Origin: Nocardiopsis sp. CC223A
GTDB lineage: Bacteria > Actinomycetota > Actinomycetes > Streptosporangiales > Streptosporangiaceae
Direction of reading: 5' to 3'
DNA length: 64,000 nucleotides
NCBI RefSeq assembly: GCF_030766825.1
Contig: NZ_JASFDV010000026.1
Location: forward strand, 1 to 64,000
Below, one piece after another: positions 1 through 64,000 of the stretch. The notes under the pieces are model-generated. The model worked only from the letters and a program-made list of their open reading frames with translations. It searched no databases and was not told the DNA's origin. Position numbers and translations under genes: made by a program. Position 1 is the first letter of the stretch. Each line of letters starts with the position of its first letter.

Positions 1-168
1 GAGCGCCCGGCGGTCGGGCAGCCCGAGTTTGCGCAGCAGGGAGGAGACGTGCGACTCGACGGTGCGCACGGAGATGAACAGCCGGGCGGCGATCTCCGCG
101 TTGCTGAGGTGTTCGCCGAGCAGGTCGAGCACTTCGGCCTCGCGGGCCGAGATTTCGGGGGTGGTCAC
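1..168 (-). CDS. LuxR-type HTH regulator, N-terminal fragment cut by window edge
   Basis: Reading leftward from a GTG at 168, 56 codons run off the window. They encode a complete LuxR-type helix-turn-helix: [20 protein letters not shown], then the recognition-helix segment [17 protein letters not shown]. The HTH therefore sits at the very N-terminus, unlike the usual C-terminal position in response regulators. In actinomycetes this arrangement is known from large regulators that carry an ATPase/TPR module after the HTH, so the missing part is probably long. It is transcribed divergently from the ArsR gene starting at 260, with about 90 bp between them. The ligand and targets cannot be inferred. 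Confidence 0.75.
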
Positions 169-223
169 CGGGTCATTATCGGGCCCGGCCTGACGGGGGC
201 CGGAATCCGCACCAGAACATTCC

Positions 224-253
224 TTGACAAGAATATTCTCCATGGAGAATAAT
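224..253 (+). promoter_or_regulatory. Leaderless promoter with 18-bp palindromic operator
   Basis: A -35 TTGACA (224-229) and a -10 AATAAT (248-253) are separated by 18 bp. Six bases later comes ATG 260, so the transcript is expected to be leaderless. The spacer and -10 carry a perfect 18-bp palindrome TATTCTCCATGGAGAATA (234-251), a good size for an ArsR dimer. Autorepression by the adjacent ArsR protein is inferred. Confidence 0.75.
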
Positions 254-259
254 TGGGTC

Positions 260-1072
260 ATGCACGAACGACTGGAGGCGCTGGGCGAGCCCGCCCGGCT
301 GCGCATCGCCCGCATCCTCGCGGAGCGCCCGCTGTCGGTGGGCGTGGTCGCCGAGCGGGCGGGGCTGCGCCAGCCGCAGGCGACCAAGCACCTGCAACGG
401 CTGGAGCGGGCGGGCCTGGTGGCCTCCCGCCGGACCGGCAACCGGCGCATCTACGCGCTGGAACCCGGACCACTGCGCGAACTGGCCGAGCTGCTCGACG
501 GACTGGCCGGGCAGGCCCGGGAGCACCGCGGGTCCTTCGACGCCTACGCCGCCTCGCTGGCCGCCGAGACGCGCGCCGCCGACCGGGACCGGTGGGCCGA
601 CGAGCGGGACTTCTCCTTCACGCGCGTGCTGAACGCGCCGCGGGAGACCGTGTGGCGCCACCTCACCGAGCCGCACCTGCTCGCCCGCTGGTGGACGCCG
701 GACGACCTGGTCGTCACCGAGGTCGCATTGGAGGCGCGGCCCGGCGGGCGGGCGGTGCTGGCCTACCGCGACGCCGCCGACCCCTCCGGCGCGGACGGCG
801 TCGTGGGCCGCGCCGAGGGGGTGGTGGACGAGGTCGTCCCGGGCGAGCGGATCGCCTTCCGGCTCTCCCCGCTGCTGCCCGGGGGCGGCACCGCGTTCAC
901 CGGCCACCACGGGTTCGGGCTCGACGACACCGAGGGCGGGACCCGGCTGCGCGTAGGGCTGCGGATCACCGACAGCACCGTGGCCTCCGCCGACTTCGTC
1001 GCGGGCATCGGCCTGGGCTGGGACCAGGCCCTGGACCGGCTCGCGGCCGCCGTCGCCGACGGCACCCGATGA
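260..1072 (+). CDS. ArsR-family regulator fused to SRPBCC (AHSA1-like) domain
   Basis: 270 residues. Residues 1-90 form an ArsR winged helix ([13 protein letters not shown], then the recognition region [18 protein letters not shown]). Residues about 110-265 form an AHSA1/SRPBCC fold ([29 protein letters not shown]). The SRPBCC half makes a hydrophobic cup, so a ligand-controlled repressor is likely. No ArsR metal-binding cysteine motif is visible, so it is probably not a metal sensor. ATG 260 is preferred over the upstream in-frame ATG 242 because the -10 element ends six bases before it and ATG 242 lies inside the operator. It ends 35 bp before, and is probably co-transcribed with, the DHFR-like reductase at 1108, a common ArsR-SRPBCC neighbour. 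Orthologous operons are often annotated as stress or detoxification loci. Confidence 0.9.
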
Positions 1073-1107
1073 ACCGACACACCTTCCGACACATCAGGGA
1101 GCAGGAC

Positions 1108-1707
1108 ATGACCGAGAACACCGGCCGCAGGGTCGTCACCAACATCAGCCTCACCCTCGACGGACGGTACTGCGGGCCCGGCGGGCCACAGGACATGGGG
1201 TGGGTGATGCCCTACGCGGTGACCGACGTCGGCCGCGACCACCTGACGGACCTGTGGCGGACCGCCACCACGGCGCTGCTGGGGCGGGTCAACGCCGAGG
1301 GGTTCATGGGCTACTGGCCGCCGGTGGCCCACGACGAGGCGGCCGACCCCCGCGACCGGGGGTTCGCGGACTGGCTCGCGAACACCGAGAAGGTGGTGCT
1401 CTCCGGCACCCTGTCCGAGGTCCCCTGGGAGCGCACGCGGATCGAGGACGCGCCCGCGGCCGAGGTGGTCGACAAGCTCAGGGCGGAGGAGGGCGGGGAC
1501 ATCCTCGTGCTGTCGAGCGCGAGCGTCATCAAGGCGCTGCTCGCCGCCGACCGGGTCGACCGGATGGCGCTGATGGTCTTCCCCGAGTTCGTCGGCGGTG
1601 GACCGCGGCTGTTCGAGGACGGCCTGCCCGCGGGTAAGTGGGGGCTGGCCTCCCAGTCCGCCGGTGAGCACGGAGCGCTCTCCCTGGTCTACGACCGCCT
1701 GCGTTGA
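1108..1707 (+). CDS. Dihydrofolate reductase-family (RibD C-terminal-like) protein
   Basis: 199 residues with a single RibD_C/DHFR-like fold. The N-terminal strand VVTNISLTLDGRYCGPGG, the central LLGRVNAEGFMGYWP and the nucleotide-binding segment GGDILVLSSASVIKALL are family hallmarks. This lineage is distinct from true FolA. Members are NAD(P)H-dependent reductases of mostly unknown substrate. ATG 1108 has AGGGAG six bases upstream. An in-frame ATG at 1069 overlaps the ArsR stop (ATGA) and would add 13 residues, but its N-terminus is less family-like. The likely operon with the ArsR-SRPBCC regulator suggests it is the main target of that repressor. Confidence 0.85.
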   Translation: MTENTGRRVVTNISLTLDGRYCGPGGPQDMGWVMPYAVTDVGRDHLTDLWRTATTALLGRVNAEGFMGYWPPVAHDEAADPRDRGFADWLANTEKVVLSGTLSEVPWERTRIEDAPAAEVVDKLRAEEGGDILVLSSASVIKALLAADRVDRMALMVFPEFVGGGPRLFEDGLPAGKWGLASQSAGEHGALSLVYDRLR

Positions 1708-1805
1708 ACCGGTCCGCACCCCGGGCTCCGGGGCCAGCGGGCGACCCGGTCGAGGAGGGGTGCCCCTCGACCGGGTGTGCCGCTTCCGCGGAGGCGTTCG
1801 GGCGG

Positions 1806-2216
1806 TCAGTCCAGCAGGGCGGTGGCCTCCAGCTCGACGAGCACGTCGGGCTCGAAGAGATGGTCCACGCCGATGAGCGAGGCCGGGGGCATCGGCTGCG
1901 GCAGGCCCAGCTCCGCCGCCGCCTTCTCGACGCCCTCCATGAAGGCGCCGATCTTCTCCGGCTTCCAGTCGGTGACGTAGAAGGTCAGGCGCAGGACGTC
2001 GGCGAAGGTCGCCCCCGCACCGGCCAGGCCGGTGGCGGTGTTGCGCAGGACGTGGGCGACCTGCCCGGCGAGGTCGCCGGGAGCCAGCGGGGAGCCGTCG
2101 GCGGCACGGGCGACCTGGCCGCTGACGTGCACGTGCCGGGTGCCGGTCCCGACGGCGACGTGGTGGTAGGGGGCGGGCTGCATCATGCCCTCGGGGGTGA
2201 AGTGGCGGACGGTCAT
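1806..2216 (-). CDS. RidA/YjgF-family enamine/imine deaminase-like protein
   Basis: 136 residues, typical for the Rid superfamily, with HVHVSGQVARAADGSP, the central DVLRLTFYVTD and a trimer-interface C-terminus. Rid proteins hydrolyse reactive 2-aminoacrylate-type enamines or act in specialised deamination. Only RidA proper has a proven housekeeping role, and this sequence looks like one of the divergent subfamilies. It is transcribed divergently from an HxlR regulator at 2299, with a palindromic element between them, so it is probably that regulator's target. CAT 2214-2216 gives MTVRHFTPEG, preceded by the ribosome site GAGGAGAC. Confidence 0.85.
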   Translation of the reverse strand: MTVRHFTPEGMMQPAPYHHVAVGTGTRHVHVSGQVARAADGSPLAPGDLAGQVAHVLRNTATGLAGAGATFADVLRLTFYVTDWKPEKIGAFMEGVEKAAAELGLPQPMPPASLIGVDHLFEPDVLVELEATALLD

Positions 2217-2244
2217 GGCGGTCTCCTCGTGACGGGTGCCGAAG

Positions 2245-2285
2245 TGGTTTACCCTTGGTACCTGGTAGCCAAAGGAAACTTCAAC
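2245..2285. promoter_or_regulatory. Divergent operator region between RidA-like and HxlR genes
   Basis: The short divergent spacer contains CCTTGGTACC followed by GGTAGCCAAAGG (2253-2274): an interrupted inverted repeat CCTTGG / CCAAAGG around a GGTACC palindrome. HxlR proteins commonly bind such divergent sites, so joint repression of both genes is likely. The exact -35/-10 boxes are ambiguous. Confidence 0.5.
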
Positions 2286-2298
2286 GAGACCAGGTGTC

Positions 2299-2676
2299 AT
2301 GCCGGATACCGACCCCCGGGCCCACGACGCCCTGGAGATCACCGCACCCCACCGCGAACTCCTGGACCAGGTCCTGGACAAGTGGTCGCTGGAGGTGCTC
2401 GCCGTGCTGTGCGAGCGCCCGTCCCGGTTCAACGAGCTGCGCCGCGCGATCCCGGCGGTGACCCAGAAGTCGCTCACCGCCACCCTGCGCCGGCTGGAGC
2501 GCAACGGCATCGTGGAGCGGGAGGTGGTCACGACCCGACCGGTGGCCGTGGAGTACCGGATCACTCCGCTGGGCAAGTCGATGCGGGGACCGGTGGACGT
2601 GCTGCTCGACTGGATCGGTGAGCACACCCCCGAGATCGAACGGGCCCGCGACCGTTTCGACGACGCCGAGGAGTGA
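2299..2676 (+). CDS. HxlR-family winged-helix transcriptional regulator
   Basis: 125 residues, full length for the family. The HxlR core is clear: LDQVLDKWSLEVLAVL, the recognition region RFNELRRAIPAVTQKSLTATLR and the wing VEREVVTTRPVAVEYRITPL. The usual N-terminal cysteine of redox-sensing HxlR proteins (as in HypR) is absent near the start; the only Cys lies in VLCERPS at about residue 39, so redox sensing is possible but unproven. Divergent from the RidA-like gene. An AGGTG ribosome site lies just before ATG 2299. Confidence 0.9.
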   Translation: MPDTDPRAHDALEITAPHRELLDQVLDKWSLEVLAVLCERPSRFNELRRAIPAVTQKSLTATLRRLERNGIVEREVVTTRPVAVEYRITPLGKSMRGPVDVLLDWIGEHTPEIERARDRFDDAEE

Positions 2677-2865
2677 AGACCGGAAGAACCGTGGGGGGTG
2701 AGGGTCGCTCAGCCCTCCTGATCGGTGAGTGAGCCCGGTCCGAAGCGATCCCCTGTGGCCGTCGGACTGCATCGCCGGAGCCTGTTCGGCATCAACGATC
2801 TAGGCGCTCCGGCCCTGCCCGGGTATCGTCGTGCCCCCACCCCCCAGCGCGCCTTTGGAGGATGC

Positions 2866-3105
2866 GTGAGCACCTGTAGCACCTGCGGACGCGGCAAGAC
2901 CGACGGAGAGTGCGGCTACTGCCTGGGACGGGCGATGGGAGCCGAGATCCAGCGGCGCAAGTACGAGGCCGAGCGCGACTACTACGCGGCCGGAACGGGC
3001 GAGAACCGCCGTGGCAGCAGCGGCGGCGGGTGCGCCCTGCTGCTCCTGGCCGCCGCCGCGTCCCCGCTGGCCGCCGAGGCCGCCCGGATCCTCCTGCACG
3101 CCTGA
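2866..3105 (+). CDS. Small Cys-rich protein with hydrophobic C-terminus, unknown
   Basis: 79 residues starting at GTG 2866, four bases after GGAGG. The frame stays open further upstream, but without a better start. Residues 1-22 contain CSTCGRGKTDGECGYC: two CxxC pairs that look like a zinc knuckle or rubredoxin-like ribbon. A charged middle (IQRRKYEAERDYYAAG) follows, then a Gly/Ser hinge and a hydrophobic tail (CALLLLAAAASPLAAEAA), long enough for one membrane helix. I do not recognise the family. It may be a membrane-tethered metal-binding protein. It stands alone between the HxlR gene and the DUF397 locus. Confidence 0.6.
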   Translation: MSTCSTCGRGKTDGECGYCLGRAMGAEIQRRKYEAERDYYAAGTGENRRGSSGGGCALLLLAAAASPLAAEAARILLHA

Positions 3106-3282
3106 ACCAGCGGCACACGGCCTCCTTCCCGCCCACCGCGCCACCGCCTCGTCCCGGCCTCGGGCAAGCTGACGGCGGGCCCTGCCCCGACGGCTCGTTG
3201 CGGTCGCCCGCGTCCTGGAGGCCGCCACCGCGCGAACCCCCACGGTTTTTTCCGGTCTCCGGAGTGACCCCGGCATGACGAG

Positions 3283-3309
3283 ACCCCCGGTGCCGTTCGC
3301 TCCGGGGGC
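3283..3309 (-). terminator. Hairpin terminator downstream of the DUF397 gene
   Basis: CCCCCGG (3284-3290) and CCGGGGG (3302-3308) form a GC-rich stem 25 bases beyond the DUF397 stop. A T-run (TTTTTT, 3245-3250) lies further on, but it is T-rich on the + strand and so not a U tract for the leftward transcript. Confidence 0.5.
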
Positions 3310-3333
3310 CGTTCGTGTCCGCGAGTGGGGGTG

Positions 3334-3498
3334 TCAGCGCTCGGCGCGCAGCAGCGCCGCCCATTCGGCGGCGGGGAAGCTCAACGTCGCCTCGTCCCGG
3401 TGCCGCGTGTCGCGGACGTCCGCCCCGGTCCCGTGTTCGCGCACTTCAACGCAATTGGAACCCGAAGTGCTGTAACTCGACTTGTGCCAGTCACTCAC
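3334..3498 (-). CDS. DUF397 domain protein
   Basis: 54 residues, a complete DUF397 protein: the opening WHKSSYSTSGSNCVEVRE, the central VRDTR and the closing FPAAEWAALLRAER are the family signature. DUF397 proteins in actinomycetes are encoded beside XRE/DUF5753 regulators and some act as their small antagonists (the Scr1/Scr2 and BldB-neighbourhood type). The GTG start overlaps the stop of the XRE gene (GTGA), indicating translational coupling. No enzymatic role is expected. Confidence 0.9.
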   Translation of the reverse strand: MSDWHKSSYSTSGSNCVEVREHGTGADVRDTRHRDEATLSFPAAEWAALLRAER

Positions 3499-4265
3499 AG
3501 TAGCTCTTCCAATGTCTTTCGCGACTGCTTGGCGGGAAGCGCACTTCCGAGAGCGGACTTCACCAGGCCTTCGAGCCGGACGTAACTCTTCCTGTCCTCA
3601 TAGAGCGTAGCCCCGTCGACATGGTCGGCCACCGCCGCCCGGCCCCCGTCCCGGAGGTGGAACATCAACAGGTGGGAGACCACGCCCATCAACACCGTGC
3701 CCTCGGGGACCAGGTGGATCGATATCCGGTCGGACTCGGACAATTCGAGAAGCCTGGTCGCCTGTTCGGAACGCACGGCATCAGGTACACAGGTCAACGC
3801 CGTCACGGGGAACACGGCGGTCACCAATGGATTGTTCGAGGAACGCAGGCGTTCGAGGCGCGACGTCCGCAACGCGATCAGCTTGCCGATCTCCTCCGGC
3901 GTCCCCTGGTGGAGACCTTCCCGGAAGACCTCATGCGCATACAGCGGGGATTGCAACAGGCCCGGAACCAGCAGCGGAGAGATCAACTCGATCAGGTGAG
4001 CGACCTCCTCCAGCCGTGAAACATTGCGCATCCACGGAGGAAAGCGGACGGAGGTCAACAACTCCCAGTTCGAGACCACACGACCGTTGGCTCGCAACCC
4101 CTGGTCGACCTTCACCACGTCCGCGCGAGCCGGATCGACGTGGTTGTTCTCCCAGCGGGACAGCGTTGACGGAGCGAGCCCCGAAGCCTTCGACAGGCTG
4201 CGCAGGGTCAGACCAGCCGATTCGCGCTCTTCACGGAGATAATCACCGAATGTCTGTTCCTGCAT
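3495..4265 (-). CDS. XRE-family HTH regulator with DUF5753 (Scr1-like)
   Basis: 256 residues. The N-terminal Cro/C1 helix-turn-helix (FGDYLREERESAGLTLRSLS, then GLAPSTLSRWENNH) is followed by the DUF5753 ligand/partner domain, recognised by LLVPGLLQSPLYAHEVFREG, the RTSRLERL segment and the C-terminal EDRKSYVRLEGLVKSALG. ATG 4265 is chosen because AAGGAG lies seven bases upstream; the in-frame ATG at 4286 has no ribosome site. The following DUF397 gene overlaps by four bases, forming the usual regulator/partner pair. Its control target may include the divergent unknown gene at 4385. Codon use is noticeably less GC-biased than in neighbouring enzymes, as is common for these genes. Confidence 0.9.
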   Translation of the reverse strand: MQEQTFGDYLREERESAGLTLRSLSKASGLAPSTLSRWENNHVDPARADVVKVDQGLRANGRVVSNWELLTSVRFPPWMRNVSRLEEVAHLIELISPLLVPGLLQSPLYAHEVFREGLHQGTPEEIGKLIALRTSRLERLRSSNNPLVTAVFPVTALTCVPDAVRSEQATRLLELSESDRISIHLVPEGTVLMGVVSHLLMFHLRDGGRAAVADHVDGATLYEDRKSYVRLEGLVKSALGSALPAKQSRKTLEELL

Positions 4266-4384
4266 GTGCTCCTTGTGTTCTTTCATGGTCCCGAAGGTAG
4301 CGAGGCGGTTGCCGAAGAAACCATGTCCTGCGCGATACAACCCGCTTGCTCAACAACACCGGGGTTCCCGCGCACCCTGGAATC

Positions 4385-4732
4385 ATGAGCACACAAGAAA
4401 ACCCTCTCTCGCAGAGGACGGAAACCGGGACCCTACGCGCCAAGCTCGCCATCGCCGTTGACCACTTTCAGCGTCGGCGACTCGACATGCGGCAGGACTG
4501 GTACCGGTTCCCGTGGACGTGCGGTCCCGAGACGGAGCCCTGCCTGATCGGTCCCCCATACCTGGGGAACGTCATCATCGGGGTGACCGCCGACGGCATG
4601 TACACCTTCGAGTCCCATTCCGGAATCTGGGAGGACGTCCACCCCGCCTACCCCGAATTCCTGGTGGACGCCGTCATAGAGGCATGCGCCGGAAAAGTGT
4701 TCCCACTGCCCCGCCGAAATGCCCGCCGATAA
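4385..4732 (+). CDS. Hypothetical protein divergent from XRE/DUF397 pair
   Basis: 115 residues with no domain I recognise. The N-terminus is Ser/Thr-rich, followed by an amphipathic helix (LRAKLAIAVDHFQRRRLDMR). The core has Trp and Cys (WYRFPWTCGPETEPCLIGPP) and a compact beta-rich stretch (NVIIGVTADGMYTFESHSGI). The tail VFPLPRRNARR is basic. It lies divergently from the Scr1-like regulator, with about 120 bp between starts, and so may be one of its targets. ATG 4385 begins the first plausible start; no strong ribosome site precedes it. Lower third-position GC than surrounding genes fits the XRE neighbour and a possible shared acquisition. Confidence 0.65.
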   Translation: MSTQENPLSQRTETGTLRAKLAIAVDHFQRRRLDMRQDWYRFPWTCGPETEPCLIGPPYLGNVIIGVTADGMYTFESHSGIWEDVHPAYPEFLVDAVIEACAGKVFPLPRRNARR

Positions 4733-4885
4733 AGGCACGGAAGGGGCTCTTCGCCGTGAGCGGGAGCAAAACCCGCGGGTATTCCCGGGGGCGGGTCGAA
4801 TGCCCCGACCGCGCGGCGAGAAACCCGGCGCGACCGGGCCTCGCGCACGCGGCCGTCCCGCGCTGACGTCACCGCATGCGGACCG

Positions 4886-4939
4886 GCCCCGGCCCCTCCC
4901 CGCGGATTCCCGAACGTGGCCCGCGGGAGGGGCCGGGGC
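4886..4939 (+). terminator. Strong hairpin terminator in the 4733-5063 gap
   Basis: GCCCCGGCCCCTCCC (4886-4900) pairs perfectly with GGGAGGGGCCGGGGC (4925-4939), a 15-bp stem with a 24-nt loop. It follows the unknown gene ending at 4732. Nothing else convincing is visible in this 331-bp interval apart from the promoter space of the gene at 5064. Confidence 0.75.
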
Positions 4940-5063
4940 TACTGTGTCCGGGGACGTTGCCCGCCCTGCCCGTGTCGGCCGCGGAGAGCGCCCGAGTACG
5001 TGATGGCCAACGGCGACACCGCCGGGTTCCGACACGATCACACGTCCGAATGGGAGCGATGCG

Positions 5064-5546
5064 ATGCGTGCGACCGATGCCCCCGATGGGTCCGTGACCC
5101 TGAGCTTGTCGCAGGCCGAGGCGACGGTTCTCCACGAACCGATCGCCTTCGCGGAGTTCGCGTACGACCCGACCTCGGTCGAATCGGAGAGACCGGTCGA
5201 GCAGAAGGTGCTGTCCGACGTACAGCAGGTGCTCGCACCGCTCATCTCCGGACTCGGCACTGACGGCTACCAGGCCGTGATGAACAGCGCTTACGCCGCC
5301 ATCGACCCCGGCCCCTTTCAGACCCCCCGGCCACGCGGCACGGAAGAGGACCATGCGATGGACGCGCGCGCAGTCGCCCGTGAACTCACCGCTGTGATCG
5401 CGGATGAGATCGAGGCGCAATTCGGGGTGCGCCGCCCGGTCGGTGAGATGCCTGATCTGATCGCCGACGCGATCATGGACGCCTTCCGTGTCAAGCGCGT
5501 CGACCAGGCGGCCGACCGCCCGTCGGCCGACCCGGGGTGCCGCTAA
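5064..5546 (+). CDS. Hypothetical actinobacterial protein
   Basis: 160 residues with no enzyme or DNA-binding motif. It looks two-part. Residues 1-85 have a beta-start (GSVTLSLSQAEATVLHEPIA) and a helical LSDVQQVLAPLIS. Residues about 98-148 form an Ala-rich helical unit (MDARAVARELTAVIADEIEA, MPDLIADAIMDAFRV). The second unit begins with an internal Met and could be a separate domain joined by a Pro-rich linker. GGGAG lies upstream of ATG 5064. Codon bias is normal for the window, so the gene is real, but its function is unknown. Confidence 0.6.
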   Translation: MRATDAPDGSVTLSLSQAEATVLHEPIAFAEFAYDPTSVESERPVEQKVLSDVQQVLAPLISGLGTDGYQAVMNSAYAAIDPGPFQTPRPRGTEEDHAMDARAVARELTAVIADEIEAQFGVRRPVGEMPDLIADAIMDAFRVKRVDQAADRPSADPGCR

Positions 5547-5817
5547 CGAACCAGGCACCGGTCGCGAACGGCGGTGACGCTCCTGGCCAGCCCGGCGGAC
5601 GGGGTGAGAGCCACGTTCTCGACGCTCGTCGGTGTCGAGAAACGTTCGTCGGATGGACACCCACAGGGGCGCACACCCGGTCACATGCACCACGGAGAGT
5701 GCTACCGGCGAAACCTGGACCGATCAGTCCCGGAGGCCCCCTCGGTTGTCGGTGCCCGCACGTCGGGGCGGCGGAAAACCACTGGCCCCGGGGCCCGTCC
5801 TGGCCGATCATGCCCGG

Positions 5818-6582
5818 ATGGTCGATCGACACTTCTCCGAACCGGACCTGGCCGATCTCTACGACTACTTCAACCCCTGGGGCTCCACACCCCAGGACGA
5901 GTTCTACCTCGATCTGGTCCTACGCTCCCACGCCGTGCTGGACGTGGGCTGCGGGACGGGCAAGATCCAACGGGTGGCCCGCGAGCGGGGACATACCGGA
6001 CGCCTGGTGGGCCTGGACCCGGCCGCGGCGATGCTGGAGGTCGGCCGCCGCGACCGCGAGGACATCGAGTGGATCCACGGCGACCTGCTCGCCGGCCCCT
6101 ACGACGACCCCGGCCACGGCCCGTTCGCCGGGGCGTTCGACCTGGTGATGATGTCCGGGCACGCCTTCCAGGTGTTCACCTCCGACGAGGAGCTGCGCGC
6201 CGTCCTGGCGGCGGTGCGGCGGGCGCTGGTGCCGGGGGGACGGTTCGCCTTCGAGACCCGCAACCCCGCCGTCCGGGGCTGGGAGTCCTGGAACCCCGAG
6301 CGGGTACGCACCGTGCAGGGCCCCGGCGGGCGCCGGGCCACCTCCGTGCACCGGCTGCGGGAGGTGCGCGGCGACCTGGTGACCTTCACCTCCGACTACA
6401 CCCTGGAGGGCTGGGCCGAGCCCGTGGTCAGCCGCAGCACCCTGCGGTTCCCGGACCCCGGGCCCCTGGACCGCTTCCTGGCGCAGGCCGGGCTCACCGT
6501 GGACGAGCGATACGGCTACTGGGACCGCACCCCGCTGACCGCGACCAGCACGGAGATCATCACCCTCGCCAGGCCGGCCTGA
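5818..6582 (+). CDS. Class I SAM-dependent methyltransferase
   Basis: 254 residues. Motif I is VLDVGCGTGKIQRVARERGH, followed by the acidic loop GLDPAAAMLEVGRR and the motif IV region FDLVMMSGHAFQVF; the GMSGHAFQ-type element is typical of a large uncharacterised class of small-molecule methyltransferases. The frame is open 62 codons upstream, but that stretch is Arg/Pro-rich, so ATG 5818 (MVDRHFSEPD) is preferred. The gene stands alone, with a terminator at 6655-6689. The substrate cannot be predicted. Confidence 0.85.
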   Translation: MVDRHFSEPDLADLYDYFNPWGSTPQDEFYLDLVLRSHAVLDVGCGTGKIQRVARERGHTGRLVGLDPAAAMLEVGRRDREDIEWIHGDLLAGPYDDPGHGPFAGAFDLVMMSGHAFQVFTSDEELRAVLAAVRRALVPGGRFAFETRNPAVRGWESWNPERVRTVQGPGGRRATSVHRLREVRGDLVTFTSDYTLEGWAEPVVSRSTLRFPDPGPLDRFLAQAGLTVDERYGYWDRTPLTATSTEIITLARPA

Positions 6583-6654
6583 CCCGTGCCCTCCGCGTGC
6601 GGTCCCCGGCCTGTTTCCGGCTCCGGGGACCGGATGCGGCCCGGACACGAAGAA

Positions 6655-6689
6655 CCGGTCCTGCGCAACGGCCCGTTGCGCGGGACCGG
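6655..6689. terminator. 16-bp hairpin terminator, probably bidirectional
   Basis: CCGGTCCTGCGCAACG (6655-6670), loop GCC, CGTTGCGCGGGACCGG (6674-6689): a 16-bp stem with a single G.T-type pair, followed by TTTCTCG. It terminates the methyltransferase transcript. The rest of 6583-6989 shows only GC-rich non-coding sequence with short inverted repeats. Confidence 0.75.
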
Positions 6690-6989
6690 GTCCGGTTTCT
6701 CGACCTCGGCCGAGGAGTGGCGGACTCGGCGACACCTCGCCCGCAGAGGCGGCCGAACTCGCGCGGCCGGCCGAGCAGCTCGGTGCCCGTACCCGGGCCC
6801 GGCAGACGGCGAACGGCCGCGCCTCCCCCTCCCCCGCCCGCCGGGCCGTGCGCGCCGCCCCGGGCAACGCTGCCTGGCGCGGCTGCGGGAGGTCTCCCCG
6901 ACGAGGTCGATACGGCCTTCCCGGAGGCCGGTCCGCACGCCGGCGCCCCGTGCCGCGCTCCACAGCACACCCTGCGACCATGGCCGCAC

Positions 6990-7137
6990 AGCCCCGACCT
7001 CCCGGGCGGACCGGGAAGGGGTGCGGGCCGTCGGCGGGGGCGTCCTCGCCGCCCAGGCCGGGGATGATCCCGCAGGAGGTCAGCAGCAGGCTCAACGCCG
7101 TGGCGGCGCAGGTCGTCGCGAGCACTCGTGCGGTCAT
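6990..7137 (-). pseudogene. Truncated lipoprotein remnant
   Basis: Reading leftward from ATG 7137, the frame begins with a perfect lipoprotein signal: MTARVLATTCAATALSLLLT, then the lipobox LTSC and GIIPGLGG. Third-position GC is near 100 percent for about 47 codons. It then collapses into Arg/Pro-rich low-complexity sequence that runs antisense into the methyltransferase gene (to 5920). I read this as the 5-prime end of a secreted lipoprotein gene whose remainder has been lost. A genuinely short lipoprotein ending at an unrecognised frameshift is the alternative. It lies downstream of the LAL regulator on the same strand. Confidence 0.45.
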
Positions 7138-7226
7138 CGGGTGCGGTCTCCTCGGGGGCGCGGCACCGCCGTGCCGGTTCCGGGGAGTGCGGGCCCGGGG
7201 GCGGTGCGGGCTGCTCTGTCGGGGGG

Positions 7227-10124
7227 TCAGGTCGGGGGCGGGGTCAGGTCACGGCGCGAGCGCAGCCCGAGTTTGGACAGGGCGTTGGCCACGTGCGTTT
7301 CCACGGTACGCGGCGACAGGTGCAGCAGTGCGGCGATCTCCCGGTTGGTGTGGCCGCGTGCGGCCAGGTCGGCGATCTCGCCCTCGCGCGGGGAGAGCCT
7401 GCGGTCGTGGTGGGGCCGCCCCGGGGCGGCGGCGGTGGTGACGCCGTGGGAGCGCAGCAGGCGGCGGACCCGGGCGGCGTCCCAGATCGCGCCCAGCCCC
7501 GAGTACTCCTTCAGGGCGGTGCGCAGGGCGGTGACGCCCGATTCGGTGCCCTCCCCGTGCGGGCGGTCGAAGTGGACACGGGCGCAGGCCTCGCGCACCT
7601 GGGCGGCGTCGTAGGGGCGGGGCATGGCGCGGTAGGCGTCCTGGGCCTCGGCGTACAGCAGGAGCGCCCTGTCGTGGTGGCCGTGGTGGCGGGCCAGGGC
7701 GGCCTCGAAACGCAGCAGGGCGGTGGCGGCGGCCGGGGCGTCGGTGTCGCGCAGCCCCGCGCGCAGGCGGGTGCACAGGTCGGCGGCGGCGGCGCCGCGA
7801 CCGCACTCCAGCAGCGCCTCCATGCCGGGGAGCAGGTCGGCGGCCCACACCCAGATGCCCTTGGCGGCGATGAGGGAGACCAGGTCCTCCACGTGCTCCC
7901 AGGCGCGGGCGGGCTCACCCTGGGCGGTGGCCATGCGGGCCAGCAGCCCGGCGGCGAAGGCCCGCACCGGAACGGTGTAGTCGGGCGGAGGTGCCTGCGG
8001 TCCCGTCTCCGGGGGGCCGTCGTCCGCGGTGTCGCGGGGTTCGGGGCGGATGCGGACCAGCAGGGTGCGGGCCAGCCCCGGGTCACCCTGGGCCAGGGCC
8101 AGGGCGGCGCGCAGCAGGCCGAGTTCGGCGGTGATCGAGTGCAGGTGGGCCAGGCGCGGTGATTCGCGGTGGCGGTCGGCCTCCTCGGCCAGGCCCTGCC
8201 AGCGTCCGCGCGCCCAGTCCAGGGTCAGGCGCAGGGCGCGCACGCTCTCGTGGATGTAGGGGGCGTCGTCGGCGCCCGACCAGGCGGCCGCGTCGTCGAG
8301 GTGGCCGTCGGCGCGTTCGTAGTGGCCGAGCATGACGGCGGCGTCGGCGAGGTTGAGCGAACCCCGGGCGAACTCGCGGCGGCGGGCCAGGGTGTCGGGG
8401 GTGTGCGGGTCGTGGTGGGTGCCCGGGGCGGGCAGTTCCACCTTCCAGGCGGCGGGGTCGCCGATCTGGGCGAGCAGGGTGGCGTGGTTGACGGCCACGG
8501 TGTGCGCGACGGTGGTGTCGTGGCTGCTGTGGGCGGCGGTCAGGGCCTGCTCCATCCACCGGCGGTGGGTGTCGACGGAGTCGGGGGTGCTGCGGGGCAC
8601 GGCCAGCGCGCACATGGCCCGGGCGGCCAGGTCGGGGCGTTCGGCGAGTTCGGCGGCGGCGCGGACCAGTTCACCGCGGGCGCTGCGGTTCTGGGCGGCC
8701 TGGTTGAGCAGCAGCAGGCCCAGTTCCATGCGCAGTTCGCCGCGTTCGGTGGCGGGCAGGCCGGGGGTGGCCAGGACGTCGCGCAGCAGGGCGATGGTGT
8801 GTTCGGCGGAGATGCCGGTGAGGGCGGCCCGGCCGAGTTTGAGGGCCAGGTCGCGGCGGCGCCGCGAGGTGAGGTCGGGGCGGGTCAGGGCGTCGCGCAA
8901 CAGGAGCACCGCGGTGCTGTCCTCGCCCTGTTCCAGGGCCTGGTCGGCGGCGCGTTCGGCGTGGTCGGTCCATTCGTCCAGCAGCCCCGCCTCGCGGGCG
9001 TGGTGGGCCAGCCGGGCGTGGGGCGGTTCGGCCAGCAGGGCCAGGGCGGCCAGGGCGACGCGGTGCAGGCGGCGGCGTTTGCCGTGCGGCAGGGAGGTGT
9101 GGCAGACGTGGGCGAGCAGCGGGGTGGCGGGGGCCAGGGTGGCCGGGGCGGTGGGGGTGAGCAGACCGCTGCGGCAGGCGCGGGACAGGGCCCGGTCGGC
9201 GCGGGCGGGGGTGAGTTCGGCGACGTGGGCGAGCAGGGGTTCGGTGGCGGGCCCGTCCAGGACGCAGGCGGCACGGACCAGGCGGCGGGCGTCGCCGTCC
9301 AGGGCGTGCAGGCGGTCCAGGAACCAGTCGCGCAGGGAGGGCGGGACGGGCGGCCGGTCGGGGATCGGCGGGAACCGGACGGGGGTGTCTCCGGGGTCGG
9401 TGAGGTGGTGCAGGGTCTCCACGGCGGCCAGGGGCAGCCCGCCGGTCCAGGTGTGCAGGCGGCGGGCGTCCTCCAGGGTGGGTGCGCCGTCGGGGAGGGC
9501 GTGCTCGGCCAGGGCGAGCAGGTCGTGGGGGGTGAGGGGGCCCAGGGTGAGCTCGTGGTGACCGGTGCCGGGGGGTGTGCGGGCGGCCAGGGCGGCCACC
9601 GGGAAGGAGCGGGGCAGGTCCTCGGGCCGGTAGGTGAGGACCAGGGCCAGGTGGGCGGGCAGCCGGGGGGTGAGATAGGCGAGCAGGTCTCGGGTGGCCG
9701 GGTCGGCCCAGTGGACGTCCTCCAGGACCAGGACGACGGAGTCCAGGGCGTCGAGGAGTTCGGTGAGGGCGCGGTAGAGGCGGTGGTTGCCCGACGCGGG
9801 GTCGGCGGCCGGTTCCGGGGCCGGGGGGAGGCGGTCGGCGTGTTCGGGGAGCAGGGTGCGCAGGGCGCCGCACAGGGGGTTGAGTCCGCCGGGGATGGGG
9901 GCCCGGCGCAGGGCTTCGATGAGCGGCGCGAAGGGGAACGGTTCGGCGCCCGGCGGGCAGTGGCCGGTCAGGACCGTGGTTCCGGGCAGGTCGTGCAGTT
10001 CCCGGACCAGGCGGGTCTTACCGGTTCCGGCGGCACCCGACAGGAGGGTGACGGTCCCGGGGGTGGCCGCCGTGCGCAGTAGCCGTCGTTCCCGCTCGCG
10101 CCCCACGAGCGGGGAGGAGCACAT
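7227..10124 (-). CDS. LAL-type LuxR regulator (AAA ATPase + TPR-like + HTH)
   Basis: 965 residues, the usual size for large ATP-binding LuxR regulators. Walker A GAAGTGKT is at residues 30-37 and Walker B VVLVLEDVHWAD at about 150. Arg/Leu-rich TPR-like repeats fill the middle. The C-terminal LuxR HTH runs LSPREGEIADLAARGHTNRE followed by LSPRTVETHVANALSKLGL. Such proteins act as ATP-switch activators, often of secondary-metabolite or sugar genes. ATG 10124 (MCSSPLVGRERE) is chosen because the ATPase domain starts at once. A TATACC box (10133-10138) eight bases upstream suggests a leaderless or nearly leaderless mRNA. The middle region is extremely GC-rich. No obvious cognate target lies adjacent except the truncated lipoprotein and DUF1772 genes. 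Confidence 0.9.
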   Translation of the reverse strand: MCSSPLVGRERERRLLRTAATPGTVTLLSGAAGTGKTRLVRELHDLPGTTVLTGHCPPGAEPFPFAPLIEALRRAPIPGGLNPLCGALRTLLPEHADRLPPAPEPAADPASGNHRLYRALTELLDALDSVVLVLEDVHWADPATRDLLAYLTPRLPAHLALVLTYRPEDLPRSFPVAALAARTPPGTGHHELTLGPLTPHDLLALAEHALPDGAPTLEDARRLHTWTGGLPLAAVETLHHLTDPGDTPVRFPPIPDRPPVPPSLRDWFLDRLHALDGDARRLVRAACVLDGPATEPLLAHVAELTPARADRALSRACRSGLLTPTAPATLAPATPLLAHVCHTSLPHGKRRRLHRVALAALALLAEPPHARLAHHAREAGLLDEWTDHAERAADQALEQGEDSTAVLLLRDALTRPDLTSRRRRDLALKLGRAALTGISAEHTIALLRDVLATPGLPATERGELRMELGLLLLNQAAQNRSARGELVRAAAELAERPDLAARAMCALAVPRSTPDSVDTHRRWMEQALTAAHSSHDTTVAHTVAVNHATLLAQIGDPAAWKVELPAPGTHHDPHTPDTLARRREFARGSLNLADAAVMLGHYERADGHLDDAAAWSGADDAPYIHESVRALRLTLDWARGRWQGLAEEADRHRESPRLAHLHSITAELGLLRAALALAQGDPGLARTLLVRIRPEPRDTADDGPPETGPQAPPPDYTVPVRAFAAGLLARMATAQGEPARAWEHVEDLVSLIAAKGIWVWAADLLPGMEALLECGRGAAAADLCTRLRAGLRDTDAPAAATALLRFEAALARHHGHHDRALLLYAEAQDAYRAMPRPYDAAQVREACARVHFDRPHGEGTESGVTALRTALKEYSGLGAIWDAARVRRLLRSHGVTTAAAPGRPHHDRRLSPREGEIADLAARGHTNREIAALLHLSPRTVETHVANALSKLGLRSRRDLTPPPT

Positions 10125-10270
10125 TACCCGACGGTATAGCGAGACGCTCTTCCGGAAAAGGGGGGATATCGGTGACATTCCGTGGTCATATTCGTGTAAC
10201 CATGGAGAAAGGATTCACGTTCGGGTGGGAGTGTGACGCATTTCGCCGATTCTTACAGGCCTTGAGGACA

Positions 10271-10300
10271 TGGTCGTGACGGTCACGGTGGGCGTACAAT
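10271..10300 (+). promoter_or_regulatory. Promoter with 13-bp palindrome
   Basis: A -10 TACAAT (10295-10300) is preceded by a weak -35 TGGTCG (10271-10276) at 18 bp. Inside lies the palindrome CGTGACGGTCACG (10275-10287). It drives the DUF1772 gene. The palindrome is a candidate operator for an unknown repressor. Confidence 0.5.
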
Positions 10301-10351
10301 CCGCCCAGGTGCTGCGGGCTTCACGGAAAAAGGGCATGGGGTGGCCGGTTG

Positions 10352-10840
10352 ATGGCGGACATGGTGTACGCGGTGGTGCCGGTGTTGTCCGTGGTGTTGA
10401 CGGGATTGTTCGCGGGCCTGTTCTTCGCTTTCTCGATCTCGGTGATGCCGGGGCTGGGCCGGGTGGGCGACCGGGCCATGATCGAGGCGATGCAGGGCAT
10501 CAACGTCGCCATCCTCAACCCGTTCTTCGCGGTGGTGTTCATCGGGGCGCCGGTGGTGGCGCTGGGGCAGACGCTGCTGCACTGGGCCGCGGGACACACG
10601 TCCTCGGCCTGGTGGGCGGGGGCGGCCCTGGCCCTGCTGGCCCTGGTGCTGGTGGTGACGTTCGCGGTGAACGTGCCGCGCAACAACGCCCTGGACCGGG
10701 CCGGGTCGCCGGAACGGCTGGCCGACCCGGCCGCGGTGCGCGGCGGGTTCGAGGCGGTGTGGGTGCGCTGGAACCACCTGCGCACCGCGGCCTCCGCCGC
10801 GGCCCTGCTGTGCACGGCCATGGCCGTGACCACCGGCTGA
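10352..10840 (+). CDS. DUF1772 / anthrone-oxygenase-like membrane protein
   Basis: 162 residues with about four transmembrane helices: residues 5-30 (VVPVLSVVLTGLFAGLFFAF), 47-70, 82-108 and 138-158. The signature PRNNALD and the late VRWNHLRTAASAAALL identify DUF1772. A few members are anthrone oxygenases in aromatic polyketide biosynthesis; most are uncharacterised. ATG 10352 or the second ATG at 10361 could start it. It is monocistronic, convergent with the large unknown gene at 10863, and separated by only 22 bp. Confidence 0.85.
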   Translation: MADMVYAVVPVLSVVLTGLFAGLFFAFSISVMPGLGRVGDRAMIEAMQGINVAILNPFFAVVFIGAPVVALGQTLLHWAAGHTSSAWWAGAALALLALVLVVTFAVNVPRNNALDRAGSPERLADPAAVRGGFEAVWVRWNHLRTAASAAALLCTAMAVTTG

Positions 10841-10862
10841 CCCGGGCCGCTCCGCCGGGCCG

Positions 10863-13466
10863 TCAGGCGCCGGGGCCCCCACCGGTGAACGCGGCGCGGT
10901 CGGCGCGGATGCGCTCCACCAGCGCCTCGCGGCGGGTCGACAGCTCTGCGGCGGCGGCCACCGCGCGGACCACACCCGCGCGGACCGCCTCGTGCACCAC
11001 CCCGGGCAGGTGCCCGTCCAGGGCCTTCAGCACGCCCGTGGACCCCTCGGCGCGGTGGGCGTCGACCAGTGCCCGGGCGATGTCCGGCTCTGCACCGCGC
11101 AGCGCGGCGGAGGAGCCGGGGTCGCGGGGCCGCAGGAAGTGCCAGAAGCCGACGGGCGGGTAGTACGGCAGGTGCTCACGCCCTGACACGGGCGACGTAC
11201 GCACCTCCCACTGGAGGGTGTCGTCCTCGACCGCGACGGCGAAGGCCTCTCTCCGGTCGCTGCGGTGGGAACCCCAGGTGACGACGAGATCGACCCCGGT
11301 GCCGGGGAAACGCAGGATCCCCATGGGCACACCGGTGGCGCCCCGCGCCAGGTGGCGGGCCCGGCGGCCATCGGCCCCTTCGATGAACCGCTCCCCCGTT
11401 CCGTTGTGGTGGTCCTCGACCGCGACCCGCAACCCGCTGAGCCCGTCCTTGTCGCCCAGCGGCGAGTCCACCCCCTCGGGCAGGCGGACCAGGGACAGGC
11501 TCTTCGAATCCCAGCGCATCCCCTCGCCGGGACCTTCCGCGAAGAAGTCGGGCAGGGACGCCCCCTTCTCGACCCCCGTACCGGTCAGCACATGCCAGGT
11601 GTACCGATCGTGGTGATCGTGGTGGACCCAGACGGCCGTGCCGTCGCTCATCTGGCGCATGACGCTGTGCTGTGACGGACTCGGCGCGAACCGGTACCCC
11701 GACCGCTCACCCTCGTCGAGGAGGGACTGCTGCTCGGACCAGTTCCTGATGTCCGGGTCCGTGGTCGGGGTGAGGACGAACGTGTCGTCGGGCCGGTCGG
11801 ACCAGTACGCGCGACCGGACACCGCGACGAGGAAGCGGCCGTCCAGGTAGCGCGCCATCGGGATCTCGCCCCTGCCCGCCGGGAACCCGATCGAGTCCCG
11901 ACGGCCGGTGTGGTCCACGGCGATCGCGCGGTCGGCGCCCACCAGGGTAAGGACCGGCCAGGAGGGGCACAGCCGCAGCACTCCGCCCGGTCCGCCGAGT
12001 TCGGCGACGGCCTCGTCGAAGGCGGGCCAGCCCAGTTCCTCGGGCAGACCACCGTGCAGGGCGCGCAGCAGGGGGCGGAGCGGATCGACCTCGGCCAGCT
12101 CGTCCTCGATCCCCTCCAGCGCCGCGACCGCGGCGTCGTCGAGCAGGTCGTCCAGACCCCCTAGCGCGAAGCGGGCCTCGGGCAGGCCCGCCCGCCCGAT
12201 CCGGGAGACGTACTCCTCGGCCCGGGCACGCACCACCGGGACCGCCTCGGGCACCCCGGGGTAGAACCCGATCGCGCTGCGCACACCGGGCGGCGCATCG
12301 GTGTAGTGACGGTGCCCGCGGGAGATCTGGAGCTCCGCGCGCGGCCCCAGCACGGGGTGCGCGAGCAGGCTGCCCAGGTGCGGAGCGTCCTTGATATAGG
12401 AGAATTCCATCGTGCGCGGCGGCATCGAAACCGGGATGCCGTGGGCCAGGCAGGCCGCGAGCAGCATGCCGTCGAGATTGCTGTGGCCCGAGCCGGAGGT
12501 CCAGGTGTTCAGGGGCCGGTCCTCCGCCCGCAACCGCGGGGCCAGGCGCGGCAGGAGCGCGTACAGCTCCTGCGGCATGCGCTGCACGATGACTCCGTCG
12601 CCGGAGGCCACGAACAGGTGCAGGCGGACGAAGTGCTGGAGCCAGCCCGCCACTCCCGCCTCGGGGGTCACCTCGCCGCGGACCAGAGCGTCGACCGCCC
12701 CGGAGGCGTCGAGCATGTCCAGCCACATGCCGCCGTCGTTCTTGGCGTACCGGCCCGGCGGGAACAGCTCCCAGAACGCGGCCAGGTGCCCGGCGGGCGG
12801 CGGGGTCTCGGCGAACACCTTGGCCGCCCCCTTGAACAGGGCGGCGGGGATCGCGGTCCCGCGGGAGGCGGCGAGCACCCCGGCCAGCGCGCGGGACTGC
12901 TCCTGCTCCCCCACCCCGGCGGCCTTCGCGCTCTTGGCCAGCAGAGTGTGGGTGCCCGCCGCCGGGGCGCTGCCGCCCGCGGCGCGGGCGGTGATCAGCG
13001 CGGTCAGGGCGGGGTGAGCGCGCTCCGGGGGCAGGGTATCGGTGATCCACTTCTGGAAGGCCCGTACCTCCTTGCCGGGCAGGACTCCGCTGCGGGCCAC
13101 GAAGAGGGTGTGGGAGGCGTGGTGGCCGTGGTCCACGGGCAGTGCGTGGTCGGCCTCGGCCTGGCGGGCCCGAGCGTGGGCGCGGGGCGCCGCCCACCGG
13201 CACTTGTCCCCGCCGAACAGCAGCAGCGCCTGGGTGACGCCGTCCCAGAACCAGGGGAGCAGCTCCGGCGTCATGCCCTCGGCTGCCCGGTCCATGTAGC
13301 GGAGGAACCGGTCGGCCTTGCGGACGGCGTCGGGCAGACGCGCGTGCATCTCCCGCTGGGCCTCCTGGGCGGCGGGCAGGTCGGCGGGCCGGTTCTTGCT
13401 CGTCCAGTCGACCAGCAGGGACACCTGGTCGTGGGACGCGGGGAGGGCGAAGGTCATGCCCTGCAT
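10863..13466 (-). CDS. Large protein of unknown function (867 aa)
   Basis: 867 residues of strongly biased coding sequence, so certainly a gene, but I recognise no catalytic or binding motif. The N-terminal third is helical and charged. The middle has FWELFPPGRYAKNDGGMWLD and VIVQRMPQELYALLPRLAPR. A C-terminal half (about 500-780) alternates strands and Trp/Asp-rich turns (VSGRAYWSDRPDDTFVLTPT, GTAVWVHHDHHDRYTWHVLT), as in beta-propeller-like folds, and the closing part has LPYYPPVGFWHFLRPRDPGS. There is no signal peptide, so it is cytoplasmic. ATG 13466 is chosen; ATG 13457 is only three codons downstream. No partner gene is linked. Related long proteins of unknown role occur in actinomycetes. 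Confidence 0.8.
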   Translation of the reverse strand: MQGMTFALPASHDQVSLLVDWTSKNRPADLPAAQEAQREMHARLPDAVRKADRFLRYMDRAAEGMTPELLPWFWDGVTQALLLFGGDKCRWAAPRAHARARQAEADHALPVDHGHHASHTLFVARSGVLPGKEVRAFQKWITDTLPPERAHPALTALITARAAGGSAPAAGTHTLLAKSAKAAGVGEQEQSRALAGVLAASRGTAIPAALFKGAAKVFAETPPPAGHLAAFWELFPPGRYAKNDGGMWLDMLDASGAVDALVRGEVTPEAGVAGWLQHFVRLHLFVASGDGVIVQRMPQELYALLPRLAPRLRAEDRPLNTWTSGSGHSNLDGMLLAACLAHGIPVSMPPRTMEFSYIKDAPHLGSLLAHPVLGPRAELQISRGHRHYTDAPPGVRSAIGFYPGVPEAVPVVRARAEEYVSRIGRAGLPEARFALGGLDDLLDDAAVAALEGIEDELAEVDPLRPLLRALHGGLPEELGWPAFDEAVAELGGPGGVLRLCPSWPVLTLVGADRAIAVDHTGRRDSIGFPAGRGEIPMARYLDGRFLVAVSGRAYWSDRPDDTFVLTPTTDPDIRNWSEQQSLLDEGERSGYRFAPSPSQHSVMRQMSDGTAVWVHHDHHDRYTWHVLTGTGVEKGASLPDFFAEGPGEGMRWDSKSLSLVRLPEGVDSPLGDKDGLSGLRVAVEDHHNGTGERFIEGADGRRARHLARGATGVPMGILRFPGTGVDLVVTWGSHRSDRREAFAVAVEDDTLQWEVRTSPVSGREHLPYYPPVGFWHFLRPRDPGSSAALRGAEPDIARALVDAHRAEGSTGVLKALDGHLPGVVHEAVRAGVVRAVAAAAELSTRREALVERIRADRAAFTGGGPGA

Positions 13467-13492
13467 GCTGGCACGGCCCGGTGACAGCCCGT

Positions 13493-13540
13493 GTCCCGGG
13501 CCCCGGGTCCCTTCCCGGCCGCGGGGAGGGGGCCCGGGAC
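13493..13540 (-). terminator. Terminator of the nitrate operon
   Basis: GTCCCGGGCCCC (13493-13504) pairs perfectly with GGGGCCCGGGAC (13529-13540), a 12-bp stem located just past the last gene of the leftward nitrate operon (stop at 13553). Confidence 0.75.
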
Positions 13541-13552
13541 GAAGGCGGTCCC

Positions 13553-15001
13553 TCAGCTCACCGGGGACTTGGTGTCCCACCCCGACAGCAGGGCGTTGAC
13601 GTCGCGCACGCAGCCGCCGCAGCCCGTGGTCGCCCGGGTGGCGGCGGCGATCGACTCCCGGGTGCGCGCCCCGTCCAGCCAGGCCTGCTCCAGGTCGTCG
13701 CGGGTGACCGCGTTGCACCGGCACACCACCGGGGCCGACCGCGCCCCCGCCTCCTCGGCGGCCGGGGCGGGCACGGTGCCCTGGAGCAGGGCCAGCCGGT
13801 CCGCGGGCACCGGGGCGCCGGAGTCGTGCAGCTGCGACAGCACCGCGGCGGCCTCCGGGAACCCCAGCAGCACCGACCCCACCAGCTTCTCGTCGCGCAC
13901 CACGAGCTTGGCGTAACGGCCCCCGTGCGGGTCGCTGACGGTGAGCATCTCCAGATCCTCGCCGTCCTTCTCGTCGGTGTGCACCTCGCCGAACGCGGTC
14001 AGCTCGATCCCCTCGGCCTTGAGCCGGGTCACCGGCCGCGAACCGGTGTAGCAGGCCTGCGGTTCGGTCCCGGTCAGCCGCCGGGCCAGCACCGCGGCCT
14101 GCTCCCAGCCGGGCTGTACCAGGCCGGCGCCGCCGCCGGGGTGCTGGGCGCAGTCGCCGATGGCGTGCACGCGGGCGTCGGAGGTGGCCAGGGTGTCGTC
14201 CACCAGGATCCCGTGCTCCACCTCGATCCCGGCGTCCTTGGCCAGTTCGATGTTGCCGCGCACCCCGGCGGTCACCACCAGGGCGTCGCCCGGCAGCACC
14301 CGGCCGTCGTCCAGCTCCAGGCCGGTGCCGGGGATCCAGCGCGAGGCGACCCGCCAGGAGTGGACCTTCACGCCCAGGGCGTCGTAGCGGCCGCGCAGGA
14401 TGTCGGCGGCCGCGCGGTCGATCTGGCGGCGCATGATCCACGGGGAGGACTCCACCACCGACACCCGGGCGCCGCGGCTCTGGAGTCCGCGGGCGGCCTC
14501 CAGTCCCAGGACGCCGCCGCCCAGCACCACCACGGGGGCGCCGGGGCGCACCAGCGCCAGCAGGCGGTGGCAGTCGTCCAGGTCGCGCAGGGCGCACACC
14601 CCCTCGCCCGGGGCCCCGTCGGCGGCCGAGACCCCGGTGACGGGCGGGAAGGCGGCGCGGGCGCCGGTGGCCAGCACGAGTTCGTCGTAGTCCAGGCGGG
14701 TGCCGTCGTCCAGGGTGACGGTGTGCGCCGCGGCGTCCAGGGAGACCGCGGACAGGCCGGTGCGCACGGTGACGCCCGGGGTGTCGGGGACGGGCAGCCG
14801 GATCTGGTCGGCGGTGTAGTCGCCCGCCACCAGGCCCGACAGCAGGACCCGGTTGTAGGCGGGGTGGTGCTCGGCCCCCACCACGGTCACGTGGACGCGC
14901 TCGCCCGCCGGGTCCAGGCGGGCCACCTCCTCGGCGAACCGGGCGCCGACCATTCCGTTGCCGACGACCACGATCCGGCGTGCACCCTGCACGGTGTTCA
15001 A
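13553..15001 (-). CDS. Nitrate reductase electron-transfer subunit: FAD/NAD(P) oxidoreductase with BFD-like [2Fe-2S]
   Basis: 482 residues. An N-terminal Rossmann FAD site (RIVVVGNGMVGARFAEEVAR) and a second NAD(P) site (VVVLGGGVLGLEAARGLQSR) give the NirB/rubredoxin-reductase-like pyridine nucleotide-disulfide oxidoreductase core; GDCAQHPGG closes the FAD domain. The C-terminal 65 residues carry CRCN and, 31 residues later, CGGC: a bacterioferritin-associated-ferredoxin type [2Fe-2S] site. This is the arrangement of NasB-like subunits that pass NAD(P)H electrons to the molybdenum subunit. It is too short for a nitrite reductase large subunit because the siroheme part is absent. Last gene of the operon, 97 bp after the reductase. 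Confidence 0.9.
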   Translation of the reverse strand: MNTVQGARRIVVVGNGMVGARFAEEVARLDPAGERVHVTVVGAEHHPAYNRVLLSGLVAGDYTADQIRLPVPDTPGVTVRTGLSAVSLDAAAHTVTLDDGTRLDYDELVLATGARAAFPPVTGVSAADGAPGEGVCALRDLDDCHRLLALVRPGAPVVVLGGGVLGLEAARGLQSRGARVSVVESSPWIMRRQIDRAAADILRGRYDALGVKVHSWRVASRWIPGTGLELDDGRVLPGDALVVTAGVRGNIELAKDAGIEVEHGILVDDTLATSDARVHAIGDCAQHPGGGAGLVQPGWEQAAVLARRLTGTEPQACYTGSRPVTRLKAEGIELTAFGEVHTDEKDGEDLEMLTVSDPHGGRYAKLVVRDEKLVGSVLLGFPEAAAVLSQLHDSGAPVPADRLALLQGTVPAPAAEEAGARSAPVVCRCNAVTRDDLEQAWLDGARTRESIAAATRATTGCGGCVRDVNALLSGWDTKSPVS

Positions 15002-15098
15002 CTGCTGCCTCCTACGGGGTGGGGTGTCGCGCCGGACGGCGTCGGCCGGGCGGGGACGGGCACGGGGCGCAGGCCGCGCGTGCTCGGGTCTTTCGAGG

Positions 15099-17197
<2,099 letters not shown>

Positions 17198-17201
<4 letters not shown>

Positions 17202-18607
17202 CGCTGTGCGGACTCCACGGCGTCGTCGGCGGTCGGGGTGTCGGTGGCGGTGCCGGAGGCGGCGGTGCGGGGGCGGCGCAGGTAGACCGCCCAGGTGACG
17301 ACGGCGCACACCAGGTAGAAGCAGAGGAAGGCGAAGAACCCGGGGGCCGCCGACTCGGTCATCCGGAAGGACTCGCGGAAGACCAGGTTGATGGCCACAC
17401 CGCCCAGGGCGCCCATCGCCCCGATCAGCCCGAGCATGGAGCTGGCGATGCGCTTGTTGTAGGAGTGGGCCTCCAGCGCGTCCTCGCCCCGGGAGATGGC
17501 GTCCTGTGCCCTGGCCGCGTAGATGGACGGGATCATCTTGTACGTCGAGCCGTTGCCGATGCCGGTGAGGATGAACACCACGCCGAAGGCGCCGACGAAC
17601 AGCGGCAGCGAGTCGGCGTTGATCGCGAACACGACCACCCCGGTGCCCGCCACCATCGCCAGGAAGTTCCACAGGGTGACCCGGGCGCCGCCCAGCCGGT
17701 CGGCCAGGCGCCCGCCCACCGGGCGGATCAGGGAGCCGATGGCCGGCCCCAGGAAGGTGATGGAGGCCGCCTGGAGGGGGGCCAGCCCGAACTGGTTCTG
17801 GAGCAGCAGGCCGAAGGCGAACCCGAAGCCGATGAAGGAGCCGAAGGTGCCGATGTACAGGAAGGACATGATCCAGAAGTGCCGGTCCCGGGTGGCGGCC
17901 AGCTGCGCGGCGGCGTCGGTGCGGGCGCCGGTGAGGTTGTTCATGTGCCGGAACGCGACCCAGATGGCCAGGAGCAGGAAGGGCACGTAGAAGAGCGGCA
18001 CCAGCCGGGCGCCGTCCAGGGTGAACAGGGCGATGACGCCCAGGCCCACCAGCTGCACCGTGGCCACGCCGATGTTGCCGCCGCCGGCGTTCAGGCCCAG
18101 GGCCCACCCCTTCTCCCGCTCGGGGAAGAAGAAGTTGATGTTGGCCATGGACGAGGAGAAGTTGCCCCCGCCGAGTCCGGCCGTCGCCGCCAGGACCAGG
18201 AACACCCAGTAGGGGGTGTCCGGGCTGCCGATCAGGTACACGGCCAGCAGGGTGGGCAGCAGCAGCGCGGCCGCGGAGATGATGGTCCAGTTCCGGCCGC
18301 CGAAGAACGGCACCGCCAGGGTGTAGGGGACGCGCAGTACCGCGCCCACCAGGGAGACCACTGAAACCAGCAGGAACTTCTGCTCCGGGGACCAGTCGAA
18401 CCCCGTCTGGGGGGTCATGAACAGCACCAGCACCGACCACAGGCTCCACACGGAGAAGCCGATGTGCTCGGAGAAAATGGACGCCCACAGGTTGCGGCGG
18501 GCGGTGCTGCGGCCCCCGTCGTTCCAGAAGGCGGTGTTCTCGGGGTCCCAGTGGGAGATCCAGCTCTTGCCCGTGCGCGGTGCGCGGCGGCCTGTCTCGG
18601 GGGTCAC
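17198..18607 (-). CDS. narK: Nitrate/nitrite transporter, NNP family (NarK-like)
   Basis: 469 residues and about 12 transmembrane helices of the major facilitator fold. The nitrate-signature region is present: GGGNFSSSMANINFFFPERE followed by KGWALGLNAGGGNIG; a second signature-like stretch is GNGSTYKMIPSIYAARAQ. A soluble loop after helix 6 (MNNLTGARTDAAAQ) and a long cytoplasmic insertion with SYNKRIASSMLG are normal for the family. The first gene of the nitrate operon, it starts at GTG 18607 after AGGAAGGG. A GlnR box lies 77-103 bp upstream. Uptake of nitrate for assimilation is the inferred role. Confidence 0.93.
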
Positions 18608-18683
18608 GACCGGCCCTTCCTGTTTCGGTGTCGGCTGACGTTATCGAAGGTAGGAAGGGTGCGTTGCCTGAACATGTCGGGCC

Positions 18684-18710
18684 GTAACACGGGGGAAACA
18701 GTGGGCTCAC
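18684..18710 (-). promoter_or_regulatory. GlnR-binding box upstream of the nitrate operon
   Basis: Read on the + strand, GTAAC-ACGGGG-GAAAC (18684-18699) matches the actinobacterial GlnR a/b consensus gTnAC-n6-GaAAC exactly. A second a-site-like cTCAC (18706-18710) follows after another six bases. Placement about 80 bp before narK fits nitrogen-limitation activation. Confidence 0.8.
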
Positions 18711-18805
18711 CCGGAGGTGGGGGCGACGGTGAGAACCCCTGTCAGTGCAGGTCATCGGTGGTTCTGAAGGTGCGGGTGTGGCCTTCGACACCAGCGTCGC
18801 CGCTG

Positions 18806-19570
18806 TCAGCCGACCCGGGCCGACTCCCGCCACAGCCGCGGGGCGCGCCGGTCGCCGGTGAAGGCCCCGGGGCGGGGCTCGGCCCGGTTCCACAGCACGA
18901 GGTACAGCTCGGCCGCCGGCGCGGCCAGGACGGCGTCGGCGGTGCCGACCTCCCCGCGGTGCATGGTCGCGCCCTGCGGGGCCAGGGCCGCGGTCCAGGT
19001 GTGGCCGGTGTCGGTGGCACGCACCGCCAGGGTGAGCGGCGGGTCTGCGACCGGTTGGCTCTTGGGCCGGGCCAGGAAGCCCATGAGGAGTTCGTCGACG
19101 CCGTCGGCGGCCAGGTCGGCGGCGATCGCGGGGTCCGGGGCGTCGGCCGGGGACCGCAGGGCGCTCTGTGCGTCGACGCGGTGGACGGTCGTCTCGTGGT
19201 ACTGCCGCCGGGCCCAGAACGCCAGAGGGGACGGGGCGGCCAGGAAGGTGAAGCATTCGGTGTCGGGGGCCGCATCGGTGAGCGTTTCGACCAGGGCGGC
19301 GTGCCCCTCGCGGAACCAGGGGAGCAGCAGGGCGTCCTGCGGCAGGGGCGACAGGCCGCGGGCGAGGTCGCCTTCCACGGGCGGGCCGCCGTTGCCCGAG
19401 GCCACGTGCGCGGCGGCCCAGCGGTGGACGCGGCCGGTGTGGGAGAGCAGGTCGCGGACCGTCCACCCGGGGCAGGTGGGCACGGGGGCGTCGAGTCCGG
19501 CGCGGTCGGCGGCCTCGGCCAGGAGGCGGCCTTCGGCGGCCAGTGCGTCGATGTGGAGGGAAATGTCCAT
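18806..19570 (-). CDS. Maleylpyruvate isomerase family mycothiol-dependent enzyme
   Basis: 254 residues. The N-terminal MDMPI/DinB-like four-helix domain (LHIDALAAEGRLLAEAADRA, TCPGWTVRDLLSHTGRVHRW) holds the metal-ligand type histidines in LLSHTGRVHRW and at QYHETTVHRVDAQ. A C-terminal SCP2-like MDMPI_C domain follows (TGHTWTAALAPQGA). Family members bind a divalent metal and use mycothiol as thiol cofactor, e.g. in gentisate degradation or detoxification. The substrate is unknown, as no aromatic-pathway gene is nearby. ATG 19570 starts the domain directly. The gene stands alone. Confidence 0.88.
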   Translation of the reverse strand: MDISLHIDALAAEGRLLAEAADRAGLDAPVPTCPGWTVRDLLSHTGRVHRWAAAHVASGNGGPPVEGDLARGLSPLPQDALLLPWFREGHAALVETLTDAAPDTECFTFLAAPSPLAFWARRQYHETTVHRVDAQSALRSPADAPDPAIAADLAADGVDELLMGFLARPKSQPVADPPLTLAVRATDTGHTWTAALAPQGATMHRGEVGTADAVLAAPAAELYLVLWNRAEPRPGAFTGDRRAPRLWRESARVG

Positions 19571-19661
19571 GAGGTCATCTTGGCCGTGGGCGTCGGGCCC
19601 GCGCGGCCCGGGGCGGCCTCAACGGCCGCACGCCTCTCGGCCCGGCCGCGGGCGGTGTCGA

Positions 19662-19826
19662 TCAGGAGTCGCCGTTCTTGGAACGCGCGGCCGCACCGGC
19701 GCCGAAGGCGATGCCCATGGCCACGCCCATGGCGATCCCCAGCGCGATGCTGTCGAAGAGCATGCCGAAGACGATACCGAAGAGCAGTGCGAAGGGCAGG
19801 GAGAAGGCGGCGTTCTTCGCGGTCAT
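19662..19826 (-). CDS. Small hydrophobic membrane protein (54 aa)
   Basis: 54 residues. A short polar start (MTAKNAAF) leads into a nearly continuous hydrophobic span, SLPFALLFGIVFGMLF then IALGIAMGVAMGIAFG. Regular Gly-x3-Gly steps allow one hairpin or two tight helices. It ends in the basic tail AARSKNGDS. AAAGG lies before ATG 19826. Similar tiny Gly-zipper proteins are scattered in actinomycetes with no known role. Neighbouring genes are the MDMPI protein and an acetyltransferase, on the same strand. Confidence 0.7.
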   Translation of the reverse strand: MTAKNAAFSLPFALLFGIVFGMLFDSIALGIAMGVAMGIAFGAGAAARSKNGDS

Positions 19827-19895
19827 GGGAGGCCTTTCTGCGCGGTGCGGGCTCGGTTCTCGGACGCACCCGGACCCGGGCCGGTTCCCCCGGTC

Positions 19896-20645
19896 TCACC
19901 GGCGCCGCGGGTGCAGGCGGACGCTGAGCTGGGCGCCCAGGGCGCGGTGGCCCAGACCGGCGGCCACGGCCCTGGACCGCGGGGGGCGGGCCCGCCACTG
20001 CGGGAGCAGGCTCTCGCCCAGGGCGCGGGCGGTGGCGGCCGAGGCAACGAAGCGGGCCAGGCCGCGATCGCGCCGTTCGGGGTCGGTGAGCACACCCAGG
20101 TGGGCCGTGTCCGCGGACAGGCGGGCGTACCCGGCCGCGGCCACCACGCGGCCGTCCTCCTCGACGGCCGACACGGGGGCGTCCATGTCCGCGAGACCGC
20201 TCTCCCCCGCGTCCTCGGGGCCGGCCCGGTGCAGCAGCGCGGCCAGGCGGGCGTCGCCGGGGTCGATGGTGACCACGGGGACGTCCTCGTCGTCGGCCTC
20301 CCGCAGGGCGGCGGCGTCCACATAGGCCAGCGATGCCGGACCCAGCACCTCCGCCACGGCGAGCGCCCCGGTCCGCTCCAGGGCGCGGTCCACCGCTCCG
20401 GGGTCGGTGCGGTCCTTCGGTGCCAGGGTGGCCAGCGCGGCGCGCAGCGCGTCCGCGTCGCCGGTGCCGGGGGCGGTCGCCAGCGTGGCCTCCCCCAGGC
20501 GGACGATGCCGCACCAACCGTTCGGGCACAGGCCCGATCCTTCGACGGCGGCCACCGTCAGCGGCGGGGTGAGGGGGATCGGGGTGCCGTGGGGGCCGGC
20601 CACGGCGGCCCAGCGCTCCATGGCCCGCTCGGCGAGGTCGCGCAT
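19896..20645 (-). CDS. GNAT-family N-acetyltransferase
   Basis: 249 residues with a helical N-terminal extension and a GNAT fold in the C-terminal half. Acetyl-CoA binding is suggested by HLGVLTDPERRDRGLARFVA, equivalent to the Q/RxxGxG/A loop; the preceding strand GRVVAAAGYARLSADTAHLG is typical. The extreme C-terminus is basic (RLHPRRR). ATG 20645 follows AAGGAG at seven bases. An alternative very long upstream reading is shadow sequence. Divergent from a second GNAT gene at 20791 with 145 bp between; the substrate is unknown. Confidence 0.8.
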   Translation of the reverse strand: MRDLAERAMERWAAVAGPHGTPIPLTPPLTVAAVEGSGLCPNGWCGIVRLGEATLATAPGTGDADALRAALATLAPKDRTDPGAVDRALERTGALAVAEVLGPASLAYVDAAALREADDEDVPVVTIDPGDARLAALLHRAGPEDAGESGLADMDAPVSAVEEDGRVVAAAGYARLSADTAHLGVLTDPERRDRGLARFVASAATARALGESLLPQWRARPPRSRAVAAGLGHRALGAQLSVRLHPRRR

Positions 20646-20790
20646 CGGGACTCCTTGTCGTCGGCGGTCCCACACTGCCCGCCGGGACCGCTCCCCGCAC
20701 CCCACTTTTCCCGCGGGTTCCCGGGGGTCGCCGACGACGATCCCCGCGCTGACCGGGACAGGGGCGGGGGCGGTGTGAAACGGTGGGCGT

Positions 20791-21783
20791 GTGAGTCCTG
20801 TGGTGGAGGTCTTCGATCCCCTCACGGCCGCCCCCGCCGAGCTGGCGGCGTGGAGCGCGGTCCATGTGGCGGGGCGGCGTGAACTGTCCGGAAGCGCCCC
20901 CGAGGCCGACGAACTGGCCGAGCGGTTGCGCCAGGGGCGCGGCGGCCGGGCCTGGCGGTGGGCGGGCCGACCGGCCGAGGGGGGACCGATCCTGGGCACC
21001 GCCGAACTGCGGCGCCAGCCCCACGACGAGAGCATCGGGTTCCTGCGGTTGTTCGTGGACGCCACCGCCCGCCGCCACGGTCTGGGCACCCGGCTGCGTT
21101 CGGCCGCCTCCGCCCGGGCCCGCGCCGAGGGCATGACCCGGTTGCAGAGCACCGTCCTGGCCGGGCAGAGCGGGGAGGCGTTCGCCCGCACCAGCACGCA
21201 CCTGCGCACGGTGCTGCACCTGGAACTACAGGTGCAGACCTTCGACGAGGCGACCCTCAAGCGGTGCTGGCGGCTGGCGTCGGCGCCCAAACGCGGCTAC
21301 CGGATCACCCACTGGGTGGGGTCGGCGCCCCCGGCGCTGGTGGTGTCGTTCGGCGAGGTGATGAACCACCTGCTGGACGCGCCCGGCGCCGCCTTCCAGG
21401 AGGAGCCGCGCCGGTGGGGCCCCGACGACGTGCGGGCCTGGGAGCGGCGGATCACCGAGGACGGTTCGCGGCTGCTGGTGGGCGCGGTGGTGGACCGGTT
21501 CTCCGACGAGGTGGTGGCGGCGACCGTGTGCACCGTGACGCACGGGCCGGTCGCCGACCAGCACGACACCGCCGTGCTGCCCGCCCACCGGCGGCGGGGG
21601 CTGGCCAGCCGGGTCAAGGCCACCCAGACCCTGCGGGTGCACGACAACTTCCCGCACGTGCAGGCGATGGCGGTGACCCTGAACCGGGAGAACACCGCGA
21701 TGCTGGAGGTCAACCGGTTGCTGGGCTACGAGAAGACCGCCGAGCGGCTGCTGGTGGAGGACGACCTCACGGCGCAGGGTTAG
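20791..21783 (+). CDS. Tandem GNAT-family acetyltransferase
   Basis: 330 residues with two GNAT modules, as in mycothiol-synthase-like and enduracididine-type double GNATs. The first acetyl-CoA loop is about residues 86-105 (LRLFVDATARRHGLGTRLRS), the second about 270-285 (TAVLPAHRRRGLASRVKATQ). Only the second keeps the canonical RRxGxG/A shape; the first (RRHGLG) is also good. The late NREN signature (VTLNRENTAMLEVNRLLGYE) is usual in catalytically active C-terminal domains. GTG 20791 is the first start. It converges with the GyrB-like gene and overlaps it by four bases at the stops. Confidence 0.85.
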   Translation: MSPVVEVFDPLTAAPAELAAWSAVHVAGRRELSGSAPEADELAERLRQGRGGRAWRWAGRPAEGGPILGTAELRRQPHDESIGFLRLFVDATARRHGLGTRLRSAASARARAEGMTRLQSTVLAGQSGEAFARTSTHLRTVLHLELQVQTFDEATLKRCWRLASAPKRGYRITHWVGSAPPALVVSFGEVMNHLLDAPGAAFQEEPRRWGPDDVRAWERRITEDGSRLLVGAVVDRFSDEVVAATVCTVTHGPVADQHDTAVLPAHRRRGLASRVKATQTLRVHDNFPHVQAMAVTLNRENTAMLEVNRLLGYEKTAERLLVEDDLTAQG

Positions 21784-22361
21784 CGCACAACGGCGGTGCG
21801 GCCGGTGCGACGGTCGCGGACCGCGAGGTGGCCGGATTCGGGCGGGTGTTCGCAGTAGGGGCTGTGGCCGTCGATGAGGGAGAGGTCTCGGGGCAGGGCC
21901 GCGCCCGGGGCGAGCAGGTCGGGGTCCAGGTTCCAGGAGACCCGGGTGCGGTGCTCGCCGTGGGACTCCTGGGGCGGGGTGAGCGGGCGCAGGCCCGTGT
22001 GCTCTTGGAACAGGCCCGGGACGCGGACGACGGTACCCCGGGACAGGGCCGCGGCCACGGCCAGGGGAAACCAGTCGAAACAGAGCAACGGGGATCCGAA
22101 GTAGCCGGGGCGCGGGGTCCGCGGTGCGTCCATGACCAGGGTGAAGGCGAGATCACCGGTGACCTCCATCGCTGCGTCCACGGGGCCGTCGGTGACCTGC
22201 GGCGAGGGATGCAGCACCTGTCCGGCGATGGTGCTCAGCAGGCGTTCGGGCAGCCGAGGGTCGGTGCGGGCCACACCCACGTACATCCCGGTGCGCTCCC
22301 GGAAGGTCTCCTCGGCCGAGACCACGCGGATCTGCGAGGCATCGTAGCGGGCTCCGGTCAC
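21780..22361 (-). CDS. GyrB-like (GHKL N-terminal-like) orphan protein
   Basis: 193 residues. The opening FRERTGMYVGVARTDPRLPE strongly resembles the N-terminal arm and first helix of GyrB/ParE (xRxRPGMYIG). The next helix, LLSTIAGQVLHPSP, sits where the ATPase Asn-bearing helix should be, but the catalytic N-box (EVVDNSxDE) is not conserved, so ATP hydrolysis is doubtful. A later region (FDWFPLAVAAALSRGTVVRV) resembles the strand/helix that ends the GHKL fold. There is no transducer or topoisomerase part. GTG 22361 overlaps the stop of the preceding 58-residue gene (GTGA), so the two are translationally coupled. Function unknown; a decoy or regulator of gyrase is only speculation. Confidence 0.65.
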   Translation of the reverse strand: MTGARYDASQIRVVSAEETFRERTGMYVGVARTDPRLPERLLSTIAGQVLHPSPQVTDGPVDAAMEVTGDLAFTLVMDAPRTPRPGYFGSPLLCFDWFPLAVAAALSRGTVVRVPGLFQEHTGLRPLTPPQESHGEHRTRVSWNLDPDLLAPGAALPRDLSLIDGHSPYCEHPPESGHLAVRDRRTGRTAVVR

Positions 22362-22534
22362 CGGCGGGCCACCAGGTGCAGGAGGTCGCCGAGGGAGGCC
22401 ACACGCTCCACCTCGGCGTCGGTGAGCCTGTTGATCAGGTGGCGGCGGGCCTGTGCCTGCGCGGTGGTCGGCAGGCGGCCCGCGTACACCTCGGGCAGGC
22501 CGGTACGGCGCCCATGGGCGCGTGTGATGTCCAC
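22358..22534 (-). CDS. 58-residue protein coupled to GyrB-like gene
   Basis: 58 residues, too short for most gene callers. GTG 22534 is preceded by TAGCGT (22541-22546) at six bases, fitting a leaderless transcript. The sequence is basic and helical: ITRAHGRRTGLPEVYAGRLP, then TTAQAQARRHLINRL and TDAEVERVASLGDLLHLVAR. There is no signal or cysteine. Its stop overlaps the start of the GyrB-like gene (GTGA). Codon bias is excellent throughout. It may be the N-terminal partner of a two-protein module, but I do not recognise it. Confidence 0.6.
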   Translation of the reverse strand: MDITRAHGRRTGLPEVYAGRLPTTAQAQARRHLINRLTDAEVERVASLGDLLHLVARR

Positions 22535-22609
22535 ACGTGCACGCTAACGCTTCGCGGACGGCCGGGCCGGGAGATTTCCGACCCGGGGCGGTGTGGGAGC
22601 ATCCCGGCC

Positions 22610-23287
22610 ATGACGACCTCCATGGTGACCGGGGCGACCGGCGGGATCGGCTCGGCCGTGGTGCGGGCCCTGGCCGGACGCGGCGACCGGGTGATCGCCC
22701 TGGGCCGCGACCCCGGCCGGCTGGCCGGGTCGGCGGCGCTGCCCGGTGTGACGGCCCGCGCGGTGGACCTGCGCGACCTCGCGGCGCTGCCCGCCACCCT
22801 GGACGGAGTGACCGGCCTGGACGCCCTGGTGCACTGCGCCGGGACCGCCCCCGTCGCCGCGGTCGCCGACTCCCCCGCCGCGCTGTGGGAGGAGGTGCTG
22901 GCGGTGAACCTGGTGGCCGCCGCCGAGCTGACCCGACTCGCGCTGCCCGCCCTGCGGGCCCGGCGCGGGCACGCGGTCTTCGTCAACGCCGCCCCGGGCG
23001 TGCACGGGGTGCCCGGGTGGTCGGCGTACACGGCGGCCAAGGCGGGACTGCGCGAGCTCGCCGACGCGCTGCGCGCCGAGGAGGCGGGCAACGGGGTGCG
23101 GGTGACGAGCGTGTACCCGGCGGGGACCGCCACCGAACTGCTGAGGCGCACCCGTGCGGCGTTCGGCCGCGACTACGACCCCGACGCGTGCATCCGGCCG
23201 GAGACGGTGGCCGCCGCGATCCGCGACGTGCTGTCCCTGCCGCCGGACGCCCAGGTCGGCGAGGTCACCCTGCACCCGGGCCCGTGA
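22610..23287 (+). CDS. Short-chain dehydrogenase/reductase (SDR)
   Basis: 225 residues, a short classical SDR. Cofactor motif TGATGGIG is at residues 7-14, the DLRDLAALP acidic loop follows, then LVHCAG (NAG equivalent). The catalytic triad is visible: Asn in LAVNLVAA, and YTAAKAG providing Tyr and Lys; the usual catalytic Ser position reads NAAPGVHGVPG, so Ser is replaced by Ala/Pro. That substitution weakens a simple oxidoreductase assignment. An Arg at the end of the second strand (ALGRDPGR) suggests NADP preference. The gene is isolated, with a terminator at 23306. Confidence 0.87.
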   Translation: MTTSMVTGATGGIGSAVVRALAGRGDRVIALGRDPGRLAGSAALPGVTARAVDLRDLAALPATLDGVTGLDALVHCAGTAPVAAVADSPAALWEEVLAVNLVAAAELTRLALPALRARRGHAVFVNAAPGVHGVPGWSAYTAAKAGLRELADALRAEEAGNGVRVTSVYPAGTATELLRRTRAAFGRDYDPDACIRPETVAAAIRDVLSLPPDAQVGEVTLHPGP

Positions 23288-23305
23288 CGGTCCCGGGAAG
23301 GGGCC

Positions 23306-23333
23306 GGCCCCGCCCGGCGCACCGGACGGGGCC
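23306..23333. terminator. Convergent hairpin terminator
   Basis: GGCCCCGCCCGG (23306-23317) and CCGGACGGGGCC (23322-23333) form a 12-position stem with one mismatch and a 4-nt loop, between the convergent SDR and CsbD-family genes. Confidence 0.7.
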
Positions 23334-23347
23334 GCACCCGGTCGGAC

Positions 23348-23539
23348 TCAGCGGGAGTCATCGTCGTCGGAGGTGAAGACGTCCTTCACCTTCTCCCCGG
23401 CCTGCTTGAGCTTGGCCTTGGACTCCTCGGCCTTACCCTCGGCCTGCCACTGCTCGTTGCCGGTGGCCTCCCCCAGCTTCTCCTTGGCCTTGCCCTTCAT
23501 CTCCTCGAACTTGTTCTTGGCCTTGTCGTCCCCGGCCAT
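23348..23539 (-). CDS. CsbD-family stress protein
   Basis: 63 residues, the full size of CsbD proteins, made almost entirely of Lys/Glu/Ala amphipathic helix: AKNKFEEMKGKAKEKLGEAT, then NEQWQAEGKAEESKAKLKQA. CsbD proteins are abundant hydrophilic general-stress proteins, under SigB control in Bacillus and often induced by osmotic stress in actinomycetes; biochemical function is unknown. GGAGGG lies five bases before ATG 23539. It is monocistronic and low in complexity, with many AAG codons. Confidence 0.92.
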   Translation of the reverse strand: MAGDDKAKNKFEEMKGKAKEKLGEATGNEQWQAEGKAEESKAKLKQAGEKVKDVFTSDDDDSR

Positions 23540-23703
23540 CGTGCCCTCCTTCGATACGGGTTCAGCGGGGCCACCGACCGTTCCGCCGGACTCCATGCGT
23601 CGCCGCGGACCCGCACACCCCTTTCCGGGGAGTGGACCGGCGCGAAAGTCGGTACTCTGCCTGCGCGATCCGAGCGTGGTCGAAGGAAGACGAGGAATCC
23701 CCG

Positions 23704-24489
23704 ATGGACCCCCAGGCCGACATCTCCATCCAGCTCCCGCCGGGCAAGCCCGCCCTCTCCGAGGGCGGCGAGCCCGTGATGTGGATCAGCGACGGCACCG
23801 CTCCTGCGGGGCTGTGGCAGGAACTGCGCGCCGCGCACGCCGAATCGGGGTGGTGGCCGCTGCTGCTGACCTCCATGGCCGATAATGACGGCGACCGCCC
23901 CTGGGAGAGCGGGGAGCTGCGCCCGTCCGCCGACGGTGCGGTCTCCGACCACGACGTGGAGGCCGTCCTGGCCGGGGCGTGGAACGGCTCCACCCAGGTC
24001 GACGAGGAGTACGACCACCTCGTGCCCGAGCAGCGGCTCGCCGTCACCACCCCGCACGGCGTCGCGTGGCCGGGCCTGGCCCCCGAGGTGCCGCTGACCG
24101 CCGACCCCGGCGAGTCCGCCGACCGCAGCGCCGCGTGGCTGGTCCAGCGCCCGGACCCGCGCCTGGGCCTGGTCCGGGCGGCCTCCGGCGCCGAGGCGCT
24201 GAGCGTCATCGGCTGGCAGGGGGCCGTCAACCACGGCCTCGACGTCACAGCGATCTCCGCGGTCCTGGCCGACTGGGAGCGCCGGTTCGGGACGCGACTG
24301 GTGATGGCCGGGTTCGACACCCTGGTGCTGAGCACGGCGGCCGTCGTCGCCGGCCGGGAGCAGGCGATGCGCGTGGCGGCCGAGCACTTCGCGCTGTGCC
24401 CGGACAACGTCTGGCAGGGCACGGGCAGCCTGGAGTCCTACGCCGAGTCGCTGATCGGCGACGAGACCTGGTCCTTCTGGTGGGACTGA
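23704..24489 (+). CDS. DUF4253 domain protein
   Basis: 261 residues. The C-terminal 110 residues are DUF4253 (ALSVIGWQGAVNHG, WERRFGTRLVMAGFDTLVLS, and the closing AAEHFALCPDNVWQ). The N-terminal half contains GLWQELRAAHAESGWWPLLL, also usual in these proteins, which appear in actinomycetes and some polymorphic-toxin immunity neighbourhoods. No toxin gene lies here. ATG 23704 is preferred, with GAGGAA upstream; a longer open frame exists from 23632. Cytoplasmic, function unknown. Confidence 0.87.
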   Translation: MDPQADISIQLPPGKPALSEGGEPVMWISDGTAPAGLWQELRAAHAESGWWPLLLTSMADNDGDRPWESGELRPSADGAVSDHDVEAVLAGAWNGSTQVDEEYDHLVPEQRLAVTTPHGVAWPGLAPEVPLTADPGESADRSAAWLVQRPDPRLGLVRAASGAEALSVIGWQGAVNHGLDVTAISAVLADWERRFGTRLVMAGFDTLVLSTAAVVAGREQAMRVAAEHFALCPDNVWQGTGSLESYAESLIGDETWSFWWD

Positions 24490-24492
24490 GGA

Positions 24493-25014
24493 TCAGGTCG
24501 CGGAGATCAGGTAGAGGAGGGCGCTGACGGTGGTGGCGCTGACCAGGTCGCCGCGGGCGATCAGGGCGGGGGCCTCGGTCAGCGGCACCCAGTCCAGGCG
24601 TTCGGACTCCCAGGGGTCGGTGGGCTCGCCGACGCGCACCGCGTCGTCGGTGACGAACACGTGGTGCTCGCTGTCGGTGAGGCCGCTGGAGGGCTGCACC
24701 CGCAGCAGGGGCCGCAGGGTGCCCGGCCGCCAGCCCGTCTCCTCCTCGGCCTCCCGGGCGGCGGCCGCGCGGGGCTCCTCGCCCTCGTGGACGCCGCCCA
24801 TGGGGATCTCATAGCCCCAGGTGTCGGTGATGAACCGGTGCCGCCACAGCAGCAGCACCCGGCCGCCGTCGCGCAGCACGGCGCCCGCGCCGCGGGGGCG
24901 GCGGATCAGCCGGTGGTCGAAGCGCCGACCGCCGGGGAGTTCGATGTCGGCGGCGCGCACGTCCAGCCACGGGTCGGTGTACAGGGGGCGCTCCGAGTGG
25001 ACGGTCCAGCGCAC
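24493..25014 (-). CDS. Nudix hydrolase (ADP-ribose pyrophosphatase-like)
   Basis: 173 residues. The complete Nudix box is GVHEGEEPRAAAAREAEEET followed by GW, giving the metal-binding REAEEE. The N-terminal half (SERPLYTDPWLDVRAADIEL, then VLLLWRHRFITDTWGYEIPM) matches the ADP-ribose/nucleotide-sugar pyrophosphatase type. GTG 25014 is chosen because the family starts here. A longer frame to 25074 crosses a promoter-like AT-rich stretch. Substrate specificity cannot be set. It converges with the DUF4253 gene, three bases between stops. Confidence 0.88.
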   Translation of the reverse strand: MRWTVHSERPLYTDPWLDVRAADIELPGGRRFDHRLIRRPRGAGAVLRDGGRVLLLWRHRFITDTWGYEIPMGGVHEGEEPRAAAAREAEEETGWRPGTLRPLLRVQPSSGLTDSEHHVFVTDDAVRVGEPTDPWESERLDWVPLTEAPALIARGDLVSATTVSALLYLISAT

Positions 25015-25102
25015 GGGCGGCTCACTTCCCAGTGATTTCAGGCGGTATGTGCATTTTCCTGTGGAACTGTGCACCGTGTCCGTGCCGACACGCCACCTGT
25101 TT

Positions 25103-25741
25103 TCAGCCTTCGGCCCGCCAGACGAGGGAGTGGCGCCAGAACAGGTGCCGCCGCAGCCGCACCCCTGGCAGCACCCGGCCCGCCTCGCGGGCGATCTCGG
25201 GCAGGGTCATGGCGGCCGGGGCGGTGCGGGCCGTCATCGACGCCGGGCGCGCCCGGCGCCCGCGCGCCCGGCCCACGGCGAGGTTGGCCGGGACGGCGAT
25301 CGCTCCCAACAGGTGGTCGGTGAACTGTGACGGCTCGTGCACGCCCAGCACCAGCAGGGTTCCACCCGGGGCGAGCCGGTCGCGCAGCCGCTCCAGGGTC
25401 GGGGCGAACGGCAGGTGGTGCAGCACCGCCACGCAGGTGACGACGTCGAAGGGCCCCCCGGGCAGGTCCGCGGCGGCGTCGGCCACCCGGAAGGAGACGC
25501 CCGGGCGCACCCCCGTCGCCGCGCGGGCCAGGTCCACGACGCGCGGGTCGGCGTCCACACCGACCACCTCCGCGGCCCGGTCGGCCAGGGCCCGCACCAG
25601 GTCGCCGGTGCCGCAGCCCACGTCCAGGGCGCGGTGCACACGCGCGGGGACCCGTTCCAGAAGCCACGGGTGGTAGTGGGCGTTGTGGTCCCAGGGGTGG
25701 GCGTCGTTGAACCGGTCGACGGCGGCCGGGAGTCCGGGCAT
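25103..25741 (-). CDS. Class I SAM-dependent methyltransferase
   Basis: 212 residues. Motif I ALDVGCGTGDLVRALADRA, acidic motif VGVDADPRVVDLARAA and motif III PFDVVTCVAVLHHLPF are all clear. The C-terminus (VRLRRHLFWRHSLVWR) is the substrate-binding lid of the UbiE/Coq5-type small-molecule methyltransferases. ATG 25741 has GAGGAG three bases upstream and is preferred to a longer start. It is divergent from the quinone oxidoreductase-like gene at 25814. The substrate is unknown. Confidence 0.88.
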   Translation of the reverse strand: MPGLPAAVDRFNDAHPWDHNAHYHPWLLERVPARVHRALDVGCGTGDLVRALADRAAEVVGVDADPRVVDLARAATGVRPGVSFRVADAAADLPGGPFDVVTCVAVLHHLPFAPTLERLRDRLAPGGTLLVLGVHEPSQFTDHLLGAIAVPANLAVGRARGRRARPASMTARTAPAAMTLPEIAREAGRVLPGVRLRRHLFWRHSLVWRAEG

Positions 25742-25813
25742 GTCTCCTCGTTCGGGACAGGGCTGTTCGGGCACGCTAGGTTAGGCCACCCGTGGGACGA
25801 GAGGAACGAACCG

Positions 25814-26713
25814 ATGCACGCTGTCCGATTCGCCGAGTACGGCGCCCCGTCGGTGCTGACCGTCGAGGAGACCGACCCGCCCGAACCGGGGCCCGGGCAG
25901 GTGCGGGTGGCGGTCAAGGCGGCCGGGGTCAACCCGTTCGACGTCAAGGTCCGATCGGGTGCGATGCGGTTCGGGACCCTGCCGCGCGGCCTGGGCTCGG
26001 AGGTCGCCGGAACGGTGGACGCCCTGGGCGAGGGGGTCACCGACACGGCGGTGGGCGAGCCGGTGGCGGGGTGGGCGGTGACCGGCGGATACGCGGAGTA
26101 CGCGCTGGTGGGGACCTACGCGGCCAAGCCCGAAGAGCTGGACTGGGCGCAGGCCGCGGCGCTGCCGGTGGCCGGGGAGGCGGCGCTGCGCGGGCTGCGG
26201 GAGCTGGCGCCCCGCAAGGGCGAGACGCTGCTGGTGCACGGGGCGTCCGGGACGGTCGGGGCGATCGCGGTGCAGTTCGCGGTGGCCGACGGGGTGAGTG
26301 TCGTCGGCACCGCCGGGGAGGCGAACCTGGAGCGGGTGCGGGCGCTGGGCGCGACCCCGGTCGCCTACGGCGCGGGGTTGGCCGACCGGGTCCGGGAGGT
26401 CGCCCCGCAGGGGGTGGACGCGGTGCTGGACGCCGCCGGGCACGGGGTGCTGCCGGACGCGATCGCGCTGCGCGGCGGCACCGCCGACCGGGTCGTCACC
26501 CTGGCGGACGGGGCCGCGCAGGAGCTGGGGGTGCGGTTCTCCTCCGGCGGCGCGGCGGGGCAGACCCCCGAGGTGCTGCGCACCCTGTTGGACGCCCAGG
26601 CGCAGGGGCGGCTGGTGCTGCCCGAACCCCGCCTGATGAGCCTGGCCAACGCCGCCCGGGCCCACGCCGAACTCCAGGCGCGCGGCTCGGGCAAGATCGT
26701 CCTCATCCCCTGA
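25814..26713 (+). CDS. Zinc-free quinone oxidoreductase-like MDR protein
   Basis: 299 residues of the medium-chain dehydrogenase fold, in the QOR/zeta-crystallin branch. The GroES-like half contains VAVKAAGVNPFDVKVRSGAM and LGSEVAGTVDALGEGV. The NADP-binding segment is TLLVHGASGTVGAIAVQFAV. The catalytic-zinc ligands of alcohol dehydrogenases (Cys/His-Glu-His) are absent. Such enzymes reduce quinones or enones with NADPH. GAGAGG precedes ATG 25814. It stands alone, divergent from a methyltransferase. Confidence 0.9.
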   Translation: MHAVRFAEYGAPSVLTVEETDPPEPGPGQVRVAVKAAGVNPFDVKVRSGAMRFGTLPRGLGSEVAGTVDALGEGVTDTAVGEPVAGWAVTGGYAEYALVGTYAAKPEELDWAQAAALPVAGEAALRGLRELAPRKGETLLVHGASGTVGAIAVQFAVADGVSVVGTAGEANLERVRALGATPVAYGAGLADRVREVAPQGVDAVLDAAGHGVLPDAIALRGGTADRVVTLADGAAQELGVRFSSGGAAGQTPEVLRTLLDAQAQGRLVLPEPRLMSLANAARAHAELQARGSGKIVLIP

Positions 26714-26724
26714 ACCCGGCCCGC

Positions 26725-27939
26725 TCACGTCAGGCGGAGCGGGGGGCCGAGAAGGGCGGTGAGGGGCACCTCCAGGGTGGGGAGAACATCGCCGAGAACG
26801 TACAGCCGCTGTTCCCAGGGGCTGCCGAGGATCCCCAGGCGCAGGTCGGCGGTGACGTACGCGGTGTAGTCACCGTCGGGGAAGACCTGTCCGGGGAAGG
26901 GCGGCAGCCCGGGACCGTCGACGCGGCGGGGGTCGAACCGGTACCCGACGTGGTTCCGGTCCAGGTGGTAGAGGTGCTCGCCCGGGCGGGTGCGGGCGGT
27001 GAGGGCGGCGCGCGCCGCCCGTTCCAGGAGCGGGTCCGGGGCGGCGAGTGCCCAGATCGCCGCCGGGGGCGGCGGGGTCAGGACCGGGCGCCCCTCGGCG
27101 TCGGGGGTGAACCCGTGGCGTTCGGTGAAACGCACCCACAGGTCGGTGTGCTCGGCCTCGTGCAGCAGCTCGCGCACCGGCCGGTCGGCGGGCGGCCGCC
27201 CCGGCGGCGACCAGTGGTGGGAGCGGACGGTGCCGATCTCGACCAGCCCCGCCTCCAGGTACATGGCGCGCAGTGCGCCGTCGGCCTCGGCCGCCACATG
27301 GCACGGCGCGTCCGTGCCGAACCACCCCCAGGCGCGCGGCAGGGTGGGCCTGGTCCACTCGGCCATCGCCCCCAGGAACTCCGGATGTGGTGCGCTCATG
27401 CCCTGGACCAGGGCGAACGGTGAGCCGTGCGGGTTGTGGAACCAGGCGACGGCGCGGGTGCGCCCCGCCAGGGCCAGGGTGCGGAATCGAAATCCCACCC
27501 CGTCGCGCCGGTGCTCGGCCAATGGGACCCGGTGCGGTCCGCCGGCGGCGGCCAGTGCCTCGGCGTCCCGCCCCGGCTCGCCCCAGGAACACCCCGGGGG
27601 CGGCGCCGGGTCGGTGAACGCGGCGATGTCGCCTGCCAGCAGCGATCGCTCCCACCCCGGGGCGAATCCCGCCGCCGCCAGCGCCGCACCCAGGTGCGGG
27701 TCGCCGTCGTAGACCCGCCACTCGACCGGCTCGCCCCGTTGCAGAGAACGTTCCAGGACCTGGTGGACCAGGGTCGCTGCGTCGTCCGGGGTGCCCGCGC
27801 ACTCTGCCACGGCGTGGGTCCCGTGGCGGACGACCACGGCCGCCCCCTCGTGTTCGGCCACGGCCCCCGCGGGGGCCGGGTCGGGGATGCGGGCGCGCAC
27901 GTGCGTGTCGTACAGGCGGCGGAGCGGGGAGGGGTCGAT
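26725..27939 (-). CDS. GNAT-like plus DUF2716 domain protein, start uncertain
   Basis: About 404 residues. The N-terminal 270 residues look like a degenerate GNAT (opening SPLRRLYDTHVRAR, late RAWGWFGTDAPCHVAAEA, then ALRAMYLEAGLVEIGTVR). The C-terminal 110 residues resemble DUF2716 (FPGQVFPDGDYTAYVTADLR, LGILGSPWEQRLYVLGDVLP). The start is a problem: the family-like N-terminus begins near an in-frame ATC (27939) preceded by GGGAG, and the first canonical in-frame start is GTG 27900, which would delete 13 conserved-looking residues. A GTG at 27967 lies in another frame. Either a rare start codon or a small frameshift is present. Confidence 0.65.
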   Translation of the reverse strand: MDPSPLRRLYDTHVRARIPDPAPAGAVAEHEGAAVVVRHGTHAVAECAGTPDDAATLVHQVLERSLQRGEPVEWRVYDGDPHLGAALAAAGFAPGWERSLLAGDIAAFTDPAPPPGCSWGEPGRDAEALAAAGGPHRVPLAEHRRDGVGFRFRTLALAGRTRAVAWFHNPHGSPFALVQGMSAPHPEFLGAMAEWTRPTLPRAWGWFGTDAPCHVAAEADGALRAMYLEAGLVEIGTVRSHHWSPPGRPPADRPVRELLHEAEHTDLWVRFTERHGFTPDAEGRPVLTPPPPAAIWALAAPDPLLERAARAALTARTRPGEHLYHLDRNHVGYRFDPRRVDGPGLPPFPGQVFPDGDYTAYVTADLRLGILGSPWEQRLYVLGDVLPTLEVPLTALLGPPLRLT

Positions 27940-28004
27940 GGTGGGGCTCCCGGGGGAAAGGGGGCACGGCGGCGGCCGTGCCCCGGTCGGGGGTGCGGGG
28001 CCGG

Positions 28005-28769
28005 TCAGCCGCGCTCGCGGCGGTCGGCGTTGGCGGCGAAGGCCTCGCGCAGGTAGCGGCTCAGCCCCGGGGCGTCGGCGTCGATGGTGGCGGTGAACCG
28101 CTCGTCGTCGACGTACAGGGCGCCCAGGCCGCGGTGGATCTCGGTGGTGCAGTCGTAGAACCAGCGGGTGATGTGGGCGCGGTGGCGCTCGGCCAGGTCC
28201 ATGGCGCGCTCGCCGTCGGCGGGCGCGCCCTCGGCCATGGCGTCGGCCAGGGCGCGGTGGATCTCGGCGGCCTCGGCCTGGTTCCGCCGCCAGTCCTCCC
28301 TGGTGTAGGAGCCCACCTTGCGCTGGGACTGTGCGTAGGCCTCGCAGCCGCCCCAGCGGCGTTCGGCCTCGGCCGAGTGGGCGTCCACGTCGAAGTCGCC
28401 GAACAGTTCCAGGCGTTCCTCGGGGGTGATGTTCAGTTCCATGGCGTCGGCCTCCAGCAGGAGTTCCAGGCTGCGTGCCAGGGCGCGCAGGCGTTCGATG
28501 CGGTCGGTCACCAGCCCGTGCTGGCGCAGCAGGTGGGCGCGGGTGTCGGCGGCGGGGTCGTCGAGGATCTCGGCGATCTCCTCCAGGCCGAAGCCCAGTT
28601 CCCGGTAGGTGAGGATGCGGCGCAGCCGTTCCAGGTCCCCGTCGCTGTAGCTGCGGTAGCCGGAGGGGGTGCGCTCGGCCGGGACGAGCAGTCCGATCCG
28701 GTCGTAGTGGTGCAGGGTGCGCACGGTCTGTCCGCTCAGGCGGGCGACCTCGCCCACGGTGCGGCCCAT
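28005..28769 (-). CDS. MerR-family regulator with TipAS antibiotic-recognition domain
   Basis: 254 residues. The MerR HTH and wing occupy residues 1-75 (VGEVARLSGQTVRTLHHYDR, then YRSYSDGDLERLRRIL), a coiled coil about 78-110, and the TipAS domain from about 130 to the end (WGGCEAYAQSQRKVGSYTRE, then HRAHITRWFYDC). TipAL activates transcription by twisting a 19-bp spacer on binding thiopeptides; this protein has the same domain order, though its ligand is not known. GGAGGG precedes ATG 28769. Its own promoter has exactly a 19-bp spacer with an embedded palindrome, so autoregulation is likely. No obvious resistance gene is next to it on the same strand. Confidence 0.92.
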   Translation of the reverse strand: MGRTVGEVARLSGQTVRTLHHYDRIGLLVPAERTPSGYRSYSDGDLERLRRILTYRELGFGLEEIAEILDDPAADTRAHLLRQHGLVTDRIERLRALARSLELLLEADAMELNITPEERLELFGDFDVDAHSAEAERRWGGCEAYAQSQRKVGSYTREDWRRNQAEAAEIHRALADAMAEGAPADGERAMDLAERHRAHITRWFYDCTTEIHRGLGALYVDDERFTATIDADAPGLSRYLREAFAANADRRERG

Positions 28770-28819
28770 CGGCCCTCCTCGTATCCGCGCAGGTGGCGGG
28801 TGTGTTCCCGATGTCTCCG

Positions 28820-28850
28820 ACGCTAGGGCCTGACGTCGCGTCAGGGTCAA
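28820..28850 (-). promoter_or_regulatory. MerR-type promoter, 19-bp spacer with palindrome
   Basis: On the - strand, a -35 TTGACC (28845-28850) and a -10 TAGCGT (28820-28825) are separated by 19 bp, longer than normal and typical of MerR-activated promoters. The spacer holds CCTGACG-CGA-CGTCAGG (28829-28845), a 7-bp-arm dyad. It drives the MerR-TipAS gene. Confidence 0.8.
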
Positions 28851-28882
28851 ACCGTTCACGGTCCCGTGTCGCCCGCACGAAC

Positions 28883-28899
28883 TTACTGACGGGTAACAT
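28883..28899 (+). promoter_or_regulatory. Leaderless promoter with TTAC/GTAA dyad
   Basis: The -10 TAACAT (28894-28899) lies six bases before ATG 28906, indicating a leaderless transcript. It overlaps TTACTGACGGGTAA (28883-28896), a dyad of the shape seen at TetR-regulated lipid genes in actinomycetes. No clear -35 is present. Confidence 0.5.
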
Positions 28900-28905
28900 T
28901 GTGGT

Positions 28906-29721
28906 ATGAGCCCTGACCCCATCACCGAGCAGTACCGGTTCGACCGCGACACCCGCGTGGAGAAGCTGTCCGACGGCGAGTTCACAGCCACCCTCACCGA
29001 CGCCTGGACCACCTTCACCTCCCACCCCAACGGCGGGTACATCCTGGGCACCGCGCTCAACGCGCTGCGCCAGAACCTGAGCCAGCCCGACCCGCTGGCC
29101 GTCTCCGCGTTCTTCCTGCGCCCCGCCGCACCGGGCGCGGTCACCGCCCGCACCGAGGTGGTCCGCGAGGGCCGCCGCACCGCCACCGGCCAGGTGATCC
29201 TGGAGCAGAACGGCAAGGAGATCGTCCGCGCCACCGCCACCTACGGCGACCTCACCCCCGACCCCGCGGCCCGGGTGCTGACCCTGGACACCCCGCCCGA
29301 CCTGCCCGCCCCCGAGGACTGCCCCGTTCCCGACGAGTTCGCGGACAGGCCCGACGGGCTCGGCATCGCCCACAGCGTCGAGTACCGCTACCCCACCCGC
29401 CCGGGCTGGCTGGACGGCGAGAAGGACGGCCGCCCGCACGCCGAGTTCTGGATGCGCTTCGCCGACGGCCGCGAACCCGACGTGCACGCCCTGCCCGCCA
29501 TGGTCGACTTCGCCCCGCCGGCCGTCCTCTCCATCGGTGAGTTCACGACCATCACCGTCGAGCTGAGCGTCCACGTGCGCGCCCGTCCCGCCCCCGGGTG
29601 GCTGGCCTGCCGGGTCTTCACCAAGCACGTCTCCGGCGGCCTGCACGAGGAGGACATGGAGGTCTGGGACTCCACCGGGACCCTGGTCGCCCAGTGCCGC
29701 CAGCTCGCGATGCTCCTGTGA
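28906..29721 (+). CDS. Acyl-CoA thioesterase family protein
   Basis: 271 residues with a double hotdog fold, as in TesB-like/4HBT_3 acyl-CoA thioesterases. The first hotdog has SHPNGGYILGTALNALRQ and VSAFFLRPAAPGAVTARTEV; the second has MVDFAPPAVLSIGEFTTITV and WLACRVFTKHVSGGLHEEDM, where the Asp-Phe-Ala-Pro-Pro motif is characteristic. It likely hydrolyses acyl-CoA of unknown chain length. ATG 28906 directly follows the promoter box. It is divergent from the MerR-TipAS gene. A terminator follows at 29780. Confidence 0.87.
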   Translation: MSPDPITEQYRFDRDTRVEKLSDGEFTATLTDAWTTFTSHPNGGYILGTALNALRQNLSQPDPLAVSAFFLRPAAPGAVTARTEVVREGRRTATGQVILEQNGKEIVRATATYGDLTPDPAARVLTLDTPPDLPAPEDCPVPDEFADRPDGLGIAHSVEYRYPTRPGWLDGEKDGRPHAEFWMRFADGREPDVHALPAMVDFAPPAVLSIGEFTTITVELSVHVRARPAPGWLACRVFTKHVSGGLHEEDMEVWDSTGTLVAQCRQLAMLL

Positions 29722-29779
29722 CCGCTCCCCCGGGGCGGGACCGGCGACTGTGCCGCCTCGCCTAGAATCCCAACGGGTC

Positions 29780-29814
29780 CGACGGTTCCCGGCCAGACCT
29801 GCACGGGACCGTCG
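29780..29814. terminator. Convergent hairpin terminator
   Basis: CGACGGTTCCCG (29780-29791) and CGGGACCGTCG (29804-29814) form an 11-bp stem with one bulged T. It lies between convergent thioesterase and phosphoesterase genes. Confidence 0.65.
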
Positions 29815-29925
29815 AACCGGGAAGTGACCCGGTCAGGTCGCCGCGGCGACCACCGGTTCGATCGGGGACCTTCTGCTCACCGGGGCCGTCACCGACTCGT
29901 GGCGGCCCCGAGGTGTTCCCCCGCC

Positions 29926-30687
29926 TCAGGCCTCCGCCCCGGCGCGCATCACCGCACGGAAGTGCGTGCTCAGCCGCTGGTCCTCGTCCAGGAGGTGGAA
30001 GGCCACCCCGGGCGGCTGGGTGCGGTCGGCGACCGGCTCGCCCTCCCAGGGCATGCGCAGCGTCCACGTCACCCCCGGCGCCAGCAGCAGCGGCCGCCCC
30101 GCGAACATCGTCGCCCCACCGGTGTGCATGTGGCCCACCAGGATGCCCGCCACGCGGGGGTGGGCGCGCAGCAGCCCGGCCAGGTCGTCGGCGTTGCCCA
30201 GGCGCATCGAGTCCGGCAGCGGATGGTGCATCCGCACCGGCGGGTGGTGGAAGGCCAGCAGCGCCGGAACGTCCGCGGGCAGATCGCTCAGCGTCTCGTT
30301 GATCCACACCAGGGTGGCCGTGTCCAGCCGCCCGCCGTCCTCGCCCGGGATGGTGGAGTCGCAGGCCAGCACCGCCGCCCCCGCCACGCGGTGCACCCGG
30401 TTGAACGGTTCCGCCGAGGCCGCCTCGCCCAGCAGGTGGGTGCGCAGCCCCGCCCGGTCGTCGTGGTTGCCGGGGCAGACGATCACCGGGAACGGCAGGT
30501 CCAGCAGCCGGGCCGCCTCTTCGTACTCCTCGCGCTCGGGGGTGTCGGCGATGTCCCCCGTGACCAGCAGGGCGTCCGGGGCCTGCGGCAGGTCGCGCAG
30601 GTAGGCCACGGTGCGCTCGGCGCGCTCGGCGGCGCGCTCCGAGCCGTCCAGGTGCAGGTCGCTGATGTGCGCGAGGAGAAGAGTCAT
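29926..30687 (-). CDS. Calcineurin-like metallophosphoesterase
   Basis: 253 residues. All metal motifs of the binuclear phosphoesterase fold are present: ISDLHLDG (D-x-H), VTGDIADT (GD), CPGNHDDR (GNHD), FHHPPVRM and GHMHTGGA (GHxH). This is the layout of the cyclic-nucleotide phosphodiesterase CpdA/Rv0805 group, although a broad phosphodiesterase role is safer. No signal peptide, so cytoplasmic. ATG 30687 follows AAAGGA. A long inverted repeat (30719-30753) lies in the divergent promoter shared with the CGNR regulator. Confidence 0.92.
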   Translation of the reverse strand: MTLLLAHISDLHLDGSERAAERAERTVAYLRDLPQAPDALLVTGDIADTPEREEYEEAARLLDLPFPVIVCPGNHDDRAGLRTHLLGEAASAEPFNRVHRVAGAAVLACDSTIPGEDGGRLDTATLVWINETLSDLPADVPALLAFHHPPVRMHHPLPDSMRLGNADDLAGLLRAHPRVAGILVGHMHTGGATMFAGRPLLLAPGVTWTLRMPWEGEPVADRTQPPGVAFHLLDEDQRLSTHFRAVMRAGAEA

Positions 30688-30718
30688 CGGGGTCCTTTCC
30701 GGGTTCACCGGAGTCGAT

Positions 30719-30753
30719 GTTCTAACGGATAAGTTAGTGTTAACCGTTAGAAC
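30719..30753. promoter_or_regulatory. 10-bp inverted repeat operator in divergent promoter
   Basis: GTTCTAACGG (30719-30728) and CCGTTAGAAC (30744-30753) are perfect inverted arms separated by ATAAGTTAGTGTTAA. The site sits between the phosphoesterase and the CGNR regulator and is AT-rich relative to its surroundings, a strong candidate for CGNR autorepression. Confidence 0.7.
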
Positions 30754-30810
30754 GCTAGCCCGTGGGGAACGATGCGGGCAAGTGGGGTTCCGGTGAACGA
30801 ACGGGGGGTC

Positions 30811-31395
30811 ATGGACGGCCGACTGGCACTCGAACTGGCCGGGACGATCCGCCACGACGGCTCCGGCGGGATGGCCGACGACCTGGACGGCGTCGAGGGG
30901 ACCGCGCGCTGGCTGACCACCGCGGCCGGCCTGCCGCCCGACTGCGCGGCCCCGCCGGTGGACGAGGAGCTGCACGCCCAGGTGGTGACCCTGCGCGGGG
31001 CGGTGCGCACGCTGTTCGCCCGGGTGGTCGGCCCCGACCGGCCCGACCCCGCCGACACCCGGCCGCCGGCCCCGGACCGGGATGCGCTCGCCCTGCTCAA
31101 CGCGGCGGCGGCCCGCCAGGCGGTGGTGCCCCGGCTGCGCTGGGAGGGCCCGGACGCGCCCACCGTGGAGTTCGCGCCCGGCGGGGGCTGCCCGGACACG
31201 GTGGCGACACTGGCCCGCGCCGCCATCGCCTTCTTGGAGGGACCCGACCGCGAGCGGCTACGGGTCTGCGCCGCTCCGCGCTGCGAGCGCTACTTCGTCC
31301 AGGCCCACGGCCGCCAGCAGTGGTGCGGCACCTCCTGCGGCAACCGGGCCCGCGCCGCGCGCCACTACCGCCGCCACGCCGCCGCCCGCACCTGA
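30811..31395 (+). CDS. CGNR zinc-finger (ABATE-domain) regulator
   Basis: 194 residues. An ABATE-type stress-sensing domain occupies the first 140 residues (LALELAGTIRHDGSGGMADD, VVTLRGAVRTLFARVV). The C-terminal CGNR zinc finger has VCAAPRCERYFV then QWCGTSCGNRARAARHYRRH: C-x4-C ... C-x4-C followed by the arginine-rich DNA-contact helix. ATG 30811 is the most family-like start; in-frame ATG 30772 would add 13 residues. CGNR proteins are mostly uncharacterised local repressors. It is divergent from the phosphoesterase with a 35-bp inverted repeat between them. Confidence 0.9.
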   Translation: MDGRLALELAGTIRHDGSGGMADDLDGVEGTARWLTTAAGLPPDCAAPPVDEELHAQVVTLRGAVRTLFARVVGPDRPDPADTRPPAPDRDALALLNAAAARQAVVPRLRWEGPDAPTVEFAPGGGCPDTVATLARAAIAFLEGPDRERLRVCAAPRCERYFVQAHGRQQWCGTSCGNRARAARHYRRHAAART

Positions 31396-31455
31396 ACGCG
31401 GCCGCGTGAGCGAAAGGGGGGACCGATCGTCGTAGGGGCGCGGTGTACTGGCGCC

Positions 31456-31896
31456 ATGCCGATCTACGACCACCTCGCGGCCGCCGACGACACCGCGGCC
31501 GCGGCCCTGCTGGAGGCCGACCTCGCAGAGGCCGGGGTGCCGCTGCCGTCCGTCAAGGGGGTCGACCCCGCCGTCGGACCGGGCGGGCTGGAGGCGGCCC
31601 TGACCGGGCTGTCGGCCGACGAGGTCGGCCGGGACCCCCGGGCGGCGGCGCTGCTCACCGACCCGGCGCACGGCGCAGTGTGGATGATGGCGCTCACCGA
31701 CCGGCTGCGCGACGCCCTGGCCGCGGCCGCCCCGCCCGAGCGGGAGCGGGCCGCGGCCGCGTGGGCGGTGGCCCAGGGCCTCTCCCCGGACCGCGCCGGC
31801 GCCTGGGACCCGGCCGACTTCACCGAACGGCTCGCCGACCTGGCCCGCGCCGCGGCGGCCCGGGGACACCGACTCTACTGCCGGGCCGTGCTCTGA
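31456..31896 (+). CDS. Hypothetical protein, Ala-rich
   Basis: 146 residues, acidic and Ala-rich, with no recognised domain. Amphipathic helices dominate (MPIYDHLAAADDTAAAALLE, DRLRDALAAAAPPERERAAA), with a conserved-looking turn VPLPSVKGVDPAVG. There is no signal peptide or cysteine cluster. Its stop lies 22 bp inside the convergently transcribed manganese permease gene, an overlap consistent with a real compact gene. Whether it cooperates with the upstream CGNR regulator, 60 bp away on the same strand, is unknown. Confidence 0.6.
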   Translation: MPIYDHLAAADDTAAAALLEADLAEAGVPLPSVKGVDPAVGPGGLEAALTGLSADEVGRDPRAAALLTDPAHGAVWMMALTDRLRDALAAAAPPERERAAAAWAVAQGLSPDRAGAWDPADFTERLADLARAAAARGHRLYCRAVL

Positions 31897-32774
31897 TCCG
31901 CGGCGGTGGCGGCCGGGGTGGGGCGGCGACGGCGGCGGCCCAGGACACCGTGCAGCGGGGAGAACAGGTAGGCCAGGGCGAACGCCGTCGCCTGCGCCAG
32001 CACCACGGAACCGCCGGTGGACACGTTCAGGTGGTAGCTGGCGAACACCCCCGTCACCGCGGCGACCACGGCGACCCCCACCGAGATCGCCAGCATCCGC
32101 TCGAACCGGTCGGTGAGCAGGTAGGCGGTCGCGCCCGGGATGATCACCATGGCCACCACCAGGATGATCCCCACCGCCTGCAACGCCACCACCACGGTCA
32201 CCGCGAGCAGGCCCAGCAGCAGGGTCTCCAGCAGGCGCGGGTTGATCCCGATCGCGTGGGCGTGCACCCGGTCGAACGCGTACAGGGTCAGGTCGCGGTG
32301 CTTGACCCACACCACGCCCAGCACCACCGCCGCCAGCACCAGGATCTGCCGGATGTCCGTGTCGGACACCCCCAGCACGTTCCCGAACAGGATGTGACTC
32401 AGGTCGGTCTGGCTGGGCACCGCGGACACCAGCACCAGCCCCAGCGCGAACATCGCGGTGAACACCACCCCGATGACCGCGTCCTCCTTGACCCGGGAGG
32501 TGCGGTTGACCACCCCGATCAGCGCCACCGACCCGGTGCCGAACACCAGGGCGCCCAGCGCGAACGGCAGCCCGAACATGTACGACAGCACCACCCCCGG
32601 CAGCACCGCGTGGGAGACCGCGTCGCCCATGAGCGACCAGCCCACCAGGGTCATCCAGCACGAGAGGACCGCGCACACCACTCCGGCCACCACGGCCACC
32701 AGCAGCGCGCGGCGGACGAAGTCGAACTGCATCGGCACGGCGAACCAGTCGACGACCGCGGTCAGTGCGTCCAC
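31875..32774 (-). CDS. Metal ABC transporter permease (Mn/Zn type, ABC-3)
   Basis: 299 residues with about eight or nine membrane helices. The ABC-3 hallmark for ATPase docking is the stretch ALQAVGIILVVAMVIIPGAT, and the N-terminal MQFDFVRRALLVAVVAGVVC with SLMGDAVSHAVLPGVVLSYM is standard for MntB/ZnuB/SitC proteins. GTG 32774 starts within the end of the ATPase gene (13-bp overlap), so the importer genes are translationally linked. The C-terminal tail is basic (LGRRRRRPTPAATAA). Together with the ATPase and lipoprotein it forms a complete importer. Confidence 0.92.
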   Translation of the reverse strand: MDALTAVVDWFAVPMQFDFVRRALLVAVVAGVVCAVLSCWMTLVGWSLMGDAVSHAVLPGVVLSYMFGLPFALGALVFGTGSVALIGVVNRTSRVKEDAVIGVVFTAMFALGLVLVSAVPSQTDLSHILFGNVLGVSDTDIRQILVLAAVVLGVVWVKHRDLTLYAFDRVHAHAIGINPRLLETLLLGLLAVTVVVALQAVGIILVVAMVIIPGATAYLLTDRFERMLAISVGVAVVAAVTGVFASYHLNVSTGGSVVLAQATAFALAYLFSPLHGVLGRRRRRPTPAATAADQSTARQ

Positions 32775-33529
32775 CGCTCCCCCTCCCCCTGAACGTGGAC
32801 GCCGAAGGCCTCCATGACGGTCTCCGGGCGCAGCACCTCGTCGGGCGCGCCCCGGGCGATGACGCGCCGCTGGAGCAGCACCGCCTCGTCGCACAGCTCC
32901 GGCACCTGGGCCAGGTCGTGGGTGGACAGCAGCAGGGTGCGGCCCTCGTCGCGCAGCCTGCGCAGCAGCGCGGTGACGGTGGCCTCCGACCCCTTGTCGA
33001 CCCCGGCGAAGGGCTCGTCGAGCAGCAGCACGTCGGCGCCCTGGGCCAGGGCGCGGGCGACGAACGCGCGCTTGCGCTGGCCGCCGGAGAGCGCTCCGAT
33101 GCGGCGTTCGGCCAGGCCGGTCAGGTCGGTGCGCTCCAGCGCGTGCTCCACGGCCTCACGGTCGGCCGGGCGGGGGCGGCGGCGCAGCCCCATCTGCCCG
33201 TAGCGGCCCATCATGACCACGTCGCGCACGCTCACCGGGAAGTCCCAGTCGACCTGCTCGGCCTGGGGCACGTACCCCACCAGCCCCTTGCGGCGGGCGG
33301 TGGCGCCGTCCAGGCCCAGCAGCCGTACCCGGCCGCGGTCCGCGCGGACCAGGCCCAGGATGGTCTTGAACAGGGTGGACTTGCCCGAGCCGTTGGTGCC
33401 CAGCAGCCCGCAGATCCGGCCCGGCTGCACCGACAGCGACACCCCGTCCAGGGCGAGCACGTCGCCGTAGTGGACGGTGGCGTCGACGACCTCGACGGCG
33501 GGCGCGGCCGGGTGCGCGGCGGCGGTCAC
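32762..33529 (-). CDS. Metal ABC transporter ATPase
   Basis: 255 residues. Walker A GTNGSGKST is followed by the Q-loop GYVPQAEQVDWDFPVSVRDV. The signature LSGGQRKR, Walker B DVLLLDEPFAGVD, and H-loop LLLSTHDLAQV are complete. The VDWDFP motif after the Q-loop is typical of manganese/zinc importers (MntA, ZnuC). GTG 33529 overlaps the stop of the upstream lipoprotein gene (GTGA) and the 3-prime end overlaps the permease gene. It powers the importer and is cytoplasmic. Confidence 0.94.
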   Translation of the reverse strand: MTAAAHPAAPAVEVVDATVHYGDVLALDGVSLSVQPGRICGLLGTNGSGKSTLFKTILGLVRADRGRVRLLGLDGATARRKGLVGYVPQAEQVDWDFPVSVRDVVMMGRYGQMGLRRRPRPADREAVEHALERTDLTGLAERRIGALSGGQRKRAFVARALAQGADVLLLDEPFAGVDKGSEATVTALLRRLRDEGRTLLLSTHDLAQVPELCDEAVLLQRRVIARGAPDEVLRPETVMEAFGVHVQGEGERWTH

Positions 33530-34470
33530 GGCCGGGTCCGGGTGAGTCCGGCCACGATGGTCTCGGCGTCGTGGCGCAGCAGGTCCAGGTAGGTGGGCAC
33601 GGGTCCCCCCTCCTCCGACAGGGAGTCGACGTACAGGGGGCCGGCGAGCTCGGCCCCGGTCGCGCGGGCGACCGAGTTCTGGGCGCCGTCGTTGACGGTG
33701 CTCTCGCAGAACACGGCGGGCACCCCGTTGTCCTCGACGTATCGGGTGACCTCGGCGATGCGCTGCGGGGTGGCCTCGCTCTCGGCGTTGACCGGCCACA
33801 GGTACATCTCGGTGAGCCCGGCGTCGCGGGCCAGGTAGGAGAAGGCGCCCTCGCAGGTGACCAGGGCGCGGGCGGGTTCGGGGACGGTGCCCAGCTCCTC
33901 CTCCAGGTAGTCGCCGACCTCGGTGATCTCGGCCTTGTAGGCGTCGGCGGCGGCCGTGTAGTCGGCCTCGCCCTCGGGGTCCACCTCGATCAGGGCGTCG
34001 CGGATGTTGTCGACGTAGACGAGGGCGTTGTCGGGGGACATCCAGGCGTGGGGGTTGGGTTCGCCCTCGTAGTCGCCGGAGGAGATGGGGATGGTCTCCA
34101 CACCTTCGGAGAGCACGGCGGTGGGGGCGTCCACGCGTTCGGTGAACTGGGCGAACCAGGCCTCCAGGCCCAGACCGTTCTCCAGGATGAGGTCGGCGTC
34201 CTGGCCGCGGACGAGGTCGTCGGGGACGGGCTCGTAACCGTGGATCTCGGCGCCGGGGCGGGTGAGGGAGGCGACCCGGACCCGGTCGGCGGCGACGTTC
34301 TCGACCATGTCGGCCAGGACCGTGAACGTGGTCAGGACCAGGGGGCGCCCGTCGTCGTCCTCTCCGCCGGGGGAACCGGCGGAGGGAGCGCAGGCGGTGA
34401 GGGCCAGGGTGAGGACGAGCGGGGCGGCGACCCAACGCGGTGAAGGGGTCCAATCTCTAAAGTTCGGCAC
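33526..34470 (-). CDS. Manganese-type metal-binding lipoprotein (cluster 9 SBP)
   Basis: 314 residues. Signal with lipobox LTAC, lipidated Cys27. Metal ligands expected for the PsaA/MntC fold are all present: H77 (EIHGYEP), H141 (NPHAWMSPDN), E207 (LVTCEGAFSYLA) and D282 (PLYVDSLSEEGGPVP). This His2-Glu-Asp set is the manganese/iron type; zinc binders use three His and usually carry a His-rich loop, absent here. YLWPVNAESEATPQRI and CESTVNDGA also match MntC-like proteins. GTG 34470 lies inside a DtxR/MntR-type box, so metal repression of the operon is very likely. Confidence 0.9.
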   Translation of the reverse strand: MPNFRDWTPSPRWVAAPLVLTLALTACAPSAGSPGGEDDDGRPLVLTTFTVLADMVENVAADRVRVASLTRPGAEIHGYEPVPDDLVRGQDADLILENGLGLEAWFAQFTERVDAPTAVLSEGVETIPISSGDYEGEPNPHAWMSPDNALVYVDNIRDALIEVDPEGEADYTAAADAYKAEITEVGDYLEEELGTVPEPARALVTCEGAFSYLARDAGLTEMYLWPVNAESEATPQRIAEVTRYVEDNGVPAVFCESTVNDGAQNSVARATGAELAGPLYVDSLSEEGGPVPTYLDLLRHDAETIVAGLTRTRP

Positions 34471-34480
34471 ACCTAACTTT
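34459..34480 (-). promoter_or_regulatory. DtxR/MntR-like operator across the start codon
   Basis: On the + strand, AAAGTTCGGCACACCTAACTTT (bases 34459-34480) is a 22-bp dyad with arms AAAGTTxGG / CCxAACTTT, close to the actinobacterial metalloregulator consensus TTAGGxxxxCCTAA. It covers the GTG start of the lipoprotein gene (34468-34470). Confidence 0.65.
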
Positions 34481-34653
34481 TTACCATGTGCGGGCAGAAC
34501 TATGCGCGCCGGGGGTGGTGGACTTCGCTCCCGCGCACCCTGGAGCGGCGATGGGCGTCCCCGCAAGCGCGCCGCACGAGCCGAGATGACCGGAACCGGA
34601 CGAATCGATGATCGGTAGCGGAAAGCATCAAGGGCACATCTCACTACAACCGT

Positions 34654-34685
34654 CGACCGACCCGCACGTCGGCGCGGGTCGGTCG
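34654..34685 (+). other. 12-bp hairpin in the leader of the kinase gene
   Basis: CGACCGACCCGC (34654-34665), 8-nt loop, GCGGGTCGGTCG (34674-34685): a perfect 12-bp stem 24 nt upstream of the kinase ATG. It has no T-run. As no gene precedes it on this strand, it is a leader structure, possibly an attenuator or mRNA stabiliser. Confidence 0.45.
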
Positions 34686-34709
34686 GGACGGCCCGCACGA
34701 GGGAGCGCC

Positions 34710-36605
34710 ATGGGGTCCGAACCCGAAACCGAGCGCCTGCTGCGCGACCGCTACCACCTCGGGGAGGAACTCGGCCGCGGCGGTATGGGCCGGGTCTGGA
34801 AGGCCCACGACGACGACCTCAACCGGACCGTCGCCGTCAAGGAGATCCTCTTCGGCCCCGGGCTGGACGATGACGAACGCGCCCGTGCCGCCGCCCGGGC
34901 CCGCCGTGAGGCCCAAGCCGCCGCCATGGGCTCCCACCCCAACATCGTCACCGTCCACGACATCTTCGAGGAGGACGGCAGCCCCTGGATCGTCATGGAG
35001 TTCCTCACCGGGCGCCCCTTGGACGACCTGGTCCGCCACGAGGGTCCCCGCGATCCCGCCACCGTTGCGAAGTGGGGGATCGACCTGCTCAGCGCGTTGG
35101 ACACCGCGCACTCGCAGGGCATCACCCACCGCGATGTCAAACCCGAGAACGTCATGGTCACCGACTCCGGACGTGTCGTCCTCACCGACTTCGGCATCGC
35201 CACCATCGCCGATACCGCCGCCGTCACCCAGACCGCCGGGGTGATCGGCTCCCCCGCCTATCTGGCCCCCGAACGACTGGCGTTGGAGCCCGCCACCCCC
35301 GCCAGCGACCTGTGGTCGCTGGGTGCGACCCTCTACCACGCGGCCACGGGGGTCTCCCCCTTCCGGCGGGAGGGGGTACCGGCGACGTTGAACGCCATCC
35401 TCACCCAGGAACCGGCACAGCGACTGCGCTCGGTCCCGCTCGACCAGGCGGTGCGCGGGCTGCTGGCCAAGGACCCCGGACGGCGCTTGGACTCCCAAGG
35501 CTGCCGGGACCTACTGACGGCCGCCGCGCGGGGACACGGTCCGGCCCCGGCCGCACGGGCCTCGGTCCCGGCGAGCTCCTCGGGCCCCCCGGGTGCGCCG
35601 ACCGCCGCCCCCGCCGACCCTTCTCACCCGTCCGGCCCGTCCACGCCTGGGACCATCGCGTCCCCCTCGGGGCCACAGGCGGCGCCGCTCGCACCGGCCG
35701 GGCCGCCGCCCCCGCGCACCCCCACGGGCTCGGGACCACCGGTTCCACCGCCCGCGAACCCGCCGGACCACGACACCACCCGGTGGATCCCACGGAGCGC
35801 CGGATACATCCCGCCGCGGTCCGGGCCCGCCCACCCGGTGCCGACACCGCCGGAGCCGCCCTCGTCCCCCGGCGCGTCGGAGACCGGGCCGTCCTCCCAC
35901 GGAGGCCGACTGTCCTGGCCGGTCGTGGTCCTGGCGCTGGGGTTGGCCTTCCTCGTGGCCGGCGCGAGTCTGGTGGTCCTCATGGACCCGTGGGGCGAGC
36001 CCGGCGGAACGGTGCTGTCGGGTGAGGATCCGGCGGCCCCCGGCGCGAGCGCGCAGGAGAGCGAGGAGCCACAGACCACCGCCCCGGGTACCGACCCCAC
36101 GGCCGGACCGTCGCCCACCGATGCCGAGACACCCGAGGAGGCCGAACAGGACACGGGTGAGCCGAGCGCACCGGGCATGACCTGGAGTCGGGACGCCAAC
36201 GGGTTCTCGGTGCTGGTGCCCGAAGGGTGGGACAGGAGCGTCGAGGGCTCCAGTGTCTACTACCGCCGCCCCGACACCAACACCTACCTTCAGATCGACT
36301 CGACAGCGCACCCCACCGACGACGAGTACGAGCACGTCCGCATCCAGGACGAGGGCGCGCCCGAGCGCATGGGGAACTACCGGCTCGTGGCCATGGAGGA
36401 CGTCACCGATCAGACCGACTTCCATTCGGCGGCCGACTGGGAGTTCACCTGGACCGACGACGTGGAGGACCGGCACGTGCTGGCCCGCAACATCGCGGTC
36501 TCCCCGGGCGTGCACTACACCGTGGTCTGGGCCTGCCCCGACGGCATCTGGGCCGACCACCGGGAGATGGGCCTGGCCGCCCTGGACTCCTTCGCCCCGG
36601 CCTGA
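34710..36605 (+). CDS. Transmembrane PknB-type serine/threonine protein kinase
   Basis: 631 residues. Residues 15-280 form a Hanks-type kinase: Gly loop GRGGMGRVW, Lys44 in VAVKE, catalytic HRDVKPENVM, Mg-binding DFGIATIAD and APERLALEP. A Pro/Ser/Thr-rich juxtamembrane linker (290-420) precedes one TM helix (WPVVVLALGLAFLVAGASLV). The extracellular part has an acidic Pro/Thr stalk and a 140-residue C-terminal domain with SRDANGFSVLVPEGWDRSVE, a fold shared by many actinobacterial kinase sensor ends. There are no PASTA repeats, so peptidoglycan sensing is not implied. ATG 34710 follows GAGGGAG. Monocistronic. Confidence 0.93.
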   Translation: MGSEPETERLLRDRYHLGEELGRGGMGRVWKAHDDDLNRTVAVKEILFGPGLDDDERARAAARARREAQAAAMGSHPNIVTVHDIFEEDGSPWIVMEFLTGRPLDDLVRHEGPRDPATVAKWGIDLLSALDTAHSQGITHRDVKPENVMVTDSGRVVLTDFGIATIADTAAVTQTAGVIGSPAYLAPERLALEPATPASDLWSLGATLYHAATGVSPFRREGVPATLNAILTQEPAQRLRSVPLDQAVRGLLAKDPGRRLDSQGCRDLLTAAARGHGPAPAARASVPASSSGPPGAPTAAPADPSHPSGPSTPGTIASPSGPQAAPLAPAGPPPPRTPTGSGPPVPPPANPPDHDTTRWIPRSAGYIPPRSGPAHPVPTPPEPPSSPGASETGPSSHGGRLSWPVVVLALGLAFLVAGASLVVLMDPWGEPGGTVLSGEDPAAPGASAQESEEPQTTAPGTDPTAGPSPTDAETPEEAEQDTGEPSAPGMTWSRDANGFSVLVPEGWDRSVEGSSVYYRRPDTNTYLQIDSTAHPTDDEYEHVRIQDEGAPERMGNYRLVAMEDVTDQTDFHSAADWEFTWTDDVEDRHVLARNIAVSPGVHYTVVWACPDGIWADHREMGLAALDSFAPA

Positions 36606-36625
36606 ACCCGGCCGGACCGCCCTCG

Positions 36626-36673
36626 GATTACCGTCGTTGCAGTCATGACTGCAACGACGGTAATCTGGGGCGA
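36626..36673 (+). promoter_or_regulatory. 40-bp perfect palindrome operator in leaderless promoter
   Basis: Bases 36626-36665 form a perfect palindrome with two 20-bp arms (left arm GATTACCGTCGTTGCAGTCA) and no loop. The -35-like TTGCAG (36637-36642) and -10-like TAATCT (36661-36666) are 18 bp apart, both inside the palindrome. ATG 36673 lies six bases after the -10, implying a leaderless mRNA fully controlled by the operator. Confidence 0.8.
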
Positions 36674-37152
36674 TGAGCGCTCCCACCGACGACGAGGCCG
36701 CCTTCGTGGACGAGGTCGCCGAGTTCTTCGCCCGCGAGGGCCTACCGCTGATCTCCGGCCGGGTGCTCGGCTGGCTGCTCGTCTGCGACCCGCCCGAACA
36801 GAGCCCCGCCCAGATCGCCGAGGCCCTCAAGGTCAGCCGCAGCTCGCTGAGCACCGCCGTCCGCCTGCTCACCCCCGGCGGCCCGGTCGAGACCGTGCGC
36901 CGCCCCGGCGACCGCAACGTCTACCTGCGGGTGGCCGCCGACGGGTGGAGCCGCATGCTGGAGCGCCGCTACGCCCAGGGCTCCGCGTTCCGCCGGATCA
37001 CCGAGCACGGGCTGCGCGTCCTCCAGGACGCCCCCGCCGAGCGCCGCGAACGCCTGGCCTACGTCAACGAGCTGTACCGGTTCCTGGAATCGGAGCTGCC
37101 CGCCCTCTTCCTCCGCTGGCAGGAGACCCGGGGCAAGGACCCCGCACCGTGA
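36673..37152 (+). CDS. MarR/GbsR-type transcriptional regulator
   Basis: 159 residues. The winged helix runs from about residue 15 to 95 (ISGRVLGWLLVCDPPEQSPA, then ALKVSRSSLSTAVRLLTPGG and VRRPGDRNVYLRV). The C-terminal helix pair forms the dimer interface (RERLAYVNELYRFLESELPA). GbsR-like proteins repress adjacent transport or enzyme genes upon binding a small ligand. Its stop overlaps the start of the hydrolase (GTGA), so both are made from one message. The 40-bp palindrome directly before its start is its likely operator. Confidence 0.9.
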   Translation: MSAPTDDEAAFVDEVAEFFAREGLPLISGRVLGWLLVCDPPEQSPAQIAEALKVSRSSLSTAVRLLTPGGPVETVRRPGDRNVYLRVAADGWSRMLERRYAQGSAFRRITEHGLRVLQDAPAERRERLAYVNELYRFLESELPALFLRWQETRGKDPAP

Positions 37153-38015
37153 CCGGCGACCCCTTCGACCGCACCGTCATCACCCGCCCCGAGGGACCCG
37201 TCAGCGTCACCGTCGCGGGCGACCAGGGGCCGCCGGTCCTCCTCCTCGGCGGCGCGGGACAGGACAACGCACTGCTCAGCTGGCGGCACCTGATCCCCGC
37301 CCTGGCCCGGGACCACCGGGTGTTCGCCCCCGACTGGCCCAAACAGGGCCGCAGCCGCCCCTGGCAGGGCACCGCCGACCACGGCGTGCTGCTGAGCGTC
37401 ATCGACACCGTCCTGGACCGCTTCGCCCTGGAGCGCGCCGCCCTGGTCGGCCTCTCCCAGGGCGGCGCGCTCACCCTGTCCTACGCCATCGAACGCCCCG
37501 ACCGGGTGGAGCGCCTGGTGGCGATCGCCCCCGCCGGGACGCTCTCCTTCCCGCCCGTGGTGCACCAGTTGCTGTGGCTCACCGCCCGCAGCCGGTTCCT
37601 CAACACGACCCTGCCGGGGATGGTGATGCGCTCGCGCGCGGGCGTGGAGAGGTTCGTGCGCTCCGCCCTGGTCCCCGGGCCGGTGGCGGACTTCGACGCC
37701 ATCGTGGACGAGGTCCTGGAGGAGGTCCGGGCCAACGGGGCCGGCTCCTCCGACTGGCAGAACGCCTCCATCGGCCTCACCCGCATGAACGTGGACCTGC
37801 GCCCGCGCCTGGGCGAGATATCCTGCCCGGCGCTGTTCGTCCAGGGCGACCGCGACATCGGGGTGCCCCCGAAGCGCACCGCCGCGGCGGCCGCGGCGGT
37901 GCCCGGGGCCCGGCTGGAGGTGATCGAGGGGGCCGGGCACTGGGTCAACCGCCAGTGCCCGGACCGGGTGGCGGAGCTGGTCCGCGGCTTCCTGGCCGCG
38001 GGCCCGCGCCCCTAG
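37149..38015 (+). CDS. Alpha/beta hydrolase
   Basis: 288 residues of the alpha/beta hydrolase fold. Oxyanion region LLLGGAGQDNALLSW, nucleophile elbow GLSQGG (Ser), acid in LFVQGDRDIGVP and His in EGAGHWVNRQCP make a complete triad. A cap domain (about 140-220) with LLWLTARSRFLNTTLPG is typical of C-C bond or ester hydrolases. It overlaps the regulator stop by four bases. The coding frame ends with TAG that belongs to the terminal repeat of the transposable element inserted next to it. The original C-terminus may therefore have been slightly longer. Confidence 0.9.
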   Translation: MTGDPFDRTVITRPEGPVSVTVAGDQGPPVLLLGGAGQDNALLSWRHLIPALARDHRVFAPDWPKQGRSRPWQGTADHGVLLSVIDTVLDRFALERAALVGLSQGGALTLSYAIERPDRVERLVAIAPAGTLSFPPVVHQLLWLTARSRFLNTTLPGMVMRSRAGVERFVRSALVPGPVADFDAIVDEVLEEVRANGAGSSDWQNASIGLTRMNVDLRPRLGEISCPALFVQGDRDIGVPPKRTAAAAAAVPGARLEVIEGAGHWVNRQCPDRVAELVRGFLAAGPRP

Positions 38016-38303
38016 GCCGTGTTCGACGGGTCATTCCGCCCGCCCGTCACCCACCGCCACCCTCAACGGACGCCTTCGGCGCGGCACCTCCGCGAAGCCA
38101 CCGGGCCGCCTCTCGCCGCACCGCCTTCGCCTGGACGGCCGAACCCGGGCGGGCCCCGCCGTGCGGCACCGCCGAGCCTGCGAGGCAGGGCACGGTAGGG
38201 GCACCTGCTGCGCTCGTCGTCGTGCGGGAGATCGCCCGGCGGCCGCTCGTGTCCTTCGGCGCAAGCGCCGAGCCGCACGAAGGCATCCGCCGAACACGCC
38301 CTA
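38013..38303. mobile_element. MITE-like element with 17-bp terminal inverted repeats
   Basis: A 291-bp segment flanked by TAGGCCGTGTTCGACGG (38013-38029) and CCGCCGAACACGCCCTA (38287-38303), which match as inverted repeats at 15 of 17 positions. The outermost TA on each side (context CTAG / CTAA) looks like a TA or YTAR target duplication, as left by IS5/IS427-type transposases. There is no transposase frame; internal sequence has short hairpins such as CTTCGGCGCAAGCGCCGAG. The outer TAG at each end is the stop codon of the convergent hydrolase and kefB-like genes. Confidence 0.7.
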
Positions 38304-40310
38304 ACGGCGACCGCTCGACCGCGCGACCGGGTCGATCATCGTCCCGTCCAGGTAGCACCAGGCCCACTCCTCGCCCGGCTCCGCGGAGCGGACGATGGGG
38401 TGCCCCGCCCCGTCGGCGTGCGATCGCGCGTGGCGGCCCGGGGAGTCGTCGCAGCAGCCCACGAACCCGCAGGTGGTACAGATCCGCAGGTGCACCCAGT
38501 CGCGCCGCCCCTGCTGGAGGCACTCGGTGCAGCCCGAACTCTTGGGCAGCACCGGCCGGACCGTGTCGATGTGCGCGCACGCGGTGTCGGGGTCGGGGCT
38601 GAAAACGTCGATGCGGGTCGGGTCGGGGTGGACCGGATCGGCGTGCCCGATGCCCAACAGGTCCAGGACCGTACTCCCCAGCGGCTCGGTCACCGCCCTG
38701 TTGGTGTCCACCACCCGGGTGACCTCCGCGCCGTACAGGCCCGGAATGTCCGGGGCGTCGGTCGGGCGCACCACGATCGGGACACCGGGGGCCACACCGC
38801 CCAAGATGTGCGCGATGTGCGTCCCCTCCTCCGCGGTATTCTCCGCGATGACGATGAGCTTGACACGCTCCATGCCGACCTCGTGCAGGACGCTCTCCTT
38901 GGTCGCCTCGCCGAGCACGACCGCGTGCCCGAAGGACTCCGCCTCCGCGGCCAGGTCGGGGTTGAGCGTGGTCACGGTGACCGGAACGTCGTTGACGACC
39001 AGGTAGTGGCCCAGGTTGCGGGCCGCGGGGCCCCAGCCCGCCAGCAGCACGCGGTCCCGGACGTCCGCCTCCTCCGCGGCCCCGGCCCCGGCCCCGGCTC
39101 CGGCTCCCGGCCCGGCGGCCACGGGCAGGCGCCGGGCGATGGACTCCCCGAGCGCGCCCAGCGCGGGGGTGGCCGTCATCAGAACGACGGTGACGGCGAC
39201 GAGGAGCTGGTCCCCCTGCGCCCCCAGCCCCGCGGGGGTGAGGCCGTACTCCGCGCCGCTCTGTTGGAGGACGAACGAGAACTCACCGATCTGGGCCAGC
39301 AGGAAGGCGGACCCCACCGCCGTGGGCGCGCCGACCCTGAGCACGGCGACGGCCACCGCGGCCGTCACGGCCTTGATCACCACCACGGCCAGCGCCGCGA
39401 GCAGGACCACCCACCACAGCCGGATCAGCAGGGAGAGGTCGAGCAGCATGCCGATGGACACGAAGAAGACCGCGCTGAAGATCATCTGGAGCGGCATGAT
39501 CTCGCTGAGCGCGTGGGCGCTGTGCCGCGACTCGCTCAGTACCATGCCCGCCAGGAAAGCGCCCAGCGCGTTGCTGACCCCGGCGAGCGAGGTCAGATAG
39601 GCCACGCCCAGGGCGATCGCCACGATGGTCAGCAGGAAGACCTCCGGCGAGCACAGCCGGGCGACCCGTTCCAGCAGCGGCGGCATGACCTTGCGCGCGA
39701 TGACGATGACGGCGACCAGGACCAGGGCGGCGGTGCCCAGCGCCCGGGCGATCCCCCAGAACCCCTCGCCGCCGCCCCCGCCCAGGAGCGGGACCAGCAG
39801 CACCATGGCGATGACGGCCAGGTCCTGGAAGATGAGCGTGCCCACGGCGGCCTGGCCCACGGGTTGGCGGGTCAGCCCCTTGGCCGCGACCACCTTCAGC
39901 ACGATCGCGGTGGAGGACAGCGCGACCAGGAAGCCGGTGAAGACGCCGACCCGCCAGTCGCCGCCGAAGGCGACCACGAGCCCGGTCACGGCGAGGGTGG
40001 TCAGCACCACCTGGGCGCTGCCGCCGCCCAGCACGAAGCGCTTGATCCGGGCCAGGCGGTCGACCGAGAACTCCACACCGATGGTGAAGAGCAGCAGCAT
40101 CACCCCGATGTCGGCGGCGCTGCGGACGACCTCCTCGTCGGCGACGAACCCGAGCTGGTGGGGGCCGATGACCACACCCGCCAGGAGGAAGCCCACGATC
40201 GGGACGACCCGGATCCGGACGAACAGCGCCCCGATCAGGCCCGCCGCCACGAGCAGGGCCACGATCGGGCCGAGGTAGGTCGGGGTCTCCCCCGCCGCCA
40301 GATTCAACAT
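38301..40310 (-). CDS. KefB-type cation/H+ antiporter with TrkA-N and UBP-type zinc finger
   Basis: 669 residues. Residues 1-390 are a CPA2 antiporter with about 12 helices (IVPIVGFLLAGVVIGPHQLG, the central FLVALSSTAIVLKVVA, and the core QIGEFSFVLQQSGAEYG). A Gly-Ala-repeat linker (about 403-417) leads to a TrkA-N Rossmann domain (420-545; LLAGWGPAARNLGHYLVVND, IAENTAEEGTHIAHILGG). The last 90 residues form a UBP-type zinc finger (SSGCTECLQQG, ICTTCGFVGCCDDSPGRHAR, SHADGAGHP). GAGGGAAG precedes ATG 40310. Potassium efflux is the probable role. The stop codon lies in the repeat of the transposable element. The expected C-terminal TrkA-C domain is missing. Confidence 0.9.
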   Translation of the reverse strand: MLNLAAGETPTYLGPIVALLVAAGLIGALFVRIRVVPIVGFLLAGVVIGPHQLGFVADEEVVRSAADIGVMLLLFTIGVEFSVDRLARIKRFVLGGGSAQVVLTTLAVTGLVVAFGGDWRVGVFTGFLVALSSTAIVLKVVAAKGLTRQPVGQAAVGTLIFQDLAVIAMVLLVPLLGGGGGEGFWGIARALGTAALVLVAVIVIARKVMPPLLERVARLCSPEVFLLTIVAIALGVAYLTSLAGVSNALGAFLAGMVLSESRHSAHALSEIMPLQMIFSAVFFVSIGMLLDLSLLIRLWWVVLLAALAVVVIKAVTAAVAVAVLRVGAPTAVGSAFLLAQIGEFSFVLQQSGAEYGLTPAGLGAQGDQLLVAVTVVLMTATPALGALGESIARRLPVAAGPGAGAGAGAGAAEEADVRDRVLLAGWGPAARNLGHYLVVNDVPVTVTTLNPDLAAEAESFGHAVVLGEATKESVLHEVGMERVKLIVIAENTAEEGTHIAHILGGVAPGVPIVVRPTDAPDIPGLYGAEVTRVVDTNRAVTEPLGSTVLDLLGIGHADPVHPDPTRIDVFSPDPDTACAHIDTVRPVLPKSSGCTECLQQGRRDWVHLRICTTCGFVGCCDDSPGRHARSHADGAGHPIVRSAEPGEEWAWCYLDGTMIDPVARSSGRR

Positions 40311-40335
40311 GGATCTTCCCTCACCCCGGTTCGGA

Positions 40336-40370
40336 CCGCAGCGGCCGGCGCCGGGCACCGGCCGCTGCGG
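40336..40370 (-). other. 13-bp hairpin in the kefB-like gene leader
   Basis: CCGCAGCGGCCGG (40336-40348) and CCGGCCGCTGCGG (40358-40370) make a perfect 13-bp stem 26 nt before ATG 40310 on the - strand. The remaining interval (40371-40604) holds nothing gene-like. It may be a leader structure or a terminator backstop. Confidence 0.45.
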
Positions 40371-40604
40371 GCACGGCAGGTGCCATCGTAACCGGCGGGG
40401 ACCTGCGCCCGAAGCGGCGGGGAACCGGGCCGCCCCGGGGCTCGGGACCCGGGGTCGTGGTGGGTCCGGTACCCGGGGTCGCTCCGCTCCGGTTCCCGCT
40501 CGTGCGGTTCCCGGGCCGAAGGTGCGGTCCCCGGCAGGGCCGCGGGCGGCGGGGCGGGGGGACGGCGCCGCTCCAGGCCGGCGGGCGACCACCGCGACCG
40601 CCCG

Positions 40605-40646
40605 GGGGGAGGCCCCGTGACCGGGACCGGGCGCGGGGCCTCCCCC
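40605..40646 (-). terminator. Terminator of the TetR gene
   Basis: GGGGGAGGCCCCG (40605-40617) and CGGGGCCTCCCCC (40634-40646) form a perfect 13-bp stem starting three bases beyond the TetR stop codon (40649). Confidence 0.8.
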
Positions 40647-40648
40647 GG

Positions 40649-41275
40649 TCAGGACCGGACCACCTGGTGCAGCAGCGCGTCGGTGGTGTGCCCGCGCCAC
40701 CAGGCCGCGGAGCGGCCCAGGTGCGCGGTGTACAGGGTGAACAGCTCCGGGGAGAGCAGGCCGACCATGAGGTCGGCGGCCTGCGCGGCGTCCAGCCCGG
40801 GGCGCAGTGCCCCCCGGTCGGCCAGGGCGTCGGCGAAGACCCGCTGCACGGTGCGGCGCTGCTCGACGTTGGTGCGCCACAGCTCGGCGAGGTCGGGGTC
40901 GGCGGTGCCGCCGCGCACCGCCTCCAGCAGCCCGGCGACCCGCTCCATCACCGCGCCGGCCCCGGCGACCTGTAGGCGCACCTGGGCGGCGGCGTCGGGG
41001 GCGGCCAGCGCGTCGCGCACCCAGGGGCGCTCCAGGGTGGGCACGGGGGCGGCGTCCCCGGCGACGGCCTGGTCGACGGCCTCCCTGAGCACCGCCGCCT
41101 TGGTCTTGAAGGTGTAGTACACCGTCTGCACGCCCACCCCCGCCTCGGCGGCGATCGCCTGGACGCTGGTGGCGGCGTACCCCTGCGCGGTGAACAGGGC
41201 GGCGGCGGCCCGGGCGATCCGGGCGCGGGTGGCCAGGGAGCGGGCGGTGCGCCCGTCGACGGCGGGTGTGTCCAT
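40649..41275 (-). CDS. TetR-family regulator
   Basis: 208 residues. The N-terminal TetR HTH has TRARIARAAAALFTAQGYAA and IAAEAGVGVQTVYYTFKTKA; the ligand-binding C-terminal domain follows (VMERVAGLLEAVRGG, LWRTNVEQRRTVQRVFADAL, ending near TAHLGRSAAWWRGHTTDALL). ATG 41275 or GTG 41281 could start it. It is divergent from a saccharopine-dehydrogenase-like gene, with a dyad between them that covers that gene's start. A terminator follows the stop codon. It probably represses the divergent gene and itself. Confidence 0.92.
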   Translation of the reverse strand: MDTPAVDGRTARSLATRARIARAAAALFTAQGYAATSVQAIAAEAGVGVQTVYYTFKTKAAVLREAVDQAVAGDAAPVPTLERPWVRDALAAPDAAAQVRLQVAGAGAVMERVAGLLEAVRGGTADPDLAELWRTNVEQRRTVQRVFADALADRGALRPGLDAAQAADLMVGLLSPELFTLYTAHLGRSAAWWRGHTTDALLHQVVRS

Positions 41276-41292
41276 GGCCACGATCCTAGGAC

Positions 41293-41337
41293 TTGACTGT
41301 AGTAAGACTCCACATATCTATTTGGAGTATGACTACA
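41293..41337 (+). promoter_or_regulatory. TetR operator overlapping promoter and start codon
   Basis: TTGACT (41293-41298), 16 bp, TATCTA (41315-41320). Arms TGTAGTAAGACTCCA (41298-41312) and TGGAGTATGACTACA (41323-41337) form a dyad matching at 13 of 15 positions with a 10-bp spacer. The right arm contains ATG 41329, so bound TetR would block both transcription and start. Confidence 0.75.
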
Positions 41338-42276
41338 AGAAACCTGCGGGTACTGGTCCTGGGCGGCTACGGCGCGGTCGGCGCGCCCACCACGGCCGCA
41401 CTGCGCGCCGCCGGACACACCTGCCTGACCTCCGGGCGCGACCCCCGCCGCGCCGACCTGCCCCTGGACCTGGCCCGCCGGAGCGACTACCGCGACGCCC
41501 TGGCGGGGATCGACGTCGTGGTCAACACCGCCGGGGCCGAGGACCCCGCACTCGCGGAGATCGCCGCCGACCGCGGGGCGGCCTTCGTCGACCCCACCGC
41601 CACCGCCGACTACACCGCCCGGCTCCAACGCCTGACCCCGCGCGCCCCGGTACTGCTCAGCGTGGGCCTGGCCCCGGGGCTGACCACCCTGCTCGCCGCC
41701 GACCTGCACGCGGCCCACCCGGGCACCGGCCCGATCGACGTGGCCGTGCTCCTGGGCGAGGGCGAGGCGCACGGGGCGGCCGCCACCGCGTGGACGCTCG
41801 GCCTGCTCGGCCGCTCCTTCCCCGACCCGGCCACCGGCGAGCCGGTGCGCAACCTGTCCCGGGGCGCCCGGGTCGACCTGCCCGGACAGGGGCGGCGGCG
41901 GTTGCTGCGCGCCGACTTCGCCGATCAGCACGTGCTCACCCGCGACCTGGACCGCCCGGTCCGCACCCATCTGGGGCTGGACTCCCCCGCCCTGACCCGG
42001 GGTCTGGGGCTGCTGGCCCGCCTGCCCGGCGCGGGCCGCCTGCGGCGGGTCCCGCACCTGCCGGGTTCGGACGCCTGGACGGCGGCCGCGCGCAGCGGCC
42101 CCCACCTGCGCCGGGCGCGCGGCCGCGGCCAGTCGCGGGCCACCGCCCTGGTGACCGCCCACGCGGTGGGCCTGGCCGCGGACCTGCCGCCGGGCGTGCA
42201 CCACCTGCACCGGGTCACCACCCTGGCGGACCTGCCCGACCTGCCCGGCATCGCCTTGGACTCCTCCGACGCCTGA
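41329..42276 (+). CDS. Saccharopine dehydrogenase-like NAD(P)-binding protein
   Basis: 315 residues. An N-terminal Rossmann fold (LRVLVLGGYGAVGAPTTAAL, SGRDPRRADLPLDLARRSDY, DVVVNTAGAEDPALAEIAAD) with the saccharopine dehydrogenase NAD(P)-domain pattern. The C-terminal half contains HPGTGPIDVAVLLGEGEAHG. Such proteins in actinomycetes have diverse roles, including trans-acting enoyl reductases, and few are true saccharopine dehydrogenases. ATG 41329 sits within the operator, and the -10 is eight bases upstream, so the mRNA is leaderless or nearly so. Target of the divergent TetR. Confidence 0.85.
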   Translation: MTTRNLRVLVLGGYGAVGAPTTAALRAAGHTCLTSGRDPRRADLPLDLARRSDYRDALAGIDVVVNTAGAEDPALAEIAADRGAAFVDPTATADYTARLQRLTPRAPVLLSVGLAPGLTTLLAADLHAAHPGTGPIDVAVLLGEGEAHGAAATAWTLGLLGRSFPDPATGEPVRNLSRGARVDLPGQGRRRLLRADFADQHVLTRDLDRPVRTHLGLDSPALTRGLGLLARLPGAGRLRRVPHLPGSDAWTAAARSGPHLRRARGRGQSRATALVTAHAVGLAADLPPGVHHLHRVTTLADLPDLPGIALDSSDA

Positions 42277-42280
42277 GCGG

Positions 42281-42949
42281 CTACCGGACGGCGGGGGGCG
42301 GCGCCGCGGCGGCGACGAGGCGGTCCAGCAGAGCGGGGTCGCCCTCGATCTCCAGCCGGCCCGCGGCCACGGCGTCGGCCGGCGGCTCCTCCCGCGCCAG
42401 CACCCGCTGCCAGGTGTCCTTGGCGGTGCGCACGACGACGTCCGCCCGGCCCGGGGCCTCGCCCCGGGCCAGGTGCGCCAGCCGCCCCTCCCGGACGCCG
42501 ATCCGGTAGCACTCGCGGCCCAGCCACACGTCGTAGTCGGCCGACCAGGGCCCGTGGTTCCGGGGCGGGTCGAAGAACGTGCGCAGACCCAGCATGACGG
42601 AGTCGGCGCTCACCTCTCCCGACAGCGGGACCACCGGGGAGCGCACGCCCCACCGGGCCAGCGCCCGGAAGACCGGTTCCAGCTCGGCGCCCCATTCGGT
42701 CAGCTCGTACACCCGGGCCGGAGCCGGGGGCGGCAGCTCCCGGCGGCGCAGGACGCCGACGGCCTCCAGGTCCTTCAGGCGCTGGGAGAGCACGGTGGGC
42801 GCGATGGCGGGCAGCGCCTCCTGGAGGTCGCGGTACCGGCGCGGCCCCAGCCGCAGCTCCCGGACGACGAGCAGCGCCCACCGCTCGCCGACCAGGTCCA
42901 GGGAGTGCGCGATCGGGCACCCCTCGCCGTAACTCCGCTTACCGGGCAC
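42281..42949 (-). CDS. HxlR regulator with SCP2-like C-terminal domain
   Basis: 222 residues, longer than simple HxlR proteins. The winged helix (CPIAHSLDLVGERWALLVVR, then RRYRDLQEALPAIAPTVLSQ and RVYELTEWGAELEPVFRALA) is followed by a 100-residue SCP2/sterol-carrier-like domain with SADYDVWLGRECYRIGVREG and the ending VAAGRLEIEGDPALLDRLVA. The extra domain could bind a hydrophobic effector. The N-terminal Cys (YGEGCPIAHS) corresponds to the conserved position of redox- or aldehyde-sensing HxlR proteins. GTG 42949 follows GAGGGGGG. It is divergent from an alpha/beta hydrolase with a large dyad in between. Confidence 0.88.
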   Translation of the reverse strand: MPGKRSYGEGCPIAHSLDLVGERWALLVVRELRLGPRRYRDLQEALPAIAPTVLSQRLKDLEAVGVLRRRELPPPAPARVYELTEWGAELEPVFRALARWGVRSPVVPLSGEVSADSVMLGLRTFFDPPRNHGPWSADYDVWLGRECYRIGVREGRLAHLARGEAPGRADVVVRTAKDTWQRVLAREEPPADAVAAGRLEIEGDPALLDRLVAAAAPPPAVR

Positions 42950-42963
42950 TTGAACCCCCCTCG

Positions 42964-43005
42964 TAACTATGAAAATAATAGTAGCAGCTATTAATTTCGT
43001 AGTTA
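42964..43005. promoter_or_regulatory. AT-rich 18-bp-arm inverted repeat operator
   Basis: TAACTATGAAAATAATAG (42964-42981) and CTATTAATTTCGTAGTTA (42988-43005) are inverted arms matching at 16 of 18 positions with a 6-bp spacer. The extreme AT content in a GC-rich genome marks the shared HxlR/hydrolase promoter region. Confidence 0.8.
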
Positions 43006-43015
43006 GGGGAACACC

Positions 43016-43885
43016 ATGGCCACCGATCCCGTCCGCTCGGGAGAACTGCTGCTGCCCTCCGGCGACGCCCTGGTCTGCGCGGAGGCGTTCGGTTCGGCCC
43101 AGGACCCGACCGTCCTGCTCATCGGCGGCGCGGCCTCCTCCATGGACTACTGGGAGGACGGCTTCTGCGCCCGGCTCGCCGCCGCCGGGCGCCACGTGGT
43201 GCGGTACGACCTGCGCGACACCGGCCGGTCCACCGCCTACCCGGCCGGCGCGCCCGGCTACACCCGCACGGACCTGGTGGCCGACGCCCTGGCCGTCCTG
43301 GACGGGCTGGGCGCGCGCACCGCGCACCTGGTGGGGATCTCGATGGGCGCCGACCTCGCCCAGTGCATCGCCCTCGGCCACCCGGAGCGGGTCGTGAGCC
43401 TGACACTGGAGTCCGCCACCCCCGGCGGCCCGGACCGGCCCGGGCTGCCGCCGATGGAGCCGCGGCTCAAGGCGGTGTTCGCCGACCAGGGCCCCGGGCC
43501 GGACTGGACCGACCGCGCGGCCGCGATCGAGGCGATGGTCGAGGGCGAGCGCGTGTTCGCCGGGTCGGTCTTCGACGCCGAGCGGTCGCGCGCGACCTCC
43601 GCGCGGGTGTACGACCGCACCACCGACATGGCCGCGATGCAGACCAACCACTGGATCCTGGAGGAGGACGGGTCGCCCGACCCCGACCCGGCGAACATCA
43701 CCGTCCCCACGCTGGTCCTGCACGGCACCGAGGACCCGTTGTTCCCCCTGCCCCACGGACAGGCGCTGGCCGGGGCGATCCCCGGCGCCCGCCTGGTGCC
43801 GCTGCCCGGCGTGGGCCACCAGTACCCGCCCGAGCCGCTGTGGGACCCGGTGCTGGCCGAGATCACCGCGCACACCGCACGCTGA
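43016..43885 (+). CDS. Alpha/beta hydrolase (RdmC/DnrP-like)
   Basis: 289 residues. Oxyanion hole LLIGGAASSMDYWEDGFC, nucleophile elbow VGISMGADLAQC, acid in LHGTEDPLFPLP and His in PGVGHQYPPEPL. The GRSTAYP motif after the second strand (DLRDTGRSTAYPAGAPGYT) is strong for the RdmC/aclacinomycin methylesterase group, which also includes many general esterases. A helical cap occupies about 135-205. AGGGGA precedes ATG 43016. It is divergent from and presumably controlled by the HxlR-SCP2 protein. No polyketide genes are linked. Confidence 0.9.
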   Translation: MATDPVRSGELLLPSGDALVCAEAFGSAQDPTVLLIGGAASSMDYWEDGFCARLAAAGRHVVRYDLRDTGRSTAYPAGAPGYTRTDLVADALAVLDGLGARTAHLVGISMGADLAQCIALGHPERVVSLTLESATPGGPDRPGLPPMEPRLKAVFADQGPGPDWTDRAAAIEAMVEGERVFAGSVFDAERSRATSARVYDRTTDMAAMQTNHWILEEDGSPDPDPANITVPTLVLHGTEDPLFPLPHGQALAGAIPGARLVPLPGVGHQYPPEPLWDPVLAEITAHTAR

Positions 43886-43928
43886 CGCGCGGACCCGTCG
43901 GTCGGCGGGCGGGTCCCACCCCGGAAAA

Positions 43929-43941
43929 GTAAGCGCTTTCC
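43929..43941. promoter_or_regulatory. Distal LacI operator-like site
   Basis: GTAAGCGCTTTCC matches the GGwAAGCGCTTwCC-type operator of this locus. It lies 334 bp upstream of the first catabolic gene. The remainder of 43886-44262 shows no gene; the site could pair with the proximal operator (44228-44241) by looping. Confidence 0.6.
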
Positions 43942-44227
43942 CTTTCCCGGGAACACGGTCGGACCATGGGACCGATTCCGGCCGACCGCCCCCGACGGCG
44001 GAGTCCGCCCAGGTCGGGCCCGCCGGGAGAACCGGGAGCGGGCAGGGCGCGCCCGCCGGGGCCCGGCGCCGCGAAGACGTCCGACCGCGCGCGCGACGAA
44101 GCAGCATCCGCGCGCCCCCGGCGGCGGATGACCAGCCTCTCAACGCCCGCGACCACCGCGTCCGGCCGCCCTCCGCCCTCGGCGGCACCGTTCGCCACTG
44201 GTGTGGAGACGAACTTTGCCGTAAGGT

Positions 44228-44241
44228 GGAAAGCGCTTTCA
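44228..44241 (+). promoter_or_regulatory. Proximal LacI operator of the catabolic operon
   Basis: GGAAAGCGCTTTCA, with perfect core GAAAGCGCTTTC (44229-44240). A -10-like TAAGGT (44222-44227) immediately precedes it, so the operator covers the likely transcription start of the operon beginning at 44263. Confidence 0.75.
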
Positions 44242-44262
44242 CGAGAGAGGTGGTCACATCAG

Positions 44263-45417
44263 ATGAGCGATCGCGTACTGGGCATCGCCATGAACGGCGT
44301 CACCGGGCGCATGGGATACCGACAGCACCTGACCCGGTCCATCCTGGCCATCCGCGACGACGGCGGCATCCCGCTGCCCGACGGCTCCCGGCTCCTGCCC
44401 GAACCCATCCTGATCGGCCGCTCCGAGCGCAAACTGCGCGAGATCGCCGACCGGCACGGCCTGACCCGGTGGTCGACCGACCTGGACGCCGTCCTGTCCG
44501 ACCCGGAGGTCTCGGTCTACTTCGACGCCCAGATCACCCACGCCCGCGAGGCGGCCGTCCGCTCGGCCATCGCGGCGGGCAAGCACATCTACGTCGAGAA
44601 GCCCACCGCGTCCACCCTGGACTCCGCCCTGGACCTGGCCAAGCTCGCCGAGCAGGCGGGCGTGTGCAACGGCGTCGTCCAGGACAAACTCTTCCTGCCC
44701 GGCCTGCTCAAACTGCGCCGCCTGGTGGACTCCGGCTTCTTCGGCGAGATCCTGTCCGTACGGGGGGAGTTCGGCTACTGGGTCTTCGAGGGCGACTGGC
44801 AGCCCGCCCAGCGCCCCAGCTGGAACTACCGCGCCGAAGAGGGCGGCGGCATCGTCCTGGACATGTTCCCCCACTGGCACTACATCCTGGAGCACCTCTT
44901 CGGCCCGGTCCGCAACGTCACCGCCCGCACCGCCACCCACGTCCCCCGCCGCTGGGACGAGAACGGCGCCCCCTACGACGCCACCGCCGACGACGCCGCC
45001 TACGGCATCTTCGAGCTCCAGGGCGGCACCATCGCCCAGATCAACTCCTCCTGGAGCGTGCGCGTGAACCGCGACGAACTGGTGGAGTTCCAGGTCGACG
45101 GCACCCACGGCAGCGCCGTGGCGGGCCTGCGCTCCTGCCGGTTCCAGCACCGCGCCCGCACCCCCAAGGCCGTGTGGGACCCCGACGCCGCCGACCCGGG
45201 CCGCTACCGCGAGCAGTGGGAGGACGTCCCCGACAACACCGACTTCCCCAACGGGTTCCGCGCCCAGTGGGAGGGCTTCCTGCGGCACGTGGCCACCGGC
45301 TCGCCCTTCCCCCACGACCTGCTGTCGGGGGCGCGCGGTCTACAGATGGCCGAGGCCGGGCTGGAGTCGGCCCGCACCGGCCGCACCATCGAACTCGGCG
45401 AGGTCTCGATCCGATGA
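44263..45417 (+). CDS. Gfo/Idh/MocA-family oxidoreductase (first catabolic gene)
   Basis: 384 residues. The N-terminal Rossmann domain (GIAMNGVTGRMGYRQHL) deviates from GxGxxG but keeps the fold, and VEKPTAS supplies the family EKP motif. The C-terminal alpha/beta domain has EGGGIVLDMFPHWHYILEHL and GTIAQINSSWSVRVNRDE. The Asp-x3-His pair at DMFPHWH fits catalysis on sugars. These enzymes oxidise or epimerise hydroxyls, often to 3-keto sugars, with NAD(P). ATG 44263 is preferred, because the operator lies upstream and the longer frame would be non-coding. The stop overlaps the DUF993 start (ATGA). Confidence 0.88.
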   Translation: MSDRVLGIAMNGVTGRMGYRQHLTRSILAIRDDGGIPLPDGSRLLPEPILIGRSERKLREIADRHGLTRWSTDLDAVLSDPEVSVYFDAQITHAREAAVRSAIAAGKHIYVEKPTASTLDSALDLAKLAEQAGVCNGVVQDKLFLPGLLKLRRLVDSGFFGEILSVRGEFGYWVFEGDWQPAQRPSWNYRAEEGGGIVLDMFPHWHYILEHLFGPVRNVTARTATHVPRRWDENGAPYDATADDAAYGIFELQGGTIAQINSSWSVRVNRDELVEFQVDGTHGSAVAGLRSCRFQHRARTPKAVWDPDAADPGRYREQWEDVPDNTDFPNGFRAQWEGFLRHVATGSPFPHDLLSGARGLQMAEAGLESARTGRTIELGEVSIR

Positions 45418-46574
45418 GCCCCCTGCCGCTGCCCGAGGGAGACGGCTCCCTCGCCCCCTTCACCCCCACCGGCCCCGCCGCCGACACCTCCCCCGTCCCC
45501 CCGTCCCGCACCCGCACCGCCTACGCCGCCGCGCACGTGGTCGCCGACCCGCTGTACCCCAACGCCCCCGGCGCCCCGGCCGTCCTGGACTGGGACGCCA
45601 CCCTGGCCTTCCGCCACCGCCTGTGGGACCAGGGCCTGGGCGTGGCCGACGCGATGGACACGGCCCAGCGCGGCATGGGCCTGGACCCCGACACCGTCGC
45701 CGAGCTGATCCGGCGCTCGGGCGCCGAGGCCGCCGCCCGCGGCGCCGCCCTGGCCTGCGGAGTGGGCACCGACGCCCTGGAGCCTTCGCACGCCGACCTG
45801 GAAAGCGTTATCACCGCCTACGGCGACCAGCTCGACCTGGTCCACAAGGCCGGGGCCGTCCCCGTCCTGATGGCCTCACGCGCCCTGGCCGCCGTCGCCA
45901 CCGGACCCGGCGACTACACCCGCGTCTACTCCGCCCTGCTCGACCGCGCCCAGGGCCCGGTCATCCTGCACTGGCTGGGCGCGGTCTTCGACCCCGCCCT
46001 GGCCGGGTACTGGGGGTTCACCGACCCGGCCGACGCCATCGAACCCGTGGCCGCCCTGATCGCCGACCACGCCGACCGCGTCGACGGCATCAAGGTGTCC
46101 CTGCTCGACGCCGGCCTGGAGGTCCGGCTGCGCCGCCTGCTGCCCGCCGGGGTGCGCCTGTACACCGGCGACGACTTCCACTACCCCGACCTCGTCCTGG
46201 GCGACGACCACGGCCACTCCCACGCCCTGCTGGGCGTGTTCGCCGCCATCGCCCCGGCCGCCGCCCGCGCCCTGGCCGCCCTGGACGCCGGGGACACCGA
46301 CCGCTACCGGGCCCTGCTCGAACCCACCGTCCCGCTGGCCCGCCACCTGTTCTGCGCGCCCACCCCCCACTACAAGACCGGAATCGCGTTCCTGGCCTGG
46401 CTCAACGGCCACCAGTCCGGGTTCCACATGGTCGGCGGGATGCAGTCCGCCCGCGACCTGCCCCACCTGGCCCGCATCCTGCGCCTGGCCGACGCCGCCG
46501 GGGTCCTCACCGACCCCGACCTGGCCGTCGAGCGCATGCGCACCCTGCTGCGCGTGGCGGGGGTGGAGCGATGA
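45414..46574 (+). CDS. DUF993 family protein (dihydrodipicolinate synthase-like)
   Basis: 386 residues of a TIM-barrel, recognised as DUF993 by the early TAYAAAHVVADPLYPNAPGA, the middle VPVLMASRALAAVATGPGDY and the late CAPTPHYKTGIAFLAWLNGH. A Lys at IKVSLLDAGLEVRLR is a candidate Schiff-base residue as in DHDPS aldolases. Members occur almost only inside oxidoreductase/sugar-isomerase clusters and probably split or dehydrate a keto-sugar acid. It overlaps the neighbouring genes by four bases on both sides. An operator-like stretch lies inside (45799-45814). Confidence 0.85.
   Translation: MSPLPLPEGDGSLAPFTPTGPAADTSPVPPSRTRTAYAAAHVVADPLYPNAPGAPAVLDWDATLAFRHRLWDQGLGVADAMDTAQRGMGLDPDTVAELIRRSGAEAAARGAALACGVGTDALEPSHADLESVITAYGDQLDLVHKAGAVPVLMASRALAAVATGPGDYTRVYSALLDRAQGPVILHWLGAVFDPALAGYWGFTDPADAIEPVAALIADHADRVDGIKVSLLDAGLEVRLRRLLPAGVRLYTGDDFHYPDLVLGDDHGHSHALLGVFAAIAPAAARALAALDAGDTDRYRALLEPTVPLARHLFCAPTPHYKTGIAFLAWLNGHQSGFHMVGGMQSARDLPHLARILRLADAAGVLTDPDLAVERMRTLLRVAGVER
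45799..45814. promoter_or_regulatory. Intragenic operator-like site
   Basis: TGGAAAGCGTTATCAC resembles the locus operator at 11 of 14 core positions and occurs inside the DUF993 frame. Its codons (GAA, AGC, GTT, ATC) are unusual for this very GC-biased gene. Function unproven. Confidence 0.35.
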
Positions 46575-47467
46575 GCACCCCCGTCCCCGCCGCCGTGGAC
46601 GTCCCCACCGGACTCCCGGCCTGCGTCCCCACCCCCGAGCCGGGCGACCCCCGCCTGGCCCGGCTGTCCCTCAACCAGGCCACCGTCCGCCCGAGCACCC
46701 TGGTCCAGGCCGTCGACGGCTGCCTGCGCGCCGGGGTGCCGGCGATCGGCCTGTGGCGCGAACACGTCGCCGACCTGGGCCTGGACAAGGCCGCCGCCCT
46801 GGTGCGCCGCTCGGGCCTGCGGGTCACCTCCTACTGCCGGGCCGGCTTCCTCACCGGCCACGACCCGGCACCCGCACTGGACGACAACCGGCGCGCCATC
46901 GACGAGGCCGCCGCCCTGGGCGCCCCGGTCCTGGTCATGGTCGTGGGCGGCCTGCCCGAAGGCGACCGCGACCTGCCCGGGGCGCGCGCCCGCGTCACCG
47001 ACGCCCTGGCGGTACTGGCCCCCTACGCCGCAGAACGCGGCGTCCGCCTGGGCCTGGAGCCCCTGCACCCGATGTTCTGCGCCGACCGGGCGGTGCTGTC
47101 CACCCTGGACCAGGCCCTGGACCTGGCCGAGGAGTTCCCCGCCGAGGCGGTCGGCGTCACCGTGGACACCTACCACGTGTGGTGGGACCCCCAGGTGCAG
47201 GCCCAGATCGCCCGGGCCGGCGCGGGCGGGCGCATCGCCCTGTTCCAGGTCTGCGACTGGATCCTGCCGCTGCCCGCCGACGCCCTGCTGGGGCGGGGCA
47301 TGGTCGGCGACGGCCACATCGACGTGCGGTCCCTGCGCGAGTCGGTGGAGGCCGCCGGACACACCGGCGACATCGAGGTCGAGATCTTCAACGCCGACAT
47401 CTGGGCGGCCGACATCGACGACGTCATCGCCACCACGGCCCGCCGCCACACCGAACACGTCCTGTGA
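46571..47467 (+). CDS. Sugar phosphate isomerase/epimerase-like TIM-barrel protein
   Basis: 298 residues of the AP endonuclease 2/xylose isomerase-like fold. Typical strand ends supply metal ligands: RVTSYCRAGFL, Glu in VRLGLEPLHPMF, Asp/His in VTVDTYHVWWDPQVQAQI, His in MVGDGHIDVRSL and Glu in GDIEVEIFNADIWA. The true substrate of this subfamily is not phosphorylated in most cases; partners in oxidoreductase clusters catalyse epimerisation or beta-elimination on 3-keto glycosides. ATG 46571 overlaps the DUF993 stop (ATGA). The last 25 bp before kdgD contain GAGGAG. Confidence 0.87.
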   Translation: MSTPVPAAVDVPTGLPACVPTPEPGDPRLARLSLNQATVRPSTLVQAVDGCLRAGVPAIGLWREHVADLGLDKAAALVRRSGLRVTSYCRAGFLTGHDPAPALDDNRRAIDEAAALGAPVLVMVVGGLPEGDRDLPGARARVTDALAVLAPYAAERGVRLGLEPLHPMFCADRAVLSTLDQALDLAEEFPAEAVGVTVDTYHVWWDPQVQAQIARAGAGGRIALFQVCDWILPLPADALLGRGMVGDGHIDVRSLRESVEAAGHTGDIEVEIFNADIWAADIDDVIATTARRHTEHVL

Positions 47468-47492
47468 CCCACCCCCTCCCCTGAGGAGAGCC

Positions 47493-48398
47493 ATGCGCTT
47501 CGACGGAATCCTCTTCTTCCCCCTCACCCCCTTCGGCCCCGACGGCGACGTGGACCTCGACGTGCTCGCCGAGCACGTCGCCTCCGGGATCTCCCACGGC
47601 GCCGGCGGGGTGTTCACCGCCTGCGGCACCGGGGAGATCCACGCCCTGTCGGCCGCCGAGCACACCGCCGTGGTCGCCCGTACGGTCGAGGTCGTCGCCG
47701 GCGCCGTGCCGGTGGTGGCCGGCGCGGGCGGCAGCGTCGCCACCGCCGCCGAACAGGCCCGCGCCGCCGAGGCGGCGGGCGCCGACGCCGTCCTGCTGCT
47801 GCCCCCGTACCTGGTCGCGGCACCGCAGCGGGGGATCGTGGAGTACGTGCGCACCGTCGCCGCCGCGGCGGACCTGCCGATCATCGTCTACCAGCGCGGC
47901 ACCCTGGTCCTGACCCCCGAGACCGCCGCGGAGATCGCGGCCCTGCCCGCCGTGGTCGGGATCAAGGACGGGGTCGGCGACCTGGGGCTGATGCACCGGA
48001 TCGTGCTCGCGGTACGGCAGGTGCGCGGCGAGGACTTCACGTTCTTCAACGGGCTGCCCACCGCCGAGCTGACCGTCCCCGCCTACCGGGGCGTGGGGGT
48101 GCCGCTGTACTCCTCGGCGGCGTTCGCCTTCGTACCCGAGGTGGCCGACGCCTTCCACAGCGCGATCGAGACCGGCGACCCGCTGGCCGGCCGGCTCCTG
48201 GCCGAGTTCTTCGACCCGCTGGTGGGCCTGCGCGACCGCTCCCCGGGATACGCGGTGTCCCTGGTCAAGGCCGGTGCGCGGCTGCGCGGTGTCCCGGTGG
48301 GCGGGGTGCGTGCGCCGTTCGTGGACCCCACCCCGGAGGAGGAGGCCGAACTGGCGGCGCTCATCGAGACCGGGCTGACCCTGGTCGGGAAGGGCTGA
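47493..48398 (+). CDS. kdgD: 5-dehydro-4-deoxyglucarate dehydratase-like (KDG dehydratase)
   Basis: 301 residues of the DHDPS superfamily. FFPLTPFGPDGDVDLDVLAE, FTACGTGEIHALSAAEHTAV, the Tyr segment IIVYQRGTLVLTPETAAEI and the Schiff-base Lys segment VVGIKDGVGDLGLMHRIVLA are very close to KdgD, EC 4.2.1.41, which converts 5-keto-4-deoxyglucarate to alpha-ketoglutarate semialdehyde with CO2 loss. GAGGAG precedes ATG 47493. It is the most confidently assigned reaction in the cluster and points to aldarate or uronate as a growth substrate. A semialdehyde dehydrogenase, expected next in the route, is not in the window. Confidence 0.9.
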   Translation: MRFDGILFFPLTPFGPDGDVDLDVLAEHVASGISHGAGGVFTACGTGEIHALSAAEHTAVVARTVEVVAGAVPVVAGAGGSVATAAEQARAAEAAGADAVLLLPPYLVAAPQRGIVEYVRTVAAAADLPIIVYQRGTLVLTPETAAEIAALPAVVGIKDGVGDLGLMHRIVLAVRQVRGEDFTFFNGLPTAELTVPAYRGVGVPLYSSAAFAFVPEVADAFHSAIETGDPLAGRLLAEFFDPLVGLRDRSPGYAVSLVKAGARLRGVPVGGVRAPFVDPTPEEEAELAALIETGLTLVGKG

Positions 48399-48402
48399 GC
48401 AC

Positions 48403-49479
48403 GTGCGCGTCACCGGGATGCGGGTCCGCGCCCACCGCCTGCCCCTGCACCGGGCGTGGGACGGAGGGGTGGACCGCAACGACATCGTCGTGGTGGAGGT
48501 GGACACCGACACCGGACTCACCGGGACGGGGTTCTCCTGGACCCCGCTCATCGGCGCCCGCTCGGTGCGCGCGCTCATCGAGGACGACCTGCGGCCCGCC
48601 CTGGTGGGCGGGCCCGCCCACCCCGCCCGCTGGGACGAGCTGCGCCGGCACCTGCGCGAGGCGGGCACCGCCGGCATCACCCTGATGGCGCTGGCCGCGA
48701 TCGACATCGCCCTGTGGGACCTGGCGGCCGAGGCCGCCGGGCTGCCCCTGGTGGAACTGCTGGGCAGGCGCCGGCAGACGGTGCCCGCCTACGGCAGCGG
48801 CGTCAACCTGGACTACCCCCTCACCGACCTCCAGGACCAGGTGCGCGGGTGGCTGGCGGCCGGGCACCGGGCGGTGAAGATCAAGGTCGGCTCACCCGAT
48901 CCGGCCCGCGACGCCGAACGGGTCCGGGCGGTGCGCACCCTGCTGGGCGCGGACGGCCTCCTCATGGTCGACGCCAACCAGCGCTGGGACGTGCCCGCCG
49001 CGGCCCGCGCCCTGGCGGCGCTGGCCGAACACGACCCGCACTTCATCGAGGAACCGCTGCCCGCCGACGACCTGCGCTCCCACGTCCGGCTGCGCTCGCG
49101 CACCCCGGTGCCGTTCGCCCTGGGCGAGAACCTGCGCACCGTCGAGGAGTTCGAGCGCTACATCGACGCGGGGGTGTGCGACATCGCCCAGCCCAACGTC
49201 GTGCGCGTGGGCGGCATCACCCCGTTCCTGCGCATCGCCGAGACGGCCGACCGCCGGGGCGTGCCGGTCGCCCCCCACCTGCTGCCCGAGCTGTCCGGGC
49301 AGCTGGCCCTGTGCCTGTCCCGACCAGCGATGGTCGAGGACATCGACCGCGCCTCCTTCGCAGCCCTGGGGGCATTGGCCGCCCCCAGCGGTGTGCGGGT
49401 GGAGCGCGGGGCGCTGTCGGCGGACACCGGCCTCGGGCACGGTGTGGTGTTCGCCGACACGCTCACTCCCCTCCCCTAG
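48403..49479 (+). CDS. Mandelate racemase/muconate lactonizing enzyme-like sugar-acid dehydratase
   Basis: 358 residues of the enolase superfamily. The N-terminal capping domain (DIVVVEVDTDTGLTGTGFSW) precedes the barrel with catalytic VKIKVG (KxK), metal Asp in LMVDANQRWD, Glu in HFIEEPLPADD and Glu in FALGENLRT, and a late His (PVAPHLLPELSGQLAL). It is likely an acid-sugar dehydratase forming the keto-deoxy acid used by the neighbouring KdgD. Which aldarate or aldonate it takes cannot be said. GTG 48403 lies four bases after the kdgD stop. Last gene of the operon. Confidence 0.9.
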   Translation: MRVTGMRVRAHRLPLHRAWDGGVDRNDIVVVEVDTDTGLTGTGFSWTPLIGARSVRALIEDDLRPALVGGPAHPARWDELRRHLREAGTAGITLMALAAIDIALWDLAAEAAGLPLVELLGRRRQTVPAYGSGVNLDYPLTDLQDQVRGWLAAGHRAVKIKVGSPDPARDAERVRAVRTLLGADGLLMVDANQRWDVPAAARALAALAEHDPHFIEEPLPADDLRSHVRLRSRTPVPFALGENLRTVEEFERYIDAGVCDIAQPNVVRVGGITPFLRIAETADRRGVPVAPHLLPELSGQLALCLSRPAMVEDIDRASFAALGALAAPSGVRVERGALSADTGLGHGVVFADTLTPLP

Positions 49480-49672
49480 CACCGGACGGGACGGGCGGCG
49501 GGGCGCTGCGGCGCCCCGCCGCCGCGCCGGACACCGCGGGCACCAGCGCGGTGGCCCGCCGCAGCCGTTCCGCGAACTCCTCCACCGCGGGCCCCGCGGC
49601 CCGCCCCCGGGGCAGCGCCACGTACACCGGCCGCCCCGACCTCGCGGACCGGGACCTGTCGGCGATCCTCAC
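49463..49672 (-). pseudogene. Possible C-terminal remnant of a LysR-type regulator
   Basis: A leftward 69-codon frame reading ADRSRSARSGRPVYVALPRG then AGPAVEEFAERLRRATAL resembles the last strand and helix of LysR substrate-binding domains. No N-terminal part exists beside it. It could be debris of a regulator replaced by the LacI gene, or chance antisense sequence. Confidence 0.3.
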
Positions 49673-49686
49673 GGGCTGACCCCTGC

Positions 49687-50721
49687 TCAGGGGGCGGTGG
49701 GCGGCGCGGTGCTCTCCCGCGCCACCACCTCCCCCGGCACGGTCACCACCCGGAAGTCGCCCTCATGGTCCACGTCCAGGGCCAGCTCCGCGGCCTTCTC
49801 CCCCATCTCCTCCAACGGCAGCCGCACCGTGGTCAGCGCCGGGGTCAGATCACGCAGGGTCGGAATGTCGTCGAACCCGGCCACCGACAGGTCCCCGGGC
49901 ACCTTCATCCCCAGATCGCGCAGGGCCGCCATCGCCCCGGTCGCCATCACGTCGTTGACCGCGAACAGACAGGTGGCGTCGGTGCCCAGCGTCATCAGCC
50001 GCCGGGTGGACTCGTACCCCCCGTCCCGGGTGAACGCCCCGTGCATCACGTTGTTGTGGTCCAGGGCGATCCCCGCCGCCGACAGCGCCCCGTGGAACCC
50101 GTCCAACCGCTCGCGGGCGGTGCGCAGGTCGCTGGGCCCGGCCAGGATCGCGAACCGGCGGTGGCCCAGCCCCACCAGGTGCCGGGCCAGGGCCGCCGCC
50201 CCCGACGCGTTGTCCGGGCTGACCGTGTCCGCGGGCAGGCCCGGCTGCGACACGCACGCCACCCGCCCGCCCTGGCGGCGGAACGCCTCGATCTCCCGGG
50301 CCAGCCGGGCGTTGCTCTCCTCGTCGGTGGACCGCGACCCCACCAGGATCACCGCCTTGGCCCGGTGCGAGCGCAGCGCGGCCAGCACCCGGCCCTCCTT
50401 CTGCACCGACCGGCCGGTGGTGCCCAGCACCAGCACCAGCCCCTGCTCCTCGGTGCACCGGGTCACCCCGGCCGCGATCGACGAGAAGTAGGGGTCGGAG
50501 ATGTCGTGCACCAGCAGCCCCACCAGGGAACTGCTGTTGCGCGCCAACGTCTGGGCCGAGGCGTTGGCCAGGTACCCCAACTGCTGCGCGCTGGCGGTGA
50601 CACGGTCCCGCAGCCGCTGGCTGACCTGCCGGGTACTGCCGTTGATGACCCTGGAGGCGGTCGCCAGGGAGACCCCGGCGTGCTCGGCCACCTGTTCCAG
50701 CGTTACGTACCCCGAGTCCAC
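49687..50721 (-). CDS. LacI-family repressor of the catabolic locus
   Basis: 344 residues. The LacI HTH and hinge are clear: VTLEQVAEHAGVSLATASRV, then INGSTRQVSQRLRDRVTASA. The periplasmic-binding-protein-like core includes VGLLVHDISDPYFSSIAAGV, LVGSRSTDEESN, the mid-domain GLGHRRFAILAGPSDLRTAR and the late LFAVNDVMATGAMAALRDLG. It should bind the AAGCGCTT-centred operators found before five transcription units here; the effector is presumably a sugar acid or glycoside. GTG 50721 follows AGGGGC. An operator-like sequence lies in its own leader (50748-50766), so autoregulation is likely. Confidence 0.93.
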   Translation of the reverse strand: MDSGYVTLEQVAEHAGVSLATASRVINGSTRQVSQRLRDRVTASAQQLGYLANASAQTLARNSSSLVGLLVHDISDPYFSSIAAGVTRCTEEQGLVLVLGTTGRSVQKEGRVLAALRSHRAKAVILVGSRSTDEESNARLAREIEAFRRQGGRVACVSQPGLPADTVSPDNASGAAALARHLVGLGHRRFAILAGPSDLRTARERLDGFHGALSAAGIALDHNNVMHGAFTRDGGYESTRRLMTLGTDATCLFAVNDVMATGAMAALRDLGMKVPGDLSVAGFDDIPTLRDLTPALTTVRLPLEEMGEKAAELALDVDHEGDFRVVTVPGEVVARESTAPPTAP

Positions 50722-50747
50722 GCCCCTGGCCCTTCTCGTCCCACGTC

Positions 50748-50766
50748 CTGGAAAACTCTTTCCCAG
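50748..50766 (-). promoter_or_regulatory. Operator-like dyad upstream of the lacI-type gene
   Basis: CTGGAAAACTCTTTCCCAG: arms CTGGaAAA / TTTcCCAG with a CTC centre instead of the GCGC core of the other sites. It is a weaker variant suited to autoregulation. Confidence 0.55.
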
Positions 50767-50803
50767 GGTAGCCGAGCGGGCGGTGCCCCGACGCTGCACC
50801 GCC

Positions 50804-51697
50804 TCACCCCGCCCGGTCGACGCGCAACAGGTCGCGCCAGGAGGCCCGGGGCTCCCACCCCAGATCCCGGCGGGCCTTGTCACTGGAGAACACCGCCCGC
50901 CCGTCGGCCAGCGCCCCGGCCACCGGCGCCGAACCGGGGTGCAGACGCGCCATCAGGGCGTCCACCGGCCCCTCGGCCAGCGGGTCGGCGGCCACCGCGT
51001 TGTACACCCCGCCGTGCTCGGCCCGCCCCGGATCCTCCACGATGCGGGCGAACAGGTCCGCCGCGTCGGCGGCATCCACATAGTTGAACAGCGACGTCCC
51101 CGCCAGCCCCGGGTCGGCCACCCGCTCGGCCATGGTGTGCCCCAGCTGGGTGGGCGCACCCGCCCACTCCTGCGGGGCCACAACGTATCCGGGCCGCACC
51201 GCGCACAGCACGCAGTCCCCCGAGGTCCGCGCCAGCGCCCGCACCGCCTCCTCCACGATGAGCTTGCTGAGCCCGTAGGCGTGCCAGGGCGCGACCGGGT
51301 GCTCCTCGTCCAGCGGCAGGTACCGGGGCCGCCACCCGGGGGTGTTGTAGCCGTACACGGTCGGACTGGAGGCGGCCACCGCCACCCGGGCGCCGTGCTC
51401 CACGGCCGCCCCCAGCACCGCCCAGGCCAAACCCGTGTTGACCTGGAGGGTCTCCACGTCGGGGCGGGCGAACGGCACCGCGATCCCGGCCAGGTGCACC
51501 ACCGCCTCGGGGCGGGCGGACGCGAAGACGCCGGACCGCGCGTCCGCGTCCAGCAGGTCCGCGACCAGGCCCGCCACCCCGGGCGGTGGATCGGCCGGCG
51601 CCAGGTCCACCGAGGTCACCTCGTGCCCTCGGGCGGCCAGGGCCGCGACGACACTGCGGCCCAGCCGCCCCGATCCTCCGGTGACGAGCACACGCAT
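50804..51697 (-). CDS. NAD-dependent epimerase/dehydratase (uronate dehydrogenase-like)
   Basis: 297 residues, extended SDR. TGGSGRLGRSVVAALAARGH binds NAD, with acidic Asp in SVDLAPADP giving NAD preference. The active site has Ser/Thr in ASSPTVYGYN and Tyr-x3-Lys in HAYGLSKLIVEEA. Compact length and neighbourhood fit uronate dehydrogenase, which forms aldarolactones from glucuronate or galacturonate and would feed the KdgD pathway; a nucleotide-sugar epimerase is the alternative. AAGGAG precedes ATG 51697. It begins a leftward unit with LacI downstream. Confidence 0.82.
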   Translation of the reverse strand: MRVLVTGGSGRLGRSVVAALAARGHEVTSVDLAPADPPPGVAGLVADLLDADARSGVFASARPEAVVHLAGIAVPFARPDVETLQVNTGLAWAVLGAAVEHGARVAVAASSPTVYGYNTPGWRPRYLPLDEEHPVAPWHAYGLSKLIVEEAVRALARTSGDCVLCAVRPGYVVAPQEWAGAPTQLGHTMAERVADPGLAGTSLFNYVDAADAADLFARIVEDPGRAEHGGVYNAVAADPLAEGPVDALMARLHPGSAPVAGALADGRAVFSSDKARRDLGWEPRASWRDLLRVDRAG

Positions 51698-51741
51698 GCG
51701 GGGTCTCCTTCTTTCGTTTCGAGTGCAGCGGAGTGCACGGG

Positions 51742-52584
51742 TCAGGGCAGGGCGATGACGGCCGCCGCCAGGGCGTCCGCGTCCTCGGGGTGCCCGTCGG
51801 TGACGGCGGTGCGCAGACTCCTGGTCAACACCCGCCCCGCGGGAAGCGGCAGCCGCTCCTCCCACGCCAGCGCCGGGCCGACCCCGGGGTACTCCTCGGC
51901 GCGCACGAACCAGGGGTCGGTGTGCCCACCGGGCTGATGGAACAGCAGGGTCCACGGCCCGCCCGCGTCCCCGGCCAGGGCCAGCCAGTCCGCCCGCGAC
52001 CCGTGCAGCGCCTGCTCCCCCCGCATGCCCCGCGGCCCCAGGACCCGGGGTGCGGTGGGGCCGATCGGGGCCCGCCAGAACAGCCCCCCGTACCCGGCGC
52101 CGGGGCGGCCGTTGGTGGCCGGGCTCCCGATGGACAGATCACGGCCGCAGGTGTTGCGCAGGGTGCAGTCCAGGTCCAGCACCCAGGTGGACCCGTCCAG
52201 TCCGCGGGCCCGCCAGCGGCGCTCCTCGCGCAGCAGCTCCTCCCGCCCGGGCCCCGTCCAGGACACCTCCTCCACCCACCCGCCCTCCGGGTGGGGGACC
52301 GGGCCCCGCGAGCTCTGACGCCCGTGGTTGTCCAGCAGCACCGACCCCCGGTCGGGGGTGAAGGTGCGCCCGCCCCAGAACGTGGTGCCCGAGACGTCGG
52401 GCACCGCCACCCCCACCCCCAGGTGGTGGCGGTGGTCCTCGGGGACCACCTCGGTCACCACGACCCCGGCCCGGGTGCGCACCGGGTGCAGGTACGGGCG
52501 CGGGGACAGCCGCGGTTCCATGTCGGCCCCGTCGTTCCACACCGCCGCCGCGACGCCGTCGCCGTCGATCCCCATCCTCATCAC
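51742..52584 (-). CDS. DUF6807 (PmoA-like) family protein
   Basis: 280 residues, beta-rich. The family pattern is RPYLHPVRTRAGVVVTEVVP then EDHRHHLGVGVAVPDVSGTT (the DHxHH element) and TFWGG; later GSPATNGRPGAGYGGLFWRA and the Trp/His-rich LLFHQPGGHTDPWFVRAEEY. The name PmoA in databases comes from an early mis-assignment, and these are not methane oxygenases. DUF6807 genes accompany Gfo/Idh oxidoreductases and sugar ABC importers, so a carbohydrate lyase or hydrolase role is suspected. GTG 52584 overlaps the oxidoreductase stop (GTGATG; an ATG lies at 52581). Confidence 0.83.
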   Translation of the reverse strand: MMRMGIDGDGVAAAVWNDGADMEPRLSPRPYLHPVRTRAGVVVTEVVPEDHRHHLGVGVAVPDVSGTTFWGGRTFTPDRGSVLLDNHGRQSSRGPVPHPEGGWVEEVSWTGPGREELLREERRWRARGLDGSTWVLDLDCTLRNTCGRDLSIGSPATNGRPGAGYGGLFWRAPIGPTAPRVLGPRGMRGEQALHGSRADWLALAGDAGGPWTLLFHQPGGHTDPWFVRAEEYPGVGPALAWEERLPLPAGRVLTRSLRTAVTDGHPEDADALAAAVIALP

Positions 52585-53741
52585 GGGCCTACCTCCGGGT
52601 TCGTCCGCGCCCAGGGGACGTCCAGCTCGCGGAACAGGGACAGGGACTCGGCGGCGCGGGCGACCAGGTCGGAGACGCCGTGCACGGTCCGGTGGACGGC
52701 GCCGTCCTCCTCCCACACCCGCTGGTGTTCCAGGCCGATGGGCGCCGGATCGGGTCCGGTGCGCACCGCCTCCACCACGTGCACGAACCCGCGGGTGGCC
52801 GCCGGGGGCACCAGCAGCGGGGTCCCGTGGCGCAGGTGGTCGACCAGGTCGGCCACCAGGTGGCGGCGCGGGTGGGTCGTGGTCAGCGGCGCCCTGCCCG
52901 GCCGGTGCACGGTGACCCGGTCCAGCGTGTACTCCAGCTCGATCCGGCCGCGCTCGCCGTGCACCACCAGCACCGGCGGAGCGCTGTCGGGCGCGCACAG
53001 CGTCACCGCCAGCGCCACCGTCGTGCCCCCGGCGGTGGTCAGCCGCACCGCCGAGGTGTCGTCGCTCTCGATGGGGTGGGCCCGGTACAGGTCCAGCTCG
53101 ATGTCCGAGGGGGCGTGGGCGCCCTCCCCGGTCAGGGCCAGCGCGGTGGCGGTCGCGTGCGCGAACGGGTTGGTGACCGCCCCGTCCACCACCTCGCGCC
53201 CGTCCAGGCGCCGCCGCCCCGCCCAGGGGGCGCGGGCGTAGTACGCCGAGGTGCGCTTCCACGCCCCGGAGCCGCCGATGCCGCGCACCCGCCCCACCGC
53301 GCCCTCGGCGATCAGGGCGCGCACCGCGTCCACGGCCGCCGACCCCAGGCTCTGGAACCCGACCTGGCAGGCCAGCCCGGCCGCGTCGACCGCCTCCACC
53401 AGCCGGTCCAGCTCGGCCAGGGTGGCGGTGGTGGGCTTCTCCAACAGCACGTGGGAGCCGTGCTCCAGGACGGTCAGGGCCAGCGGCAGGTGGGTGTGGA
53501 TGGGGGTCACCAGGACGGTGACGCGCGCCCCCGTCCGCTTCAGGGCGGTGGGCAGGTCGTCGAAGAAGGGGACGGGCCCGTGCCCCTCCAGGTCGTCGCC
53601 CGGCACGGGCGGCACCCGGTCGCACACCCCCGCCAGGTGCACCGTTCCGGCCTTGGCCAGGGGCAGCAGGGAGCGCAGGTGGGAGCGGCCGTGGCCGTGC
53701 AGGCCCACCAGCAGCAGCGGCACCGGCCCGGCGGCGCTCAC
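52581..53741 (-). CDS. Gfo/Idh/MocA-family oxidoreductase
   Basis: 386 residues. The N-terminal NAD(P) fold is short (LLLVGLHGHGRSHLRSLLPL) and lacks a canonical GxGxxG, but HVLLEKPTTATLAELDRLVE gives the EKP motif. The C-terminal part includes GGSGAWKRTSAYYARAPWAG, DGAVTNPFAHATATALALTG and a long C-terminal helix pair. The Asn-x3-His pair NPFAHA replaces the common DxxxH active site. GTG 53741 overlaps the preceding oxidoreductase stop (GTGA). It is sandwiched between the third oxidoreductase and DUF6807, so the three probably act on the same glycoside. Confidence 0.86.
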   Translation of the reverse strand: MSAAGPVPLLLVGLHGHGRSHLRSLLPLAKAGTVHLAGVCDRVPPVPGDDLEGHGPVPFFDDLPTALKRTGARVTVLVTPIHTHLPLALTVLEHGSHVLLEKPTTATLAELDRLVEAVDAAGLACQVGFQSLGSAAVDAVRALIAEGAVGRVRGIGGSGAWKRTSAYYARAPWAGRRRLDGREVVDGAVTNPFAHATATALALTGEGAHAPSDIELDLYRAHPIESDDTSAVRLTTAGGTTVALAVTLCAPDSAPPVLVVHGERGRIELEYTLDRVTVHRPGRAPLTTTHPRRHLVADLVDHLRHGTPLLVPPAATRGFVHVVEAVRTGPDPAPIGLEHQRVWEEDGAVHRTVHGVSDLVARAAESLSLFRELDVPWARTNPEVGP

Positions 53742-55051
53742 GCGTCCTTCCCGGCGAGCAGGTCGGCGACGCGCACCGGCGTCCCCGCGGCCATGGAGGC
53801 GTTGGCGGCCAGCCCGGTGAGCAGGGCGTTGCCGCCGTCGGCGTGGTCGGGGCGGATGCCGTCGTCCAGCCGGCCCAGCAGGGCGTCGAGCATGGCGGTG
53901 TCGCCGCCGCCGTGGCCGCCGGTGCCGACCTCCACCGGGATCTCCTCGGGCTCCTGCCAGTGGCGGCGCAGGAGCAGCCGGGAGACGGTGTCCTCCTTGG
54001 GCGCGGGCATGCCGCGCACCGGGTTGTCCTCGGTGCGCCCCGCCACGGTGCGGTCGAACTCCACCATGTCCAGCTCCAGACGGCCCCGGCTGCCGGTGAC
54101 GGCCAGCCGGTACCCCTCCCAGGGGGCGTAGGCGGTGAGGTGGTAGGTCAGGCGGGCCCCGGTGTCGTAGCGGACCAGGACCGACATGTCGTCCTCGATG
54201 GTGATGCCGGGGCCGAACACGTTGAGGTCGCGACGGTAGCCGTCCTCGTGCTCGGCGTCCAGGTACAGGGCGCTCAGGTCGGCGCTGTCGGCCAGGTGCA
54301 GGGCGAAGGGGTCGGCGTCGGCGGCCGCGGAGCCGTGGCCGCGCTCGTAGTCGGCGGCCAGGCCGTGCCGCCTCCCGTTCTCGTCGCCGTAGAAGAACAG
54401 CCGGCCGGAGGCGAAGACCTCCTCGGGGCGGGCGGCGATCCACCAGTTGACCAGGTCGAAGTGGTGGCTGGCCTTGTGCACGAGCAGGCCGCCGGAGTTG
54501 GCCTTGTCGCGGTGCCAGCGGCGGAAGTAGTCGGCGCCGTGGCGCAGGTCCAGCATCCATTCGAAGTGGACCGAGCCGACCTCGCCGATCGCGCCGTCGG
54601 CGATGAGCTCGCGGACGCGGCGGTGGACGGGGTTGTAGCGGTAGTTGAAGCCCACGGTGACCCGGCCGCCGGTGCGCTCGCGGGCGTCCTCGATGCGGCG
54701 CAGCCCGTCCAGGTCGGTGGTCATGGGCTTCTCGGTGATGACGTCGGCGCCGTGCTCCAGGGCGGCGACGATGTAGTCGGCGTGGGTGTGGTCGACGGTG
54801 GCCACGATCACCTCGTCCACGGCCTGCTCGGTGAGCATGCGGGAGAAGGCGTCGGCGGCGTAGGTGGGCACGGGGTCCAGGCCCGCCTCGGCGACGATCC
54901 CGTTGTGCACCGCCATGCGGGTGGCGTTGGTGTCGCACAGGGCGACCAGGGCCCCGTGACGGCGGTGGGAGCCGGCCAGGGCCCGGGTGTACATCCGGGC
55001 CCGGGAGCCGGTGCCGACGATCGCGTACCTGCGTTGCGTGGTGTGGTTCAC
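53738..55051 (-). CDS. Gfo/Idh/MocA-family oxidoreductase with C-terminal extension
   Basis: 437 residues. Rossmann motif YAIVGTGSRARMYTRALAGS; VITEKPMTTDLDGLRRIEDA with EKP; catalytic region LLVHKASHHFDLVNWWIAAR with the family Lys and His pair. The late part has GYRLAVTGSRGRLELDMVEF. This subgroup is found with sugar importers of the same locus type. GTG 55051 lies six bases after a -10-like TACCAT, implying a leaderless transcript. The LacI operator (55060-55074) overlaps that promoter. First gene of the leftward operon of three. Confidence 0.9.
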   Translation of the reverse strand: MNHTTQRRYAIVGTGSRARMYTRALAGSHRRHGALVALCDTNATRMAVHNGIVAEAGLDPVPTYAADAFSRMLTEQAVDEVIVATVDHTHADYIVAALEHGADVITEKPMTTDLDGLRRIEDARERTGGRVTVGFNYRYNPVHRRVRELIADGAIGEVGSVHFEWMLDLRHGADYFRRWHRDKANSGGLLVHKASHHFDLVNWWIAARPEEVFASGRLFFYGDENGRRHGLAADYERGHGSAAADADPFALHLADSADLSALYLDAEHEDGYRRDLNVFGPGITIEDDMSVLVRYDTGARLTYHLTAYAPWEGYRLAVTGSRGRLELDMVEFDRTVAGRTEDNPVRGMPAPKEDTVSRLLLRRHWQEPEEIPVEVGTGGHGGGDTAMLDALLGRLDDGIRPDHADGGNALLTGLAANASMAAGTPVRVADLLAGKDA

Positions 55052-55057
55052 ACCAGG

Positions 55058-55087
55058 ATGGTAAACGCTTTCCCAAGCGAATCACAA
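55058..55087 (-). promoter_or_regulatory. Leaderless promoter with LacI operator
   Basis: On the - strand, -35 TTGTGA (55082-55087), 18 bp, -10 TACCAT (55058-55063), then six bases and GTG 55051. The operator GGTAAACGCTTTCCC (55060-55074, + strand) fills the spacer and the -10. Direct LacI repression is expected. Confidence 0.75.
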
Positions 55088-55252
55088 TGCCCGGGAGCGA
55101 TCCCGCGCATGAAACGGGTGGGGCGCACGGGGCGAACAAGGGGATGAAACAGTCACAAAAGAGCAGGTTCTTCCCGAAGAAACCCCTGCCCGGCGGGCGA
55201 ACCGGAAGGTAACGATCCGGGCGGCGCTTGCCCCGCAAGAGGAAACCGGGCG

Positions 55253-55313
55253 TTGACACCCATGTAACCCGGTGCTAGAAACTGATCATCCTAGTAGCTG
55301 GATAGCGCTTACC
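55253..55313 (+). promoter_or_regulatory. Promoter and LacI operator of the sugar importer
   Basis: TTGACA (55253-55258), 17 bp, TAGAAA (55276-55281), and an operator TGGATAGCGCTTACCA (55299-55314) immediately after the expected start site: a classical repressed arrangement. Between 55088 and 55252 no gene is visible. A 160-nt leader precedes the permease gene. Confidence 0.78.
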
Positions 55314-55474
55314 AACTCATAACCTGCGTCTTTCCGCAGTGTTCTCGGACACAAGGGGTCATCGGCCCCCGTCCCGCACCCTCCCCGATCAGATTGGCGG
55401 TCCGTGACCATGCACCCTGGTACGCGCGTCTCCACCTCACGGTCGGAGACCGCCCCCACAGGAGGCGGATCCCT

Positions 55475-56443
55475 GTGAGCGCGCTCCTCCAGCGCGGCAC
55501 CCGCCCGGCGGCGGCGCCTCCGGCCCCCGCCGGCCGCGGCCGCCGCGCCCCCACGGGCGGCACCGGCCGCCGCAAGCGCGAGAACCTCGCCGCGTACGGC
55601 TTCCTCGCCCCCTGGTTCGTGGGCCTGGCCCTCATCACCGCCGGCCCCCTGCTGGCCTCGCTGTACTTCTCCTTCACCGACTACAACCTCATCGGCGACT
55701 ACGACTTCGTGGGCCTGGCCAACTACGAGCGGATGTTCGAGGACGAACGCCTGCACAGCTCCCTGCGGGTCACCTTCGTCTACGTGTTCGTGTCGGTGCC
55801 CCTCCAGCTCGCGCTCGCCCTGGCACTGGCGATGGTCCTGGACCGGGGCGTGCGCGGCCTGGCCCTGTACCGGTCGGTGTACTACCTGCCCTCCCTGCTG
55901 GGCGGCAGCGTCGCCGTCGCCATCCTGTGGCGTCAGGTGTTCGGAGCCGAGGGCCTGGTCAACCAGGTCCTGGCGGTCTTCGGCATCCAGGGCGAGGGGT
56001 GGGTCTCCCACCCCGATTACGCCCTGAGCACCCTGATCGTGCTGAACGTGTGGACGTTCGGCGCACCCATGGTCATCTTCCTGGCCGGGCTGCGCCAGAT
56101 CCCCGCCATGTACTACGAGGCCGCCGCGGTGGACGGGGCCGGGCCGCTGCACCGCTTCTGGCACATCACGGTCCCCATGCTCACGCCCATCATCTTCTTC
56201 AACCTGGTGCTCCAGATCATCAACGCCTTCCAGACCTTCACCCAGGCGTTCATCGTCAGCGGCGGCACCGGCGGCCCCTCCGACTCCACCCTCTTCTACA
56301 CGCTCTACCTCTACCAACGGGGGTTCGGCGCGTTCGACATGGGCTACGCCTCGGCGATGGCCTGGCTCCTGCTGATGATCATCGGGGGATTCACCGCGGT
56401 GAACTTCCTCGCCTCCAAGTTCTGGGTCTTCTATGGCGACTGA
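55475..56443 (+). CDS. Carbohydrate ABC transporter permease 1 (MalF/UgpA-like)
   Basis: 322 residues. A basic, Pro-rich cytoplasmic N-terminus (about 45 residues) precedes six membrane helices, starting with AYGFLAPWFVGLALITAGPL. The EAA loop is MYYEAAAVDGAGPLHRFWHI. This matches CUT1-type sugar permeases. GTG 55475 follows AGGAGG at nine bases. The longer upstream frame is not coding-like. It overlaps the next permease by 11 bp. No ATPase is encoded; a shared MsiK-like ATPase from elsewhere is assumed, as is common for actinobacterial CUT1 importers. Confidence 0.92.
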   Translation: MSALLQRGTRPAAAPPAPAGRGRRAPTGGTGRRKRENLAAYGFLAPWFVGLALITAGPLLASLYFSFTDYNLIGDYDFVGLANYERMFEDERLHSSLRVTFVYVFVSVPLQLALALALAMVLDRGVRGLALYRSVYYLPSLLGGSVAVAILWRQVFGAEGLVNQVLAVFGIQGEGWVSHPDYALSTLIVLNVWTFGAPMVIFLAGLRQIPAMYYEAAAVDGAGPLHRFWHITVPMLTPIIFFNLVLQIINAFQTFTQAFIVSGGTGGPSDSTLFYTLYLYQRGFGAFDMGYASAMAWLLLMIIGGFTAVNFLASKFWVFYGD

Positions 56444-57311
56444 CACACGGCTCCCCGCCCGCTCCCGCGGCACCGGTGAGCGGAACGAGCGCATCCGGCG
56501 TCTGCTCACCCACATCGGCCTGATCGGCTTCGGCCTGATCATGCTCTACCCGCTGCTGTGGATGCTGTCGAGCTCCTTCAAACCCACCGCAGAGATCTTC
56601 CGGGAACCGGGGCTGATCCCCTGGAACTTCACCCCGGAGAACTACAGCGAGGGCTGGACCGCCCTCCAGTACCCCTTCCACCACTACCTGCTGAACTCGG
56701 CGATCGTGGTGGGCGGGTCCATCATCGGCAACCTCATCGGCTGCTCCATGGCCGCCTACGCCTTCGCCCGCCTGGAGTTCCGCGGCAAGCGGCTCTTCTT
56801 CGCGGTCATGCTGGCCACCATCATGCTGCCGATCCACGTGGTGATCGTGCCCCAGTACATCCTGTTCGCGGAACTGGACTGGATCAACACGTTCTACCCG
56901 GTCATCGTCCCCAAGCTGCTGGCCACCGACGGGTTCTTCATCTTCCTGATGGTGCAGTTCATCCGCGGCCTGCCCCGGGACCTGGACGAGGCCGCCCGCA
57001 TCGACGGCTGCGGCCACGTGCGGATCTTCCTGCGCATCATCCTGCCGCTGTCGATGCCCGCCCTGGCCACGACCGCGATCTTCACCTTCATCTGGACCTG
57101 GAACGACTTCTTCAGCCAGCTGATCTTCCTCACCCGGCCCGACATGTACACGGTCCCGGTGGCACTGCGCACCTTCGTCGACTCCAGCTCCCAGACCTCC
57201 TGGGGCCCCCTGTTCGCCATGTCCGTGGTGGCGCTGGGCCCCGTGTTCGGATTCTTCCTCGCCGGCCAGCGCTACCTCGTCAAGGGCATCGCGACCACCG
57301 GCATCAAGTAG
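56433..57311 (+). CDS. Carbohydrate ABC transporter permease 2 (MalG-like)
   Basis: 292 residues with six helices. The MalG-type N-terminus contains LLTHIGLIGFGLIMLYPLLW and MLSSSFKPTAEIFREPG, the EAA loop is DLDEAARIDGCGHVRIFLRI, and the C-terminus ends in the usual GQRYLVKGIATTGIK. Overlaps permease 1 by 11 bp and is followed by the binding protein after 25 bp. Together the two permeases form the translocation channel. Confidence 0.94.
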   Translation: MATDTRLPARSRGTGERNERIRRLLTHIGLIGFGLIMLYPLLWMLSSSFKPTAEIFREPGLIPWNFTPENYSEGWTALQYPFHHYLLNSAIVVGGSIIGNLIGCSMAAYAFARLEFRGKRLFFAVMLATIMLPIHVVIVPQYILFAELDWINTFYPVIVPKLLATDGFFIFLMVQFIRGLPRDLDEAARIDGCGHVRIFLRIILPLSMPALATTAIFTFIWTWNDFFSQLIFLTRPDMYTVPVALRTFVDSSSQTSWGPLFAMSVVALGPVFGFFLAGQRYLVKGIATTGIK

Positions 57312-57336
57312 CAGAGATCGAGAGGACCGACCCCCT

Positions 57337-58647
57337 ATGTCCCCCGTGAACAAGCGTCGCGCCCGCCGACCACTGGCGCTCGCCGCGACCGCGACCGCCC
57401 TGGCCCTGGCCGTCACCGCCTGCGGAGGCGGCGGCTCCGAATCCGAGGACGGCGTCGTCGAACTGCGCTACTCCTGGTGGGGCTCCGACGACCGCCACTC
57501 CACGCTCCAGCAGGTCATCGACATCTTCGAGGCCCAGAACCCCGACATCCGGATCGTCGCGGACTACACCGACTGGGGCTCCTACTGGGACAAGCTGGCC
57601 ACCTCCACCGCGGCCGACGACGCCCCCGACATCATGATGCAGGAGGAGCGCTACCTGCGCGAGTACGGCGACCGCGGCGCCCTGGCCGACCTGTCGCAGC
57701 TGGAGGGCCTGGACCTGTCCAAGATCGACCCGCTGGTCGCCGAGAGCGGCGACCTGGACGGCGCCACCTACGGCATCGCCAGCGGCGTCAACGCCTACAC
57801 GATCCTGGCCGACCCCGAGGCGTTCGAGGCCGCCGGGGTGGAGATGCCCGACGACACCTCCTGGACCTGGGAGGACTACATCGAGCTGTCCGCCGAGATC
57901 ACCGAGGCCTCCGGCGGCGACATCGTCGGCACCCAGAGCATGGCCTACAACGAGCAGGGCTTCCAGATCTTCGCCCGCCAGCACGGGGAGCGCCTCTACA
58001 ACGAGGACGGCAGCCTGGGCTTCTCGGAGGAGACCCTCACCGCCTGGTTCGAGATGACCCAGGAGCTGCTGGACAACGGCGGCCAGCCCGAGGCGTCCCA
58101 GAGCGTGGAGATCGAGGCCGGCGGCCCCGACCAGTCGGTGCTGGCCACCGGCACCGGCGCCATGGCCCACTTCTGGACCAACCAGCTGGGCGGCCTCACC
58201 GAGTCCTCCGGCAGCGAGATCGAACTGCTGCGCTACCCCGGCGAGTCCACCGCCGAGCGCACCGGCATGTTCTTCAAGCCCGCCATGTTCTACTCCGTCT
58301 CCGCCGGGTCCGAGCACCCGGAGGAGGCCGCCCGCTTCGTCGACTTCATGCTCAACAGCACCGACGCCGCCGAACTGATCCTGTCGGACCTGGGCCTGCC
58401 CGCCAACGTGGACGTGCGCGGCAGCATCCTGAGCTCGCTGCCCCCGGCCGACGAGCGCAGCGCCGTGTTCCTGTCCGAGGTCGAGGACGACATCGTGGAC
58501 GGCAACCCGCCGCCGCCCATCGGCGCCGGCCAGGTCGTGGAGATCACCAAGCGCGTCACCGACTCGATGGCCTTCGGCGACCTCACCCCGGAGGAGGCCG
58601 CGCAGCAGTGGATCTCCGAGGTGGAGACCGCCATCGGCGCCCAGTGA
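57337..58647 (+). CDS. Carbohydrate-binding lipoprotein of ABC importer
   Basis: 436 residues. Lipoprotein signal with basic start and lipobox AVTAC, lipidated Cys29. Family SBP_bac_1 features include ELRYSWWGSDDRHSTLQQVI, PDIRIVADYTDWGSYWDKLA and the aromatic stretch GVEMPDDTSWTWEDYIELSA, usual in CUT1 binding proteins for glycosides. Many Trp and Asp residues line the cleft region. In CUT1 systems the binding gene often comes first; here it is last, which is unusual but not rare. It is the membrane-anchored receptor for the substrate. Terminated by the hairpin at 58671. Confidence 0.93.
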   Translation: MSPVNKRRARRPLALAATATALALAVTACGGGGSESEDGVVELRYSWWGSDDRHSTLQQVIDIFEAQNPDIRIVADYTDWGSYWDKLATSTAADDAPDIMMQEERYLREYGDRGALADLSQLEGLDLSKIDPLVAESGDLDGATYGIASGVNAYTILADPEAFEAAGVEMPDDTSWTWEDYIELSAEITEASGGDIVGTQSMAYNEQGFQIFARQHGERLYNEDGSLGFSEETLTAWFEMTQELLDNGGQPEASQSVEIEAGGPDQSVLATGTGAMAHFWTNQLGGLTESSGSEIELLRYPGESTAERTGMFFKPAMFYSVSAGSEHPEEAARFVDFMLNSTDAAELILSDLGLPANVDVRGSILSSLPPADERSAVFLSEVEDDIVDGNPPPPIGAGQVVEITKRVTDSMAFGDLTPEEAAQQWISEVETAIGAQ

Positions 58648-58670
58648 CCCGGTGACCCGGGTGTGAACGC

Positions 58671-58697
58671 GGGGCCGCACCCCTCGGGTGCGGCCCC
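58671..58697. terminator. Terminator of the sugar importer operon
   Basis: GGGGCCGCACCC (58671-58682), loop CTC, GGGTGCGGCCCC (58686-58697): a perfect 12-bp stem. A partial repeat CCGGGTGCGGCCG (58711-58723) follows. It probably also serves the convergent response-regulator operon. Confidence 0.85.
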
Positions 58698-58725
58698 GCC
58701 GCCGTACCCGCCGGGTGCGGCCGTA

Positions 58726-59367
58726 TCACGCCCCCAGGTAGCGCAGCACCGCCCGCACCCGGCGGCTGTGCCCGGTGCCGTGGTCCAGGTCCAACTTGTC
58801 GAAGATCGCGTTGACGTGCTTTTCCACCGCGCTCAGCGACACGTGCAACCGCTCCGCGATCGCCGGGTTGTTCCACCCCTGCGCCATCTGCTCCAGCACG
58901 TCGCGCTCACGCGGCGTCAACCGGGCCAGCGGATCGGGCCGGGCGTGCGCCAGCAGCCGCCGCACCACCTCCGGGTCGAACGCGGCCCCGCCCGCCGCCA
59001 CCCGCTCCAGCGCCGCCAGGAACTCGCCCACCTCCGACACCCGGTCCTTGAGCAGGTACCCCACCCCGCCCGGCGAACCGGCCAGGAGCTCGGTGGCGTA
59101 ACGCCGCTCCACGTACTGCGACAGCACCAGCACCGCCACCCGCGGGTGCCCGGCACGGATGTCCAGCGCCGCCCGCAGCCCCTCGTCGGTGTGCGTGGGC
59201 GGCATCCGCACGTCCACCACCGCCGCGTCCGGCCCGTGCCGGGCCACCTCGGCCACCAGCGCTTCGGCGTCCCCGACCGCCGCCGCCACCTCGTGCCCCT
59301 CCTCCTCCAGCAGGCGCACCAGTCCCTCCCGCAGCAGGACCGAGTCGTCGGCGATCACCAGACGCAT
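58726..59367 (-). CDS. NarL/LuxR-type response regulator
   Basis: 213 residues. Receiver domain: acidic pocket IADDSVLLREGL, phospho-acceptor Asp in DAAVVDVRMPPTHTDEG, Thr/Ser VLSQYVE and Lys in GYLLKDRV. C-terminal LuxR HTH: LTPRERDVLEQMAQGWNNPA followed by LSAVEKHVNAIFDKL. It is the partner of the adjacent histidine kinase, 23 bp upstream on the same strand. Such pairs sit beside ABC-2 exporters as stress or antibiotic-responsive modules. ATG 59367 is the only sensible start. Confidence 0.93.
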   Translation of the reverse strand: MRLVIADDSVLLREGLVRLLEEEGHEVAAAVGDAEALVAEVARHGPDAAVVDVRMPPTHTDEGLRAALDIRAGHPRVAVLVLSQYVERRYATELLAGSPGGVGYLLKDRVSEVGEFLAALERVAAGGAAFDPEVVRRLLAHARPDPLARLTPRERDVLEQMAQGWNNPAIAERLHVSLSAVEKHVNAIFDKLDLDHGTGHSRRVRAVLRYLGA

Positions 59368-59390
59368 GGACCCTCCACCTTCTTCCGACC

Positions 59391-60560
59391 TCAGCCGGAC
59401 AGGACCGCGCGGACCGTGGTCGGCCCGCCCGCGGGACTGTCCACCGACAGTGTGCCGTCCAGCGCCGCGATCCGCCGCGCCAGCCCCGTCAACCCGCCCC
59501 CGGCCGGGTCCGCACCGCCCCGGCCGTCGTCCCACACCCGCAGCTCCCAGCCGCCGCCGTCACCGGTCAGGTGCACCGCCACCTGCCCGGCCCCGGAGTG
59601 CTTGACCGCGTTGGTGATGGCCTCCCGCGCCACGAAGTACAGCGCCGTGGCCGGCACCCCCGCGGGCGGCGGGTCGGCCGCCACCCGCACCGTCACCGGC
59701 AGCGGGCACCGGTCGGCCACCTCCGTCAGCGCCGCCTCCAGCCCCAGGGTGTCCAGCGCGTTGGGGTAGACCCGCCAGGCCACGTCCCGCAGCTCCTCCA
59801 GCAGCACCAGCGCCTCGGCGTGGGCGTCGCGCACCAGCGCCGCCGCCCGCTCCGCGTCGCCGCCGCGCCGGGCCCGGCCCAGCAGCATCGACAGCGCCAC
59901 CACCCGCTGCTGCACCCCGTCGTGCAGGTCGCGCTCGATCCGGCGGCGCTCCTCGTCCACCGCCCGCACCACCTCCGAACGCGTGCGGGTCAGCTCGTCG
60001 ATGCGCCGCACCATCAGGTCCCGGGTGCTGGGCCCGACCAGGCGGCGGGCCAGCAGCGCCTCCACCGCGGCGACCGCCTCGGTGGCCGCCCACAGCAGCC
60101 CGGCGGTGCCCAGGCCGAAGATCGCCCCCATGGACAGCGAGGACACGTGCATCCGGACCCCCGTCATCCGGATGTCCACCGCGGAGGCGCCCCCGGTGAG
60201 GGCGTCCCACACCAGGCCGCCCGCGAACAGCACGGCCAGCCCGCCCAGCACGAACAGCAGCAGCGAGGACACCAGCGCCACCGGCAGCCGGGCCAGCAGG
60301 TACAGCACCCGGGGGCGCACCCCCGCGTCGGGGTGGACCGCCGACCCGTACCAGCGCGCCAGCCGGCCCAGGTCCCGGTCGGCGATCCGCACCGCCCACC
60401 CCGCCGCCGCGGGGCGCAACGGCGGCCACAGCGCCACCGGCACCGCCAGCACCCACAGCACGGTGACCGCGGCCGTCACCTGACCGGCCGACGCCCCCGC
60501 CAGGGAACGGACGAACCGCAGCGCCACCGCCGCGACCGGCTCCCACCAACGACCCGCCAC
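59391..60560 (-). CDS. HisKA_3 sensor histidine kinase
   Basis: 389 residues. Four or five membrane helices occupy residues 10-180 (LWVLAVPVALWPPL, LVSSLLLFVLGGLAVLFAGG), as in the NarX/DesK-like kinases of actinomycetes. The H-box is DEERRRIERDLHDGVQQRVV with the phospho-His. The ATPase has VAREAITNAVKHSGAGQVAV (N box) and WDDGRGGADPAGGG (G1). No HAMP or PAS is seen, so the membrane region is probably the sensor. GTG 60560 follows GGAAGGG. It lies between the ABC-2 permease and its response regulator. Confidence 0.92.
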   Translation of the reverse strand: MAGRWWEPVAAVALRFVRSLAGASAGQVTAAVTVLWVLAVPVALWPPLRPAAAGWAVRIADRDLGRLARWYGSAVHPDAGVRPRVLYLLARLPVALVSSLLLFVLGGLAVLFAGGLVWDALTGGASAVDIRMTGVRMHVSSLSMGAIFGLGTAGLLWAATEAVAAVEALLARRLVGPSTRDLMVRRIDELTRTRSEVVRAVDEERRRIERDLHDGVQQRVVALSMLLGRARRGGDAERAAALVRDAHAEALVLLEELRDVAWRVYPNALDTLGLEAALTEVADRCPLPVTVRVAADPPPAGVPATALYFVAREAITNAVKHSGAGQVAVHLTGDGGGWELRVWDDGRGGADPAGGGLTGLARRIAALDGTLSVDSPAGGPTTVRAVLSG

Positions 60561-60580
60561 CGCGGCCCTTCCCCCGTTCC

Positions 60581-61417
60581 TCAGGCGTCGCGGCGGGCGA
60601 GCACCAGTGCGCCCACCGCCGACGCCGCCGCCGACCAGCACAGGATTACCACGCCCGCGGAGAACGGGCCGATGCCCACCGGCCCCAGCGCCAGGTCGGT
60701 GTCCATGAAGGCCGCGCCCGCCACGAACAGCGTCCGCTCGCTCCAGAACACCGACGTGTCGCCGCCCATCATCAGCAGCATCACCGGCAGCCCCACGACC
60801 AGAAGGAACAGCGCGGTCAGCGCCCCGGCCACCGACCGCAGCGCCGCACCCGCCCCCAGCGCCGTCACCGCGACCAGCGCGAGGTAGGCGCCCTGGCGCA
60901 GCACGGACACGACCGCCGCGCCCGCCTCCAGCGTTCCGTACCCCGCCAGGTAGGGGTGCGACATCACCGCGAAGGCCAGCACCGTCCCGGCCGACGCGGC
61001 CACCGCCCCCAGCACGAACGCGAACCCCGCCGTCACGACGGCCTTGGCCGCCAGCAGCCGCCACCGCACCGGGACCGCCTGCAACGAGGCGCGCACCGCC
61101 CCGGAGGAGTACTCGGTGGTGACGACCGGCAGCACCAGGCCGATCACCACGAACTGCACCACCCACAAGGTGGCGTAGACCGCCATCTCCGCAGCGGGCA
61201 CCTGCGCCACCGGCACCGTCCCGTTCTGGGCGTTGGAGACGGTGGAGACGGCCACCGACGGCGCCACCGCGCACATCAGCGCCAACGCCGCCGCGGCACC
61301 CCACCAGGTGGTGCGCACCGACCGCAGCCGCACCCACTCGGCGGACACGGCCGCGGCCAGGTCCGACAGCGCACGGCGCGGCCCGGCCGGGCGTTCGACG
61401 ACGGGGGCGGGGGTCAT
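60581..61417 (-). CDS. ABC-2 type transporter permease
   Basis: 278 residues and about six helices (WWGAAAALALMCAVAPSVAV, VVQFVVIGLVLPVVTTEYSS, the late VAGALTALFLLVVGLPVMLL). The element VTTEYSSGAVRASL is the common motif of ABC-2 permeases next to bacitracin/lantibiotic-type exporters. It overlaps the ATPase stop by four bases (ATGA). Together they form a two-component exporter of unknown substrate, in one leftward unit with a histidine kinase and response regulator. A role in resistance or export is likely. Confidence 0.9.
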   Translation of the reverse strand: MTPAPVVERPAGPRRALSDLAAAVSAEWVRLRSVRTTWWGAAAALALMCAVAPSVAVSTVSNAQNGTVPVAQVPAAEMAVYATLWVVQFVVIGLVLPVVTTEYSSGAVRASLQAVPVRWRLLAAKAVVTAGFAFVLGAVAASAGTVLAFAVMSHPYLAGYGTLEAGAAVVSVLRQGAYLALVAVTALGAGAALRSVAGALTALFLLVVGLPVMLLMMGGDTSVFWSERTLFVAGAAFMDTDLALGPVGIGPFSAGVVILCWSAAASAVGALVLARRDA

Positions 61418-62331
61418 GGGCGTTCTCCGTCCCGGGCGGTGTACTGCACGGCGTTCTCGGTCAGTTCGCGGTAGGCCTGCTCCAGGGAGGCGTCGCGGGT
61501 GCGCAGCTCGTGCACCACCACCCCGGCCCGGTGGGCCAGCTCCCCCACCCGCTCCGTCCCCAGGCCGGTGACCACCAGTTCGGTGGGTCCGGCCCGCTCC
61601 ACCTCGGCGCCCTCGGCCGCCAGCGCGGTGACCAGGTCCTCGGGGTGGGGGCTGCGCACCACCACGGCCGTCCAGGCGCTGTGCGCCAGCACCTCGGCCA
61701 GCGGCGCGTCGGCGATGAGCCGCCCCCGCCCGATCACCACCAGGTGGTCGGCGGTCAGCTGCATCTCGGCCATCAGGTGGCTGGAGACGAACACGGTGCG
61801 CCCCTGCCCGGCCAGCTCCCGCATCAGCTCCCGGATCCACCGCACCCCGTCGGGGTCCAGCCCGTTGACGGGCTCGTCGAACAACAGCACACCGGGGTCG
61901 CCCAGCAGCGCCGCGGCGATGCCCAGCCGCTGGCTCATGCCCAGCGAGAACGTGCCCGCCCGGCGGCGGGCCGCCCCCTCCAGCCCCACCCGCTCCAGCA
62001 CGTCGTCCACCCGCCGGTCGGGGATGCGGTGGGTGCGGGCCAGCGCCAGCAGGTGGGCGCGGCCGCTGCGGCCCGGGTGCACGGCGCGGGCGTCCAGCAC
62101 CGCGCCCACGTGGTGCAGCGGCCGGTCCAGCTCCCGGTAGGGGCGCCCGCCCACCAGCGCCCGCCCCGAGGTGGGGTGGTCCAATCCCAGCACCATGCGC
62201 ATCGTGGTGCTCTTGCCCGCACCGTTGGGCCCCAGGAACCCGGTGACCCGCCCGGGGCGCACCTCCAGGTCCAGGGAGTCCACGGCGAGCACGTCGCCGT
62301 AGCGTTTGGTCAGTCCCCGCAGGGTGATCAT
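61414..62331 (-). CDS. ABC transporter ATPase (DrrA/BcrA-like)
   Basis: 305 residues. Walker A GPNGAGKST, Q-loop VGAVLDARAVHPGRS, signature FSLGMSQRLGIAAALLG, Walker B LLFDEPVNGLDPDG and H-loop FVSSHLMAEM are complete. The C-terminal extension (ERAGPTELVVTGLGTERVGE, LRTRDASLEQAYRELTENAV) is that of antibiotic-exporter ATPases. GGGAGGG precedes ATG 62331. It overlaps the permease gene by four bases. Divergent from the short ThrRS locus, whose leader begins 134 bp away. Confidence 0.94.
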   Translation of the reverse strand: MITLRGLTKRYGDVLAVDSLDLEVRPGRVTGFLGPNGAGKSTTMRMVLGLDHPTSGRALVGGRPYRELDRPLHHVGAVLDARAVHPGRSGRAHLLALARTHRIPDRRVDDVLERVGLEGAARRRAGTFSLGMSQRLGIAAALLGDPGVLLFDEPVNGLDPDGVRWIRELMRELAGQGRTVFVSSHLMAEMQLTADHLVVIGRGRLIADAPLAEVLAHSAWTAVVVRSPHPEDLVTALAAEGAEVERAGPTELVVTGLGTERVGELAHRAGVVVHELRTRDASLEQAYRELTENAVQYTARDGERP

Positions 62332-62453
62332 GGCCCTCCCGCCATCGCTTCTCGACGGTGTCCATGCTGGTCGCCGCACCCCGGCCCGGACCATGGTGCC
62401 GCCCACCGACGAGGGGTGCGGTTTTCCGCAGGACACCGCCGGGGGTCCTCTGG

Positions 62454-62519
62454 TACGGTCACGGCATGATGCAGCGCGCCCTGAGCACGACGACGCCGGA
62501 GATGCCACCGGCGCGCTGA
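62454..62519 (+). CDS. Threonine-rich leader peptide of attenuator
   Basis: Coding part 62466-62519: 17 codons giving MMQRALSTTTPEMPPAR. Three consecutive ACG threonine codons (62487-62495) lie in the middle. The -10-like TACGGT (62454-62459) is six bases before the first ATG, so the message begins with the peptide. Inverted arms CAGCGCGCC (62472-62480) and GGCGCGCTG (62510-62518) bracket the Thr codons. The following hairpin and ThrRS gene make a classical ribosome-mediated attenuation arrangement likely. Confidence 0.75.
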   Translation, partial: YGHGMMQRALSTTTPEMPPAR

Positions 62520-62534
62520 CTCCTGCACTCAGCC

Positions 62535-62563
62535 AAGCCCCGGGGCGCACCGCCCCGGGGCTT
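62535..62563 (+). terminator. Attenuator hairpin before the ThrRS-like gene
   Basis: AAGCCCCGGGGCG (62535-62547), loop CAC, CGCCCCGGGGCTT (62551-62563): a perfect 13-bp stem, 15 nt after the leader stop and 43 nt before the synthetase start. There is no U-run, as is usual in actinomycetes. It is well placed as the terminator of a threonine-starvation switch. Confidence 0.8.
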
Positions 62564-62605
62564 CGCGCATCCGGCGGTCCGCCCCCGCACCCTCGGGAGG
62601 AACCC

Positions 62606-63844
62606 GTGACCGCCGTCGACCACCGCCGCCTGGGCCGCGACCTGGACCTGTTCGACACCGACCCGCTCATCGGCGCCGGGCTGCCGTTCTGGCTGCCCGA
62701 CGGCGCCACCGTCCGCCACACCCTGGAGGAGTACGTGCGCGGCCTGGAACGCGAGGCCGGGTACGTGCACGTGTACTCCCCCGCCCTGGGCAAACGCGCC
62801 CTGTACGAGAGGTCCGGGCACTGGTCGCACTACCGCGACGGCATGTTCGGCCCCCTGGACGACGGCGGCGACCAACTGGTGCTGCGCCCGAGCCTGTGCC
62901 CGCACCACGCCCTCCTCTACCGGTCCCGCGCCCGCAGCCACCGGGAGCTGCCGCTGCGCGTCGCCGAACTCGGCGACATGTACCGCCACGAGCCCTCCGG
63001 GTCGCTGGGCGGCCTCACCCGGGTGCGGGCCATCCGCCTCAACGACGCCCACGTCTTCTGCACCCCCGACCAGGTGGTGGACGAGACCGCGGCCGCCCTG
63101 GACCTCATCGGCCGCGCCCACCGGGCCCTGGGCATCACCCCGGTCCGGTACCGGCTGTCCCTGCCCGGCCCGGGCGATCAGGACCGGCGCGGCAAGTACG
63201 CGGGCGAGCCCGCCGTGTGGGAACGCGCCACCGGCCTGCTGGTGTCCGCCCTGGAGCAGGCCGGCCTGGACTGGGAGGAGGGGCCCGGCGAGGCCGCGTT
63301 CTACGGTCCCAAAATCGATGTGCAGATCGCCGACCCGGCCGGACGCGAGTCCACCCTGTCCACCGTCCAGGTCGACCTGCACCAGCCCGAACGCTTCGAC
63401 CTGCACTACACCGGCCCCGACGGGGCCCGCCACCGGCCCGTCATGGTGCACCGCAGCGTCATCGGCAGCATCGAACGGGTGGTCGCCCACCTGATCGAGG
63501 TGCACCGGGGGGCGTTCCCGGCCTGGCTGGCCCCGCTCCAACTGGTCGCCCTGCCGGTGTCCCCCGGCCAGGAGGAGGCCGCCGCCTCCCTGGCCGACCG
63601 CGCCAGGCGGCGCGGACTGCGCGCCGACACCGCCGCCGCGGACCACGGCGCCCTGGGCGCCCGCATCCGCGAGCACCGCCTGGTGCCCTACCAGGCGGTC
63701 ATCGGCGCCCGCGAGGCCGCCGAGAACACCGTGTCGGTGCGCCTGCGCGACGGCCGCCGCCTGCCCGCCCTGCCGGTGGAGGAGTTCCTGGACCGGGCCG
63801 CCGCCCTGGCGGCCGCCCGCACCACCGGCCTCTGGGACGCGTGA
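62606..63844 (+). CDS. thrS: Short threonyl-tRNA synthetase lacking TGS and editing domains
   Basis: 412 residues versus about 640-690 for housekeeping ThrRS. It starts directly at the catalytic core. Zinc ligands Cys (LRPSLCPHHALL), His (NDAHVFC) and His (VMVHRSVIGS) are all kept. Motif 2 is MYRHEPSGSLGGLTRVRAIR and motif 3 VIGSIERVV. The C-terminal anticodon-binding domain ends near ALPVEEFLDRAAALA. The N1/N2 domains, including the Ser-editing site, are absent. Such paralogs could act as inducible, editing-free or inhibitor-resistant enzymes. GTG 62606 follows GGAGG. Located beside an exporter and two-component system, so a self-resistance or antibiotic-response role is plausible. The Thr-codon leader supports regulation by charged tRNA-Thr. 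Confidence 0.9.
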   Translation: MTAVDHRRLGRDLDLFDTDPLIGAGLPFWLPDGATVRHTLEEYVRGLEREAGYVHVYSPALGKRALYERSGHWSHYRDGMFGPLDDGGDQLVLRPSLCPHHALLYRSRARSHRELPLRVAELGDMYRHEPSGSLGGLTRVRAIRLNDAHVFCTPDQVVDETAAALDLIGRAHRALGITPVRYRLSLPGPGDQDRRGKYAGEPAVWERATGLLVSALEQAGLDWEEGPGEAAFYGPKIDVQIADPAGRESTLSTVQVDLHQPERFDLHYTGPDGARHRPVMVHRSVIGSIERVVAHLIEVHRGAFPAWLAPLQLVALPVSPGQEEAAASLADRARRRGLRADTAAADHGALGARIREHRLVPYQAVIGAREAAENTVSVRLRDGRRLPALPVEEFLDRAAALAAARTTGLWDA

Positions 63845-63850
63845 GGGTCT

Positions 63851-63894
63851 CCGGCGCCGGGGGCCGACGATCCCGTTCGGGCCCCCGGCGCCGG
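63851..63894. terminator. 15-bp hairpin terminator
   Basis: CCGGCGCCGGGGGCC (63851-63865) and GGCCCCCGGCGCCGG (63880-63894) form a perfect 15-bp stem with a 14-nt loop just after the ThrRS-like stop codon. Confidence 0.85.
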
Positions 63895-63944
63895 AATACG
63901 GCGATAGCCTCGACACGTCACCACTGTGCGAGGAGGGAACCGAG

Positions 63945-64000
63945 GTGTCGGACAGCTGGACCGCGATCGACTTCGAGACCGCCAACCAGGACCGGGGCAG
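63945..64000 (+). CDS. Exonuclease-domain protein, 5-prime fragment
   Basis: Only the first 18 codons are inside the window. GTG 63945 follows GGAGGG. The opening SWTAIDFETANQDRG shows the DEDD exonuclease motif I (Asp-x-Glu in IDFET), as in DNA polymerase III epsilon-like or BRCT-associated exonucleases. The rest is beyond the window, so the architecture cannot be judged. Confidence 0.75.
   Translation, partial: MSDSWTAIDFETANQDRG

Follow-up and report, generated by a model that had tools for sequence, protein, structure and literature searches.

A classical ribosome-mediated transcriptional attenuator probably governs thrS2, an auxiliary threonyl-tRNA synthetase (ThrRS2) gene of Nocardiopsis sp. 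CC223A, and we put the probability of this reading at roughly 0.87. The locus lies near the end of the window, which is the whole 64,000-nucleotide stretch of DNA that was analysed. Read from upstream to downstream, an A/T box, −35 and −10 elements, a leaderless ORF, a 13-bp hairpin, a ribosome-binding site and ThrRS2 follow one another (Table 1), and promoter, leader and gene together make one testable unit. The first-pass annotation had described a leaderless 17-codon ORF with three ACG codons, a perfect 13-bp hairpin and a 412-residue ThrRS, all of which were confirmed by direct reading. The leader begins with ATG at 62466, has a second in-frame ATG at 62469 and is closed by TGA at 62517–62519. 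Region 1 overlaps its last Thr codon, and region 2 shares letters with the 3' arm of the 1:2 hairpin. The perfect 13-bp stem of the putative terminator encloses a loop at 62548–62550, and a U run directly 3' of this hairpin is absent in the window. A Shine–Dalgarno-like GGGAGGA (62595–62601) stands before the GTG start codon at 62606. On the minus strand of the window, apparent ABC-transporter genes (60581–62330; ATPase and permease, named by eye) diverge from the thrS2 promoter.

Table 1. Features of the thrS2 locus, given in window positions.
Feature	Position	Strand	Basis or remark
AT-rich box GTTTTC	62421..62426	+	site expected of a WblC/WhiB7 box; 3 nt separate it from the −35
−35-like AGGACA	62430..62435	+	sequence; 18 bp 5' of the −10; consensus of relatives weak
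−10 element TACGGT	62454..62459	+	TANNNT placement kept in relatives
Leaderless leader ORF, MMQRALSTTTPEMPPAR then stop	62466..62519	+	17 codons; frame kept in relatives
Regulatory codons ACG-ACG-ACG (Thr-Thr-Thr)	62487..62495	+	codon conservation in relatives
Region 1, CGCCGG, 5' arm of 1:2 hairpin	62494..62499	+	pairs with 62508–62513
Region 2, GCC-A-CCGG, putative antiterminator 5' arm	62504..62511	+	fold of 62498–62549; folds of relatives
Region 3, putative terminator 5' arm	62535..62547	+	covariation, folds; 62540–62546 (CCGGGGC) pairs with region 2 too
Region 4, putative terminator 3' arm	62551..62563	+	two-sided changes in relatives
thrS2 (second ThrRS, 412 aa)	62606..63844	+	GTG 62606, TGA 63842–63844; Pfam, TIGR00418

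In the proposed switch, transcription would begin at or next to the first base of the leader, behind a WblC/WhiB7-type promoter, and a ribosome would initiate on the leaderless ORF, whose conserved frame suggests that it is translated. When the ACG-reading Thr-tRNA is charged, the ribosome would reach the stop codon and cover region 2, which would let the 3:4 terminator form and end transcription before thrS2. When this tRNA is uncharged, the ribosome would stall on the ACG run and cover region 1, leaving region 2 free to pair with the loop-side half of the terminator 5' arm (2:3). RNA polymerase would then continue into thrS2, which would be translated from its own ribosome-binding site after the readthrough. 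With no ribosome on the leader, both the 1:2 and the 3:4 hairpins would form and thrS2 would be off. Coverage was estimated from the known size of the ribosome footprint: a ribosome positioned at the first Thr codons masks region 1 and leaves region 2 exposed, and a ribosome at the stop codon masks region 2. A transcription start downstream of the hairpin was not seen, the start given for Streptomyces lividans thrL from RNA-seq being leaderless in the available text of PMC8079986.

The leader was compared among relatives using a sample of 120 genomes of the family, to which loci of the order, the class and named genomes were added, giving 181 examined loci. A close ThrRS2 relative showed a patchy presence (44 of the 120 family genomes), and a Thr leader precedes it in all 44 (L005–L048). 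One of these leaders, that of L047, ends early, reading TTTPE and then TAG before region 2, which alters the site where the ribosome would terminate. Two loci, L049 (a full-length ThrRS with 42% identity) and L180 (at a contig end), were dropped to leave 179, and a −10-linked leader with at least two consecutive Thr codons was found in 177 of these upstream stretches; on the other strand of the same stretches, the number was 0 of 179. The two loci without a two-Thr run are L169, which has Thr-Arg-Thr, and L120, which has a hairpin but no leader. Here, counts of 179 and 180 denote loci, among which the same strain is possibly repeated, and counts of 170, 171 and 175 denote distinct sequences; the core pattern is missing in L120, L165, L169, L049 and L180, which were left out of the frame, fold and promoter counts.

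The typical ThrRS2 leader peptide is M(K/Q)RA..TTTPExVPAR, and exactly three Thr codons stand before Pro in 169 of 170 distinct leaders, with two in the remaining one (L165). The segment from the start codon to the Thr run ranges from 15 to 36 nt, yet 170 of 171 distinct sequences preserve the reading frame across it; TANNNT ends 6 or 7 nt 5' of the leader start in the same proportion (170/171), with 4–9 nt permitted. This is the pattern that the first-pass annotation had anticipated: the Thr triplet is conserved upstream of orthologous genes while the preceding codons drift in both sequence and length, and the hairpin covaries. Partial losses of the Thr run, which are counted against the attenuator, occur in L169, in L165, in one leader of a full-length thrS (G048) and in the published S. 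lividans peptide.

A covariance model was built on 39 representatives and used to search 296 genomes of the class, which gave 46 matches below 1e-10. Forty-five of them are located directly 5' of ThrRS2 and one (G416) at a contig end; as some of the matched loci were in the model, this result speaks of specificity rather than discovery. ThrRS2 is present in 48 genomes of the class, and the three beyond those 45 are two contig-edge cases (G343 and G467) and one scoring 2.5e-6 (G386). The contig-end match (L233, G416:C18) consists of a perfect leader followed by a start codon, after which the first codons look unlike ThrRS2 by eye; this reading frame is possibly an insertion element. Among the weaker matches listed, the eight that were inspected (G411 twice, G456, G375, G403, G129, G427 and G258) were rejected as terminator-like hairpins without a Thr leader, again by eye. 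The genome of the window itself gave one strong match (3.9e-18), with the next at 0.015, and no second strong match was found elsewhere in it by this search. A pattern search across the phylum matched 33 of 396 genomes, in which most of the matched letters looked unlike the leader; the one ThrRS2-type case that was read outside the class, G608, has both the leader and ThrRS2.

The 110-nt leader folds with a z-score of −4.02, and none of 200 shuffles was equally stable (0/200). Covariation was examined in a structure alignment of 39 of the 40 representatives, from which L109 was left out. Two-sided changes were detected in 10 of the 15 terminator pairs, and the whole structure contains 24 two-sided cells versus a shuffled mean of 8.0. 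Such cells number 22 in the outer eight pairs of the terminator and 2 in the inner seven, which are shared with region 2; few changes are expected of a doubly constrained arm, and loop-side conservation could also have other causes. The 1:2 stem is paired in 233 of 234 cells and is almost invariant, so that covariation neither supports nor contradicts this stem. The bracketing arms form an outer leader stem with 93.1% of its cells paired and two two-sided cells.

An antiterminator pairing with the terminator arm had been called not obvious in the first-pass annotation; a candidate was found between region 2 and the loop-side half of the terminator 5' arm. It forms in 167 of the 170 folds of relatives, computed for the moment in transcription when region 2 is unoccupied and synthesis of the terminator 5' arm has just finished, versus 46–64 of 170 when the upstream part was shuffled (ten rounds). 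In relatives, region 2 is usually GUCCCGG and is paired with CCGGGGC of the terminator 5' arm, and in the window GCC-A-CCGG is paired with the same CCGGGGC through seven pairs and one bulged A. In the window this pairing is also what the free stretch folds into, although the overall stability of the fold does not exceed that of shuffles (z −0.35 and −1.50). Antiterminator cells are paired at 95.9%, and at most at 71.7% when the pairing is slid; 63 of 500 shuffles attain the 95.9%, because the columns hardly vary. Covariation is thin at this site, with one two-sided cell in 39 sequences, which 35 of 500 shuffles attain. Direct compensatory change is sparse, examples being CUCCGG with CCGGAG at L048 and a U-A pair in G067 where most relatives show U-G. 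Stability favours the terminator (mean −29.5 kcal/mol) over the antiterminator stage (mean −19.6 kcal/mol) in 158 of 170 sequences, so that antitermination would have to be kinetic. With the Thr run conserved, the terminator arms covarying and an antiterminator at hand, the attenuation proposed in the first pass is upheld as far as sequence can tell. A T-box riboswitch or other known RNA was ruled out for the leader, since Rfam gave no match at the gathering score over the whole window.

The same kind of attenuator precedes the primary thrS in some genera where ThrRS2 was not found. One match of the covariance model (G067, 4.3e-7) precedes a full-length primary thrS, and ten more such leaders were obtained from a pattern search and from 55 upstream stretches of genomes without a ThrRS2 found; in nine of these, three or four Thr stand in a row, and the leader of G048 is degenerate. 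Attenuator-type leaders are present on the primary thrS of 11 of 56 genomes including G067, which belong to 7 genera. Their peptide is approximately MAA..ETTTPG..RR..R, and the middle Thr codon is ACC in 3 of the 11, meaning that the residue is kept and the codon changed. Among the 45 genomes without a primary leader, G041 and G059 proved to have a ThrRS2 gene after all, preceded by its own leader but cut short or apparently broken. The G059 locus (L330, G059:C48) possesses an intact ThrRS2-type leader and terminator, and only ThrRS2 residues 5–45 match in 1.8 kb, so that the gene may be broken or misassembled. Two full-length ThrRS-like genes each, without a close ThrRS2, were observed in G011 and G013. 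The primary thrS of genomes that possess ThrRS2 showed a three-Thr leader in 0 of 20 loci when both strands were scanned whole, and no leader of two or more Thr in the stretch before the frame, this stretch being short for L186, L188 and L203. The genome of the window has its full-length ThrRS elsewhere (G000:C9:27983–29722), and no Thr leader was found in the 1,500 nt upstream of it (L001).

A more specific reading is favoured with moderate confidence: the leader would be an isoacceptor-specific ACG sensor with a starvation-proof output, the ThrRS2 and full-length primary genes under it would have been purged of ACG and given ACC instead, one switch would serve two kinds of thrS, and an antibiotic-stress promoter would gate ThrRS2, making an AND-like, two-input device that restores Thr-tRNA in translation stress. 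When leaders were searched free of codon constraint, both codons before Pro proved to be ACG in every one of 170 distinct ThrRS2 leaders (170/170 each); the Thr codon preceding those two was ACG in 165 of 169 and ACC in 4. The ThrRS2 genes show the reverse usage, with 2.3% ACG and 95.7% ACC among 1684 Thr codons (175 distinct sequences), and the window thrS2 has 16 Thr codons, all of them ACC (ACG 0/16). Comparison within the same genomes (20 genomes) gave ACG 104/558 in the primary gene versus 5/221 in ThrRS2, the ACG share being higher for the primary gene in 19 of the 20 genomes (Wilcoxon p 1.9e-5), and the N-terminal part of the primary thrS has ACG 5/127 with the attenuator versus 109/569 without it (Fisher p 4.3e-6 for 11 vs 45 genes; p 7.9e-5 by genus, 7 vs 35), these p values being guides only because the genera are not fully independent.

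The contrast could instead be a by-product, in which the leader ACG is fixed by RNA pairing and the ACC of the gene by expression optimisation or genome background. The third ACG does reach into the 1:2 stem with its final base, yet the second ACG is outside it and is equally kept in 170 of 170. A background effect might be seen in rpoB of two attenuated genomes, which has little ACG (5/63 in G067 and 10/66 in G066), and in TCG, which is reduced in ThrRS2 (26.0 vs 37.5% in the primary gene) while their other NNG shares are close. However, the NNG codons of Ser, Pro, Ala, Val, Arg and Leu are alike in attenuated and non-attenuated primaries (p 0.26–0.95) and Gly GGG differs weakly (p 0.017), as against 4.3e-6 for ACG. 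The ACG share of rpoB is likewise 24.8, 27.5 and 24.6% in the attenuated (143/576, 9 genes), non-attenuated (224/814, 13 genes) and ThrRS2 genomes (65/264, 4 genes). The set comprised 26 rpoB genes, from which G117 (no frame), G094 and G110 (fragments), G081 (no match) and the second copies in G012, G051, G057 and G107 were left out. We consider the by-product explanation unlikely.

Returning to the ACG sensor, the genome of the window has tRNA-Thr anticodons CGU, UGU and GGU, as found by a scan covering 30 loci and 20 stretches of 66 matches with a few long class-II candidates omitted. The limiting isoacceptor would presumably be one that reads ACG; since the UGU tRNA-Thr could read this codon too, CGU-specific sensing does not follow. 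As thrS2 uses almost only ACC, its translation could continue while ACG codons are starved.

When 170 distinct promoters were aligned on the −10, a block of A/T near −32 to −28 became visible, separated by 3 nt from a weak −35 that resembles TTG and lies 18 bp before the −10. In 130 of 170 distinct ThrRS2 promoters, three successive A/T begin between −34 and −28 relative to the −10, versus 12, 7, 5, 4 and 2 of 170 for five intervals of the same width elsewhere. Our criterion for a WblC/WhiB7 promoter was GAAAWY 3 nt before the −35, a 16–19 bp spacer and TANNNT. The available text of PMC7157823 places GAAAWY 3 nt 5' of the −35 in WblC-activated promoters and lists thrS2 among the WblC-activated genes of S. 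coelicolor. The A/T block of the relatives is compatible with this box in place and consensus. The run in the window box is T and not A (GTTTTC vs GAAAWY), and WblC dependence of this promoter in its own organism is predicted by analogy. The A/T box was found in 4 of 10 attenuated primary thrS promoters and is thus separable from the attenuator.

Some drugs stall ribosomes when Thr lies near the peptidyl end, and the leader could accordingly be imagined to sense translation inhibitors through the nascent peptide or a drug-bound ribosome instead of uncharged tRNA-Thr, the WblC-type promoter being part of the same drug response. The frequent box and the WblC activation of thrS2 in S. coelicolor would fit such a sensor. 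However, the product of the downstream gene makes Thr-tRNA, and the codon itself is kept in leaders and avoided in the controlled genes, which a peptide or drug-context sensor would not predict; the box is also seen in only 4 of the 10 attenuated primary promoters. Drug sensing by the leader is hence regarded as very improbable.

Pfam identified only tRNA-synt_2b (85–300) and HGTP_anticodon (313–397) in ThrRS2, TGS and editing domains being undetected at E 0.001, and TIGR00418 (thrS) scored 421.1 bits against a cut-off of 383.65. The earlier description of an editing-free, domain-poor second ThrRS is right at the domain level, a full-length ThrRS being encoded elsewhere in the genome; the lack of an editing domain may come at the cost of mischarging with serine. 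Among named relatives, the nearest that was found is Nocardiopsis flavescens, whose protein is 85% identical. The closest solved structure by sequence is 1nyq (E 1.5e-109; next 4.4e-82), which we take to be from Staphylococcus aureus. The zinc ligands, presumably Cys334, His385 and His511 in E. coli ThrRS numbering, and Arg363 are kept in 180 of 180 ThrRS2 loci. By these residues the enzyme appears catalytically competent, and charging of tRNA-Thr is predicted.

The first pass had also raised a drug-resistant backup. Such an enzyme might stand in for the main ThrRS in the presence of its natural inhibitors, borrelidin for example, by analogy with the indolmycin-resistant auxiliary tryptophanyl-tRNA synthetase of Streptomyces, and the same attenuator would control it. 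Such regulation would activate thrS2 when the main ThrRS is inhibited, and the patchy presence of ThrRS2 in the family would suit this role, as would position 489 near the inhibitor pocket, which is Gln in 177 of 180 loci, and 50 positions (five of them gaps) that differ consistently from 20 primary enzymes. However, Gly463, whose replacement in E. coli ThrRS gives obafluorin and borrelidin resistance according to the available text of PMC11252418, is kept together with Tyr462 in 180 of 180 ThrRS2 loci. The same text reports that L489M gave no obafluorin resistance, and Gln489 also occurs in 6 of the 20 primary enzymes; the WblC link moreover indicates general translation stress instead. An ObaO-type resistant ThrRS acting through the known residue was hence ruled out, and the resistant backup is possible but doubtful. 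A general supply of Thr-tRNA under translation stress is likelier for ThrRS2 than specific drug resistance. Ala was observed at the Gly463 place in 4 of 20 primary ThrRSs of ThrRS2 genomes (L187, L189, L192 and L197), and the primary ThrRS of G067 (L224) reads YYAPK in this region as well; the Gly463-to-Ala change lowers obafluorin and borrelidin sensitivity of the E. coli enzyme, as stated in the available text of PMC11252418.

The attenuator, with its ACG run and its stress-type promoter, suggests how actinomycetes may sustain Thr-tRNA supply during translation stress. Selective-charging theory predicts which codons starvation sensors should use, and the present leaders and genes supply a naturally occurring set that spans many genera and keeps the codons of sensor and output apart. 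Because the switch is on the primary gene in some genera and absent in others, this codon prediction is open to simple recoding. In the literature, of which the subscription part was covered partially, neither the antiterminator nor the switch on the primary thrS nor the codon segregation was found to be reported, and the WblC/WhiB7-type box seen on thrS2-leader promoters of 130 of 170 relatives was not found in print.

Several known systems resemble this attenuator. Streptomyces has an auxiliary indolmycin-resistant tryptophanyl-tRNA synthetase (TrpRS), and the auxiliary TrpRS of S. coelicolor is reportedly controlled by ribosome-mediated attenuation and drug resistant. That gene, similarly to thrS2, is a second synthetase gene behind a leader peptide of cognate codons; it differs in the amino acid (Trp), the enzyme and the reported resistance, whereas ThrRS2 has no known resistance residue change. 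Classical attenuators on synthetase genes of the same phylum are also carried by trpS and leuS of Streptomyces, as given in the available text of PMC1262725, which in 2005 described no upstream RNA structure conserved among threonine operons. Most similar is the thrL-thrS attenuator of S. lividans TK24, which is in print from RNA-seq with a leaderless start (PMC8079986, Table 4, in the part available). Its leader, MKRVRPFLETTPGFVPAR, is leaderless, has one hairpin without a U-rich stretch and lies 5' of a threonine-tRNA ligase gene, like the leader of the window; it contains two Thr, versus three in the window, and the available part of that paper describes no antiterminator, conservation or codon contrast for it. 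Judging from the likeness of the leaders, SLIV_19410 is probably the orthologue of the window ThrRS2, so that this kind of attenuator was already known. The codon choice of E. coli attenuator leaders was explained by selective charging, these leaders using the most starvation-sensitive codon (PMC1183508, in the part available), and in this the ThrRS2 leaders would resemble them. The E. coli thr leader in the same source uses ACC, whereas the ThrRS2 leaders use ACG and the gene they control avoids it.
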